DNA of 48,952 nt, taken from NCBI GenBank assembly GCA_030684815.1, contig JAUXXQ010000040.1, positions 1 through 48,952 on the forward strand. The letters are read 5' to 3'. Position 1 is the first letter of the stretch. The number at the start of each line of letters is the position of its first letter. Of this stretch, positions 1-48,952 are shown piece by piece. This DNA comes from Methylobacter sp. (GTDB taxonomy: Bacteria > Pseudomonadota > Gammaproteobacteria > Methylococcales > Methylomonadaceae). The notes below the pieces were generated by a model, which was not told where the DNA came from, did no database searches, and worked only from the letters and a program-made list of their open reading frames with translations. The position numbers and the translations under genes were made by a program.

Positions 1-138
1 TCCACAATCGCTCACGACCAGTGCTCTTAACAAAAGCCGCATTGGGTGGTTTAGTCCCGACTTCTGGTCGCCGAAACTGAGAGACCTACTCTCATCTTTA
101 ATACAGCATGAAAGGTTTTCACCTTTCTTCATGACACA

Positions 139-519
139 CTAAGGCCCTTCGCCTTGCCTGATAATAGAAGCTAAATCCTTATCCAGTTCCGTTTTCAAGT
201 AATCTATATCTAACAAGCGTTCATGTATAAACTTATATAGAATCATAGCCAACAGCCCAAGTATCGCGCCGATTTCTGCATAAAAAATAATCAATTCAAA
301 ACTATCGTGGGAGCTTTTTCCCGTGAGTATGTTCTGAATCTGACTAAATATATAGCCGATTGACGATCCCGAATCGGTACCCTGTTCATAGGCGCTGATA
401 TAGTTGTAACTGGGCGCGAGCACAAAAACACCGATGAGTGCCCCGGTTACAGTGGCTATGATATAAAAGCTTATGTGTTGACGCCAGATCGACAGCATCA
501 TTAAAAAGAATCTTTTCAT
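139..519 (-). CDS. Small two-TM membrane protein, unknown function
   Basis: This 126-residue protein starts at an ATG. Two hydrophobic segments are visible at about residues 16-35 and 74-98. A polar, Ser/Gly-rich loop lies between them, and a charged C-terminal tail follows (KTELDKDLASIIRQGEGP). The hairpin layout resembles small inner-membrane proteins, but I recognise no family. It is alone on its strand, followed by 466 bp without a gene upstream. The coding call rests on ORF length, a sensible membrane topology and the absence of any competing frame. Confidence 0.6.
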   Translation of the reverse strand: MKRFFLMMLSIWRQHISFYIIATVTGALIGVFVLAPSYNYISAYEQGTDSGSSIGYIFSQIQNILTGKSSHDSFELIIFYAEIGAILGLLAMILYKFIHERLLDIDYLKTELDKDLASIIRQGEGP

Positions 520-985
520 TAGTTCGTTAATCTCTCTGAATCAAAGGTTTTGTCTCGATTTATTGACCTATCTAATTGATTTTTAAATAAAGTTATCTGT
601 ATTTTACACAGTAAATCTGAATTTTTTTATTTATAGATCATTTAAGTTATCGCTGATCGGGAAGAGCTGGCATTATACTTGCATTTCCAATCGTTTAACT
701 GACTTGAAAGCAATGAAATACCGTATATCAGGAAAACCGAAACATTAATGGTTGCCTAATGAAAAAAATTTGCTAAAAACTAGCCGAACTTGGTTGTACA
801 TTAATGCGGCACGGCGGAAACCATAACGGGTACACGAACCCCAACAACCAAGTTTCGCAAGCTGTACCAAGGCATTAAGCAAAATAAATTAATACGAGGT
901 AACTTCTCATTACCCGCAGAGAAGTTACGGGGCATTGCCCTAAATCATGGACATTCAACCCGACTAATAAGCCGGTTTAAAATAA
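520..985. other. Intergenic region with two inverted repeats
   Basis: No gene is seen in these 466 bp. The first half is AT-rich and probably holds the promoter of the upstream minus-strand gene. An 11-bp inverted repeat (AACTTGGTTGT at 787-797 and its complement at 844-854) encloses 46 bp. A second, perfect 10-bp hairpin (GTAACTTCTC at 899-908 with 919-928) carries the GTAACTTCTCATTA word. That word also begins the dispersed repeats at 33045 and 40818, so this looks like a fragment of that repeat family. Confidence 0.5.
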
Positions 986-1468
986 TCAATCCCTGAAATT
1001 TTCAAACTGCAACGGCATTTCCAGTTTTTCTTCGCGCAACATCTTGATAACATCCTGTAAATCATCGCGGTTTTTACCGGTCACGCGCACTTGATCGCCC
1101 TGAATCGCGGCCTGGACTTTCAATTTTTTGTCCTTAATCAATTTAACTATTTTCTTGGCCAGTTCCTTATCCACACCCTGCTTCATCGTGATTTCCTGGC
1201 GCATTCCCTTACCGCTTGGCTTTGGCTCGCCGGTTTCCATGCAGGCTATATCTATGCCGCGCCGCGTGAGTTTTGCGCAAATAACACTAAACATTTGCTG
1301 CAACTGAAACGTCGATTGGGAGACCATGATGACCTTATCGTCATTCAATTCAAAGCTGGAGTCGGTACCTTTAAAATCAAAGCGGGTGGTCACTTCCTTG
1401 TTGGCTTGGTCAACGGCGTTTTTAATTTCGTGTTTATCGAATTCGGAAATAATGTCAAAAGAAGGCAT
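986..1468 (-). CDS. yajQ: YajQ family nucleotide-binding protein
   Basis: The 160-residue product matches the YajQ/UPF0234 family in length and in its N-terminal signature MPSFDIISEFDKHEIKNAVD. It also has the typical SSFELND and GKNRDDLQ blocks. YajQ proteins have two ferredoxin-like domains; some bind cyclic di-GMP and act as effectors. The in-frame TTG at 1492 would add eight residues. I chose the ATG at 1468 because the family begins with MPSFDI. No strong Shine-Dalgarno precedes it. It lies 61 bp downstream of cca on the same strand. Confidence 0.92.
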   Translation of the reverse strand: MPSFDIISEFDKHEIKNAVDQANKEVTTRFDFKGTDSSFELNDDKVIMVSQSTFQLQQMFSVICAKLTRRGIDIACMETGEPKPSGKGMRQEITMKQGVDKELAKKIVKLIKDKKLKVQAAIQGDQVRVTGKNRDDLQDVIKMLREEKLEMPLQFENFRD

Positions 1469-1528
1469 GGTAATCAGATTAAACAGTGGCAAAAAGGCCT
1501 TTAACTATAATGATCTTTGCCCGATTAT

Positions 1529-2770
1529 TCAACTTTCAGCCCTCGCTGGTTGGGCTTGTATAAACTCGGCAACCGCCTTGATGCGCAGGCGGCGTATCGC
1601 CTCGCCAATATGCGCGCCTTTAAGTTCGCTGTGCAAAATAACCGAGGTATCAACTGCAGCCGCAGCTTTCGCGGCACCTAGCAGCAGTTCGGCTTGCGGA
1701 TAAGGTACCTGCTCCAGGCCGGTTCGGCCTTTGGCATCGGCTTCACAGGCCAGCAAAAATTCGGCTAATTTATGCGTCGGTTTAAAAGCACCCAAAGCCG
1801 CCAGCATATCGGTGATAGTCGAGGCGCGTAATTCAAAGACTCGGTGGCAATGCGTGTGGTATTGCATGACCTGCATGGCTAGGGTTTTAAACGCATTCGG
1901 CACGCGCAGACGTTGGCATAGCTGCTCCAAAATGGGCAGACCCTGCGTTTCATGGCCGTAATGATGCGGCCAATTCGCTTTGGGCGAAGCACCCTTGCCA
2001 AGATCGTGGACTAGCGCGGCAAAGCGAACTTCGGGACTGGATGACAACAACGCCGCCTGCTCCAGACAGAGCAGAGTATGCAGGCCGGTGTCGATTTCAG
2101 GGTGATATTTTTCCGGCTGCGGTACACCAAATAAGCCATTTATTTCCGGGAACAAGATCGCCAGCGCGGCGCACTCTTTCAAATTATAAAAAAACGCACT
2201 GGGCGATTTTTCGTTAAGCGCCTTAAACAGTTCCGCCCACACCCGCTCGGATACCAGATGGTCGGCTTCTCCTGCCGCCACCATCGCCTGCATTAAAGCG
2301 CGGGTTTCTTCAGCCACGGTAAAACCAAGATGGGCATAACGCGCCGCAAAACGGGCGACACGCAAAATGCGCACCGGATCTTCAGCAAAGGCCGGGGAAA
2401 TATGCCGGAAAATGCGCCGTTCAAGATCGGCTTGTCCGCCGTAAGGATCAATCAGCCGCCCTTTAGGCGTCATCGCCATCGCATTGATAGTCAAATCGCG
2501 GCGGATCAAATCCTGTTCCAGACTGACTTCCGGCGCGGCGTGTACAATAAAGCCTTTATAACCCGGCGCGGTTTTGCGCTCGGTTCTGGCCAGCGCATAT
2601 TCCTCATGTGTTTTTGGATGCAGAAACACCGGAAAATCCTTGCCCACCGGCCTGAACCCCTGCTGCACCATCGATTCTGCGGTTTCGCCAACCACCACCC
2701 AATCCCGCTCGGTGACCGGAAGTCCAAGCAATTGATCGCGCACCGCGCCGCCTACAAGATATATGTCCAC
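1529..2770 (-). CDS. cca: CCA-adding enzyme with HD domain (tRNA nucleotidyltransferase)
   Basis: This enzyme builds or repairs the 3' CCA of tRNAs. The N-terminus YLVGGAVRDQLLGL is the classic class II nucleotidyltransferase start. RRDLTINAMA and the region around EDPVRILRVARFAAR follow. A C-terminal HD phosphohydrolase domain is marked by ALVHDLGKG, as in the multifunctional E. coli-type enzyme. The start is placed at the GTG at 2770 (reads MDIYLVGGAVRD). The longer frame to 2782 adds only four residues. The length of about 413 aa is normal for the HD-containing form. Confidence 0.95.
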   Translation of the reverse strand: MDIYLVGGAVRDQLLGLPVTERDWVVVGETAESMVQQGFRPVGKDFPVFLHPKTHEEYALARTERKTAPGYKGFIVHAAPEVSLEQDLIRRDLTINAMAMTPKGRLIDPYGGQADLERRIFRHISPAFAEDPVRILRVARFAARYAHLGFTVAEETRALMQAMVAAGEADHLVSERVWAELFKALNEKSPSAFFYNLKECAALAILFPEINGLFGVPQPEKYHPEIDTGLHTLLCLEQAALLSSSPEVRFAALVHDLGKGASPKANWPHHYGHETQGLPILEQLCQRLRVPNAFKTLAMQVMQYHTHCHRVFELRASTITDMLAALGAFKPTHKLAEFLLACEADAKGRTGLEQVPYPQAELLLGAAKAAAAVDTSVILHSELKGAHIGEAIRRLRIKAVAEFIQAQPARAES

Positions 2771-2865
2771 TACACAAACCACGCTGTTTAAAAAAGTGCC
2801 CTAGAATAGCACAGCGTCAGGCAAAAAAAGGCATAATGGCGGCCGCTCATAAACAGGGGAATAAC

Positions 2866-3657
2866 GTGATAACAATTTTTTTGGCCAGCCTTTTATTGGG
2901 CGGTATCAGCGGCTTAACTGCCGGACTTTTTGGCATCGGCGGCGGTCTGGTCATCGTGCCGATGTTAGCCATGCTGTTCGCGGCGCAAGGATTCCCCGCC
3001 GAATTGATCATGATTATGTCGATCGCAACCTCGCTGGCGACCATCGTTTTTACCTCGGTCGCCTCGGTGCTGGCACACCACCGTCTGGACGCGGTGTTAT
3101 GGCCCAAAGTACAGATTTTAGCGCCGGGTATTATGCTTGGCGCGGCTGTCGGCACAGTGATTGCGGATTATCTGTCGGGCGGCTTATTGCGCTTTATCTT
3201 TATCATTTATCTGCTCGGCGTGGGCGTGCAAATGGCTCTGGAATTAAAACCTCATCCGGGACAGCAACCGCCGTCAAAGCAGCTGGATTTTATCGCGGCG
3301 GGCATCATCGGTTTGCTGTCGACATTATTAGGCATCGGCGGCGGCACGCTGACCGTGCCTTTTTTGGTGCATTTCCAAACGCCGATGCGCAATGCCGTCG
3401 CCATCGCCAGCGCTTGCGGTTTGCCGATAGCCCTAGTCGGAACAGTGGGTTATGCCGTCCTCGGCAAAGCCGCCTTGCAACTGCCTGACTGGAGCATCGG
3501 TTATATCTATGCCCCTGCTTTTATCGGCATCGTTATGACCAGCATGTATACCGCACCGATAGGCGCAAAACTGGCGCATAAACTGCCTGCGAAACAATTA
3601 AAACGCTATTTCTCGCTGCTGCTGTTTGTGATGGCAGCGAAGTTGATCTGGTTTTAA
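2866..3657 (+). CDS. TauE/SafE (TSUP) family anion permease
   Basis: A polytopic membrane protein of about 263 residues with two repeated halves. Each half carries a glycine-rich FGIGGG/LGIGGG motif (GLFGIGGGLVIVP and LLGIGGGTLTVPF), the hallmark of the TSUP/TauE-SafE family of sulfite, sulfonate or organic-anion exporters. Eight or so hydrophobic segments are visible. I prefer the GTG at 2866 because AGGGGA lies 5 bp upstream and translation then begins with the first TM segment. An upstream ATG at 2836 would add ten residues. The substrate cannot be assigned. It is divergent from cca. Confidence 0.88.
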   Translation: MITIFLASLLLGGISGLTAGLFGIGGGLVIVPMLAMLFAAQGFPAELIMIMSIATSLATIVFTSVASVLAHHRLDAVLWPKVQILAPGIMLGAAVGTVIADYLSGGLLRFIFIIYLLGVGVQMALELKPHPGQQPPSKQLDFIAAGIIGLLSTLLGIGGGTLTVPFLVHFQTPMRNAVAIASACGLPIALVGTVGYAVLGKAALQLPDWSIGYIYAPAFIGIVMTSMYTAPIGAKLAHKLPAKQLKRYFSLLLFVMAAKLIWF

Positions 3658-3999
3658 TCGGCAGGAATAGAACACGGATGACACTGATTAAAAAACCGTA
3701 AATCCGCCCCATCCGTGTCATCCGCGTTCCATTATTTAAATTTCATCAAATTTTCTTGTTGGTTTGAGACCGCTCCCTTCAGGGAGATTTGTTAAACGTT
3801 GACAACGATGCTTTAGCATCGTTATCCTCTGAGGTAACCTCGTCGTTTGCGGCGAGGCAATCCACCGGCCTTCATCTGTCGATGGGGTGTCGTAAGACAA
3901 ATCATTTGGCAGATGAGGTCGAGTGTGGATTGAAGCATTTTTGTTCCGCCAAATTTGCGATAATACGCAGTCATTTTAATTACCGGGGTTCCGTTACAC
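3658..3999. other. Intergenic region with dispersed hairpins
   Basis: No convincing gene is present in these 342 bp. An imperfect inverted repeat pairs 3670-3684 with 3715-3729 (GAACACGGATGACAC arm). A second hairpin, AACGATGCT with AGCATCGTT, sits at 3804-3823. Further short inverted words follow up to rdgC. The two hairpins resemble dispersed repeats rather than regulatory RNA. One could end transcription of the permease gene, although neither has a clear U-tract. Confidence 0.45.
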
Positions 4000-4908
4000 A
4001 TGTGGTTTAAAAATTTAAGCATTTTTCGTCTTACTGAAGAATTCACTTTGGCTCCAGCCGACCTGGAACTAAAACTCGAACAAATGGCGTTTCGCCCTTG
4101 CGGCAGCCATGAAGAATTTACCTTTGGCTGGACGTCGCCGATTGGCAAATCGTCCGAACAATTGGTGCATAGCGCGAACGGCTTTTTGATGGTTTGCGGA
4201 AAAAAAGAAGAACGCGTGTTGCCTGCCTCAGTCGTCAACGAAATGATGCAGGAAAAAATTGCCGAAACCGAAGAGCAACAAGGACGCAAGCTCTCCAAAA
4301 AAGAACGCACCGAAATCAAGGATGAACTGATCTTCGAATTGCTGCCACGGGCGTTCACTTTCTCCAACAAAACTTACGCCTACATCGACCCTAAAGGCGG
4401 CTGGCTGATTATCGATTCGGCATCGGCTAAAAAAGCCGAAGATTTGTTGAGCAATTTGCGTAAAACATTAGGCTCGTTGCCGGCCGTGCCGTTGAACACC
4501 ATCGAAAAGCCGGTCAAAGTCATGACTGAATGGCTGGTCAACAACAAGGCACCGGACGACATCACCATTGAAGACGAATGCGAATTGCGCGCGCCGGAAG
4601 AGGAAGGCGGCATTATCCGCTGTAAACGCCATGATCTGAGCCTGCCGGAAATCAAAAATCATCTGGATATCGGCAAGGAAGTCATCAAACTGGCGGTAAA
4701 CTGGGCAGACCGCCTGTCGTTCATTATCGATGAAAACTTGGCCGTTAAGCGCCTGAAATTTCTTGATTTGATTCAGGATCAGGTGGCTGATACTGATAGC
4801 GATTCTGAAGCCGAGCGCTTTGATGTGGATTTTTCCATCATGTCGCTGGAACTGGCTAATTTTGTCCCGCGTTTGCTGGAGCTGTTTGGCGGCGAAAATA
4901 AAGCTTAA
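4000..4908 (+). CDS. rdgC: Recombination-associated protein RdgC
   Basis: The 302-residue protein begins MWFKNLSIFRL, the typical RdgC N-terminus. It keeps family blocks such as FGWTSPIG, LLPRAFTFSNKTYAYID and LDIGKEVIKLAVNW. RdgC forms a ring-shaped dimer on DNA and restrains RecA at replication forks. Its length equals that of E. coli RdgC (about 303 aa). It is probably a single-gene unit: a strong palindrome follows the stop codon by 11 bp. Confidence 0.95.
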   Translation: MWFKNLSIFRLTEEFTLAPADLELKLEQMAFRPCGSHEEFTFGWTSPIGKSSEQLVHSANGFLMVCGKKEERVLPASVVNEMMQEKIAETEEQQGRKLSKKERTEIKDELIFELLPRAFTFSNKTYAYIDPKGGWLIIDSASAKKAEDLLSNLRKTLGSLPAVPLNTIEKPVKVMTEWLVNNKAPDDITIEDECELRAPEEEGGIIRCKRHDLSLPEIKNHLDIGKEVIKLAVNWADRLSFIIDENLAVKRLKFLDLIQDQVADTDSDSEAERFDVDFSIMSLELANFVPRLLELFGGENKA

Positions 4909-4919
4909 TCGTAATGACA

Positions 4920-4980
4920 GTGGGGGCGGCCACCCGGCCGCGAACAATTATGCAGTTCGCGGCCGGGTGGCCGCTCCCAC
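4920..4980. repeat. Long REP-like hairpin, 26-bp stem
   Basis: Arms 4920-4945 and 4955-4980 pair over 26 bp with one mismatch (GTGGGGGCGGCC outer end) around a 9-nt loop. A diverged copy of the same CGGCCGGGTGGCCGCTCC palindrome occurs at 48664-48732, so this is a dispersed repeat rather than a gene-specific element. It lacks a U-tract. It may still stabilise or end the rdgC transcript. Confidence 0.85.
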
Positions 4981-5013
4981 AAGTTTCAATCCCCCTGTTT
5001 CAAGGAGCTTCCC

Positions 5014-5478
5014 ATGCTAGAAAAAAACCAACCCGCACCGCAATTCAACTCAAAAAACCAAGACAACGAAACCGTTAACCTGTCAGATTATCTGGGCAAA
5101 AAGAATGTTGTGTTGTATTTTTATCCCAAGGACGACACCCCGGGCTGCACCCTAGAAGCCAACCAATTCACCCAACTTGCCGAAGAGTTTGCCAAAGCCG
5201 ACACCGTGGTAATCGGTGTCAGCAAAGATTCTTGCGCCAGCCACGGCGATTTCATTAAAAAATTCAGCCTGAAATTAGATTTACTGGCCGATGTCGATGG
5301 CGAACTCTGCGAAAGCTATGGCGTCTGGCAAGAGCGCGAAAAGAACGGCGTTAAAAGCATGGCCATTCTTCGCTCCACCTTCATCATCGACAAACAAGGC
5401 GTATTGATTGAAGCCGCTTACTGCGTCAATCCCGAAGGTCATGCGCAGGACGTGTTAACAACCGTCAAAGGCTTATAA
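5014..5478 (+). CDS. bcp: Peroxiredoxin, BCP/PrxQ type
   Basis: A 154-residue thiol peroxidase that reduces hydrogen peroxide and organic hydroperoxides. The peroxidatic Cys lies in DDTPGCTLEA, after the conserved LYFYPKD block. The usual PrxQ resolving Cys five residues further is absent (GCTLEANQF). Other cysteines at SCASHG and ELCESYG could take that role, or it may act as a 1-Cys enzyme. AAGGAG stands 6 bp before the ATG. The VOC gene follows 5 bp after the stop, so the two are probably co-transcribed. Confidence 0.93.
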   Translation: MLEKNQPAPQFNSKNQDNETVNLSDYLGKKNVVLYFYPKDDTPGCTLEANQFTQLAEEFAKADTVVIGVSKDSCASHGDFIKKFSLKLDLLADVDGELCESYGVWQEREKNGVKSMAILRSTFIIDKQGVLIEAAYCVNPEGHAQDVLTTVKGL

Positions 5479-5483
5479 CCTTA

Positions 5484-5858
5484 ATGCCTACATTTAATTA
5501 CACCTTGCATCATGCCAGCCTGATTGTCACCGACACTGAAACATCGGTGGCTTTTTACCGTGATATTCTCGGTATGCAGCAAACCGAACGGCCTGACTTG
5601 GGTTTTCCCGGCGCCTGGTTTCAGCTCGGCGCCCAACAGATTCATTTGCTGGAACTGAACAATCCAGACCCCACCACCGGCCGTCCCGAACATGGCGGCC
5701 GCGACCGGCATGTTGCCTTAACCGTACAGGAACTGGTGCCGATTCGCGAGGTTTTAGATGAAAAAGGCGTGACCTACAGCATGAGCAAATCAGGGCGCAA
5801 AGCCTTGTTTTGCCGCGATCCCGACGGTAATGCCATAGAAATCCTTCAGCAAGGGTAA
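5484..5858 (+). CDS. VOC (glyoxalase/dioxygenase-fold) family protein
   Basis: A 124-residue single-domain VOC protein. It has the paired beta-alpha-beta-beta-beta pattern: LHHASLIVTDTETSVAFYRDILGM at the start and CRDPDGNAIEIL at the end. Metal-ligand candidates His (HHASL) and Glu (AIEIL) are present. Members include glyoxalase I, fosfomycin-resistance and extradiol dioxygenase relatives, and the substrate cannot be assigned. Tight coupling to the peroxiredoxin suggests a detoxification role, which is inference. Confidence 0.85.
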   Translation: MPTFNYTLHHASLIVTDTETSVAFYRDILGMQQTERPDLGFPGAWFQLGAQQIHLLELNNPDPTTGRPEHGGRDRHVALTVQELVPIREVLDEKGVTYSMSKSGRKALFCRDPDGNAIEILQQG

Positions 5859-5879
5859 GCCTTGGGCACCAAGACGGGG

Positions 5880-6125
5880 CTAGCGATTAGCACTTAGCCG
5901 GGCGTCCAGTGACTCCGGCAACAATACCTGAACCGAAAGGCGTTCATAATAACTGCCTTGCACCCCATCAAAACCAATGTTCCGTGCCAATAAATCGAAT
6001 TTTTTTTCATCGATTTGCTGTAATATCGTTTGCCTGCCGACGGAATCGACCTGCTCCTTTAATGCCCGTAATTTTTGCAACAGCGCATTGTCGCCCAGTA
6101 AAAAAAGCGGGTCGAAACCCGCCAA
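5880..6125 (-). CDS. Hypothetical protein, TTG start, weak evidence
   Basis: An 81-residue frame on the strand opposite its neighbours. The only start is TTG at 6125. The frame stays open upstream to about 6188 without a standard start codon and would encode a hydrophobic stretch (CTSSIAGIVFLAGF), which looks like a lost membrane anchor. The C-terminal part (KKFDLLARNIGFDGVQGSYYER) faintly recalls the end of an EAL domain. It could be a short membrane-anchored protein or the remnant of a longer gene. Confidence 0.35.
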   Translation of the reverse strand: MAGFDPLFLLGDNALLQKLRALKEQVDSVGRQTILQQIDEKKFDLLARNIGFDGVQGSYYERLSVQVLLPESLDARLSANR

Positions 6126-6255
6126 AAAAACGATCCCTGCTATAGAGGAGGTACAGACAACAACATCAAAAAACGCCGTATTTTTTAAGGCGTATTATTG
6201 GGGTTGACAGTAATTTAGGTGTATTTTTCTTTTAATAAAACGATATTATTAGAAT

Positions 6256-6280
6256 ATATTATCTATTAAATAGATAATAT
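6256..6280. promoter_or_regulatory. Perfect 25-bp palindrome upstream of LysR gene
   Basis: Two 12-bp arms (ATATTATCTATT and its exact complement) flank one central A. The site is purely AT-rich except for one C/G pair and ends 56 bp before the LysR-type start at 6337. Position and symmetry fit an autoregulatory operator of the LysR regulator. It could also be the site of an unrelated regulator. Confidence 0.55.
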
Positions 6281-6336
6281 AGCTTGTGTCCAAGCAGGTT
6301 CTATCAAGCCGATTAAACAATGGAATATCCCTAAAC

Positions 6337-7257
6337 ATGAATTTAAGCCAAATCGAACTGCTACGCATACTTCAGGAAAATGAGTTCAGCCTGTCACGGG
6401 CGGCGGAAAAAATGCACATTGTGCAGTCGGCGGTCAGTCGGCAATTACAGCTGTTTGAGGCCGAACTAGGTTCCCCGATTTACGAACGGCAAGGCAAGAA
6501 ACTGATCGGCTTGACCGCGTTGGGGCGGCGCATCATGGCCGAGGTCGCCATCATCAACATGGCCAAGAACAATATCCAGACCATCGCCGCCGACTTTATC
6601 GACAGCAATCAGGGCGTGCTGCACATTGCGACTACGCACACCCAGGCCAAGTATTTTTTACCGAAACCCATTTTGCGGTTCAGGGAAAAATATCCCGGCG
6701 TCAGGATTTATATGGTGGAAGCGTCGCCGGAGCAATTGATCAATAAGCTGCATACCCGCAAAGCGGATATTGCGATCTGCACCGAGAAAGTCGGCGAAGA
6801 TAGCGATTTAATCGTTAACCCTTGCTACGAATGGCATCATGCGGTGGTGGTGCCGAAAAATCACCCGCTGAGCGTCGGCGACATTTCGCTTAAACGGCTG
6901 GCCTCTTTCCCGATACTGACCTACAGTTTCGGTTTTACCGGGCGCTCGAATATCGAAACGGCGTTTAAAAATACCGCGATGGAACTCGACATTATCCTGG
7001 CCGCCGCCGATACCGATGTGATCAAGACCTATGTCCGCTTGGGCATGGGCGTCGGCATCATTGCCGGCATGGCTTACGACCCGGTCGCGGATCAAGATCT
7101 GGTGGCGCGGGATTTATCGCATCTAATCCCCAGTTCAAGAACCAAGATCGCCTATCTGAAAAACAACTACCTGCCGGTATACACCCAGCATTTTATGGAT
7201 GAGTTGTTGATTGCGGCTAAAGAGCTTAGTGCTATGCCACTAAAAATGACTGAATAA
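6337..7257 (+). CDS. LysR family regulator, CysB-like
   Basis: A 306-residue LysR-type regulator. The N-terminal winged HTH reads LLRILQENEFSLSRAAEKMHIVQSAVS in overlapping motifs. The effector domain from about residue 90 starts GVLHIATTHTQAKYFLP, characteristic of the CysB/Cbl branch that senses sulfur metabolites such as O-acetylserine. I placed the start at the ATG at 6337; a GTG at 6286 would add 17 residues overlapping the upstream palindrome zone. The following membrane protein and Fe-S genes run in the same direction, but a 77-bp gap suggests a separate promoter. Confidence 0.88.
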   Translation: MNLSQIELLRILQENEFSLSRAAEKMHIVQSAVSRQLQLFEAELGSPIYERQGKKLIGLTALGRRIMAEVAIINMAKNNIQTIAADFIDSNQGVLHIATTHTQAKYFLPKPILRFREKYPGVRIYMVEASPEQLINKLHTRKADIAICTEKVGEDSDLIVNPCYEWHHAVVVPKNHPLSVGDISLKRLASFPILTYSFGFTGRSNIETAFKNTAMELDIILAAADTDVIKTYVRLGMGVGIIAGMAYDPVADQDLVARDLSHLIPSSRTKIAYLKNNYLPVYTQHFMDELLIAAKELSAMPLKMTE

Positions 7258-7334
7258 TTGCCCCTTAAATTCAAACCCGATAACAACAGCGGTTTGCTAT
7301 CATAGACGGCACTCTTCATTTAACAGGAACCCAT

Positions 7335-7853
7335 GTGAACACCCGGTTTGAACGCGAACACTTAAAATCCGATCTTGTCCTGCCCTGGTTTATTGTCGGC
7401 ATGATGGGGCTAATGCTGGCGGCTTACCTTATCGTTTGCCACACCTTGGGCGAACAGCTGCAGCAGCCGTTGCCGGAAACCCAACGGGTGCTGGTCAGGA
7501 CGCTGTTTTATGCGATGGCCATTGTGACGTTGCCGCTGACCAACCTGATCCGGCATATCCAGCTACGCCTGAACCAAACCATGCCGCGCTCCAATAAAGC
7601 CGCGCCCTTCGACAGGACTCAGGACAGGTACCGGAAAGACGCCAAAAGGCGCTATCTGGCGACGGTCATCGTGTCAATGTCGCTGGTTGAGGTGATCGGC
7701 GCTTTCGGCCTGGTCATGTTTGTGCTGGGCGACGGTTTCAACACCTTATATATCTTCACCGGGTTGTCGGCGCTGGGGCTTTTTTTATACCGTCCGAAAC
7801 TGGATGAGTATGTCGAGATTATTGATGCAATCGCCGCACAACAACATGAATAA
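7335..7853 (+). CDS. Membrane protein, unknown function
   Basis: A 172-residue protein starting at GTG with AGGAAC upstream. Four hydrophobic segments are visible at about residues 18-36, 48-65, 110-130 and 136-150, with a basic cytoplasmic loop between the second and third (QDRYRKDAKRRY). Its last 8 bp overlap the start of the GlcF-like gene, so the two are translationally coupled. No family is recognised; it may anchor the Fe-S protein to the membrane, which is inference. Confidence 0.75.
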   Translation: MNTRFEREHLKSDLVLPWFIVGMMGLMLAAYLIVCHTLGEQLQQPLPETQRVLVRTLFYAMAIVTLPLTNLIRHIQLRLNQTMPRSNKAAPFDRTQDRYRKDAKRRYLATVIVSMSLVEVIGAFGLVMFVLGDGFNTLYIFTGLSALGLFLYRPKLDEYVEIIDAIAAQQHE

Positions 7854-9051
7854 GCTCTTGACTGATGCCGACCTTTGCGTGAAATGCGGCCTGTGTCTGC
7901 CGCATTGCCCTACCTATACGAAAACCCAAAATGAAAATGAGTCGCCGCGCGGCCGTATTGCCTTGATTCAAGCCTGGGCTGGCGGTCATTTGGCCGCCTC
8001 AAAAAAGCTGCTTGAGCATGTCGACAACTGTCTGTTATGCCGCGCCTGTGAGCGGGTTTGTCCGGCGGTAATGCCTTATGGCCGCTTGATCAACAACTTT
8101 CGCGAGCAAATGGCGGCGGATCGTGGGTCGACGCTGGCAGTGTCGCTACTGAAAACCGTGTCACACAGTAAGGCGGCCGGGCGTCTGGCACAATCCGGGT
8201 TGAAGTTTTATCAGACCACGCGCCTGCAAAAGGCGGCGCGCCTGCTCAGATTACCCAGCTTGTTAAGGCTGGCTAAAGTTGAGCGCCTGTTGCCCGATTA
8301 CCGTGAGCGGCAAGCTTTGGCAGCGTATTATCCGGCCACCGCCAAAATAAAAGGCAGTGTCGGCTTGTTCACCGGTTGTCTGGGCACTTTGCTGGATTAT
8401 GAAACGGTCACTTCGGCCATCAAGGTACTCACGGCGGCCGGATTTAATGTGGCGATACCCGCGCAGCAAGGCTGTTGCGGTGCGCTAGCTTTGCACGCTG
8501 GCGATACTGAAACGGCCAGGCAACTGGCGGCAGGCAATTGCAGCGCTTTTGCCTACAACAAACTGGACGCCATCGTCAGCATTGCCAGCGGTTGCGGCAG
8601 CCAGTTGCAGGAATATCAACAGGCTGAATTTGCCGGAAAGGTGACCGATATTAGCCAGTTTTTGATTAAGTCAAGTTGTGATTTCAGTGCCCGGTTATCG
8701 CCATTGGCGGCGTCGGTGTGCCTGCATACGCCGTGCTCGCTGAAAAACGTCATGCGCGAGGAACACGGGGCATTAGAGCTGCTGCAACAAACCCCCGGCA
8801 TTAAACTGACGCCACTGCCTGTATCGGTGCAATGCTGCGGTTCGGCTGGCAGTTATATGCTGGATCATCCTCAAATGGCGGAAGCGCTGTTGGGCGATTT
8901 ATTGGCGCTGGCTTTGGAACGGCAGCCGGAATATCTGCTCAGCTCGAATATCGGCTGCGCGTTGCATATCGCGGCGGGATTACGGGAGCGCGGCATTAAG
9001 CTGGAAGTGCTGCATCCGATTGTGTTAATCGCGCGGCAATTGAGGCACTGA
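7846..9051 (+). CDS. glcF: GlcF-like glycolate oxidase iron-sulfur subunit
   Basis: A 401-residue Fe-S protein. Two 4Fe-4S motifs stand at the N-terminus (CVKCGLCLPHCP and CLLCRACERVCP). Two cysteine-rich CCG domains follow, seen in QQGCCGALALHAGD and QCCGSAGSYMLDHP. This is the architecture of GlcF and related heterodisulfide-reductase-like subunits that pass electrons from a flavoprotein oxidase. The ATG at 7846 gives the typical N-terminus MNKLLTDADLCVKCG; an upstream frame start at 7720 only overlaps the preceding gene. No GlcD/GlcE partner is adjacent. Confidence 0.88.
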   Translation: MNKLLTDADLCVKCGLCLPHCPTYTKTQNENESPRGRIALIQAWAGGHLAASKKLLEHVDNCLLCRACERVCPAVMPYGRLINNFREQMAADRGSTLAVSLLKTVSHSKAAGRLAQSGLKFYQTTRLQKAARLLRLPSLLRLAKVERLLPDYRERQALAAYYPATAKIKGSVGLFTGCLGTLLDYETVTSAIKVLTAAGFNVAIPAQQGCCGALALHAGDTETARQLAAGNCSAFAYNKLDAIVSIASGCGSQLQEYQQAEFAGKVTDISQFLIKSSCDFSARLSPLAASVCLHTPCSLKNVMREEHGALELLQQTPGIKLTPLPVSVQCCGSAGSYMLDHPQMAEALLGDLLALALERQPEYLLSSNIGCALHIAAGLRERGIKLEVLHPIVLIARQLRH

Positions 9052-9071
9052 TAACAGCGCCCATAAAAACA

Positions 9072-9142
9072 AAAGCCACGAAATTTCTGTGTTTTTTCGT
9101 GGCTTTCGTGGACAATTATTGGAGCTGTTCTTTTCAGGAAAT
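9072..9142. repeat. Partial copy of the CCACGAAA dispersed repeat
   Basis: The hairpin core at 9075-9113 (GCCACGAAA with TTTCGTGGC) is followed by GACAATT and a TCTTTTCAGGAAAT tail. The same core and tail occur at 16134-16335, 33045-33207 and 40818-40979. This copy lacks the distal GTAACTTCTCATTA arms. Confidence 0.75.
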
Positions 9143-9177
9143 CATCTAAAAGGCTGCCTTTATTTTTCAACCAGGTA

Positions 9178-9984
9178 TCAGGCTTTAACTTCCTCATAGC
9201 GCTGACGGTAGTTGTGGCCGTAAAAAATCTCGGTCACTTCCTTATGCAGCTTGTTTTCTATTTCCGCTTTTTGCTCGGCGGACAGGTCGCATTCCTTTTC
9301 GAACAAATAATTTTCCAGCTCGGTTTCCTTGAGCATCATTTTGGTGTGGAAAATGTTCTCTTGGTACACATTCACGTCAATCATCTGGTAACTTTCTTGC
9401 GTATCTAAGGCAATATAATCCTGGATGGAGGTGATTTTGTGGTCGATATAATGCTTTCTGCCGGAAATGTCGCGGGTAAAGCCGCGCACTTTATAATCCA
9501 TAGTCACCACGTCGGATTCAAAGCTGTGGATCAGGTAATTCAGCGCTTTCAACGGCGAAATCCGGCCGCAGGTGGACACGTCAATATCGGCACGAAAGGT
9601 GCTAATGCCGTTATCGGGATGGCTTTCGGGATAGGTATGCACGGTGATATGGCTCTTATCCAAATGCGCCAGCACTGTTTCCGGCAACGGGCCGGGCGAC
9701 TGGCTGTTCATGCTCGGCGGCGGCGGGGCGTCGCCTTCGGAAATCAGCATAGTGACGCTGGCGCCTTGCGGCTCATAGTCTTGGCGGGCAATATTAAGGA
9801 CTTGTGCACCGATAATTTCGGCGACATCCTTCAGGATTTGAGTCAACTTGTCAGCATTATAGGCTTCATCGATATACTCGATATAAGCCTGCTGCTGTTC
9901 AGCCGGTGCGTAGCAAATATCATATATATTGAAACTGAGCGACTTTGTTAAATTATTAAAGCCGTGTAATTGCAATTTATTCAA
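9178..9984 (-). CDS. speD: S-adenosylmethionine decarboxylase proenzyme
   Basis: Makes decarboxylated SAM, the aminopropyl donor for spermidine. The 268-residue length and sequence fit the E. coli-type (class 1A) SpeD. The self-cleavage site is [12 protein letters not shown], where Ser111 becomes the pyruvoyl group. Other conserved blocks are [20 protein letters not shown] and [15 protein letters not shown]. The OsmC gene starts upstream on the same strand 5 bp away, forming an operon. The speD-OsmC-crp/vfr neighbourhood is the same as in pseudomonads. Confidence 0.95.
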
Positions 9985-9989
9985 AATAG

Positions 9990-10406
9990 TTAAACCTCGA
10001 TAACTTCAAAATCATGGGTGATTTCCACCGCTTTGCTTAGCATGATAGACGCAGAACAATATTTTTCTGCGGATAATTTCACCGCCCTTTCAACAGCCGA
10101 AGCCTTTAAATCATGGCCGGTAACGATAAAATGCAGATGAATTTTGCTGAATACGCTCGGAATGGCATCGACCCGTTCGGCGCTGACCTCCGCAACACAT
10201 TTAACCAGGTCATTCCTGCCTTTTTGTAAAATTTGCACCACATCAAAAGATGAACAGCCGCCTACGCCCAGCAACAGCATCTCCATTGGGCGCATGCCCA
10301 TATTGCGACCGCCATGGTCGGGCGGCCCATCCATCACGACAGCATGGCCGCTGCCGGTTTCGCCGACAAACATGACGCCGTCAACCCATTTGACTGTTAC
10401 TTGCAT
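9990..10406 (-). CDS. OsmC family protein
   Basis: A 138-residue OsmC/Ohr-fold protein. The two reactive cysteines are visible in [14 protein letters not shown] and [12 protein letters not shown], the pattern of thiol-dependent peroxidases of the YhfA/OsmC subgroup. It is translated directly ahead of speD (5-bp gap). The gene is also conserved next to crp/vfr in other gammaproteobacteria. Confidence 0.92.
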
Positions 10407-10440
10407 TGTTTTTCCCAGTTAAAAATGACCCATAGAGTAG

Positions 10441-10805
10441 CTTGACATCCTCCCCAGCTAAAGCACGGGGATTCCTGATGTGAACCAGGAGTGGGATTGT
10501 ATCGCTACTGCCCACTGGTTTCTGCTGCTGACGGCATTACTGCACCGTTCACTTCACAGACTAGCCCCGTCTGACCGACGGTTGGCTTACTTTTTAAAAC
10601 GGTTATGCAGGCTTCACACAGTTTGCTTGGTAAGCGCGAGTTGTGATTTTGAAGCCTTTTAAAACTTAAGTTGCCGTCATTGAGAGAGCCGATAGCGTCC
10701 TCTGGTAGCAAGAGTCGATTTTAACACAATGGAAGGATTTAACACGATGAGAAATACGAAACTGAGCCGCTTACATTCCCGCCCTGAACGGCGGGGCTGG
10801 TGATA
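10441..10805 (-). mobile_element. IS200/IS605-type relic (TnpB 3' end and hairpin ends)
   Basis: On the minus strand this stretch ends with a hairpin of the GGAATCCCCG...GGGGAGGATGTCAA type, characteristic of the right end of IS200/IS605 tnpB elements. It begins at about 10780-10800 with another subterminal hairpin (CCCGCC/GGCGGG). Between them an open frame (10505-10711) resembles only a variable TnpB C-terminus. Paired segments near 10481-10520 (CCAG.AGTGGG with CCCACTGG) resemble the reRNA/omegaRNA scaffold of such elements. No catalytic TnpB domain remains, so this is a deletion derivative or non-autonomous element. Confidence 0.6.
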
Positions 10806-10904
10806 AAAACAGGTATTGCCAGAGTGGCAATGTTGATTTTTTTGCTAAAATCCTGCATTGTTGGCGTCTCCTAACACGGCACTGATGACTGATGAATAGC
10901 TGCT

Positions 10905-11561
10905 ATGACGATTAACGCCCACAAAACCCCATATAAAGAAGCGTTGGAACAACTCTTACGTTTTTGCCATATAAAAAAATATCCCGCCAAAACCACCATT
11001 ATCCGCCCCGGCGACACCGGCGACCGGCTGTATTTCATTGTCAACGGCTCGGTCAGTGTTTGCGTGGAAGAAGCCGAAGGGGGACACGAACTGATTCTTG
11101 CTTACTTAAACAAAAACGAATTTATCGGCGAAATCGGCATTTTCAAAGCCACTGTACCGCGAAAAGTCAGCGTCAAAACGCGTAGTGAATGCCATTTGGC
11201 CGAAATAAGCTATGACCGGTTCCGCCAGATTTTAAGAAAAGAGCTGCAGGAACATAGCGTCGACCTCTTCTTCATGATCGGTGAACAGTTATCGTCACGC
11301 CTATTAACCACCAGCCGCAACTTATGCGACCTAGCGTTTATGGATGTGGAAGGTCGTATTGCCCGCACCTTGCTGGATTTATGCAAAAGCCCGGATGCAA
11401 TAACCCATCCTGACGGTATGCAACTGCATATTTCCCGACAAGAAATAAGCCGTATGGTCAGCTGCTCAAGGGAAATGGCCGGACGCGTGTTAAAAGAGCT
11501 GGAAAACAAGAAGCTGATCACTGCGCACGGCAAGACTATCGTGGTATTTGGCACGCGTTAG
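10905..11561 (+). CDS. CRP/Vfr/Clp family transcriptional regulator
   Basis: A 218-residue CRP-family protein with an N-terminal cyclic-nucleotide fold (RPGDTGDRLYFIVNGSVSV, GEIGIF) and a C-terminal winged HTH (SRQEISRMVSCSREMAGR). Aligned by eye to E. coli CRP, the phosphate-binding Arg82 is kept but Ser83 is Lys. Thr127-Ser128 are kept (LLTTSRNLCDLAF). The HTH and the ECHLAEISY segment look closer to Xanthomonas Clp, which answers to cyclic di-GMP, than to cAMP-CRP. It is divergent from the OsmC-speD pair beyond the IS relic. Confidence 0.88.
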   Translation: MTINAHKTPYKEALEQLLRFCHIKKYPAKTTIIRPGDTGDRLYFIVNGSVSVCVEEAEGGHELILAYLNKNEFIGEIGIFKATVPRKVSVKTRSECHLAEISYDRFRQILRKELQEHSVDLFFMIGEQLSSRLLTTSRNLCDLAFMDVEGRIARTLLDLCKSPDAITHPDGMQLHISRQEISRMVSCSREMAGRVLKELENKKLITAHGKTIVVFGTR

Positions 11562-11564
11562 GCG

Positions 11565-12425
11565 TTATTCTTTCCGGTTAACCAAACCTTCAACCAACTG
11601 GCGCAGTTTATTTTGGATGAGGCGGGTGTTTTCAGGCCCCATGCGCAACATCTGTTTATGTATCGGGCTTGACGACTCCAGTTGCGGGTCGGCGAATTTA
11701 TAATTGACCGCATGTTTGACCACGGCAATGTCGCCCTCCACAACCGGCGCGGCCAGAATCACCGCCACCGACTTTGTGAAAATATCTTCCAGGCCGTATT
11801 CTTCCGGGTAACTGAACTCGCTAAAGACCTGTAACAATAATGGCCTGAATTTTTTATAGGTGTCCAGTGCCGCCTGGGTATCCAGCGCATCAATTGCCGC
11901 CGCCAATTTGTCATAACGCCGATAACTTTCACTGGCGATCACCAGCTTTTCATTAGCCTGAACGACTGCAAACGGCTGCCCCAGTTTAAGAAAGCGCAGG
12001 TGTTTTTCAAGGCGTAAGTCCTGCGAAAAATCATTGGCAATCAGCATATATTTCCTAATCAGCTGGTCAGTATTCAGCCAGCCGGCAAGTCCAGGGGCGA
12101 TTGCCGTTACCTCATCCCGGAACAGCGCGTCACTGTGCTCAAGCACCGGCAACACAAAGGACGCCTCTTGCTGAAGCTCGACAATATCATCCGTACTGGC
12201 GCCTTCTTGCTCATCAAGCGCTTCACTGAGCAATAAAGCATCAATTGCCGCCTTATCTTTCTCAACTGAAGGCAACGCCAACGTTTGCATGTCCAGTCCT
12301 GTGTCCACGCCAGCCTGCTGTTGCAGATAAAACCAAGCGCCTCCCGCTAAAGCCAGCACAATAAGCGCCTTAAACATAAAGCCAGAGCTTTTTTTATCGT
12401 TAGTTTTTTGATCGTATCGGCTCAT
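11565..12425 (-). CDS. DUF3014 family membrane-anchored protein
   Basis: A protein of about 286 residues with one N-terminal TM segment (about residues 18-37) and a periplasmic helical domain. The C-terminal blocks YRRYDKLAAAIDALD, YKKFRPLL and HKQMLRMGPENTRLIQ are typical of DUF3014. Function is unknown. The ATG at 12425 has TGAGG about 7 bp upstream and is preferred to a TTG four codons earlier. Its stop lies 3 bp from the convergent crp-type gene end. Confidence 0.8.
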   Translation of the reverse strand: MSRYDQKTNDKKSSGFMFKALIVLALAGGAWFYLQQQAGVDTGLDMQTLALPSVEKDKAAIDALLLSEALDEQEGASTDDIVELQQEASFVLPVLEHSDALFRDEVTAIAPGLAGWLNTDQLIRKYMLIANDFSQDLRLEKHLRFLKLGQPFAVVQANEKLVIASESYRRYDKLAAAIDALDTQAALDTYKKFRPLLLQVFSEFSYPEEYGLEDIFTKSVAVILAAPVVEGDIAVVKHAVNYKFADPQLESSSPIHKQMLRMGPENTRLIQNKLRQLVEGLVNRKE

Positions 12426-12564
12426 AAAAAACCTCAAGACGTGGCAATTTATAACAACTGCCGCAACCGGCAGAACTCATGTTAAATTTCAGGGAATGGA
12501 CAGGTGGTGCGATAAAAGATCGGGTTATACCAACCCGACCTTTATAGGATTGATTAGCTAAAGC

Positions 12565-14376
12565 TTAGTTCTTGGACGCCCTTTTACGCTCGTTTTCAGT
12601 CAACAATTTCTTGCGCAAACGTATCGATTTTGGCGTCACCTCAACCAATTCATCTTCGGCAATAAATTCCAGCGCCTGTTCCAGCGTCATTTTTTGGATT
12701 CTGGCCAGCACCAAACTTTCATCGGTACCCGAGGCGCGCACGTTAGTCAGCGGTTTTGGTTTGGTCGGGTTAACGGTCAAATCATTGGTGCGCGAATGCA
12801 GACCCACCAACATGCCTTCATAAACTTCATCGCCGTTGACCAGCAATAACTCGCCACGTTCCTGTAACGGATGCAACGAATAAGTCACCGCTTTACCGGC
12901 CACCATGGAAATCATCACGCCACGCGAACGGTTGCCCACTTCGCCGGGTTTCATCGGGCCGTAATGGTCGAATACATGATAGAGCAAACCGGAACCTGAC
13001 GTAGCTGTCATAAATTCAGTTTGAAAACCAATCAAACCGCGTGACGGCATCATGTATTCCAAACGAATACGACCTTTGCCATCCGGCACCATATTGGTCA
13101 AATCGCCTTTGCGCTCGCCCAATTTTTCCATGATGGTGCCTTGGTGGATTTCTTCCACTTCGATAGTCACCATTTCAAACGGCTCGCACTTTTTACCGTC
13201 GATTTCCTTCAAGATAACTTCAGGACGCGATACACCCATTTCAAAGCCTTCGCGACGCATGTTTTCAATCAACACCGACAAATGCAACTCGCCACGGCCG
13301 GATACTTTAAATTTATCTGGGTCTCCCGTGTCTTCAACTTTCAGCGCGACGTTATGTTGCAATTCTTTGTCCAAGCGGTCGCGGATTTGGCGGGTCGTGA
13401 CAAACTTGCCTTCGCGGCCTGCAAACGGCGAGTTATTGACCTGAAAAGTCATCGTCACCGTCGGCTCATCAACCGTTAACGGCGTCATCACTTCGACCGC
13501 ATCGGGATGGCAAATCGTATCTGAAATTTCCAGCTTTTCAATACCGGCAAAGGCAATGATGTCGCCGGCACGCGCTTCTTGCACTTCAACGCGGTCTAAA
13601 CCGTGAAAACCGTAAACTTGCAGCATACGACCTTTACGCTCGACGCCTTCGCGGTTGACGATGACCAGGGGTTGGTTAGGCTTAATGCTGCCGCGCTGAA
13701 TCCGGCCAATACCGATAACGCCGGTATAGGTATTGTAATCCAGGCTAGTCACCTGCATTTGGAAAGGCCCGTCCATATCAACCGGCGGCGGACTCACTTT
13801 AGACACAATGGTTTCAAACAACGGTGTCATATCGCCACCGGTGACCGTGTGTTCCAGACCGGCATAGCCGTTGATGGCTGAGGCAAATACAATAGGAAAA
13901 TCAAGCTGTTCGTCGGTGGCACCCAAACGGTCGAATAAATCGAAAGTTTGGTCGACAACCCAATCAGGGCGCGCGCCGGGACGGTCGATTTTATTGATAA
14001 CGACGATAGGCTTCAGCCCCAAAGCAAAGGCTTTTTGAGTCACAAAACGGGTTTGTGGCATCGGGCCATCAACCGCATCAACTAACAATAAGACCGAATC
14101 GACCATCGATAAAACCCGCTCGACTTCGCCACCAAAATCGGCATGGCCTGGGGTGTCGACGATATTAATATGGTAGCCATTCCAGTCCAGCGCGGTGTTT
14201 TTCGCCAAAATGGTGATGCCGCGTTCTTTTTCAATATCGTTGGAATCCATGATGCGCTCAGTCACTTTCGTGTGAGCGGCAAAGGTGCCGGACTGTTGCA
14301 ATAATTTGTCCACCAAGGTCGTTTTACCGTGGTCAACGTGGGCAATAATTGCAATATTTCTTAATTTTTCGATCAC
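12565..14376 (-). CDS. typA: Translational GTPase TypA/BipA
   Basis: A 603-residue ribosome-binding GTPase involved in 50S assembly and stress or cold adaptation. G-motifs are intact: AHVDHGKTT (G1), RGITI (G2), DTPGHADF (G3) and NKIDRPGAR (G4). EF-G-like domains II, III and V follow, then the BipA-specific C-terminal domain ([22 protein letters not shown]). The length equals the family norm. Confidence 0.97.
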
Positions 14377-14558
14377 TTTATATGTACTCTAGGTTTAAAT
14401 AAACAAATGTAGCCTGCGTTGCGCGCAGACTTTTAAGCATGAGGCGTGCCGCTGCACGCTAATGGATTAAGTGCGGGGGGAAGAAAGGACGGCGTACCGT
14501 CATCACTGCTGTTTAGATTTTGTTGGACACACCCTGCTTGGTCCAAGTTGGAAATGCC

Positions 14559-14951
14559 TTAACTTTGCTCCCAAGGCAAACCTTGAAAACGCCAACCGCC
14601 CAAATTGCCGCGATGTTTGCGTGCATCCAAAGCGCCTTCAAAACCGTCGACAATATTGATTAACCATTGATAACCTGCCGCTTCCAATGCTTTTGCCGCA
14701 TCCAGCGAACGTTGTCCGCTACGGCACAGCAATAAAACCGGCGCCGCAGGATTAGCTGCAACGTGTTTGACGTTAGCAACAAAATGTGGATTAACCTGCC
14801 AATCGGGCGCTTCCTTCCAGGGAATCAATAGCGCGCCCGGCGGATGACCGACAAAAGCATATTCAACGCTGCTTCTTACATCCACCAATACCGCATCGGA
14901 ATTATTTTGTAACAAATCCCACGCTTGCTGCGGATCTAAATTTTCTATCAT
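14559..14951 (-). CDS. Rhodanese-like domain protein
   Basis: A 130-residue single-domain sulfurtransferase. The active-site loop is CRSGQRS, with the catalytic Cys in LLLCRSGQRSLDAA and the usual VLVDVRSSVEY block near the start. It is cytoplasmic, with no signal peptide. It lies about 180 bp upstream of typA on the same strand; the physiological sulfur donor and acceptor are unknown. Confidence 0.92.
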   Translation of the reverse strand: MIENLDPQQAWDLLQNNSDAVLVDVRSSVEYAFVGHPPGALLIPWKEAPDWQVNPHFVANVKHVAANPAAPVLLLCRSGQRSLDAAKALEAAGYQWLINIVDGFEGALDARKHRGNLGGWRFQGLPWEQS

Positions 14952-15133
14952 GTTGTCATCTCTCTGTGCGCCTTAGGCGACATTTTATTGCCACGCCCAA
15001 AAGGCGGAAAAAACAGTTTTTGGTCGGCTATTATCGCATCCCCTAAGCCACGGTCAAGAAATCGACTCATGACAAGGTCATTAGCCCCGTCTGTACGGCC
15101 TTACCCAATCACAAAAAACCAAGCCGTTAGCGG

Positions 15134-16024
15134 TTAAACCCGATGTGCCAGCCATTCCTGCAAAAAATCCATGAAACCTCTGACCTTGGCCGATAAATAT
15201 TTTCGATGCGGATAGACTGCATGGACATCCAACGGCGGCGAGGTGTAATCTTCCAACACAACTTTCAGCCGGCCTTTTTCAATATCCCTACCGACAATAT
15301 ACAGCGGCAGCATCACCAATCCTAAGCCGCTAATGGCGGCGATGCGGATAGGATCGGCCGCATTGGCCTGCATCCGCCCTGAAACCATGATACCGGTATA
15401 ACCCGCCTCCCCTTTAAACAGCCATTTATTCCTGGGCGCAATGGCCCAATTCACCAGACAACTGTGATTTTCCAAATCTTCCGGCGTCTCTGGAATGCCA
15501 TGGCGCGCAAAATAATCAGCCGACCCACAAACCACCAGCGACGAACTGGCCAATTTCCGAGCGATCATGCTGGTGTCATCTAACGCGCCCAAGGAAATCG
15601 CAATATCGATGCCTTCATCAATCAAATCACCGAGGCTGCTTTGCAAAATCATTTCAATGGTCAAATCGGGATGCAGTTTCAAAAACTCAGACACCGCATG
15701 AGAAATATGTGTGGCACCGATCACCGGCGGCGCGCTAATCCGTAAAACCCCTCTAGGCTCAGTTTGTAAATGGGTGACGGCGGCTTCCATTTCCTCAACT
15801 TCAAGCAACACCTGCTGACAGCGCTCCAAATAAGACGCGCCCACATCGGTCAGGCTTAAACTACGCGTGGTGCGATTGAACAAGCGTGTCCCCAACACAT
15901 TCTCAAGGTGCATAATATGTTTGGTGGTCATGGCTCTGGAAATATCCAAATCGCGTGCGCCCCCGGCAAAACTTCCGGCCTTGGCCACGCGGACAAAAAC
16001 ATTCATGCTGGTCAATTTATCCAT
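15134..16024 (-). CDS. LysR family transcriptional regulator
   Basis: A 296-residue regulator of the AaeR/DsdC-like LysR subgroup. The N-terminal HTH reads MDKLTSMNVFVRVAKAGSF and then LFNRTTRSLSLTDVG. The effector domain starts near GVLRISAPPVIG. No divergent target gene lies immediately upstream: the next 315 bp are repeat DNA. Its regulon therefore cannot be guessed from context. Confidence 0.9.
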   Translation of the reverse strand: MDKLTSMNVFVRVAKAGSFAGGARDLDISRAMTTKHIMHLENVLGTRLFNRTTRSLSLTDVGASYLERCQQVLLEVEEMEAAVTHLQTEPRGVLRISAPPVIGATHISHAVSEFLKLHPDLTIEMILQSSLGDLIDEGIDIAISLGALDDTSMIARKLASSSLVVCGSADYFARHGIPETPEDLENHSCLVNWAIAPRNKWLFKGEAGYTGIMVSGRMQANAADPIRIAAISGLGLVMLPLYIVGRDIEKGRLKVVLEDYTSPPLDVHAVYPHRKYLSAKVRGFMDFLQEWLAHRV

Positions 16025-16133
16025 TCTACAATCCGCCTACGAGTCATCGCCTAATGGGCACAGTTTCAAGCTACATAATAGGGGAAATGGGCTGATTTCT
16101 CATTAATAATCGAGTAAATCCATGAAAAAAGCT

Positions 16134-16335
16134 GACGTCTCATTAATGGCAGGCTGGCAAGATTATCGCCACGAAACACACAATAAACGTAACTACTCAG
16201 CGGAAAATGAAATATCAAAAATTGTCCACGAAAAACACGAAAGCCACGAAATTTTCGTGTTTTTCGTGCTAAGCGTGGATCTTATTTTTACAGATCATCA
16301 TCATCAAGAAATGTTATTTCTCAGAAATGGCCTAA
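16134..16335. repeat. MITE-like dispersed repeat, copy 2
   Basis: This fills most of the 315-bp gap between the LysR gene and the polysaccharide genes. It begins with a TCTCATTAATGGCAGG arm and has a central hairpin at 16224-16279 (GTCCACGAAAAACACGAAAG against TTTCGTG...CGTGGA). It ends with CATCAAGAAATGTTATT and a GAAATGGCCTAA arm. The other copies are at 9072, 33045 and 40818. No ORF inside it is credible. Confidence 0.75.
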
Positions 16336-16339
16336 ACGC

Positions 16340-18295
16340 TTATGAAAGTGCTGAACCGCTACTTTTCCACAACAAATCTTCAATACCGCACTGCGGCGAA
16401 AAACCCGCCACCGCATCGATTAAAACCGCCCTAACCCGCGCAAAATCATCGTCTTCAGTTGCCTTAGCCAAGACCGCCAACATCGGCTCCAGTTCCGCCC
16501 ACGGGATGACATGCTCTTGCGCACGCATCACGCGGGCATGATCGGTTTTGCACACATTGTCGCCAATCAACAGCTCCTCATACAGTTTTTCACCTGGCCT
16601 TAAGCCGGTAAAACTAATCTCGATATCGCCGTCAGGATTCGCGGCATCCCTAATTTCCAGCCCGCTCAAATGAATCATGCGTTTGGCCAAATCGACAATA
16701 CGCACCGGTTCGCCCATGTCCAATACAAAAACATCGCCGCCCTGCCCCATTGCGCCCGCCTGAATAACCAACTGCGCGGCTTCGGGAATGGTCATAAAAT
16801 AGCGGATTACGCGTTCATCGGTCACCGTGACCGGCCCGCCTCGGGCAATCTGCTCTTTAAATAGCGGCACCACCGAACCGGAAGAACCTAACACATTGCC
16901 AAAACGCACCATGGTGAAACGGGTGTCGGCACCTGCGTCCTGCTGCAAACTCAGCGCCTGTAAAATCAATTCGGCAAAACGCTTGGTTGCGCCCATGGTA
17001 TTGGTTGGCCTGACTGCCTTATCGGTTGAAATCAACACAAAGGTTTCGACGCCGCTGTTAATCGCCGCCTGCGCCGTGTACAGCGTGCCAAAAATATTGT
17101 TCCAAACCGCCTCGCCGGGATTTTTTTCCACCATCGGCACATGCTTATAAGCCGCCGCATGATAAATCGTCTGCACCTTAAAAGCCTTGCACACTTTCTC
17201 AATACGCTGGGCATCGACCACCGACCCTAACAGCGGAACCAGCGTTATTGGCCGGGCATTATTGAGCTTGCTTAACAGATGCAGCAGGTCTTTTTCCAGC
17301 GCATACAATGCAAATTCGCTTAACTCAAAAAGAATCAGCGACGTCGGCTGCAAGCGGACAATTTGCCGGCACAGTTCAGCGCCGATAGAGCCGCCTGCGC
17401 CGGTGACCATCACTACCTTAGCGGCAATATTGGCATGCAACAGCGATTGATCCGGCGGCACCGCATCACGTCCGAGCAAATCGGCCACATCAATTTCCTG
17501 CAGCGCATCGACGGTGACTTTGCCTTGGGCAATATCGGACAAGCCCGGCATCGACAGCACATGAATCGCAAACGGTTCCAGCAAATGGATAATTTCACTT
17601 TTCCGTGCACGAGTCGCCGAGGGCATCGCCAGCAGCACATCGCTCACCTGATGGCGTTCTATCAAATAGCGCAACGAACTGAGCGGATAAATCCTAAGGC
17701 CATTCACTTTTTGCCGATGCAGCGACGCATCATCATCAAGAAAAGCGACCGGTCTGAATTCGTGGCCATGGCTTAATGCCGAAGCCAGCTGCACACCCGC
17801 GCTGCCGGCACCGTAAATCACCACATTTTTTTTACTGCGCCTTTTTAACGCACGGGCGCCACCTAAGTTTAAATAAACCTCGCCCAACCACCAACGCGCA
17901 AAAAAACGGCTGCCGCCAACCAGCACCATCATGTTCAGCCAATTTAACGGCAATACCGTCCGGGGCACACCTTTGATGCCGGACTCGTACAACACAAAGG
18001 CAAACACCAACGCATAAAGCGTCGTCGCCTGAATAATAGTCCATAACGCCCTGACTTCCATGTAACGGATAATGGCCCGGTACAAACCCAGCTTAACAAA
18101 AATCGGCACCGCAATAATCGGCGCCGCCGCAAACAGATACCACTCGTCGCCTTTAGGGCTATACCACTCCCCCCAACGCAAAGAAAAAGCCGCCCACAGC
18201 GCAAGCATGGCAAAAAACAGATCGGCACTGATGAGCATAAAGGCTTTCTTTCGTCGTGAAAGGCCGATAAACCAAGTGTGTGAAGGCGTCTGCAT
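16340..18295 (-). CDS. WbpM/CapD-like nucleotide-sugar 4,6-dehydratase
   Basis: A 651-residue inner-membrane enzyme. Four N-terminal TM helices (about residues 15-125) precede a first Rossmann region (VVIYGAGSAGVQLA). The catalytic SDR domain begins at VMVTGAGGSIGAELCRQI. The motif STDKAVRPTN followed by MGATKR gives the Met-for-Tyr catalytic dyad of the WbpM/FlaA1 group. These enzymes convert UDP-GlcNAc to a 4-keto-6-deoxy sugar for O-antigen or capsule. It is the last gene of the minus-strand polysaccharide group, 16 bp after the glycosylphosphotransferase gene. Confidence 0.93.
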   Translation of the reverse strand: MQTPSHTWFIGLSRRKKAFMLISADLFFAMLALWAAFSLRWGEWYSPKGDEWYLFAAAPIIAVPIFVKLGLYRAIIRYMEVRALWTIIQATTLYALVFAFVLYESGIKGVPRTVLPLNWLNMMVLVGGSRFFARWWLGEVYLNLGGARALKRRSKKNVVIYGAGSAGVQLASALSHGHEFRPVAFLDDDASLHRQKVNGLRIYPLSSLRYLIERHQVSDVLLAMPSATRARKSEIIHLLEPFAIHVLSMPGLSDIAQGKVTVDALQEIDVADLLGRDAVPPDQSLLHANIAAKVVMVTGAGGSIGAELCRQIVRLQPTSLILFELSEFALYALEKDLLHLLSKLNNARPITLVPLLGSVVDAQRIEKVCKAFKVQTIYHAAAYKHVPMVEKNPGEAVWNNIFGTLYTAQAAINSGVETFVLISTDKAVRPTNTMGATKRFAELILQALSLQQDAGADTRFTMVRFGNVLGSSGSVVPLFKEQIARGGPVTVTDERVIRYFMTIPEAAQLVIQAGAMGQGGDVFVLDMGEPVRIVDLAKRMIHLSGLEIRDAANPDGDIEISFTGLRPGEKLYEELLIGDNVCKTDHARVMRAQEHVIPWAELEPMLAVLAKATEDDDFARVRAVLIDAVAGFSPQCGIEDLLWKSSGSALS

Positions 18296-18311
18296 AAGTG
18301 GACCCTAGTAA

Positions 18312-19358
18312 TTAATCTGCTGCAGATCGCCGGACTTGGGGCTGCCGCGCACCCGCTTTATAACGGTATGCCAGACACAATAACGGCAAATATGCGGCCA
18401 TCAGCCCGACAAGTCCGTCCAATGCCTCCAAGGCAACCAATCCTGCGATGGGTGCCAACCAGAACATATTAATGGCGCAGACGGCCAAGGTAACAGAGCG
18501 ATGCGCGCCGAAACAGCGGGACGCATACTGATAAGCATGACTGCAATGGGCCTGATAAAATTTTTCCCCGCGCAAAACACGGCGGCATAAGGTAACGGTG
18601 GCATCAACAATAAACACACCCAATAAAATCAACCACACCCACAATAACCGGGGCGCCAGCCATGCCGATTGCAAAGAAAGCAACGCCAGCATAATACCCA
18701 AAAAACCGCTGCCGGCATCCCCCATAAAAATACGTGCGGGCGGAAAATTCCAAACCAAAAAGCCAAAAACGGCAGCAGCCAAAAATGTAGGCAGCAGCCA
18801 ATCGTTTGAATCAGGCACAACCAGCGATATACAAAGGGCTGCGCCGCAACTGACCGTAACCGCCTCAACACCGGCAAGGCCGTCAATGCCATCCATAAAG
18901 TTATACAAATTAAGCAGCCAAACAATATAAACCGCCGCCCCCACATAGCCCAGCCAGCCCAAATCAAGCCCGGCACCAAAAACAATCAGCGGCGGCAAAC
19001 CGCCCAACCAATAAAGCCCCCAAACTGCCGCTGAAAAATGTACCAGCAAACGCCAGCGCGCCGCAATATGCCCATGGTCATCGAGAAAACCAGTGGCCGC
19101 GACAACACCGCCCGCACCCGACAACGCCAGGCACAACGAATTAGGCAGCCAACCGATCCAGTTTAAAGCCAGTAACATTGCCAAAAATGACAACACAATA
19201 GCGACACCGCCGCCACGCGGTGTCGGCGCAGAATGCGAACTGCGCTCATTAGGTATGTCGATTAAGTTTTGCGCCAACGCGTAGCGGCGCAAATAACCGG
19301 TGAGCATCCAAGACACAACACTGACCAGCAAAAAAAAACCGCCAACAATCATGGACAC
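18312..19358 (-). CDS. WecA/WbpL family undecaprenyl-phosphate glycosylphosphotransferase
   Basis: A 348-residue polytopic protein of the MraY/WecA superfamily. It attaches the first sugar phosphate to undecaprenyl phosphate. Key blocks are GFLDDHGHIAARWRLLVHF, the NFMDGIDGLAG motif with catalytic aspartates, and FMGDAGSGFLG. About eleven hydrophobic segments are visible. The frame starts at GTG 19358; an ATG two codons later is equally possible. It is 9 bp from the epimerase stop, consistent with one operon. Confidence 0.92.
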   Translation of the reverse strand: MSMIVGGFFLLVSVVSWMLTGYLRRYALAQNLIDIPNERSSHSAPTPRGGGVAIVLSFLAMLLALNWIGWLPNSLCLALSGAGGVVAATGFLDDHGHIAARWRLLVHFSAAVWGLYWLGGLPPLIVFGAGLDLGWLGYVGAAVYIVWLLNLYNFMDGIDGLAGVEAVTVSCGAALCISLVVPDSNDWLLPTFLAAAVFGFLVWNFPPARIFMGDAGSGFLGIMLALLSLQSAWLAPRLLWVWLILLGVFIVDATVTLCRRVLRGEKFYQAHCSHAYQYASRCFGAHRSVTLAVCAINMFWLAPIAGLVALEALDGLVGLMAAYLPLLCLAYRYKAGARQPQVRRSAAD

Positions 19359-19367
19359 GGCCAGCGA

Positions 19368-20327
19368 TTAAAGCGCATTCGACCGCCGCAAAAAATCTTC
19401 AGCAGCCTTCTTCAAAGCCCCGTCAACACTCAAGGGTGGCTGCCAGCCCAATAGATCGCAGGTTTTGCTAATATCGACTTGCAACGAATTGCACAAGCGT
19501 TGCGCCACAGCACGCTTGCCCAACAACAACGCACCGATTTTTAACAGCCAAACAGGTACGGGAAACAATCTGGCCGGCTTGTTCAAGGCATAACCCAAAC
19601 GTTGTAATAATTCTGTCGTGGACATATCCTCACCGTCCCCAGCCAAAAATATCTGGTTAGCGGCGGCCGGATGATCGATACAAGTGACAATTAGATCAAT
19701 CAAATTATCCAGCGCAACAAAACTGCGCTTATTATGCACTGCCGCTAAAGGCAAAGGCACCCCCCGCCGCAGCCAGCACATCATCCTATTAAAATTAGCC
19801 TTCGCCCCCGGGCCATAAACCAATGGCGGGCGAATAATCACCACCTCCATACCGGTTTCAGCGGCCAACTGCCGCAAGGCGTCCTCAGCCTCAAGCTTGG
19901 AAATACTATAAGCATCGACAGGCATCGGCTGATCGTCAGCGGTATAAGGTCGCCCCGACAAAGTCCCTTCGCCATTCACTTTAATAGAACTGATGAAAAT
20001 AAAGCGCCGTACCCCGGCTTCACTGGCCTGCCTGGCCAAATTAAAAGCCCCCTCAACATTAATTTTTCGAAACGCATCCAGCGGGTCATCGGCGTTATCA
20101 TTCATCACATGCACACGCGCAGCAAGATGAATCACCACATTAATATCGCCCAAGGTATCCGTCCAATCAGTCTCCCCATTTATCTCGCCGATGACCACCG
20201 TCTCAATATTGTCGATAGGCAAACTCTTAACATGCACCGCTGCCCGAACGGCTTGCCCTTGTCGAAATAACGCAGCACAGAGCGGTTTGCCGACAAATCC
20301 GGCGGCACCTGATATTAAAATTTTCAT
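19368..20327 (-). CDS. NAD-dependent epimerase/dehydratase (sugar nucleotide)
   Basis: A 319-residue extended SDR. The glycine-rich NAD site is ILISGAAGFVGKPL. HLAARVHVM and the catalytic YSISK (Tyr-x3-Lys), with a preceding FISSIKVNG Ser region, complete the active site. It resembles WbpV/GalE-type UDP-GlcNAc or UDP-QuiNAc 4-epimerase/reductases that accompany WbpL and WbpM. It would therefore supply UDP-FucNAc or UDP-QuiNAc for the lipid-linked first sugar. The exact product is inference. Confidence 0.9.
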   Translation of the reverse strand: MKILISGAAGFVGKPLCAALFRQGQAVRAAVHVKSLPIDNIETVVIGEINGETDWTDTLGDINVVIHLAARVHVMNDNADDPLDAFRKINVEGAFNLARQASEAGVRRFIFISSIKVNGEGTLSGRPYTADDQPMPVDAYSISKLEAEDALRQLAAETGMEVVIIRPPLVYGPGAKANFNRMMCWLRRGVPLPLAAVHNKRSFVALDNLIDLIVTCIDHPAAANQIFLAGDGEDMSTTELLQRLGYALNKPARLFPVPVWLLKIGALLLGKRAVAQRLCNSLQVDISKTCDLLGWQPPLSVDGALKKAAEDFLRRSNAL

Positions 20328-20600
20328 ATAGACAAACTCGTCATATTAACTCAAGCAAATATGGGGACATTTCAACATCAGGTTCCTATAGGGAATATTG
20401 GCGACAACCGAAAACCGCTTATTACACTTTTAAAACTGTTGCTGGATTATCCAGGCAATTCATCGCCCACATTAACCGCAACAGACACAAAAAACTCACA
20501 CAGATACCGAAAACATCATCAGTTGACAGTTTCATTTTAACAAAAGCTATTCCAGTAAGAAACTGGACGCCTTAACCACTGTTGAATTTATCGCACAAAT

Positions 20601-21500
20601 TCAACGTATCAACTCAACCAATCGGATAGGAATTTTTAACGCCAAAAATAACCAATGGGTATACAAGCCATTCTCTTTACACGCCCTAACAATTTCCCGA
20701 TTCAGTTTAACACGAGCCATCAACCCGCTATCACTCAAACCACCTGAGCGCATTATTACCGTCACCCTATCAAGACATGACCATACTATTCTCTGCCCAA
20801 TCAATAACCGGGCAAGCATCTCAAAATCTGCAGCAATTTTATAATCCGTCTTATATATTACTGCCTGCTCATAACATGACCTCTTACAATAAAAAGTAGG
20901 ATGGGCTGGCATCACGCCCATCCTTAATAATGCCGGACTCAACGTGGAAACCCGATATTTCCGCCGTATTTTTTTAATGTCATTCTTATCGACAATATTC
21001 AGGTATGAAAAAACAGCATCCACCTTGGTTTGGCAAAACCTGTCCACTATATCCCGCACCACGTGCTCATCAGAAAACATATCATCTGAATTTAACATGC
21101 CCACATAGTCGCCAGTACAAGCGGCTATGCCTTTATTCATCGCATCATAGACCCCCCTATCTTTTTCGCTAACCCAATAATCGATAGCCTGATCATACTG
21201 CCTCAAAATATCAACCGTTGCATCGCTGGAGCCGCCATCAATAACAATGTACTCAATATTGGCATAACTTTGTTTCAAAATACTTATTATGGTGTCCTGC
21301 AACGTTTCTGCGGCATTAAACACCACGGTAATAATCGAAATTAAGGGCTTACCCGGTAGCGAACGCTTGCAAATATTTTTAGCGCGCAAACCACCATTGA
21401 CCAACTCACACGACTGTAGATGTGAATTTAATTCGGAACCGGAATTATTTTTTATTATAGGGGGCACTGATGATGTAATTATGTTATGCGCCTTTTGCAC
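20601..21500 (-). CDS. Glycosyltransferase family 2
   Basis: A 299-residue protein. Its GT-A domain begins at about residue 50 with PLISIITVVFNAAETLQDT, followed by YIVIDGGSSDATVDIL and the metal-binding MLNSDDMFSDE. The first 50 residues (Ser/Asn-rich, from a GTG at 21500) are not part of the fold, so the true start may lie further in. It is separated from the epimerase by 273 bp that hold no gene. The WcaA-like type usually adds a sugar to an O-antigen or exopolysaccharide unit. Confidence 0.88.
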   Translation of the reverse strand: MQKAHNIITSSVPPIIKNNSGSELNSHLQSCELVNGGLRAKNICKRSLPGKPLISIITVVFNAAETLQDTIISILKQSYANIEYIVIDGGSSDATVDILRQYDQAIDYWVSEKDRGVYDAMNKGIAACTGDYVGMLNSDDMFSDEHVVRDIVDRFCQTKVDAVFSYLNIVDKNDIKKIRRKYRVSTLSPALLRMGVMPAHPTFYCKRSCYEQAVIYKTDYKIAADFEMLARLLIGQRIVWSCLDRVTVIMRSGGLSDSGLMARVKLNREIVRACKENGLYTHWLFLALKIPIRLVELIR

Positions 21501-21803
21501 ACTGCAAAAAGGCTAACCAAGAAATTTAAGCAAAGATTGCAGTATTTTGACAGATAGGGTCAATAATCTACCATGACACATTTTGTGAGGCCATAAGAAA
21601 CCGGATAAGGCAGAACAACCTTAAGAGTATTTAGCTTGACCATATAGCTTAAGCAGAGAAATGCACTGACAGATATACGCTAATTATTTATCTCAGTGAT
21701 GAATTATAAATCTAAGCCCATAAAAAAACCCTCGCCACCAAATAGGTGACGAGGGTTTCAATTCCTTAAACAATAACCCTAAAGTTACTGATTAATTATT
21801 TCA
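21501..21803. other. Intergenic region between pmoB and GT2 gene
   Basis: Three hundred bp of AT-rich DNA with no ORF or repeat that I recognise, apart from the pmo terminator at 21722-21758. The part nearest 21500 should carry the promoter of the GT2 gene, but no convincing -35/-10 pair stood out. Confidence 0.5.
21722..21758 (-). terminator. Rho-independent terminator of pmoCAB
   Basis: Read on the minus strand, a 12-bp stem (ACCCTCGTCACC pairing through one G-U) closes a 5-nt loop and runs into seven U residues. It lies about 46 bp after the pmoB stop codon and so ends the operon. Confidence 0.88.
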
Positions 21804-23048
21804 TTAAATGAAAGATGGAATTAATGGAGCGTCTACCATGATCATTTGACGGTCGCCTGCTTCATCAAAGAAGAATAACAAACCAGCAAAACGGCTGTCT
21901 GGATCATAGATCAAGTCAGCTAAACGGTAAACTTCCCAAGCTGCGTCAGAAGCAGTTACTTGAACAGTTCTTGAAGTACCTGGAGCCAGTGGGCTGTTAT
22001 CGCTAACAGTCAAACCTTCTTCAGCCAACAAGTCATCTGGGTAACCAGTTTCGTCTTCATGTACAGCAGGATCCAAGAAACGAACACCAGCAGTGTTGAA
22101 CTCACCTAAACGTACAGCAGAATCACCATTGTTAGTGATAGTCAATGTCATTTGCATAGCACGACCTGGTACACGATAAGTTGCATCTTCAACTTTAACG
22201 GTAACAGTTCTTGCAGGCAATTCAATTGGCTTCATACCGCGTAACAAACCAGCTTGCAGTGGTGTTGTAACAGGGTATGCTGCGTTTGTGCTGCTCATAG
22301 TGAAAGCAACTATCGCAAGAGTACCTGCTGCAAAGCCCATTGCAACTTTTCTGTCAGTAGCAGTAATCAAAGAATCTGCTTTTCCTGCTTCAACAGCAAG
22401 ATGACGTGGAACAAATACTGGTTTACGAACCCAATATCCCAACCAAACCAGACCTAAGCCATACCAGAAAGCATGCCAGAAGTAAGTGTTGCCCAGGTTA
22501 TATGTTTCCAAGTCAATAGTATCGCCCAACAATGTAGTTACTGGGTTAACAAATGATCCCATAGAACCAGTAACAGTTACCCATTTACCTGGACCGATGA
22601 TTGGACCACCGCCTTGAACGTTCATCATTGTGTGTACGTGCCAGTCACCTGGACGACGTGCTTTCAACAATACTTTAAACTCATAAGTTTCGCCCAGTTC
22701 CAAAGTTACTGAACGTGGAACCAATTGACCACCGATCCATGAACCTTGACGAATAAATACAGGGCCTGGGATACCAATGTTCAAAAAAGATACTTCTGGT
22801 TTATCAACAGTTTCAGGCCATCCCGCGAAAACGTGGAATTTACCGGAAATTGTCATCGTATCATTAACAGCTACAGTGTCTTTTGACCAGTTCAGGTCAA
22901 ACCAATGAATTGTACGCATACGCATGAAAGCGGCTTGCGACTTTTCACCATGAGCAGATGCAGTTGGTGTGTAAAACATCGCTGCTGTAACAGTTACCAG
23001 CAGTGCGACAAAGGACAATTTAGCAACCTTGTCTTTTATTAATTTCAT
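21804..23048 (-). CDS. pmoB: Particulate methane monooxygenase subunit B
   Basis: A 414-residue subunit with two periplasmic cupredoxin domains, required for methane to methanol oxidation in intracytoplasmic membranes. A signal peptide ends at about TASA, leaving the mature N-terminus His33 (AHGEKSQAA). His137 and His139 (GDWHVHTMM) complete the copper site, at the same numbering as the Methylococcus enzyme. Two TM helices follow at about 185-205 and 235-255, then the second cupredoxin domain. GAGGAGG stands just before the ATG. It is the last gene of the operon. Confidence 0.98.
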   Translation of the reverse strand: MKLIKDKVAKLSFVALLVTVTAAMFYTPTASAHGEKSQAAFMRMRTIHWFDLNWSKDTVAVNDTMTISGKFHVFAGWPETVDKPEVSFLNIGIPGPVFIRQGSWIGGQLVPRSVTLELGETYEFKVLLKARRPGDWHVHTMMNVQGGGPIIGPGKWVTVTGSMGSFVNPVTTLLGDTIDLETYNLGNTYFWHAFWYGLGLVWLGYWVRKPVFVPRHLAVEAGKADSLITATDRKVAMGFAAGTLAIVAFTMSSTNAAYPVTTPLQAGLLRGMKPIELPARTVTVKVEDATYRVPGRAMQMTLTITNNGDSAVRLGEFNTAGVRFLDPAVHEDETGYPDDLLAEEGLTVSDNSPLAPGTSRTVQVTASDAAWEVYRLADLIYDPDSRFAGLLFFFDEAGDRQMIMVDAPLIPSFI

Positions 23049-23090
23049 ATATCCTCCTCTATAATAGAGAATCTATAGTTTTCAGAGTAT

Positions 23091-23123
23091 CCAGTGTCAG
23101 CATATTTTTCCGCTAACACCAGG
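23091..23123 (-). promoter_or_regulatory. Short hairpin in the pmoA-pmoB spacer
   Basis: On the minus strand GTGTTAGC can pair with GCTGACAC across a 10-nt A-rich loop. A second small stem, CTCTA-TTA-TAGAG, overlaps the pmoB ribosome-binding site. These may tune the relative amount of PmoB. No U-tract follows, so it is not a terminator. Confidence 0.45.
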
Positions 23124-23155
23124 CTTTTTGTGTGAATTTCTATAACCAAAGGTTC

Positions 23156-23899
23156 TTAAGCGCTTTGGACGAAGCCAGTACCCGCGAACCATTTACCGAA
23201 GAAATGCCACAAGAAGTAGATCAAGATACTCACGAAACCAGAGAAGAACGCTGATACTGGAGCAACGTCTTTACCGAAAGTTCTTAATGTACCTTTTTCA
23301 ACCATTCTGATGTACTCAGGAGTACCAGTTCTTACATAGTGGTAACCTTGTAAATCAGCCAGCGTCATCATCATGCCGTTGTATTCAACAGGAACATGTA
23401 ATGGAGCAATGATTGGCCAGTTACCTGGATAGAACAACAGACCCCATGCCAAACCACCAAGAACAGCAGTCAACGTCATGCTGCCTGACAGCATCAAGAT
23501 AGCATCAAGAACGATAGCACCTGGCATCAGGTTTGAAGGGAAGCAGAAGTTCACTGGGAAATAAGTCCATCCCCAGAAGTTCAAATATCTGTTGACCCAC
23601 TCACCTAACAACAGACCTAAGATGCAGATTACTGCACCAAAAGGCAAACGGTAACGCCACCACAAGCAAGCTTGAACGGCAGCAGGAAAAGTGATTGAAA
23701 CGATTGGAGCTACAGTCACCCAAAGACGACGATCTTTCCAGTCAGTCCAGAAATCCCAGTCACCACCGGTTAACATGTAGTGAATGTGATAACCACCAAG
23801 TACAACGAAGAACAATGTAAACAGAATTAGCCAGTCGAACGTGCGTGAAACTTTAACGGCTTCTGCGCGTGAACGTACAGCTGATTGAGATGCGCTCAT
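23156..23899 (-). CDS. pmoA: Particulate methane monooxygenase subunit A
   Basis: A 247-residue integral membrane subunit, the standard methanotroph marker. Diagnostic blocks include GGDWDFWTDWKDRRLW, FPAAVQACLWWRYRLP, NFWGWTYFPVNFCFPSN and PVEYNGMMMTLADLQG. Seven or so TM helices are visible. Sequence style is that of type Ia gammaproteobacterial PmoA rather than AmoA, PxmA or alphaproteobacterial PmoA. AGGAGG precedes the ATG. It lies between pmoC and pmoB in the usual C-A-B order. Confidence 0.98.
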   Translation of the reverse strand: MSASQSAVRSRAEAVKVSRTFDWLILFTLFFVVLGGYHIHYMLTGGDWDFWTDWKDRRLWVTVAPIVSITFPAAVQACLWWRYRLPFGAVICILGLLLGEWVNRYLNFWGWTYFPVNFCFPSNLMPGAIVLDAILMLSGSMTLTAVLGGLAWGLLFYPGNWPIIAPLHVPVEYNGMMMTLADLQGYHYVRTGTPEYIRMVEKGTLRTFGKDVAPVSAFFSGFVSILIYFLWHFFGKWFAGTGFVQSA

Positions 23900-23955
23900 T
23901 AGCTTACCTCCTAAAGGATTTAAATTATTTTTATTAATTAACCATCTTGACCTTA

Positions 23956-23986
23956 GCTGTTTCGCCCTGAAAAAAAGCGAAACAGC
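23956..23986 (-). promoter_or_regulatory. Strong hairpin between pmoC and pmoA
   Basis: A perfect 10-bp stem (GCTGTTTCGC/GCGAAACAGC) encloses an 11-nt loop whose transcript contains seven U residues. It sits about 33 nt after the pmoC stop. The U-run is in the loop, not after the stem, so a processing or 3'-protecting role for pmoC mRNA is more likely than full termination. Confidence 0.7.
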
Positions 23987-24019
23987 AAGGAGATAGTAAT
24001 TACAACCAAAGACTTATTA

Positions 24020-24772
24020 TTAAGCCAAGTCTTTCTTCAAAAGCTTAGCAATAGCTGCAACTTCTGTATTCACAACACCCAAAACACCTAAAGCAGCCCA
24101 TCCGAAGAATACGAAACCGTAGTGTAAAGGAGCAACGAATAATTCTTCCATGAACCAGAAAGTGTGACCCCACTCATTCAGACCAACATTTGGCAGAATC
24201 ATGAAAGGACCAACAACTGCTACCATATACTGAAGGTGCAGACCTTGTTGGTAAGTAGGAAGTCTTGTTTTTGCATACAAGAAGCAAGCGCCACCAGTGA
24301 TGATGTAGATTGGGTAGCTCAAGTAAAATTCGATGATGTGACTTGGTGTAAAGTCAGTATCACGAACGATAGTTTGATGCCATGTTCCATCTTGCTCTGT
24401 GAAGTAGCTAGCGCCGTAGTAAATAGCGAAAGCATACATTACCAACCAAGTCCAATGTGTGAAGTGTCTTCTCAACTCTTCTCTTGGCGTGATTGACATC
24501 ACTTTACGATCACGAGTTTTCCAGATATAACCCCACAGGATACCTGCAGTTGCCACTTCTAAAACAAACTCAATATAAAGAAAGTTCATCCAGTATGTTT
24601 CGAACTCAGGTGCGAACGAATCCAGACCAGCTGACCAGCCGTAGACACCTTCATACCAACGAACCCAAGCATAAAAGACTACATATAATAATCCACCAAG
24701 GATCATATTTCTTTTATTTAACAGCGGTGCTTCCGCAGCATCAGCTCTCACTGATTCAGTTGTAGCTGCCAT
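24020..24772 (-). CDS. pmoC: Particulate methane monooxygenase subunit C
   Basis: A 250-residue integral membrane subunit. The N-terminal cytosolic helix (MAATTESVRADAAEAPLL) is followed by five to six TM helices. The conserved DTDFTPSHIIEFYLSYP segment, with its Asp and His residues, belongs to the PmoC metal-binding region. The frame extends four codons upstream to 24784, but the GGAGGT ribosome-binding site lies inside those codons, so the start is the ATG at 24772. It is the first gene of the operon. Confidence 0.97.
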   Translation of the reverse strand: MAATTESVRADAAEAPLLNKRNMILGGLLYVVFYAWVRWYEGVYGWSAGLDSFAPEFETYWMNFLYIEFVLEVATAGILWGYIWKTRDRKVMSITPREELRRHFTHWTWLVMYAFAIYYGASYFTEQDGTWHQTIVRDTDFTPSHIIEFYLSYPIYIITGGACFLYAKTRLPTYQQGLHLQYMVAVVGPFMILPNVGLNEWGHTFWFMEELFVAPLHYGFVFFGWAALGVLGVVNTEVAAIAKLLKKDLA

Positions 24773-24814
24773 TTCTACCTCCAAAAATTATCAAATCCCC
24801 AGCTTTTTATGGCC

Positions 24815-24836
24815 GGGAGCTATAGTTACAACTCCC
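24815..24836 (-). promoter_or_regulatory. Small hairpin in pmo leader
   Basis: GGGAG (24815-24819) pairs with CTCCC (24832-24836) in the untranslated leader of pmoC, about 40 nt before the start codon. The stem is short; it may be a structural part of the leader. Confidence 0.35.
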
Positions 24837-24906
24837 TTTTCTCACATGACCACTTAGAAACAACACCAAGAACTCAAGTGACACCAAGTCAATTTAGTGA
24901 GCCGTC

Positions 24907-24934
24907 AGTCTACCAGTTCAATTAGCCTTGTCAA
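24907..24934 (-). promoter_or_regulatory. Sigma70-type promoter of pmoCAB
   Basis: On the minus strand TTGACA (24934-24929) is followed after 16 bp by TAGACT (24912-24907). The -35 is a perfect consensus and the -10 matches 4 of 6 positions. It implies a leader of about 125-130 nt. A sigma70-like promoter agrees with what is known for pmo operons in type I methanotrophs. Confidence 0.65.
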
Positions 24935-24958
24935 GTCAAAAACAAACATCAAACGCAT

Positions 24959-24974
24959 TTCCTTATATAAGGAA
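24959..24974. promoter_or_regulatory. Perfect 16-bp palindrome upstream of pmo promoter
   Basis: TTCCTTATATAAGGAA is fully self-complementary. It ends about 25 bp upstream of the pmo -35 hexamer and about 90 bp upstream of the start of the divergent small exported protein gene. The position fits an activator or repressor site for the pmo operon or for the divergent gene. Confidence 0.5.
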
Positions 24975-25063
24975 TTTTACCCATTAAATTCATCACACTT
25001 AAAATATTGATTCCTGCTAGAATTAATTTTAGCCGTAATCATTCACCAACCCACCTTGACCCC

Positions 25064-25501
25064 ATGAAAAAATATTCCATTCTGATTTTTATCGCCGCAC
25101 TGACAACGCTGCTCCTAGTCCAAAAAGAAGTCGTCATGCCTTTCGTTTACAAAGCAATCCAATCAGACTTATTCCTTATTGACAGCGAAGACCAAGGCGA
25201 CCAGTCTGCCATTTCCACACCATTAACAGCCCTCGCCTTTAGCTATTGCAATAGCCATATTAAAGCCAACCTAGATACAGACACTTCCGCCAACTTCCCC
25301 GAAAAGCCAATTAACGCCTGGAGCCTGGGAAACTACCAATATGTAATCAACGCCGAAGTCGACATCACCAACGCCACGACAGGCACAACCACAAAAAAAT
25401 ACGCCTGCCGCATTAATTACAAAAATGGCGACGACCAAGAAGGCATACTTGACCCCGCCAACTGGTCTATCGAGGGGCTCTCTGGCTTAAGCTCGCTCTA
25501 A
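25064..25501 (+). CDS. Small membrane-anchored or secreted protein, unknown
   Basis: A 145-residue protein. The ATG at 25064 gives MKKYSILIFIAALTTLLLVQKE, an N-terminal signal anchor. An upstream in-frame ATG at 25007 would add 19 residues that spoil this signal, so it is rejected. The rest is soluble, with two Cys residues (FSYCNSHIKA, KKYACRINY) and a beta-rich, Thr-rich middle. No family is recognised. It is divergent from pmoCAB and ends at a strong bidirectional terminator. Confidence 0.7.
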   Translation: MKKYSILIFIAALTTLLLVQKEVVMPFVYKAIQSDLFLIDSEDQGDQSAISTPLTALAFSYCNSHIKANLDTDTSANFPEKPINAWSLGNYQYVINAEVDITNATTGTTTKKYACRINYKNGDDQEGILDPANWSIEGLSGLSSL

Positions 25502-25574
25502 CACAACAACACAAAGGCTCCAGCGGCCCCACATCAAAATCCACCCACCTAATACCACGACTATCTGTGGGCAT

Positions 25575-25613
25575 AAAAAAAGCCAGTGCGATTTTATCGC
25601 ACTGGCTTTTTTT
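25575..25613. terminator. Bidirectional rho-independent terminator
   Basis: A perfect 12-bp stem, AGCCAGTGCGAT with ATCGCACTGGCT, closes a TTT loop. Six A residues precede it and six T residues follow. It can therefore end both the plus-strand small-protein gene and the convergent minus-strand rpmE transcript. Confidence 0.92.
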
Positions 25614-25728
25614 ACTATAACCATATAACAGCAGACCACTTCCCCTGCCATCAAAATACAATCAAACTATAATTAACCCAGGCTCAGCATACCAGCCGAC
25701 CGCCCAGGCCAAAAAAAAACACGAAAGA

Positions 25729-25929
25729 TTATTTGCCATATTTTTTACGGAACTTATCGACACGTCCGGCGGTATCAACAACACGCTGTTTTCCTGTATA
25801 AAAAGGATGGCATGAAGAACAAACCTCAATTTGCAAATCCTTACCCAATACAGAACCGGTCTCAAATTTATTGCCACAACCGCAAGTCACGGTAATTTGC
25901 TTATATTCTGGATGAATTTCTGGTTTCAT
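25729..25929 (-). CDS. rpmE: 50S ribosomal protein L31
   Basis: A 66-residue ribosomal protein of the zinc-binding (C+) type. The cysteines are in VTCGCGNKF and [11 protein letters not shown], and the C-terminus [11 protein letters not shown] is typical. It begins [10 protein letters not shown] like most gammaproteobacterial L31 proteins. A good promoter lies 50-80 bp upstream, and it ends near the bidirectional terminator. Confidence 0.96.
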
Positions 25930-25979
25930 ATCACTTCACATTACCCACAACGGGCCACATACTTATTAGAGAACCCCGT

Positions 25980-26008
25980 ATAATACGTATTTCGTTAAAA
26001 GTTGGCAA
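25980..26008 (-). promoter_or_regulatory. Sigma70 promoter of rpmE
   Basis: On the minus strand TTGCCA (26008-26003) and TATTAT (25985-25980) are separated by exactly 17 bp. The implied start is about 45 nt upstream of the rpmE start codon. Confidence 0.6.
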
Positions 26009-26214
26009 CTCAATTTATATTTATACGCACTATTACTTGAATTCAGGACACCCAAAAGCAAAACCTGAAGCCTCATCACATCTGCGTAAACAGTCTATTA
26101 CGCAAAAACAAGCAGGTTGTTTTTAGCTGTATTATTTGAGAAATATTCATTAATAAATAGGAACATAAGCAACACCCGCCAGAAAGCTTACATTTCTTAC
26201 CTATTTTAGCTATT

Positions 26215-26243
26215 TTTACAGCCAAAATATCTTGTGCTATTCT
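26215..26243 (+). promoter_or_regulatory. Candidate sigma70 promoter of the fds operon
   Basis: TTTACA (26215-26220) and TATTCT (26238-26243) with a 17-bp spacer. The implied leader to fdsG is about 75 nt. The 394 bp between rpmE and fdsG hold no gene; apart from this site and the divergent rpmE promoter I see only AT-rich sequence. Confidence 0.45.
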
Positions 26244-26323
26244 ATTCGGCACACTTAAAAATGCAGCAGTTAGGAGCAACTGTTGTTTTAATCTGAATGG
26301 ATTCACCTTAAGTTGAGACGATC

Positions 26324-26800
26324 ATGACAGAATCAGGGACTATGCAAGCAACCGTGCAAGAAATAATCGCCGCCCTTAAAGACAAGCCCGGCGCACTTTT
26401 ACCTATTCTACATGGCATACAAGATGCCTTGGGCTATATTCCGGCGGACAGCGTGCCGGATATCGCAACGGCGCTCAGCCTTTCCCGCGCCGAAGTGCAT
26501 GGTGTCATCAGCTTTTACCATTATTTCAGGGATACACCTCCGGGCCAGCAAACCATCCACCTTTGTCGTGCGGAATCCTGTCAAGCGATGGGCGGAAAAC
26601 AGCTAGAAGAACATGTTAAAAGCAAACTCGGCATTGATTTTCACGAAACCACCGCAGACGGCAAATTCTCTCTGGAGCCTGTATATTGCTTAGGCAATTG
26701 CGCATGCTCACCTGCCATGCAAATCGGCAAGGACATTTACGGTCGCGTAACAGCGGACAGTTTTGACGCCATTATCACTAATACAGAGGCATCAGCATGA
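26324..26800 (+). CDS. fdsG: NAD-dependent formate dehydrogenase gamma subunit
   Basis: A 158-residue NuoE-like subunit carrying one 2Fe-2S cluster. The four ligands are in [11 protein letters not shown] and [11 protein letters not shown]. In the FdsABG complex it passes electrons from formate oxidation to the NADH site. [12 protein letters not shown] is the family helix. The stop overlaps the fdsB ATG by 4 bp. The product is cytoplasmic and catalyses part of the last step of methane dissimilation, formate to CO2. Confidence 0.94.
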
Positions 26801-28335
26801 GCATCACTATTTATGTTCCTTGCGATTCCAGCGCTGTTTCATTAGGTGCAGATCGCGTCGCTAACGCTATCGTTCAGGAAGCCGCAAAACGCGGTATTGA
26901 TATTAATCTGATCCGTAACGGTTCAAGAGGCATGTACTGGCTGGAACCGCTGGTTGAAGTGGCAACAGGTACAGGACGCGTCGCCTACGGCCCTGTTCAA
27001 CCCGGTGACGTGCCCGGCTTGTTCGATGCAAGTTTTACGGAAGGCGGCGCGCATACTTTAGGTTTGGGCCTGACTGAAGAACTCGATTATTTCAAAAAAC
27101 AACAACGCCTGACCTTTGCCCGCATTGGCAAAACCGATCCGGTCAGCTTAACTGACTACATTGCAAATGACGGCTATCGCGGCTTAAAAAATGCACTAGA
27201 GATGACTCAGGAACAAATCGTCCAGGCGGTAACCGATTCTGGTTTACGCGGACGCGGGGGCGCCGCCTTTCCAACCGGCATTAAATGGAAGACGGTGCTC
27301 AGCACCGCATCGCTGCAAAAATACATTATCTGCAATGCCGATGAAGGCGATTCCGGCACCTTTTCCGACCGCATGGTCATGGAAGGCGACCCGTTCGTGT
27401 TAATCGAAGGCATGACCATTGCAGGTTTGGCCGTCGATGCAACCCAAGGTTATATTTATCTGCGCATAGAATACCCTCATGCTTACGAGGTTCTGAATGC
27501 CGCCATTGCAACTGCTTACAAGGAAGGTTATCTGGGCGATAACATTCAGGGCAGCGGCAAATCCTTTAACCTGGAAGTCAGACTGGGCGCAGGCGCTTAT
27601 GTCTGCGGCGAAGAAACGTCATTAATGGAAAGCCTGGAAGGCAAACGCGGACTGGTGCGCTTTAAACCGCCCTTGCCTGCCATCAGCGGCTTGTTCGGCC
27701 AGCCCACCGTCGTCAACAACGTTATTTCCCTGGCTTCAGTGCCGGTCATTCTGGATAAAGGCGGCGATTATTACCGCGATTTCGGCATGGGACGCTCACG
27801 CGGCACCTTGCCGGTGCAACTGGCCGGCAATATCAAGCGCCCCGGCTTGGTCGAATTGGGCTTTGGCCTGACCTTGCGCGAATTGCTGTACGATTTCGGC
27901 GGCGGCTCGGCTTCCGGCAGGCCAATTAAGGCAGTGCAAGTCGGCGGCCCGCTCGGCGCTTATTTGCCCGAAGCGCAATTTGATACCCCCTTGGATTATG
28001 AAGCCTTTGCCGCCATCTGGGCGGTCGTCGGGCATGGCGGCATCGTCGTTTTCGACGATACAGTCAATATGGCCGAAATGGCGCGCTACAGCATGGAATT
28101 TTGCAAAATCGAATCCTGCGGCAAATGCACGCCTTGCCGCATTGGCTCCACCCGTGGCGTAGAAGTCATGGACGACATTATCAATGGTCGCAACCTCGAT
28201 AAAAATATCCCTTTGTTACGTGATCTTTGCGACACCTTGCTCAACGGCTCCCTCTGTGCATTAGGCGGCATGACGCCCTACCCTGTACTGAGCGCTTTAA
28301 ATCATTTTCCTGAAGATTTCGGGGTAAATGCGTAA
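26797..28335 (+). CDS. fdsB: NAD-dependent formate dehydrogenase beta subunit
   Basis: A 512-residue NuoF-like diaphorase subunit. An N-terminal thioredoxin-like part precedes the NADH/FMN region, [13 protein letters not shown] and [29 protein letters not shown] and the 4Fe-4S motif [13 protein letters not shown] follow. It reduces NAD+ with electrons from FdsA via FdsG. Length and order match soluble Fds enzymes. Unusually, hicA starts 14 bp after its stop, where fdsA is expected. Confidence 0.96.
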
Positions 28336-28349
28336 TATGGCATTGTTAA

Positions 28350-28592
28350 ATGACAAAACACGACAAGTTGTTGCAGTCAGTTTTTAATGCCACTGTTTCG
28401 ATAAGATTTGAAGATGCTTGCAAAGTAGCCGATTTGATTGGTTTTTCTCAAAAAGGCGGGCAAGGTTCTCACTCCGTTTATGGAAGGGATGATGAAATCA
28501 AGCTACTTAATTTCCAAAATCGTAATGGCACTATCACGCCCTATCAACTTCGACAGTTACGAGACATGGTAAAAAAATATGGCAAGCAATAA
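28350..28592 (+). CDS. hicA: HicA family mRNA interferase toxin
   Basis: An 80-residue protein with the dsRBD-like HicA fold. The catalytic His is in the GGQGSHSVYGR segment, and the C-terminal half NGTITPYQLRQLRDMVKKYG is typical. HicA cleaves mRNA and is held by HicB. It starts 14 bp after the fdsB stop, in the same orientation, with no promoter evident, and overlaps hicB by 14 bp. A toxin-antitoxin pair inside a metabolic operon is unusual. Confidence 0.88.
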   Translation: MTKHDKLLQSVFNATVSIRFEDACKVADLIGFSQKGGQGSHSVYGRDDEIKLLNFQNRNGTITPYQLRQLRDMVKKYGKQ

Positions 28593-28803
28593 ATACTTGA
28601 TTGAAGTTTTCTGGAGTGATGATGACGATGGTTACATCGCTATCGCTCCTGATTTGCCGGGTTGCAACGCCTTTGGAGATACTCCGATTGAGGCGATACA
28701 AGAAATAAACGACGCGATAAGTGCTTGGCTGCAAGCATGGACAGCAATGGGACGAGAGCCGCCAGAACCTGCATCGAAACCAAGACCAGCAATGGCAGCA
28801 TAA
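28579..28803 (+). CDS. hicB: HicB family antitoxin, short form
   Basis: A 74-residue protein with the HicB fold: YLIEVFWSDDDDGYIAIAPDLPGCNAFGDTPIEAIQEI. Family members end after a short basic or Pro-rich tail or carry a C-terminal DNA-binding domain. This one ends at PASKPRPAMAA and lacks a recognisable ribbon-helix-helix or HTH, so autoregulation through DNA binding is not evident. fdsA begins 64 bp downstream. Confidence 0.88.
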   Translation: MASNKYLIEVFWSDDDDGYIAIAPDLPGCNAFGDTPIEAIQEINDAISAWLQAWTAMGREPPEPASKPRPAMAA

Positions 28804-28867
28804 ATTTTGTGTTCCGCTTCTTAAGCGACAACAACCAGATATAAGCCTGTGACACGAGGAAACCATC

Positions 28868-31717
28868 ATGAGCATCAATAAAGAAAAAGATTTTGGTACA
28901 CCAACCAGCACCAGCGAAAACTTAGTCACGCTGGAAATTGATGGTTTTCAGGTAACGGCTCCGGCTGGAACCTCGGTCATGCGTGCGGCGGCAAGCATCG
29001 GCATTGAAATCCCCAAATTATGCGCAACCGACAGCATCGAACCGTTCGGCTCCTGTCGGCTTTGCGTCGTACAAATCGAAGGCGGTCGTGGTATGCCGGC
29101 CTCCTGCACCACGCCGGTCGCAGAAGGTTTAAAAATCGTCACCCAGAATAAAAAACTGGCCGATGTACGTCGCGGCATCATGGAACTGTATATTTCCGAT
29201 CACCCGCTGGATTGTTTGACCTGCTCGGCCAATGGCGATTGCGAACTGCAAGACATGGCCGGCGCGGTAGGTTTGCGCGAAGTCCGTTACAACCCAATTG
29301 AAACGCATCTCAACGCCGTAAAGGACGAAAGCAACCCTTACTTCAGCTTCGATCCCAGCAAATGCATCGTGTGTTCACGCTGCGTCAGAGCCTGTGAAGA
29401 AACCCAAGGCACCTTTGCGTTAACCATCGACGGACGCGGCTTCGATTCCAAAGTATCGCCAAGCCAGAATCAAGCTTTCATGGATTCGGAATGCGTGTCC
29501 TGCGGCGCTTGCGTACAAGCCTGTCCGACCGCAACCCTGATGGAAAAATCGGTGATCGACAACGGCCAGCCGGAACATGCAATCGTGACCACCTGCGCTT
29601 ATTGCGGCGTCGGCTGCTCGTTCAGGGCGGAAATGAAAGGCGAACAAGTCATCCGCATGGTACCCGCCAAAGACGGCAAGGCCAATCACGGCCATTCCTG
29701 CGTCAAAGGCCGTTTTGCGTTCGGTTATGCTACCCACAAAGACCGCATCACCAAGCCGATGATCCGCGCCAGCATTAAAGATGCCTGGCAGGAAGTTAGC
29801 TGGGAAGAAGCCATTAACCATGCTGCGTCGGAATTACAGCGCATCCAGGCCAAATACGGTAAAGACTCCATCGGCGGCATCACATCTTCCCGTTGCACCA
29901 ACGAAGAAGTCTACATCATGCAAAAACTGATACGCGCTGGTTTTGGCAATAACAATGTCGATACCTGTGCCCGGGTTTGCCATTCACCGACCGGTTACGG
30001 ATTGAAACAAACCTTTGGTGAATCATCCGGCACCCAGGATTTCGACTCGGTGTTAAAAGCCGACGTGATTTTAGTCATGGGCGCCAACCCTACCGACGGC
30101 CATCCGGTATTCGGCTCGCAAATGAAAAAACGCCTGCGTCAGGGGGCAAAGCTTATCGTTATTGACCCGCGCGAAATCGACCTGATCAAGTCGCCGCATG
30201 TCAAAGCCAGCCATCACTTAAAACTGCGCCCTAGTACCAATGTTGCCGTCATCAATGCACTCGGCCATGTTGTTGTTACCGAAAACCTCATTGACGAGGC
30301 TTTTGTCAATGAACGTTGCGATGTTGCTTCTTTTGCCAAATGGAAAACTTTTGTGGCGCAGGAACATAATTCGCCGGAAGCCAGTGAAGCGATAACGGGT
30401 GTTCCCGCTGCCGAACTGAGGGCCGCCGCAAGGCTTTATGCCTCCGCAGGCAACGCCGCGATTTATTACGGTTTGGGCGTAACCGAGCACAGCCAAGGCT
30501 CCACCACTGTCATCGGCATTGCCAACCTAGCTATGGCGACCGGCAATCTGGGTCACGACGGTGCCGGTGTCAATCCGCTACGTGGACAAAATAACGTGCA
30601 GGGTTCGTGCGACATGGGTTCGTTCCCGCATGAGTTCCCCGGCTATCGCCATGTCTCTGACCCTGCAACTCACGAACTATTTGAAAACGCATGGCAGGCC
30701 AAACTCAGCTCGGAACCGGGCCTGCGTATTCCTAACATGTTCGAGGCGGCCTTGGACGGCAGCTTTATGGGGCTGTACTGTGAAGGTGAAGACATTGCCC
30801 AATCCGACCCGGACATCAAACACGTTCATGCGGCATTACGTGCCATGGAATGCGTGATCGTGCAGGACATATTCCTCAACGAAACCGCTAAGTTTGCCCA
30901 CGTTTTCCTGCCCGGCTCGTCTTTTCTGGAAAAAAACGGCACCTTTACCAATGCCGAACGTCGAATTTCACCAGTGCGCAAAGTCATGTCGCCATTAGCA
31001 GGTTATCAGGACTGGGAAGTGACCCAGATGCTGGCCAATGCGTTGGGTTTCCCGATGAATTACAGCCATCCATCAGAGATTATGGACGAGATAGCACAGC
31101 TTACACCTAGTTTTTCCGGTGTCAGTTATGAAAAAATTGATCGTCTCGGCAGCATACAATGGCCCTGTAATGACGAAGCACCTGAAGGCACACCGATTAT
31201 GCACACCGACCATTTCCTGCGCGACAATGGCAAGGGTCTGTTCATGCTGACCGAATATGTGCCGACTATCGAAAAAATCACACCTATGTTCCCGTTGATT
31301 TTGACCACCGGACGCATTCTGTCGCAATACAATGTCGGCGCACAAACTCGGCGCACTGATAATGTGGCTTTTTACAGTGAAGACCGCCTGGAAATCCATC
31401 CGCACGATGCTGAAGATCGCGGTGTCAACACCGGTGACTGGGTCGGCATTAAAAGCCGCGCCGGCGAAACCGTATTGCGCGCACTGGTTAGCGACCGCGT
31501 GCAACCGGGTGTGGTTTACACCACCTTCCATTTCCCTGAATCCGGCGCCAATGTCATCACCACCGACAATTCCGACTGGGCGACCAACTGCCCTGAATAC
31601 AAAGTCACGGCCGTGCAGATCACCAAAGTCAGCCAGCCATCGGAATGGCAGCAGGAATACAGCGCGTTTTCAGAAAAACAACTCGACCTACTGGAACAGG
31701 GTATTAGCCATGACTAA
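28868..31717 (+). CDS. fdsA: NAD-dependent formate dehydrogenase alpha (catalytic) subunit
   Basis: A 949-residue molybdopterin enzyme. In order: an N-terminal 2Fe-2S domain (CRLCVVQIEGGRGMPASC), a His-Cys3 cluster (DHPLDCLTCSANGDCELQD), two ferredoxin-type 4Fe-4S clusters (CIVCSRCVRAC and CVSCGACVQACP) and a further 4Fe-4S at CAYCGVGC. The bis-MGD domain has the catalytic Cys in the CARVCHSPTG segment, so it uses Cys rather than selenocysteine. A C-terminal cofactor-binding domain starts near LILTTGRILSQYN. ACGAGGAAA precedes the ATG. Confidence 0.96.
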   Translation: MSINKEKDFGTPTSTSENLVTLEIDGFQVTAPAGTSVMRAAASIGIEIPKLCATDSIEPFGSCRLCVVQIEGGRGMPASCTTPVAEGLKIVTQNKKLADVRRGIMELYISDHPLDCLTCSANGDCELQDMAGAVGLREVRYNPIETHLNAVKDESNPYFSFDPSKCIVCSRCVRACEETQGTFALTIDGRGFDSKVSPSQNQAFMDSECVSCGACVQACPTATLMEKSVIDNGQPEHAIVTTCAYCGVGCSFRAEMKGEQVIRMVPAKDGKANHGHSCVKGRFAFGYATHKDRITKPMIRASIKDAWQEVSWEEAINHAASELQRIQAKYGKDSIGGITSSRCTNEEVYIMQKLIRAGFGNNNVDTCARVCHSPTGYGLKQTFGESSGTQDFDSVLKADVILVMGANPTDGHPVFGSQMKKRLRQGAKLIVIDPREIDLIKSPHVKASHHLKLRPSTNVAVINALGHVVVTENLIDEAFVNERCDVASFAKWKTFVAQEHNSPEASEAITGVPAAELRAAARLYASAGNAAIYYGLGVTEHSQGSTTVIGIANLAMATGNLGHDGAGVNPLRGQNNVQGSCDMGSFPHEFPGYRHVSDPATHELFENAWQAKLSSEPGLRIPNMFEAALDGSFMGLYCEGEDIAQSDPDIKHVHAALRAMECVIVQDIFLNETAKFAHVFLPGSSFLEKNGTFTNAERRISPVRKVMSPLAGYQDWEVTQMLANALGFPMNYSHPSEIMDEIAQLTPSFSGVSYEKIDRLGSIQWPCNDEAPEGTPIMHTDHFLRDNGKGLFMLTEYVPTIEKITPMFPLILTTGRILSQYNVGAQTRRTDNVAFYSEDRLEIHPHDAEDRGVNTGDWVGIKSRAGETVLRALVSDRVQPGVVYTTFHFPESGANVITTDNSDWATNCPEYKVTAVQITKVSQPSEWQQEYSAFSEKQLDLLEQGISHD

Positions 31718-31750
31718 CTGCGCCACCTCTGGATTCTGGAGCTAAGACAA

Positions 31751-32593
31751 ATGCAAGCAGCTCAGGCAGAGTCCTTATTATTGGATTTGGGCTGGCCCAG
31801 CTATCAACAGCGCACCGTTGACCGCTGGCGCGATGGCCTGCATGAACAGCGGCAAGACTTCATTGTCGAAGAAGTGCCTATTTCACTGATTTACAACGGG
31901 GTTCCGCATGTGGTCATGCTGGCAACCCCAACCAATCTTGAAGAGTTCGCGCTGGGTTTCAGCATCACCGAAGGCATTATTAAAAACCCTAAAGAATTAT
32001 TATCGGCGCGGGTTTATCACCGTTCAAACGGCATTGAAGTCCAACTTAAAATCCCCGAAAACCGTTTCCAATGCATGTCCGACAAAGGCCGCAACCTAAC
32101 AGGCCGCACCGGTTGCGGCCTGTGCGGTGCGAGCACCTTAAAGCAAGCCATCCGCCAACCGAATGCAGTTAGCGGCGATTTAAGTCTGTCGGCCGAACAA
32201 TTGCGTGCCGCTTTAACGAACATCAAGCAACACCAAAAACTAAACCAACTAACCGGCGCGGTACATGCGGCGGCTTGGGCGGTTCCAGGACAAGGCGTTT
32301 TAGAACTACGGGAAGATGTAGGCCGCCATAACGCACTGGATAAATTAATCGGCTTTTTACTGCATACCGGCAAGGATTTATCGGCCGGTTTCGTCATTGT
32401 AACCAGCCGCGCCAGTTATGAAATGGTACAAAAAACCGCCTGGGTCGGCATTACCATGTTAACCGCAATTTCCGCGCCTACTGGTTTAGCGATACGCTTG
32501 GCTGATGAAACCGGCCTCACCTTAATCGGCTTTGCCCGCGACGACCAACATGTGGTTTACACCCATCCACAACGTCTAACCCATAGCAACTAA
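31751..32593 (+). CDS. fdhD: Formate dehydrogenase sulfurtransferase FdhD/FdsC
   Basis: A 280-residue accessory protein that transfers sulfur from a cysteine desulfurase to the Mo-bis-MGD cofactor, activating FdsA. The signature CGLCGAS (TGCGLCGASTL) is present, with family blocks EEFALGFSITEGII, REDVGRHNALDK and SRASYEMVQKTA. It follows fdsA by 33 bp in the fds operon, where it is usually called fdsC or fdhD. Confidence 0.95.
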   Translation: MQAAQAESLLLDLGWPSYQQRTVDRWRDGLHEQRQDFIVEEVPISLIYNGVPHVVMLATPTNLEEFALGFSITEGIIKNPKELLSARVYHRSNGIEVQLKIPENRFQCMSDKGRNLTGRTGCGLCGASTLKQAIRQPNAVSGDLSLSAEQLRAALTNIKQHQKLNQLTGAVHAAAWAVPGQGVLELREDVGRHNALDKLIGFLLHTGKDLSAGFVIVTSRASYEMVQKTAWVGITMLTAISAPTGLAIRLADETGLTLIGFARDDQHVVYTHPQRLTHSN

Positions 32594-32607
32594 ACGTGTG
32601 ATTAATA

Positions 32608-32820
32608 ATGAAAATAGAACGACTGATTAAAATGGCCAACGACATAGGCAATTTTTTTAACTCCGAACCTGACAAAGAAATCGCAGCCGAAGGCGTAAAA
32701 AACCACATCTTAAGATCATGGGATCCAAGAATGCGTAAAGCGATTATTAGCTATTGCCAGGAAGACGGTTCTGAATTAAGCAGCCTGGTCAAAGCGGCTG
32801 TGACCAGGCTTGCTGCTTAA
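32608..32820 (+). CDS. fdsD: Formate dehydrogenase delta subunit
   Basis: A 70-residue protein of the FdsD family, needed for assembly or activity of soluble NAD-dependent formate dehydrogenase. The conserved block MANDIGNFFNSEP near the start and a central HILRSWDPRMR motif are clear. It is the last gene of the operon, 14 bp after fdhD. Confidence 0.92.
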   Translation: MKIERLIKMANDIGNFFNSEPDKEIAAEGVKNHILRSWDPRMRKAIISYCQEDGSELSSLVKAAVTRLAA

Positions 32821-33044
32821 CGCAATACCTTATACAGCAATTCAAGGCGCAATTTGCCCACGTTACAGATATTTCAATATAGTGACGGATTCTGCTTATC
32901 CCCCGACCGGCCAGGAAAATATTGGTCAACCAAATGCTGCCGCCTAAAGTGCCTTCTTTTGGAGTCCAATAGCTTTAGCTATTGGCGGGTAAAACAGCTA
33001 AAGCTGTTGGCTCTTACTGGATTCCGGGGAGCTAGCAGAGACAC

Positions 33045-33207
33045 GTAACTCCTCATTAATGGCAGGTAAAAAGATTAGGCCATTTCCGAAAAATAACATC
33101 CCTTGATAATCATGATCTGTAAAAAATAAAGCCCACGCCTAGCAGGAAAGCCACGAACTTTTCGTGTTTTTCGTGGACAATTTTTAGTATGTCTTTTTCA
33201 GGAAATC
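33045..33207. repeat. MITE-like dispersed repeat, copy 3
   Basis: This copy is inverted relative to the one at 40818. It starts GTAACTCCTCATTAATGGC, then AAAGATTAGGCCATTTCC and AATAACATCCCTTGAT. The CCACGAA/TTCGTGG core (about 33150-33177) and the GACAATTTTT...TTTTTCAGGAAAT arm follow. Confidence 0.75.
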
Positions 33208-33216
33208 GCCGTATGA

Positions 33217-33257
33217 CCACGGAGGGCACGAAATTTCATTCTTCGTGCCCTCCGTGG
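33217..33257. repeat. Perfect 16-bp stem hairpin
   Basis: CCACGGAGGGCACGAA at 33217-33232 is exactly complementary to 33242-33257 across a 9-nt loop. It has no U-tract. It belongs with the neighbouring dispersed repeats rather than with a specific transcript. Confidence 0.8.
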
Positions 33258-33413
33258 CCTTCGTGGTGAATCCGCCAGTGTTTAGTTGGTTTGAGATGTT
33301 GGATGTTGCCTGCGGGTAATGAGAAGTTACTAATTTACCTGACATCCCTATGAAAAATAACAATTTTGCCTATACTCAGTTTATTTTTCATACCTTTATG
33401 TAAAGATCACCTT

Positions 33414-34655
33414 ATGTTGCAACAACAAAAAACACCATCAGGCGCATTATCGGCAGCTCTGCTGGCACTGGCCGCTACGGGCAGCCCGGCATCTGCCGAC
33501 ATCACCCAAACAGTTGAAGATGCACTTAAATTCGGCAATGGCGGTGCGGTCAAAATGGACACCACTTACCGTTACGAACATGTTGACCAAGACCGGGGGC
33601 CGCAAAAAAACGCCAATGCCAACACTATCCGCACCCGCTTAGGCCTGCTGTCGCCGGTATTCTACGGCCTGCAAGGCTTTGTAGAATACGAGGGCATCCA
33701 TGTATTGCAATCGGATTACAACAATGGGCGTGGCAACAAGCCCAGCTATTCGGTTGTTGCCGACCCCGGCTATAATGAACTTAACCAACTGTGGCTCAGT
33801 TATACGGGCGTCCCTGACACTGTCATCAAGGGTGGGCGGCAACGCATCAAGCTAGATGACGACCGTTTTATCGGCAATGTCGGCTGGCGGCAGCTGGAAA
33901 CCACTTTCGATTCGGTGCTGATCACCAACAAATCGGTTAAAGACCTGACCATCAATGTCGGTTATATCGGCAATATACAAACATTTACCGCCACCTCCGA
34001 AAGGGTCAACGCGCCAATACTGAACATCAACTATAACCTCGGCGACTACGGCAGCCTAGTCGGTTATGGCTATTGGCTTGACTATACGGAAAGCGAGAAT
34101 TTTGAAAAATCGAGCCAGACTTATGGTTTGCGCTTCATTAACAGCGCGAAACCAAAAAAATTCTTTGGCCACTACAGCCTGCTGTACACCGCCGAATGGA
34201 GTTATCAACAAGATTATCTGCATTCAAGCCCTTATCAAGCGCACCGTTTCAATCTGATGGGCGGGTTTACCGCCTATAACGTCAGCTTTCAAGGGGCGAT
34301 GGAGCAACTTAACGGTTCCGGCCGCAACCGGACTTTTGACACACCTCTGGGCACCAACCACGCATTCCAAGGCTGGGCAGATATATTTTTGACCACACCT
34401 GCCGAAGGCATCCGCAATGTGTTCGCCACCCTCAGCGCCAACTTTATGGAAAACGACAGCCTTGTGCTCTCTGCGATTTATCACGACTTTACCGACGACA
34501 CCGGCAGCATCCATTATGGTAAGGAATGGGATCTTCAGGCCGTCAAAAAGTTCGGCAAACATTATTCGCTACTGGCCAAATACGCCAACTACGACGCCGA
34601 CACGTTCTCTACCGACACCCAAAAAGTCTGGATACAAGGCAACGTCAACTTCTAG
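33414..34655 (+). CDS. Outer-membrane beta-barrel protein, alginate-export-like
   Basis: A 413-residue exported protein. The ATG at 33414 gives a signal peptide ending at about SPASA, then a barrel of alternating amphipathic strands. Features include VKMDTTYRYEHVDQD, IRTRLGLLSPVFYGLQGFVEYEG and GGRQRIKLDDDRFIG. The last residue is Phe (IQGNVNF), the usual outer-membrane assembly signal. The GxRxKLDDxRF-type element is seen in the alginate-export/porin-like group, but the substrate is unknown. A single-gene unit flanked by non-coding DNA. Confidence 0.82.
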   Translation: MLQQQKTPSGALSAALLALAATGSPASADITQTVEDALKFGNGGAVKMDTTYRYEHVDQDRGPQKNANANTIRTRLGLLSPVFYGLQGFVEYEGIHVLQSDYNNGRGNKPSYSVVADPGYNELNQLWLSYTGVPDTVIKGGRQRIKLDDDRFIGNVGWRQLETTFDSVLITNKSVKDLTINVGYIGNIQTFTATSERVNAPILNINYNLGDYGSLVGYGYWLDYTESENFEKSSQTYGLRFINSAKPKKFFGHYSLLYTAEWSYQQDYLHSSPYQAHRFNLMGGFTAYNVSFQGAMEQLNGSGRNRTFDTPLGTNHAFQGWADIFLTTPAEGIRNVFATLSANFMENDSLVLSAIYHDFTDDTGSIHYGKEWDLQAVKKFGKHYSLLAKYANYDADTFSTDTQKVWIQGNVNF

Positions 34656-34857
34656 CCCGCCCCTATAATTGCGGTTACGGCAATTACAATTATCCTGAAT
34701 TATTGCCGCAATCCGCTGATAAAACCAAAGCCTGAAAAACCCACACCAAGCCAATAAATCAGGTAAATACCCATACAAAAGACCATGAAAAATACCTTCG
34801 CACGCTATTATTTTTCAGGTTAGAATACCCGACGTTTAAAATTGAGAAAAATTGACC

Positions 34858-35238
34858 ATGCATATGGACAAACCAACAAAAAAGCTTTTGATCGTCGATG
34901 ACAGCAAAGTATCAAGAATGTTAATCCGTTCGCACATTCTGGCTAAACACCCGGACTGGGTCATTACAGAAGCCGCCTGCGGCGAAGACGCTATCGCATT
35001 GGTCGATAATGACTTACCCGACTACTGCACCATGGACATCAACATGCCCGGCATCTCAGGGACTGACGCTACAGAACAAATACTAAGCAAACACCCCTCA
35101 GTAAAAATTGTAATTTTCTCCGCAAACATTCAAGAAACGCACCAGGAACGCGCCCGCTCACTGGGCACAACATTGGTGTCAAAACCGGTCACAGAAAAAT
35201 CCATTGCCCTCGCACTAGATTATCTTGCAAACGCTTAA
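34858..35238 (+). CDS. CheY-like response regulator, receiver only
   Basis: A single receiver domain of about 126 residues. The acidic pair is LIVDDSK, the phosphoacceptor Asp lies in YCTMDINMPG, and the conserved Lys is in VSKPVTEKS. No output domain is present. The ATG at 34858 is used; a TTG two codons earlier or an ATG two codons later are alternatives. The stop abuts the ATG of the CheC-like gene with no gap, so the three signalling genes are translationally coupled. Confidence 0.9.
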   Translation: MHMDKPTKKLLIVDDSKVSRMLIRSHILAKHPDWVITEAACGEDAIALVDNDLPDYCTMDINMPGISGTDATEQILSKHPSVKIVIFSANIQETHQERARSLGTTLVSKPVTEKSIALALDYLANA

Positions 35239-35853
35239 ATGAATAACCTCAGCGAACTTCACCTTGACGCCTTGGCGGAAGTCTTCAGTATCGGCGCTGG
35301 CCGTGCTGCATTAAGCCTGAGCGAGATTGTCGGCGACGAAGTACGCATTTCCGTACCTTCGGTACAGCTGATCAACGCAGAAGACATCAACCCAGCCACA
35401 TTATCACTAAACTGCGGCCAATTTGGCGCGGTCAACCAGCATTTTAGCGGCCCCTTTAATGCCGAAGCGATGCTGTTATTTACCGAGGAACAAGCCTTAA
35501 AAATCGTCAGCGACATGATGGGCTCACAAATGAGCCTTGAAGAACTGGCAGAGTTTGAACATGAAGCCATGTGCGAATTAGGCAACATCATCCTGAATGC
35601 CTGCCTATCGGCCATGGCTGACATACTCGGCTTTACCCTAGAAAGCTCGCTGCCCCATTACGCTGTGGCCTCGGCCAATGAAATATTATCCCGCCTCAGA
35701 AAAGATAACAGCCAGCCCTATGTCATGGTACTGCATATTGACCTTGCCATCGAAAAACGGCATACCGCCGGTAATCTGGTGTTCCTGCTCAGCTCCGCAT
35801 CATTGACCAATCTTGTTTCGCATGTCGACCAATTCCTTAATAAGCTGTTATGA
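35239..35853 (+). CDS. cheC: CheC-like phosphatase
   Basis: A 204-residue CheC/CheX-family protein, expected to dephosphorylate CheY-type regulators. The second active-site helix is intact (HEAMCELGNIILNACLSAMA, with Glu and Asn). In the first, DALAEVFSIGAGRAALSLS, the Glu is kept but the usual Asn is Ser, so only one of the two sites is likely to work. It is sandwiched between a lone receiver and a diguanylate cyclase with ATGA overlap to the latter. The likely target is the upstream receiver. Confidence 0.85.
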   Translation: MNNLSELHLDALAEVFSIGAGRAALSLSEIVGDEVRISVPSVQLINAEDINPATLSLNCGQFGAVNQHFSGPFNAEAMLLFTEEQALKIVSDMMGSQMSLEELAEFEHEAMCELGNIILNACLSAMADILGFTLESSLPHYAVASANEILSRLRKDNSQPYVMVLHIDLAIEKRHTAGNLVFLLSSASLTNLVSHVDQFLNKLL

Positions 35854-36899
35854 ATGATCCCCATGTTACCTCCTCCGCCAAGCTGAATCGGGGCAATGGC
35901 AACAATACGGAAAAATATGCACCGGCGCAATCGGGTGTAAAGCATTTTGATACGGAAGACATCGCCAACGCAGTTAATATTGGCCTGTGTGTTGTTAACG
36001 CAGCAGGCAAGGTATTACTTTGGAATGATTGGATCAGCAAACACAGTGGCATCAAAGAAACCGACGCACTCAATCAGCCGCTTGAACAGGTGTTTTCAGA
36101 GCAAATATCGCCCGCATTCCTGTCCGCACTCAAAAACAGCCTAACACACAAACTGCCTGTCGTTTTGTCCACCGCGCTGCACCGCACCCCGCTACCTTTG
36201 TACCATGAATTCGAACTAGGCATACAACAACCCCGCATGTACCAATCGATCAGCATGACCCCGCTCCGTTCGCAACACAATGAACCCTGCTGCCTGATTC
36301 AAGTCACCGACTCCAGCACGTCAATCAAGCGTGAGAAAATACTGCGCTCGCATTCGGAAATACTCAAAAAAGAAGCCACCACAGACGGCCTGACCGATAT
36401 TTGCAACCGCCGGTTTTTCGACGCCCATTATGAAATAGCAGTGGCCGACGCCAAAAGGCAAAAATACCCGCTAGCCATCTTCATGGTCGACATCGATTTT
36501 TTTAAACCCTATAACGACCATTACGGGCATCTCGCCGGCGACGCAGTCATCAAACAGGTTGCCAATACATTAAAGTTGCAACTGTCGCGCGCCACCGACA
36601 TCGTAGCGCGCTACGGCGGCGAAGAATTCGTGCTGGTCATGCCGCATTTAGCCCAAGACATCGCCGAAAAATTCGCAGAAAAACTCAGGGCTGCTGTTTT
36701 TAACCTCGCCATACCGCATATAAAATCCCCCTCATTTCATCAAATAACCATTAGCATCGGTGTTTGCTCAGGCATCCCGGAAAAGAATGACAACCTGCTA
36801 AATAAAGCCGACACCGCGCTCTATCAGGCCAAGCAAAAAGGCCGCAACCAGTGCGTGTCGATCTCACTTTGCGAAACCACAGAATATCTGGAACAATAA
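35850..36899 (+). CDS. PAS-GGDEF diguanylate cyclase
   Basis: A 349-residue cytoplasmic protein. A PAS-like domain at about residues 35-150 (NIGLCVVNAAGKVLLWNDWI) precedes a GGDEF domain from about 170 (ATTDGLTDICNRRFFD). The active site is RYGGEEFVLVM, so cyclic di-GMP synthesis is expected. An inhibitory I-site RxxD (RATD) stands five residues before GGEEF. It overlaps cheC by 4 bp. The operon would link receiver phosphorylation to cyclic di-GMP, which is inference from gene order. Confidence 0.93.
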   Translation: MNDPHVTSSAKLNRGNGNNTEKYAPAQSGVKHFDTEDIANAVNIGLCVVNAAGKVLLWNDWISKHSGIKETDALNQPLEQVFSEQISPAFLSALKNSLTHKLPVVLSTALHRTPLPLYHEFELGIQQPRMYQSISMTPLRSQHNEPCCLIQVTDSSTSIKREKILRSHSEILKKEATTDGLTDICNRRFFDAHYEIAVADAKRQKYPLAIFMVDIDFFKPYNDHYGHLAGDAVIKQVANTLKLQLSRATDIVARYGGEEFVLVMPHLAQDIAEKFAEKLRAAVFNLAIPHIKSPSFHQITISIGVCSGIPEKNDNLLNKADTALYQAKQKGRNQCVSISLCETTEYLEQ

Positions 36900-36973
36900 A
36901 GCTATCCCATCCTACCTGCCCAGTACTGCAATAGGATGCTTGAAAACCAGCTACCCCACTCCAGCCCCATTGT

Positions 36974-38434
36974 ATGAACGTAAAACCCGCCATTGCCGCA
37001 CTGGCTATTAGCCTCGCCCTGTTCCCGGCACAACAACAAGCCCTTGAGCTTAATAGCAAGATCGAATTGCCCGACATGGGTGATTCCTCCGGCACGCTCA
37101 TCACACCCGCCGAAGAAAAAGAATTTGGCGAAGCCTTTTTCCGCAGCCTGCACTCGCAAATTACCATTAATCAAGATGCCGAAATCCAGCAATACATCCA
37201 GACTATCGGCGAAAAACTGACTGCCAATAGCGATGCGCCCGGTAGCCCGTTCCATTTTTTTGTCGTGTTGGACAACAACATCAACGCGTTTGCCGGCCCC
37301 GGCGGCTATATCGGCGTCAATTCTGGCTTAATCTTAATCACCGAAGCCGAAAGCGAACTGGCCTCAGTCATGGCGCACGAAATTGCCCACGTCACCCAGC
37401 GCCACTTGTACCGCGCTTACGAAGCCGCCAGCCGTTTATCGATCCCCACCGCCGCCGCAACCTTGGCCGCGATTTTATTGGGCACGCAATCGCCAGAACT
37501 GGGCCAAGCCGCCATCATCGCCATACAAGCCGGCAGCCTGCAATTCCAAATTGACTTTACCCGCGAAAACGAAGCCGAAGCCGACCGTGTCGGCATGCAA
37601 ACCCTGGCAAGCTCACAGTACGACCCGCGCAGCATGCCCACCTTTTTTGAACGCCTACAGCAGTCCAGCCGCTATTATGGACAAAATACCCCTGAGTTTT
37701 TAAGGACCCACCCGGTCACGGCCTCACGTATTTCCGACACCCGAGGCCGCGCCGAAACCTATCCCTACAAACAATATCCCGACTCACTGGGCTACCAACT
37801 GACTAAAGCAAAACTTCGGGTACTGACCAGCCCAGACACCGCTGACACGCTTAAATATTTCCAATCCCGATCCACTCAGGGCACCACCGAACAACGCGCC
37901 GTTGCCCGCTACGGGCTTGGCTTACTGGCACAACATCAGCAAAAGTTCGAGACCGCAGAAAGCATTTTTCAACAGCTGAGCCAAGAATACCCCAATCAGG
38001 CGCAATACCTAAGCGCCCTTGCCCACACCGCATTGGATGCCAAAAATTACAACACCGCATTGGCCCGGTATAAAAAACTGACTGAACACTTCCCCGATAA
38101 CCAAGCCATTAAACTCGAATATATCAGCGCCTTACTGAAAACAGGAAGCGCCGAATCCGCACGGCAAAATTTGTTACTGCTAAAGCCAAAAAACCAGCAA
38201 CAACCCATTTATTGGCAACTGTTGGCACAAGTGTATAGCGACTTAAACAAACCCGCCGAATCCCACCGTTACCTTGCCGAATACTACTATAGAACCGGAC
38301 AAACCAAAGACGCCATCCTGCAAATACAACTGGCACAACAATCAAAAGACCTCAACTTCCAACTCTCATCCATCCTTAATGAGCGGCTAAATTTCTTTAT
38401 CAGTGAGGAAAAAGAAGCGAGGCGTAACCAATAA
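36974..38434 (+). CDS. bepA: BepA-like M48 metalloprotease with TPR repeats
   Basis: A 486-residue periplasmic zinc protease that acts in outer-membrane protein quality control. A signal peptide covers about residues 1-22. The zinc motif HEIAH (VMAHEIAHVTQRH) and the third ligand in ENEAEADRVG are intact. TPR repeats occupy the C-terminal half (about 300-460). Length matches E. coli BepA (487 aa). It starts 74 bp after the diguanylate cyclase gene. Confidence 0.94.
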   Translation: MNVKPAIAALAISLALFPAQQQALELNSKIELPDMGDSSGTLITPAEEKEFGEAFFRSLHSQITINQDAEIQQYIQTIGEKLTANSDAPGSPFHFFVVLDNNINAFAGPGGYIGVNSGLILITEAESELASVMAHEIAHVTQRHLYRAYEAASRLSIPTAAATLAAILLGTQSPELGQAAIIAIQAGSLQFQIDFTRENEAEADRVGMQTLASSQYDPRSMPTFFERLQQSSRYYGQNTPEFLRTHPVTASRISDTRGRAETYPYKQYPDSLGYQLTKAKLRVLTSPDTADTLKYFQSRSTQGTTEQRAVARYGLGLLAQHQQKFETAESIFQQLSQEYPNQAQYLSALAHTALDAKNYNTALARYKKLTEHFPDNQAIKLEYISALLKTGSAESARQNLLLLKPKNQQQPIYWQLLAQVYSDLNKPAESHRYLAEYYYRTGQTKDAILQIQLAQQSKDLNFQLSSILNERLNFFISEEKEARRNQ

Positions 38435-38581
38435 AACCTGAATACCAGCTGAATAGAAAGGCACTGCCTGCCAGGATTTTCGTGCATTAGAAACCGCTAA
38501 AGCTTTATAACACACTGTATTTATTATTTATTTTATATAATCTATTTTTTTTACCGCTAAACCCTATTTTTAAATAGACAA

Positions 38582-38597
38582 TGGACAGCCATTTGCA
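38582..38597 (+). promoter_or_regulatory. Candidate sigma54 promoter
   Basis: TGGACAGCCATTTGCA has the essential GG and GC dinucleotides separated by 10 bp and matches the -24/-12 consensus TGGCACG-N4-TTGCA at most positions. No ORF with a start codon follows within range. A transcript from here would run into the terminator at 38761-38782. No clear enhancer site was recognised upstream. Confidence 0.55.
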
Positions 38598-38607
38598 TAA
38601 AATTTGC

Positions 38608-38782
38608 GCCGACTTGATGGATTGGGTCCGGTTTAATCACCGACTAAGAGGGGGAATTAGTCTTTTTAGACTAGCTGATAATAATAACAAAATAAGTGAC
38701 ACTGCTTGGGTCGAGTTGTAACAATCACAACTAAATAATAACAATAACAGCACTCAACACGCCCGCTTTATGCGGGCTTTTT
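38608..38782 (+). ncRNA. Candidate sigma54-dependent small RNA with A-rich Hfq/Crc-like motifs
   Basis: This stretch of about 175 nt between bepA and the ZIP gene is bounded by a sigma54-type promoter and a terminator and has no credible ORF. It contains a stem TTAGTCT-loop-AGACTAG at about 38657-38675. Two single-stranded A-rich runs, at 38680-38695 (AATAATAACAAAATAA) and 38733-38749, match the AANAANAA pattern bound by Hfq/Crc. A small GTTGT/ACAAC stem lies between them. The layout resembles the CrcZ/CrcY sRNAs of pseudomonads, but homology is not shown. Confidence 0.5.
38761..38782 (+). terminator. Rho-independent terminator
   Basis: GCCCGC-TTTAT-GCGGGC followed by five T residues. It is more than 320 bp beyond the bepA stop, so it more plausibly ends the candidate small RNA. 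Confidence 0.8.
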
Positions 38783-38943
38783 ATTGCCTGAAATATCCCG
38801 CCCGACCGCTAAAACCCATCAAACAACCAACACAACAAAAGCCCCACCACACCCTTCTCCTTACAAACAAACCCAGCCTATGAGCTATTTGGTTATAATG
38901 CCCCGCGCACATTCCAAATCAAAAGCCGATACGGGTAATCCTC

Positions 38944-39894
38944 ATGACATTAACAACAGCAACAGTAACGCAATGGCAACGCAATTTTGAGGACAAAATA
39001 GCCGCGCTAAAAGCCAACGAAAACTATCAAAAATTGCTGGCGATGCCACCGCTCAAACGGTGGGCGACAATAGCGGGGTTATTCCTGTTATCACAACTCA
39101 TCGTGTTCGGTTTCTTGTACATCGTTTTTGGCCGCATTGTTGTCATAGGCTTTTTTGCCAGCATCCTGGCAGGGTTGGCTACCGGGGTTGGCGCCTTGCC
39201 CGCCCTGTTTTTCAAGGACATCTCCAAAAACCTCTTTAACAGCATGCTGGGTGCCGCCGCAGGCGTCATGCTCGCCGCCACCGCCTTTTCCCTGCTGGTT
39301 CCGGGACTGAATTACGGCAACCAAATCTGGCCGGGGCAAGGCATTTACATCATATCGGCAGGCATGTTAATCGGCGCCCTATTTCTGCATTACGCCGACC
39401 GCCAACTGCCGCATGTGCACTTTAATTCCATTTCTGACGCCCACCTAAACTCACTAAAAAAAGTCTGGCTGTTCATCATTGCCATCACCATCCATAATTT
39501 TCCCGAAGGCATGTCAGTTGGCGTCAGTTTCGGATCCGGCGACATGAAAAACGGCATCGTGCTGGCCATCGCCATTGCGCTGCAAAACATCCCCGAAGGC
39601 CTGGCCGTCGCCCTGCCTTTAGTCGGACTTGGCTACAACAAATGGCGGGCAGTCGGCATTGCCACCCTAACCGGCCTGGTCGAACCCGTAGGCGGCCTGC
39701 TCGGCATCACCATGGTGACAGTCTTCGAACCCGTGCTCCCGATAGCCATGGGCTTTGCCGCCGGCGCCATGCTCTTTGTCATCAGCGAAGAAATCATCCC
39801 CGAAACCCATTCCGATGGCCGTTCGCGCTACGCCACCTTTGCCTTAATGATCGGCTTCATCATCATGATGGTGCTGGACAACATGCTGGGCTAA
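38944..39894 (+). CDS. ZIP family divalent metal transporter
   Basis: A 316-residue membrane protein. About 45 N-terminal polar residues precede the first TM helix, a longer extension than most bacterial ZIPs. The metal-site helices are ITIHNFPEGMSVG and IALQNIPEGLAVAL, and a third motif is SEEIIPETHSDG near the C-terminus. It probably imports zinc or another divalent cation across the inner membrane. A GDT1/TMEM165-type transporter follows 178 bp downstream on the same strand. Confidence 0.92.
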   Translation: MTLTTATVTQWQRNFEDKIAALKANENYQKLLAMPPLKRWATIAGLFLLSQLIVFGFLYIVFGRIVVIGFFASILAGLATGVGALPALFFKDISKNLFNSMLGAAAGVMLAATAFSLLVPGLNYGNQIWPGQGIYIISAGMLIGALFLHYADRQLPHVHFNSISDAHLNSLKKVWLFIIAITIHNFPEGMSVGVSFGSGDMKNGIVLAIAIALQNIPEGLAVALPLVGLGYNKWRAVGIATLTGLVEPVGGLLGITMVTVFEPVLPIAMGFAAGAMLFVISEEIIPETHSDGRSRYATFALMIGFIIMMVLDNMLG

Positions 39895-40072
39895 AAGCTG
39901 GTTTTTTATCCGTTCCCAGACGCCGCATAAAACGCCCCCCCAGGGTACGCCGTGTGCGTACCCTTACCCACGAACAAAGCAGCCGTAAGCGGCAAAGCCT
40001 TAACCAGCGCCCTTAACAAACAACCGAAACAAGAAATCAGCAGCCGCAGGAAAAACCTTCTCAGGAAACAAC

Positions 40073-40777
40073 ATGGATCATCTGCATAGCTATTTGCAAC
40101 ATCTGCTAACATCACTAAACACCGCGCATATTTTCGAAAACCTGCAAAGTGCCGTACAACTATTTTTATCGCTGCTAAGCAATGGTAATTTTGCCGAAAT
40201 ATCAGCCACCGCCATGACCAGCTTCGTGCTGATTGCAGCCGCCGAAATTGGCGACAAAAGCCAACTCGTGTGCATGTCCCTCGCATCCCGGCATCGCCCC
40301 ATGCCAATATTGCTGGGCGCCATCGCTGCATTTGCCCTTCTAAATACCCTAGCCACCGTATTCGGTGTCGCCATTGCCAGCTGGCTGCCGGAATATATCG
40401 TTGCCGCCATCGTCGCCCTACTATTCGCCTGTTTCGGTATACACTCCTTGCGTGTAGAAACGGAAGATGAAAACAATGCAATCAAAGAAAAAAGCGGCCA
40501 CAGCATATTTTTCACCACCTTTTTATTAATTACCGTCGCCGAATTCGGCGACAAAACCCAACTGGCCGTTGTTGGCTTAAGCAGCACCGCCGCACCCATT
40601 GCCGTATGGTTAGGCGCCACTGCCGCACTAGCGCTTACCTCCGCGCTAGGCATCCTGGCCGGGCGTACTTTTTTGCAAAAAGTTCCGCTGGCATTACTGC
40701 ATAAAATCAGCGGGGGCATCTTTCTCGTATTGTCTACATTTGCCGCTTACCGGGCTTATATGAGTTACGCGGGTTAG
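40073..40777 (+). CDS. GDT1/TMEM165 family cation transporter
   Basis: A 234-residue protein with two homologous halves. Each bears the family motif: AAEIGDKSQLV near residue 57 and VAEFGDKTQLAV near residue 158 (E-x-G-D-K-[ST]). Six TM helices are visible. Bacterial members such as MneA export Mn2+, and Golgi homologues carry Ca2+/Mn2+. A Mn-sensing yybP-ykoY riboswitch was looked for in the 178-bp leader and not found. The first 45 residues are an unusual polar extension. Confidence 0.92.
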   Translation: MDHLHSYLQHLLTSLNTAHIFENLQSAVQLFLSLLSNGNFAEISATAMTSFVLIAAAEIGDKSQLVCMSLASRHRPMPILLGAIAAFALLNTLATVFGVAIASWLPEYIVAAIVALLFACFGIHSLRVETEDENNAIKEKSGHSIFFTTFLLITVAEFGDKTQLAVVGLSSTAAPIAVWLGATAALALTSALGILAGRTFLQKVPLALLHKISGGIFLVLSTFAAYRAYMSYAG

Positions 40778-40817
40778 AGACAGCGTTTCACAAAGAATTT
40801 CAGCGATACTCTGCGGT

Positions 40818-40979
40818 GTAACTTCTCATTAATGATAGGTAAAAAGATTAGGCTATTTCCTGAAAAAGACATATCAAAAATTGTCCACGAAAAGCACGAA
40901 AACCACGAAATTTTCGTGTTTTTCGTGCTTTTCGTGGACTTTATCTTTTACAACCTATGATCATCAAGGGATGTTATTT
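40818..40979. repeat. MITE-like dispersed repeat, copy 4 (best copy)
   Basis: It begins GTAACTTCTCATTAATG, then AAAAGATTAGGCTATTTCC and GACATATCAAAAATT. A 57-nt central palindrome follows at 40883-40939 (GTCCACGAAAAGCACGAAAA against its complement, one mismatch). It ends with ATCATCAAGGGATGTTATT. Parts of both arms recur, inverted, in the copy at 33045. Confidence 0.8.
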
Positions 40980-41163
40980 GTCTCGTTCCCAAGCTGGAGC
41001 TCTCGTCTTTATACACAAGTTTGTCCGAGAGTCGCCATACCGGTGTCTGAGTCTCCAAGCTTTCACATCCATGTGTCTGAATTCTGGCATCCCTACCAGA
41101 ATAACGGTATCTCGCAGGCTTTTGTGTATAACGACAAGAGCAGGAGCTTGGGAACAAGATAAA
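40979..41163. repeat. REP-ended inverted element, about 185 bp
   Basis: The ends are imperfect inverted repeats. CTCGTTCCCAAGCT...TTTATACACAAG at 40980-41020 faces TGTGTATAACGAC...AGGAGCTTGGGAAC at 41125-41157. The interior is not coding. The ends carry the same GCTTGGGAACGAG word as the RAYT-flanking REPs. A small non-autonomous element built from REP half-sites is the likely reading. Confidence 0.65.
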
Positions 41164-41243
41164 ATACAAGAGTGATGCTGTGACTGCTTATGTTATAGTT
41201 TCAAGCACCTATGACAGCAAACATATCTAAAAGGTTGTTAAAA

Positions 41244-41771
41244 ATGGCTTTGGCACAAGAAGATATTGATCAAATTCAGTGGCTCATCAAAAAAACGTTA
41301 TCGGAGCTGCCTGAGACATTAAATGCGAATGTGCGTTATGAGTTGGACTTGCGGGAAAGGACGATCCGCGTGGAAGAAGAATTGAAACATCAGCGGGAGT
41401 TGATGGTTGAAGGTTTCAAGCAAATGGAAAAGCGTTTTGAGCAAGTGGATAAGCGTTTTGAGCAAATAGAAAGGCGTTTTGAGCAGATAGATAAGCGTTT
41501 TGAACAGGTAGATAAGCGTTTTGAGCAGGTAGATAAGCGTTTTGAGCAGATGCAAATTGAAACGACGAAACGCTTTGAACAAATGGATAAACGTTTTGAG
41601 CAAATAGAAAGGCGTTTTGAGCAGGTGGATAAACGCTTTGAACAAATGCAAATTGAAACGACGAAGCGCTTTGATCAACTGACCACACGGATTGATCACT
41701 TTATGGTATGGTCATTTGCAACCACACTTACCGTTGGCGGGATTGTAATCGCTGCGATTAGGTTTTTGTAA
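41244..41771 (+). CDS. Coiled-coil protein with KRFEQ heptads and C-terminal TM
   Basis: A protein of about 175 residues. The N-terminal helix (about 1-45) is followed by eleven or so heptads of the form KRFEQxx/ERRFEQx (about 65-150), a single parallel coiled coil. A final TM helix follows (WSFATTLTVGGIVIAAIRFL). The heptads are nearly identical at DNA level (21-bp unit), so copy number may vary by slippage. The ATG at 41244 has AAAAGG 9 bp upstream; an ATG at 41211 is less likely. Architecture matches DUF1640/CCDC90-like membrane coiled coils. Function unknown. Confidence 0.8.
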   Translation: MALAQEDIDQIQWLIKKTLSELPETLNANVRYELDLRERTIRVEEELKHQRELMVEGFKQMEKRFEQVDKRFEQIERRFEQIDKRFEQVDKRFEQVDKRFEQMQIETTKRFEQMDKRFEQIERRFEQVDKRFEQMQIETTKRFDQLTTRIDHFMVWSFATTLTVGGIVIAAIRFL

Positions 41772-41888
41772 TGCGGTCAGACCAATCGACCAATCAGGGA
41801 CACCGACTTTTTTGGCAAAGCCCGGTAGTTCGTATCTTTATGCCCTCGGGTGTACCCGCATAAACGCATAATCCGCGTTTAACAAAAG

Positions 41889-42033
41889 CTCTGAATCACG
41901 GATGACCTGAAACAACCGCTCATTCCTTTGGGATAGGCGGTTTTTTTATGCGCGGGAAAACGATGCCACGATGCAAACGCTACGCGGCTGCGAGACTCTG
42001 CGGTTAAATAAATCTGGAGTTTGGGAACAAGAC
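41889..42033. repeat. 145-bp dispersed repeat, copy A
   Basis: Nearly identical to 47690-47835. It carries a terminator-like hairpin (ACCGCTCATTCC...GGATAGGCGG and a T-run), a GATGCCACGATGCAAACGC block, the GACTCTGCGGTTAAATAAA word and a REP half (TGGAGTTTGGGAACAAGAC). By eye about nine positions in ten agree between the copies. Confidence 0.85.
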
Positions 42034-42129
42034 AAATGAAAAAATGCACAATGCAAGACCTGACCCTGTTTTTTGCTGTTTTTCTGACCCTGTTTTCCCC
42101 CCTGGTGTTTTTCCGGCGGTTACGCCTAA

Positions 42130-42390
42130 TCAAAAAAAGGTCTTGACGATAATCGATAGCACACCGGCAATGGTGACCCCCATCATCCATTTGAGCGTGA
42201 CTGAATCGGCTTTTAAGATAGCAAGATCAGTCTTAATGGGAGATAAAGCTATTTCAAGACTATCTTTAGTGACTAAGCTATCTTGTGAGTCGACAATAGC
42301 GCGAACAAACGCGTCGGCATGTTCTTGTGATACACCAACCGCTTTTAGCTTAATGACGGCTTCTTGGGTGTCGAAGGTAATCGTAGTCAT
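42130..42390 (-). CDS. DUF1640-like coiled-coil membrane protein
   Basis: An 86-residue protein starting MTTITFDTQEAVIKLKAVGVSQ. This is the typical opening of short DUF1640 proteins (FDT..AV..LK..G....QA.A). A central predicted coiled coil is followed by a C-terminal TM helix (LKWMMGVTIAGVLSIIVKTFF). AGGAGA stands before the ATG. Function unknown; similar genes are often found near repeats or toxin-like loci. It is the second of three related genes in 1.5 kb. Confidence 0.82.
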   Translation of the reverse strand: MTTITFDTQEAVIKLKAVGVSQEHADAFVRAIVDSQDSLVTKDSLEIALSPIKTDLAILKADSVTLKWMMGVTIAGVLSIIVKTFF

Positions 42391-42458
42391 AGCGGTATCT
42401 CCTGTTTAATTTAGCCGAAGTTTACGATAGGAGCTGGAGCTTGGGAACGAGAGACTGT

Positions 42459-42698
42459 TCAAAGTAATTTAACTAACGCAGCAATAACAGCCAATTGACC
42501 TAACGCAAGACCAATGCCCTACTTGACCAGCCTGTTTTCCATTTCCATCAAATCCGATTTAGTCGCAAGCTGTGAATCCATCGCTTCGGCAAAAGCCTCT
42601 TTCTGCGCTTCTGCAATAGCGGCAGCTTGCTCGCGTGGTAAGCCGGCCTTTTCTAATCTTTCAACGAATTTTAATGTATCAAAGGTAAGCGCCGCCAT
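42459..42698 (-). pseudogene. DUF1640-like gene with in-frame UAG
   Basis: From the ATG at 42698 the frame reads MAALTFDTLKFVERLEKAGL and continues through a coiled coil to MENRLVK. It then meets TAG (42521-42519). After it the same frame continues GIGLALGQLAVIAALVKLL to a TGA at 42461-42459. Those 19 residues are exactly the TM tail that ends intact DUF1640 proteins. The gene is either freshly inactivated by one substitution or makes a 59-residue soluble form plus a readthrough form. Confidence 0.7.
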
Positions 42699-42909
42699 TT
42701 TATGTCCCCTAATCCGAAAAAAACCAAGTCAAAGTATATCACAACAAAAAACCGCCTCGGTTTCCCGGCGGCGGTTTGTTTAGATCATTCCGAAAGAAAC
42801 TCTGCGATACTCTGCGCTTAACTCTGCGAGACTCTGCGGTTAAATAAAGCTGGAGATTGGGACAACTTATGTATAACGATAAAGCGGAACGAGACATTTT
42901 TTAAGCCGC

Positions 42910-43395
42910 TTAATCCACTCTGTTTTCTATTTCATCATCACTGAGCAGACGTATTGACTTCATTTGCGCCAAAGCAATGGGATGACCTAATGAGGCTGCT
43001 TTGGCAACCCACATCATGGCAATATTATTGTCTTTATCTACACCGTTCCCCTTTAAATAACATTTCCCTAGTAACTGCATTGCATCAGCAAAGCCTTGCT
43101 TGGCCGCCAGTTCCAGCCAATAAATGGCACTTTGCGGTTTATTATTCTCTAAAAAAAGCAAAGCTAAATCATTTTGAGCATTAGCATCACCGGTATCTGC
43201 ACTCATAATGAGTTCAATATCCTCAGATTTAAGAGGAATGCCAATATCATTTTTGATCGAATCAAAAGAAATCATTGTCTTAATTCTATCTTCATTGTTT
43301 ACGCAACTTAAAGTGCCATCGGCAAGGCGGCGTCTTATCGTGCGCAAACTCCACCCTGTTAATGTTGTGACCGCCTGGATACTGATAGTTTGCAT
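42910..43395 (-). CDS. HTH-Sel1 repeat protein, putative regulator
   Basis: A 161-residue protein. An N-terminal helix-turn-helix-like region (SIQAVTTLTGWSLRTIRRRL) is followed by two to three Sel1-type repeats from about residue 70. Examples are AQNDLALLFLENNKPQSAIYWLELAAKQG and AMQLLGKCYLKGNGVDKDNNIAMMWVAKAASLG. The ATG at 43395 is preceded by GAGGAC and fits the family; the frame extending to 43485 runs into tandem repeats and is rejected. It is divergent from pilA, with 31-bp tandem repeats just upstream. It may bind them, which is inference. Confidence 0.8.
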   Translation of the reverse strand: MQTISIQAVTTLTGWSLRTIRRRLADGTLSCVNNEDRIKTMISFDSIKNDIGIPLKSEDIELIMSADTGDANAQNDLALLFLENNKPQSAIYWLELAAKQGFADAMQLLGKCYLKGNGVDKDNNIAMMWVAKAASLGHPIALAQMKSIRLLSDDEIENRVD

Positions 43396-43424
43396 GTTTA
43401 AGTCCTCACTAATGATTAGGGCAA

Positions 43425-43548
43425 TTGGCACAGATTTTTGATGGGCACTTTTATCTTGACACAGTTTTTTGATGGGCGATTTCATCTTGGCACAGCTTTT
43501 TGATGGTCATTTTTATTTTGACACAGATTTTTGATGGGCATTATTGGG
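43425..43548. repeat. Four tandem 31-bp direct repeats
   Basis: Units start at 43425, 43456, 43487 and 43518, spaced exactly 31 bp. The shared core is TTG[AG]CACAG-n-TTTTTGATGG. The spacing is close to three helical turns, so all cores face the same side of the DNA. The array lies 30 bp upstream of the HTH-Sel1 start codon and about 165 bp upstream of the pilA sigma54 promoter. There are no spacers, so it is not CRISPR. Confidence 0.9.
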
Positions 43549-43710
43549 TTTATAGCGAGTCTCAATAAAATAATAACTTGAGTTGAACCTTATGACCGAT
43601 TTTTTTTGATAATAATCTCGATTATATTTTATCTAAATAAAGGCTAATAATTTGTTTTAATAGGGTTTGTTAATCAAGCTAATCATTAAATTTCAGGGGT
43701 ACGCGCGACA

Positions 43711-43726
43711 TGGCACGGCTTCTGCT
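43711..43726 (+). promoter_or_regulatory. Sigma54 promoter of the pilin gene
   Basis: TGGCACGGCTTCTGCT matches the -24/-12 consensus with a perfect TGGCACG element and correct GG-to-GC spacing. It stands 45 bp before the pilA start codon. Sigma54 control, usually through PilR, is known for major pilin genes in gammaproteobacteria. Confidence 0.8.
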
Positions 43727-43770
43727 TAAGTCTTATTGAAGTTTATTTTTAACTTAACGAGGATTTATTT

Positions 43771-44199
43771 ATGAACACATTATCTATGAAAAAAGCTCAA
43801 CAAGGTTTTACTTTGATTGAGTTAATGATCGTTGTGGCGATTATTGGTATTTTGGCGTCGATTGCGATTCCGGCTTATCAGGATTACACGCTCAAAGCAA
43901 AATTTTCTGAAGTAGTCACTGTAGGCAAATCTTATCAAACAGCCGTTGCTGTTTGTGCACAAGAATTAGGCACTGTAACTGGCTGTAGCTCTGGTTCTAA
44001 TGGCATTCCAGCCACACAAGCAACAACACATGTGGCTTCTGTTGCTGTCACAAACGGTACTATTACTGTGACACCTACGGCTACCACCAACGCAGCAGCA
44101 ACCTTAGTACTTGTACCAACACTTGGTGTTGGCGCTCTTACCTGGGCTAAAACAGGCAGCGGATGTTTAACGTCTACACCTGCTTTATGTAAAGAGTAA
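43771..44199 (+). CDS. pilA: Type IV pilin (major pilin-like)
   Basis: A 142-residue prepilin. The short leader [12 protein letters not shown] is cleaved before Phe in the [19 protein letters not shown] block (type IVa, Glu5 present). The body ends with a disulfide-type Cys pair ([14 protein letters not shown]). It is rich in Thr, Ser and Ala, suitable for O-glycosylation. ACGAGG precedes the start. A terminator follows, then a GT-C membrane protein that may modify it. Confidence 0.93.
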
Positions 44200-44271
44200 G
44201 TTTGGGCTTATAGCCGGATAGGTCTGGGTTACTGAGCTAATCCGACATTTCACACGATTGACGTTGTAAAT

Positions 44272-44307
44272 AAAACCGCCCTTGGAAAGCTGGGGGCGGT
44301 TTTTTTG
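44272..44307 (+). terminator. Rho-independent terminator of pilA
   Basis: ACCGCCC (44275-44281) pairs with GGGCGGT (44294-44300) and runs into eight T residues, 73 bp after the pilA stop. Confidence 0.82.
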
Positions 44308-44329
44308 TGTTTCGTTATCTATAAATCTT

Positions 44330-44515
44330 TGTCTCGCTCCCAAGCTCCAGAAACTATGAAAGCACACTGAAATTAGGCGGAATTGCCAATTTCGACAACC
44401 AATAATCAATAGTTTACAGCGCATTTTCTACAATTTTTTAGTGATTTTGATAATACTTTCAAAGCCTCTGGAGCTTGGGAACGGGATAGTCCTTACTTCC
44501 ACACTTTAACGGTTA
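44330..44515. mobile_element. REP/RAYT relic
   Basis: Two REP half-palindromes in inverted orientation, at about 44331-44350 (GTCTCGCTCCCAAGCTCCAG) and 44469-44488 (CTGGAGCTTGGGAACGGGAT), enclose about 118 bp of unrelated AT-rich sequence. Directly after the second half, about 24 bp (TCCTTACTTCCACACTTTAA and onward) match the 5' end of the RAYT gene at 47127-47150 with one difference. This is a fossil of another RAYT insertion. Confidence 0.7.
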
Positions 44516-44577
44516 CGCTTTTACATAACTAACAATCACTTACAAAAATAAAACCAAAATTAAAACTAGGTCACGCC

Positions 44578-46320
44578 ATGAAAACAGTTTTTTCCCTAAT
44601 CGCTTTATGCCTACCAGTGACACTGCTTTATGGGCAGTTTTTCTGGAATCCAGTGGTCTTTGATGATGACTATTTTTTCGATGGCTCGGTGCATGGGCAA
44701 TATCTGGATAAAGCATTCAGCTTTGACTTGCGCTGGTTGCCCTATGCTACTTTTGAATGGACGCGCACGCTGTTTGGTTTAGACCTGATTTGGTTCCGTC
44801 TGGGTAACCTGATTTTACATCTTGCGACGACTATCACCTTGTTTCTGTTTTTGCGCCGATTATTTGCACACATTATTCCGGCTGATAGCGATAACGAGAC
44901 TTTGTCAGCGCACTGGCTGGCTTTTTTTGCCGCTTTGATTTTTGCCTTACATCCCGCTTCGGTTTATGCCGCCGGTTATCTAGTGCAGCGCTCCACACTG
45001 ATGGCAACCTTGTTTGCCTTGCTGACTTGGCGCTTGTTTCTGGAAGGCTTGCTAAGAGAAAATACCCGTTGGTTACTGGCTTCTGCGGCGACTTATTTTT
45101 TAGCGGTATTATCGAAAGAACACGCCATTATGACGCCTGCAGTAGCGATTGCGCTGTTATTTCTGGTTAACAAGCAGTCAAGCCGGCAACGGCTGATGCT
45201 GGTTTGGCCAACTGTTGTACTCTATGCTTTGATTGGCGGCTTTGTCATTTTTCAGGTCAAGGCAGCACATATTTTAGGGCAAAGCTATGAACCGGTAGCC
45301 GAAAGCTATTTGTCCTTGTTAGGGGATGATTTCAATGCGCGCTTGGTTTATCCCTTGTCGGTACTGACGCAGTCGTTCATGTTTTTTAAATATTTGTGGG
45401 TATGGGTTGCACCCAGTCCGGCATGGATGGCTGTCGATATGCCACAAGTATTTGCCCGAAGTTTATGGACTTGGTGGGCTTGTGCGGGCTTGGTCGGGTT
45501 TATTGTCTATCCGATTATTGCTGCCCGTCTGCTGCGGCAAGGCGGCTTAAAAGGCTTGCTGGGCTTTGCCCTGTTGTGCCCGTGGCTGTTATTTGCCACT
45601 GAGCTGTCAACGGTCAGGATTCAAGAAGTTTTTGTACTTTATCGCAGCTATTTGTGGATGGCGGGTGCTTTTGCTGCCTTGCCTTTTTTGTGCCAGAAAT
45701 TAAACGCTAAACAGGCCGCCATGACTTTAGGCTTTGTCGCGGTATTGATGATGCCTTTATCTTGGTTGCGTTTGACCACTTTTTCCCATCCATTATTGCT
45801 GTGGGATGATGCCGCCACACTGATTGAGCATAGCGAAGAAAAGCGCTTTGGTATGGACAGGATTTTCTATAACCGGGGTTCAGAGTTGCTTAGGGCGAAA
45901 TATTATGATGAAGCGATTAAGGATTTAAGTAAAGTTATTGAGTTAAAAGGCTATTATTCGAGCTTTGCTTATAATAACCGGGGCGTTGTCTATTTGGAAA
46001 CACAGCAATATCACTTGGCTTTAAACGATATTAATAAGGCAATTGAGCTGGAGCCAAAACGAGAAAAATTTTACCGTGCTAAAGCGCAGACTTTAGAGGC
46101 ACTTAATGACTCGACCGGTGCGATGTTAGCCTATAAACAAGCCTGTTTATTAGGCTCGGCAATCGCCTGTAAAAAAACAGGCCAATCTGAATCCCCTGCG
46201 AAGTCATTGAGCGACTTTCTTTCGGATACATCAGCGGATACATCAGGGACAGACCCCAATTGTCTCGCTCCCAAGCTCCAGCTTGGGAGTGACTACCCTC
46301 AAGCTCTGCTTGCAGGGTAA
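44578..46320 (+). CDS. TMTC-like GT-C glycosyltransferase with TPR repeats
   Basis: A 580-residue inner-membrane protein. About ten TM helices occupy residues 1-410, and two to three TPR motifs follow (about 420-520: DRIFYNRGSELLRAKYYDEA, AYNNRGVVYLETQQYH). The first extracytoplasmic loop carries an acidic FDDDYFF motif and a following LALHPASVYAAGYLVQRSTL-like segment. This is the layout of the TMTC/DUF1736 GT-C family, which uses lipid-linked sugars. Its position after pilA suggests a pilin glycosyltransferase (inference). Residues 562-580 (CLAPKLQLGSDYPQALLAG) are encoded by a REP element. Confidence 0.8.
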   Translation: MKTVFSLIALCLPVTLLYGQFFWNPVVFDDDYFFDGSVHGQYLDKAFSFDLRWLPYATFEWTRTLFGLDLIWFRLGNLILHLATTITLFLFLRRLFAHIIPADSDNETLSAHWLAFFAALIFALHPASVYAAGYLVQRSTLMATLFALLTWRLFLEGLLRENTRWLLASAATYFLAVLSKEHAIMTPAVAIALLFLVNKQSSRQRLMLVWPTVVLYALIGGFVIFQVKAAHILGQSYEPVAESYLSLLGDDFNARLVYPLSVLTQSFMFFKYLWVWVAPSPAWMAVDMPQVFARSLWTWWACAGLVGFIVYPIIAARLLRQGGLKGLLGFALLCPWLLFATELSTVRIQEVFVLYRSYLWMAGAFAALPFLCQKLNAKQAAMTLGFVAVLMMPLSWLRLTTFSHPLLLWDDAATLIEHSEEKRFGMDRIFYNRGSELLRAKYYDEAIKDLSKVIELKGYYSSFAYNNRGVVYLETQQYHLALNDINKAIELEPKREKFYRAKAQTLEALNDSTGAMLAYKQACLLGSAIACKKTGQSESPAKSLSDFLSDTSADTSGTDPNCLAPKLQLGSDYPQALLAG

Positions 46321-46373
46321 CATCAAGCAGAGCTTGAAGCACTGCATTCCCAAGCTGGAGCTTGGGAACGAGA
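46262..46373. repeat. REP pair (BIME) overlapping the GT-C 3' end
   Basis: Two inverted REP units: GTCTCGCTCCCAAGCTCCAG...CAAGCTCTGCTTG on the left and TCAAGCAGAGCTTG...CTGGAGCTTGGGAACGAGA on the right. Their order and orientation equal the two ends of the RAYT element at 47018-47685, but with only a few bases between them. The left unit supplies the last 19 codons and the stop of the GT-C gene. Confidence 0.85.
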
Positions 46374-46376
46374 AAA

Positions 46377-46414
46377 ACAACCGCTCATTCCTTCGGGGAT
46401 GGGCGGTTGTTTTT
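46377..46414. terminator. UUCG-loop terminator
   Basis: ACAACCGCTCATTCC pairs with GGGATGGGCGGTTGT over 15 bp (two G-U pairs) around TTCG and runs into a T-run. The same hairpin is part of the 145-bp repeats at 41889 and 47690, so the terminator travels with the repeat family. Confidence 0.85.
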
Positions 46415-46544
46415 ATGCCTGCTTAATTTTTGCATAATGTCGGCTATGTTAAATCTAAAGCAATTTGTTAATGTTTTTTTGAATTTGGCGCTTTAGGGAG
46501 TGATACAATTTAGCCGGTTAATCGATTTTGTGAATGAAATAATT

Positions 46545-46772
46545 ATGTCAAAAATAGAACGCATTAAAGCTGAAATTTCATTCCACGAAAAAATGTTTTT
46601 TGCTGCTTTAGCGGTGATTATGGCTTTGGTAGGTTGGGCTGCAGAGCATTATTTAACAATTAGTTTTTGGATATTGCTCCTATGTGCGTCAGGTTTTTTT
46701 TGTAGTTTGGCTTTTGCGTTTTGGAGCTACAAACAGATAAAACAGTTATTAGAGGATTTGGAAAATGAATAG
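46545..46772 (+). CDS. Small two-TM membrane protein
   Basis: A 75-residue protein. The N-terminus MSKIERIKAEISFHEKMFF is charged and amphipathic, followed by TM helices at about 17-35 and 41-60 and a basic/acidic tail (YKQIKQLLEDLENE). The ATG at 46545 is chosen over the frame opening at 46500. It overlaps the next tiny gene by 8 bp. Paired micro-membrane proteins starting KI..IK.EI occur in several gammaproteobacteria, without known function. Confidence 0.65.
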   Translation: MSKIERIKAEISFHEKMFFAALAVIMALVGWAAEHYLTISFWILLLCASGFFCSLAFAFWSYKQIKQLLEDLENE

Positions 46773-46863
46773 TATTTTACTTGCTGTGATGATGATTGGT
46801 TTTGTGGTTTTTTTGGGTTATCTTGCTTACGATACATGGTTAGATACCAAAAAAGGCTCTTGA
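46765..46863 (+). CDS. 32-residue single-TM microprotein
   Basis: From the ATG at 46765 the frame reads MNSILLAVMMIGFVVFLGYL, then AYDTWLDTKKGS. It is a one-helix membrane peptide with a polar tail. It overlaps the stop of the preceding small membrane protein by 8 bp, which suggests translational coupling and a two-component membrane unit. It is shorter than usual gene-finding limits. Confidence 0.55.
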   Translation: MNSILLAVMMIGFVVFLGYLAYDTWLDTKKGS

Positions 46864-46889
46864 CTGTTAACGGCCAATTAACGCTGTAA

Positions 46890-46977
46890 GGTGGATTCGC
46901 CGTAGGCAATCCACCACAACTTCGGCAGAATGTTATCGGCGTGGTGCGTGTGTGGCGGTTTGCTGCGCGAAACCGCC
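46890..46977. repeat. Two short hairpins between small genes and RAYT element
   Basis: GGTGGATT (46890-46897) pairs with AATCCACC (46908-46915), and GGCGGTTT (46954-46961) pairs with AAACCGCC (46970-46977). Neither has a U-tract. They look like dispersed genomic hairpins. Confidence 0.6.
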
Positions 46978-47017
46978 CTACGGCTCTTGAGTTTTTGAGG
47001 AGCTAAGGGTCAGGTCT

Positions 47018-47069
47018 GTCTCGTTCCCAAGCTCCAGCTTGGGAATGCCTACCCTCAAGCTCTGCTTGA
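47018..47069. repeat. Left 52-bp inverted REP of the RAYT element
   Basis: It starts GTCTCGTTCCCAAGCTCCAG (a perfect CCCAAGCT/AGCTTGGG hairpin) and ends CAAGCTCTGCTTGA. It is the reverse complement of 47634-47685 at 51 of 52 positions by eye. Confidence 0.92.
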
Positions 47070-47099
47070 CGAACACTTTCTCGCTAAGTAATACAAGTT

Positions 47100-47633
47100 A
47101 TGGGACGTAGCCGCTACAAAATTCTGAATGAAGCCTATCCTTACTTTCACACTTTAACGGTCGCAGGTTGGCAGCCCGTTTTCACTCGCCAAGAAAGTGT
47201 GCAACTCCTTTTCGATAGCTTCATTTGGTTGCAAGAAAATACCGATTTCAGACTCCATGCCTATGTTATCTTGGAAAATCATCTGCATTTTATTGCCAGC
47301 AGCAGCGAGCACAGCAAACGCATTCAACAATTCAAATCATTTACCGCCAGACAGATTCTCGATTTATTAGAACAGCGCAAGGCAACAACGTTGCTTAACT
47401 ATTTTGCCTATTACAAGCGCAAGCACAAAACCGAAAGCCACTATCAATTCTGGCAGGAAGGGTCACATCCGGAAGAAATGAATAATGACACGATGCTGAT
47501 GCAGCGCTTGGCCTATATTCATAACAATCCTGTCAAACGCGGTTATGTCGACTTGCCGGAACATTGGCGTTATTCAAGTGCGCGGGCTTATGCTGGGGGA
47601 GTGACTTTGTTGCCTATTGTTTTGTTGTATTAG
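47100..47633 (+). CDS. REP-associated tyrosine transposase (RAYT)
   Basis: A 177-residue Y1-HUH single-strand transposase of the TnpA-REP family. The HUH motif is ENHLHFIAS, the catalytic Tyr lies in the AYIHNNPVKRGY segment, and RHWRYSS-like EHWRYSSARAY closes the domain. The opening is MGRSRYKILNEAYPYFHTLT. RAYTs cut REP hairpins and are thought to spread them. The gene lies between exact inverted REPs; its stop codon is directly followed by the right REP. Confidence 0.94.
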   Translation: MGRSRYKILNEAYPYFHTLTVAGWQPVFTRQESVQLLFDSFIWLQENTDFRLHAYVILENHLHFIASSSEHSKRIQQFKSFTARQILDLLEQRKATTLLNYFAYYKRKHKTESHYQFWQEGSHPEEMNNDTMLMQRLAYIHNNPVKRGYVDLPEHWRYSSARAYAGGVTLLPIVLLY

Positions 47634-47685
47634 TCAAGCAGAGCTTGAGGGTATGCATTCCCAAGCTGGAGCTTGGGAACGAGAC
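47634..47685. repeat. Right 52-bp inverted REP of the RAYT element
   Basis: It starts TCAAGCAGAGCTTG directly after the RAYT stop codon and ends GCTTGGGAACGAGAC. It pairs with 47018-47069. A copy of the 145-bp repeat begins within 5 bp. Confidence 0.92.
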
Positions 47686-47689
47686 AAGA

Positions 47690-47835
47690 CTCTGGGTCAC
47701 GGATGACCTGAAACAACCGCTCATTCCTTCGGGATGGGCGGTTTTTTTTATGCGCGGGAAAACGATGCCACGATGCAAACGCTACGCGGCTGCGAGACTC
47801 TGCGGTTAAATAAAGCTGGCGCTTGGGAATGAGAC
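47690..47835. repeat. 145-bp dispersed repeat, copy B
   Basis: Aligned over its full length with 41889-42033. It includes an ACCGCTCATTCC-TTCG-GGATGGGCGGT terminator hairpin with eight T residues, the GATGCCACGATGCAAACGC block, the CTCTGCGGTTAAATAAA word and a terminal GCTTGGGAATGAGAC REP half. Confidence 0.85.
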
Positions 47836-47837
47836 AC

Positions 47838-47870
47838 AGACCTTCCAGGTTTTAAAAACCTGGAAGGTCT
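47838..47870. repeat. Perfect 33-bp palindrome
   Basis: Left arm AGACCTTCCAGGTTTT (47838-47853) is exactly complementary to AAAACCTGGAAGGTCT (47855-47870) around one central A. It is a strong cruciform/hairpin of a dispersed type, with no gene association. Confidence 0.9.
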
Positions 47871-48034
47871 AACTTGCAGCGCCCTAAAAAAAACTCAGCG
47901 ATACTCTGCGCTTAACTCTGCGGTTAAATAAAGCTGGAGCCTGGGAACGAGGCATGTTCAATTATCGGGGCTTCTGTTGCTTTTCCTTGATTTAAACTAC
48001 AATCATTGCTCTTAATTTTGCTAAAGGTTCTCCT

Positions 48035-48304
48035 ATGCCAACTATTAGTATGTTTTACGGTATTCTTGTTTCAATGTATATTTTGGATACGGAAAAGCAC
48101 CATTTGCCTCATATTCATGTCCGTTATAATGAATTTAAAGCATCCATTGCCATTCCAAGCGGCGATGTACTTGAAGGAACCCTGCCTATCAGGCAGATGA
48201 AATTTGTCCAGGCTTGGATAGAGCTACATCAAGATGATTTAATGGCTGACTGGTTTCTTGCCTCTAATGGTGAGACACCTTTTAAAATTGATCCCTTACG
48301 TTAA
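48035..48304 (+). CDS. DUF4160 family protein
   Basis: An 89-residue protein. MPTISMFYGILVSMYILD, the HLPHIHVRYNEFKASIAI block and the C-terminal W-containing segment are typical of DUF4160. Members are commonly encoded directly beside DUF2442 proteins and are suspected of toxin-antitoxin-like roles, not proven. The DUF2442 gene follows 10 bp downstream. Confidence 0.88.
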   Translation: MPTISMFYGILVSMYILDTEKHHLPHIHVRYNEFKASIAIPSGDVLEGTLPIRQMKFVQAWIELHQDDLMADWFLASNGETPFKIDPLR

Positions 48305-48314
48305 GGAGCGAGTG

Positions 48315-48551
48315 ATGGTTCCTGATGTGATTGAAGTAAAAACATTACCGGATTATTGCTTGGAAGCCATTTTTGAAAATGGCGAACGTCGTTTTTTTGA
48401 TATGAAGCCATTACTCTCTTACCCTGCATTTTCCAGTTTGACTGAGCAAAATCTTTTTATGAAAGCTCATGTAAACTATGGAACCGTTGTGTGGAATGAT
48501 GAGATCGACCTTTCTCCTGATACATTATATCTACGCGGTCAAATAGGTTAG
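48315..48551 (+). CDS. DUF2442 family protein
   Basis: A 78-residue protein. From the ATG at 48315 it reads MVPDVIEVKTLPDYCLEAIF, with NGERRFFDMKPLL and the WNDEIDLSPDTLY motif that defines DUF2442. AAGGAG lies 6 bp upstream, which fixes the start; the longer frame from 48258 lies inside the DUF4160 gene. The two genes form one unit with a shared promoter in the 160 bp upstream. Confidence 0.88.
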   Translation: MVPDVIEVKTLPDYCLEAIFENGERRFFDMKPLLSYPAFSSLTEQNLFMKAHVNYGTVVWNDEIDLSPDTLYLRGQIG

Positions 48552-48952
48552 CCGCCTCGTTCCCAAGCTCCAGCTTGGGAACGAGACAAAACTCAGCGAG
48601 ACTCTGCGCTTAACTCTGCGAGACTCTGCGGTTAAATAAAGCTAGAGTTTGGGAACGAGAAAGGTTGTGGGAGCGGTCACCGGCCCCGAACGAACAATTG
48701 CGCGTTCGCGGCCGGGTGGCCGCTCCTACAACTTAGGTATAACGATAAAGGGATTTAATTAGGGTCTGTCCTAGCCTGTCGAAATAGATTTTTATGGTAT
48801 TTTTCGTTTGGATTTTGTAAAACTAATTTTTATTAATAAAAACAAATAGTAATGACTGATTGGTGAAATAAAAACTAGGGATATAAATCAGTAAAAAAGG
48901 TGTTTTTTGTGGTTTTAAAAGCATTCAACTTTGTCTAACTTATTGATTGTTA
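48552..48952. other. Repeat-rich non-coding end of window
   Basis: It contains a perfect REP hairpin at 48556-48585 (CTCGTTCCCAAGCT stem, CC loop), an ACTCTGCG-rich tail with a REP half (48586-48660) and a diverged copy of the 4920 hairpin (48664-48732). Then come 220 bp of AT-rich sequence in which I see no gene or repeat. Confidence 0.75.

Follow-up and report, generated by a model that had tools for sequence, protein, structure and literature searches.

A predicted small RNA family of the methanotrophic order Methylococcales carrying two conserved A-rich tracts of the Hfq-binding type

The window analyzed here is a stretch of 48,952 nucleotides from a genome of Methylobacter, and at its positions 38575-38786 a promoter, a body of about 176 nt and a terminator are arranged as a free-standing small-RNA locus. 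On the evidence of sequence comparison, this locus is an independent gene for a non-coding small RNA and represents a new RNA family of the Methylococcales. Its promoter-like box and intrinsic terminator are conserved, and the body between them combines four stems showing covariation with two conserved (AAY)n tracts that are single-stranded. The first-pass annotation of this DNA had taken the locus for a separate small RNA gene without coding function and with two motifs of the Hfq type. For this gammaproteobacterial methanotroph, the description is borne out by the conservation of the body, terminator, stems and tracts. The family is apparently undescribed before, as no natural trans-acting regulatory RNA of Methylococcales was found in the open-licence literature, an earlier report elsewhere being possible. 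In the accessible parts of this literature, a transcriptome paper on Methylomonas DH-1 names rnpB, ssrS, ffs and tmRNA (PMC6373157), the sRNA of another paper on Methylomonas DH-1 is synthetic (PMC7720504), and the sRNAs EcpR1 and alpha-r45 are those of Methylosinus sporium, an alphaproteobacterium and thus of another class (PMC12403871).

Genomic locus and promoter

The RNA unit, on the plus strand, lies in the interval between the end of a bepA-like gene (38434) and the start of a gene for a ZIP-like transporter (38944). The former (36974-38434, plus strand, from the list of open reading frames) is a conserved neighbour lying outside the RNA, and by our reading it encodes a bepA-like M48 metalloprotease. 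By tblastn, 69 of the 90 homologous loci have a bepA-like gene directly upstream in the same orientation; in the other 21 none was found there. The downstream ZIP-like gene was present in only 3 of 50 loci, including the window's own, and the possibility that the RNA is a leader of the downstream gene was rejected for this reason. The RNA itself was assigned to positions 38609-38783 (plus strand) from homology, a covariance model and covariation; its start is predicted 6-8 nt past the -10 hexamer (about 38609-38611) and its end within the T run of the terminator. Two other observations were made in this window: a fragment of a group II intron (Rfam RF01999, 66.5 bits) is present on the minus strand at positions 1-93, where it is cut by the window edge, and a 186-aa open reading frame at 41211-41771 consists largely of FEQVDKRFEQ-type repeats, likely forming a coiled coil.

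The promoter of this RNA was earlier proposed to be a sigma54-dependent (RpoN) site of the -24/-12 type. The string on which this proposal was based, TGGACAGCCATTTGCA, is indeed present at 38582-38597 (plus strand), but it is not a conserved sigma54 promoter and was judged to be a chance match. It has 3 mismatches to TGGCACNNNNNTTGCW, one more than was allowed in a search of the window that gave 33 sites, and even that number is no higher than the one seen in shuffled sequences (36.9). Within the 56-nt stretch upstream, GG-N10-GC is found in 6 of the 90 homologs, and near the window's position it occurs only in the window and in a distant homolog (L086, which came from the class-wide draw of genomes described below). 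L002, which at 95% identity is the closest relative, has AG in place of the GG, so that the -24/-12 box is lost there. A sigma54 promoter was therefore rejected, based on the 3 mismatches, the lack of any excess over shuffles and the presence near the window's place in only 2/90.

In its stead, a sigma70-type box is conserved, which overlaps the sigma54-like string and consists of a -35 hexamer TAGACA (38575-38580) followed after 17 nt by a -10 hexamer TAAAAT (38598-38603), both on the plus strand. Boxes of this type, defined by 9 or more matches out of 12 and a spacing of 16-18 nt, were found in 83 of the 90 homologs; in 79 they occupy the homologous place, in four the best one lies elsewhere, and the remaining seven have no box reaching 9. 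Among 1800 shuffles, 267 contained such a box. The commonest form has TAGACA or TGGACA and then a TARAAT-like hexamer. Taken alone, the box in the window is unremarkable (3 found vs 2.9 expected). Judged from its conservation, the promoter of the RNA looks like an ordinary sigma70-type promoter.

Further upstream, a consensus derived from 83 of the 90 upstream regions (the 7 without an anchor were left out) points to a box of the TAACA-N3-TGTATTTATTA type, located 49-67 nt upstream of the -35 hexamer. In the window it reads TAACACACTGTATTTATTA (38508-38526, plus strand), and its strict core TGTA[AT]TT[AG]TTA is present in 19/83 regions. In 16/83 regions TTTCG-N3-CGA occurs instead of this box or beside it. 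Both of these elements are possible regulator sites.

Secondary structure and coding potential

The structure of the RNA was examined in two alignments. From 28 homologs aligned with MAFFT without reference to structure, RNAalifold predicted the stems P1, P2 and P3, a long-range stem P4 and the terminator, and a covariance model was built from these 28 rows. The larger set consists of 90 homologs aligned to this model. It omits L001, a duplicate of the window, and L023, which a contig end truncates, and the 28-row alignment additionally omits L029; 60 homologous stretches were picked by hand among the covariance-model matches listed, and weak matches are under-represented. As all rows except the window were chosen by DNA similarity or model score and are mostly the better-scoring ones, and the alignment was fitted to the model, the counts of motifs and pairs based on 90 rows, here and below, lean towards the model.

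Within this framework, P1 (GACTT/GGGTC, 38611-38628) carries ATGGA (38617-38621) in its loop and is a candidate for a CsrA-type hairpin. It is followed by P2 (CGGT/ACCG, 38629-38642), an unpaired purine element GAGGGGGA (38648-38655), which is either Shine-Dalgarno-like or a second GGA site, and P3 (TAGTC/GACTA, 38658-38673); P2 and P3 come from RNAalifold and covariation. After A-rich tract 1 (AATAATAACAAAA, 38680-38692) the long-range stem P4 (38703-38759) pairs 38703-38711 with 38752-38759 and encloses both a putative inner hairpin (38714-38719 with 38727-38732), which was read from the sequence and a single-sequence fold, and A-rich tract 2 (AATAATAACAATAACA, 38734-38749). The RNA ends in the intrinsic terminator GCCCGC-TTTAT-GCGGGC with the tail TTTTTATTG (38761-38786); all of these features are on the plus strand. 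The stem of the terminator (38761-38777) has six G+C pairs and is followed by five T, and all six pairs are standard in 90/90 rows, in agreement with the clean terminator noted earlier.

A covariation search across Methylococcales, which had been suggested as a check, gave a strong result, with the four stems and the terminator holding in the 90 homologs. In the 90-row alignment changes on both sides were seen in 23 of 27 pairs, and the double-change cells numbered 289; shuffles gave 78.8 (sd 7.4) and structures with slid partners 26-48. As this alignment was fitted to the structure, the figure from the 28-row alignment, where double-sided changes occurred in 10 of 27 pairs, should be regarded as more neutral. 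For P4, both-side changes were observed at all seven modelled pairs in some of the 90 rows. The window RNA taken alone folds modestly better than its shuffles (z -1.92), and the corresponding values in relatives are -4.63 (L026), -1.58 (L022) and -0.73 (L028). The tail TTTTTATTG (38778-38786) is identical letter for letter in 69/90 homologs, and this conservation exceeds what termination alone would seem to need. Since the tail reads UUUUUAUUG in these 69 rows, the U run in them is only five long. The CAATAA present in the A-rich tracts would be a possible pairing partner for this tail.

The earlier statement that no open reading frame lies in this region requires a correction. An ORF of 46 aa (38581-38721) does span most of it, but its frame is not conserved, being interrupted by a stop in 20/20 other rows of the genus, with ATG at the corresponding place in only 1/20. 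When a closed frame starting 3-12 nt after the GGRGG element was sought, none was found in 75/90 rows (rows without the element included), and a frame of at least 12 codons was seen in 4/90. A protein-coding gene was therefore rejected, as no reading frame conserved across the homologs was found.

Distribution within Methylococcales

BLAST searches with the region detected the RNA in 22 of 23 genomes of the genus, own included, the one in which it is missing being 72% complete, and in 33 of all 61 genomes searched. With the covariance model, matches at E<=0.01 were obtained in 234/311 genomes of the order, in 184/228 of those of good quality and in 43/50 genera. However, as look-alikes outside the order reach E values of 1.1e-4 to 5e-3, a cut at 1e-5 is to be preferred, at which 197/311 genomes of the order match (hand count). 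Matching genomes mostly contain one match each and some two to five; in one draft genome (G010) two copies of the RNA are present, at C10:117377-117603 and C14:4384-4615. The cultured strain Methylobacter tundripaludum SV96 carries the RNA, and a pattern describing its 3' end was found in 38 stretches from Methylobacter, Methylovulum, Methyloglobulus and Methylococcaceae/Methylococcales.

An even draw of 369 genomes from the class yielded matches at E<=0.01 in 3 members of the order and in 7 others. The latter matches, however, should not be interpreted as showing that the RNA is more widely distributed, as they are limited to the terminator and A-rich stretches and lack the pair of ANGGA hairpin and GAGGRGG, and no bepA-like gene was found near any of the 7; none of them was for these reasons counted as a homolog. 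As far as tested, the RNA family appears to be confined to the order Methylococcales.

A-rich tracts, Hfq and candidate targets

Runs of the (A-R-N)n type are what the distal face of Hfq binds. The two A-rich runs of this kind noted by the first-pass annotation are seen at 38680-38692 and 38734-38749, both being candidates for such binding from counts of the motif, and they are conserved far beyond the genus. At least two copies of AANAANAA are present in 86 of 90 RNAs, compared with 4.9% of dinucleotide shuffles, and outside the genus in 65 of 69 rows. The segment of tract 1 contains AANAANAA in 81/90 rows and that of tract 2 in 90/90, and AAYAAYAA occurs 2.3 times per RNA vs 0.08 times in shuffles. 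Hfq is encoded in the genome from which the window derives, and a search of 61 genomes, this one among them, detected it in 59.

A tract of the same kind is found at the start of hfq itself. AATAATAA is present at the hfq ribosome-binding site in 19/19 loci of the genus that were read (from 23 genus genomes), an example being that around position 1483 of L031. By a loose test, the motif was scored as present in 28/30 loci across all genera read, and it is weak outside the genus. In E. coli, Hfq represses hfq via (ARN)3 at the ribosome-binding site, and overexpressed ChiX relieves this repression by its ARN repeat (PMC6348989). The motif at the Methylobacter gene suggests that Hfq in this genus autoregulates via its distal face in a similar manner.

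Other candidate targets were sought in the window's own genome, where (AAY)4AA matches 19 times, at 14 places that include the RNA itself, and by our reading 5 of these 14 places are gene starts. The five genes are presumably a norC-like gene, a gene for a 120-aa secreted protein, a gene following a cheB-like gene, a desaturase-like gene and an unnamed ORF. As a Pfam search with the first 57-80 residues of 4 of the 5 genes gave only one weak MCPsignal match below the cut-off, these names are our own. A broader pattern, AATAAYAA..GGA..ATG, has 34 matches in this genome vs 2 for the reversed pattern, but this difference proves nothing, because the reversal also destroys the Shine-Dalgarno-ATG signal; ORFs were examined at 30 of the 34 loci, and 7 of these 30 lead to ORFs of less than 30 codons. 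The norC-like gene is present in 4/23 genomes of the genus, and the tract upstream of it has the long form in 2/4 loci and short AAC repeats in 4/4. In one of these loci (L174, 1500-1540), consecutive AAY triplets lying directly before the norC-like start encode a poly-Asn stretch ending the upstream ORF. The tract before the gene for the 120-aa secreted protein is kept in 3/7 loci (partial). Based on the motif at the hfq ribosome-binding site and the 5 of 14 places at gene starts, a network of Hfq distal-face sites is plausible.

CsrA-type sites

The loop of P1 contains ANGGA in 60 of the 90 rows (8.9% of shuffled loops do so), viz. in 21/21 rows of the genus and 39/69 others, and the variable position in these 60 rows is C in 33, G in 14, A in 10 and T in 3. 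The unpaired element downstream reads GG[AG]GG in 81/90 and GAGG[AG]GG in 66/90, the N of GAGGNGG in the latter being G in 35 and A in 31. A gene for CsrA is present in the window's own genome. Known layouts of CsrA targets include ANGGAN placed in the loop of a hairpin and the combination of a hairpin site with a second site at the Shine-Dalgarno sequence (PMC7652899), and in M. album BG8 csrA is lowered under methane or oxygen limitation (PMC9241951). The ANGGA hairpin together with the GGRGG element is thus a putative pair of sites resembling a CsrA dual site.

Comparison with CrcZ and other known RNAs

The kinship with CrcZ/CrcY that was earlier suggested is not upheld. Like the CrcZ/CrcY/CrcX RNAs of Pseudomonadaceae (RF01675), the RNA described here is non-coding and contains several A-rich (A-R-N) tracts of the Hfq distal-face kind. 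However, it differs from CrcZ, which is 407 nt long, has six A-rich stretches and is transcribed from an RpoN/CbrB promoter (PMC4063720; the RpoN dependence also in PMC6292655), by its length of about 176 nt, two tracts, sigma70-type promoter, different fold and bepA neighbour, and by the fact that no Crc was found. An Rfam scan of the region gave 11 matches at E<=10, none of them to CrcZ, and a search with the RF01675 model gave matches in 0/41 genomes, the control genomes being likewise without a match. The only Rfam match below E 0.01 was Trp_leader (E 0.0015), which was rejected, as its 27 bits compare with 41 needed and its best alignment is at the shared terminator; no Rfam family reaches its threshold. 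Crc was not found in the window's own genome, which is 99.25% complete and contains two Exo_endo_phos proteins, neither of them Crc. One scores 297.7 bits to exodeoxyribonuclease vs 104.4 to the Crc chain 4jg3 and passes two NCBIfam cut-offs for exodeoxyribonuclease III, and the other, at 501 aa, is too long and has only matches below the cut-off. As the tests of promoter type, of an Rfam match and of a Crc partner were all negative, the RNA was not filed as a member of the CrcZ family.

With class II Hfq-dependent sRNAs (ChiX, MgrR) the RNA shares ARN repeats and the stem of an intrinsic terminator, but it differs from them in having two tracts, one of them within a conserved long-range stem, in the absence of a known seed, in its 5' CsrA-type hairpin and in its U run of five. 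Its ANGGA hairpin loop and second GGA-type element are similar to those of CsrA/RsmA-binding sRNAs (CsrB and, as generally described, RsmY and McaS); unlike these, it has two such sites rather than many, with ANGGA in a single hairpin, ANGGA is not universal, and strong Hfq-type tracts are present. The autoregulatory site in E. coli hfq mRNA has an ARN repeat at the ribosome-binding site, as does Methylobacter hfq; however, the E. coli site is a cis site in an mRNA, whereas the methanotroph RNA is a free small RNA. The titration of Hfq by ChiX, which relieves hfq autoregulation, is described in PMC6348989.

Possible mode of action

The interpretation which we favour, with a probability of roughly 0.5, is that the RNA acts as an Hfq-binding titrator, possibly also binding CsrA. 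Each tract would occupy the majority of the (A-R-N) pockets on the distal face of one Hfq hexamer, and by holding Hfq the RNA would compete with mRNAs bearing such tracts at their ribosome-binding sites, for which hfq itself (with AATAATAAGGAG at this site) and the norC-like gene are candidates. Its action may then resemble that of CrcZ or ChiX, with no RpoN promoter involved and no Crc protein found. A single CsrA dimer may in addition be bound by the 5' ANGGA hairpin together with GAGGRGGA further downstream, which would give the RNA a second, or a controlling, function. Titration is favoured over base pairing because the tracts and the protein-type motifs are the best-kept unpaired parts of the RNA and no ordinary conserved seed was seen. 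Titrator RNAs should be abundant, and the two tracts found here, vs six of CrcZ, argue against a titrator, just as the absence of ANGGA in 30/90 rows argues against a role of CsrA.

A different and distinctly less probable interpretation is that this is a class II base-pairing sRNA of the ChiX/MgrR kind, in which the tracts would dock on Hfq and GAGG[AG]GGA would most likely pair with C/U-rich sites in mRNAs. The retention of GG[AG]GG in 81/90 rows is consistent with it, the exchange of G and A at the N of GAGGNGG would preserve the pairing with CCUCC via a G-U pair, and class II sRNAs bearing ARN repeats are known (PMC6348989; PMC6239178). However, a seed of purines only is unusual, no other conserved seed was seen, and the U run preceding an A is only five long in 69/90 tails. 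That the RNA is primarily one for binding CsrA, of the RsmY/CsrB or McaS type, with the hairpin and GAGGRGGA holding one dimer and the tracts merely giving stability via Hfq, is unlikely. The ANGGA loop with its variable N on a covarying stem, the second GGA-type element about 30 nt downstream, the presence of a CsrA gene and a layout like that of the glgC leader (PMC7652899) all speak for it, but there are two sites only, the first of which is missing in 30/90, in contrast to the two A-rich tracts kept in 86/90.

It is very improbable that the locus, rather than giving a trans-acting RNA, is a 3'UTR element of bepA, serves as leader to the gene that follows it or encodes a small protein. Although a bepA-like gene lies upstream in 69/90 loci, a 46-aa ORF is present and GAGGAGG resembles a ribosome-binding site, the unit has its own conserved promoter-like box and terminator, bepA was not found upstream in 21/90, the ZIP-like gene is present in 3/50, and with respect to a small protein, there is no closed frame in 75/90 and the window's frame is stopped in 20/20. 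Least credible of all is a true ortholog of CrcZ/CrcY/CrcX, driven by RpoN and relieving Hfq-Crc repression, as proposed in the first-pass annotation: the A-rich motifs and the -24/-12-like string of this one genome are in accord with it, but the lack of conservation of this string largely refutes it, and the failure to find Crc in the own genome, the lack of an Rfam CrcZ match and the differences in length, structure and neighbour gene are all contrary to it.

Significance

An RNA present across much of an order (197/311 genomes at E<=1e-5), with a covarying structure and with Hfq- and CsrA-type sites, provides a testable entry to post-transcriptional control in methane oxidisers, and an anatomy of the Hfq-titrator type is here seen in a genome that yielded no Crc. 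More speculatively, titration of Hfq and binding of CsrA may be combined in a bifunctional RNA used throughout the order, whose 5' half would hold a CsrA dimer and whose 3' half would hold Hfq via the two tracts, so that one RNA would adjust how much CsrA and how much Hfq is free (hfq autoregulation included) in concert with methanotrophic growth. If this tentative interpretation is correct, the RNA would tie together the two global post-transcriptional regulators and would be a counterpart of the CrcZ system that operates with neither Crc nor RpoN.
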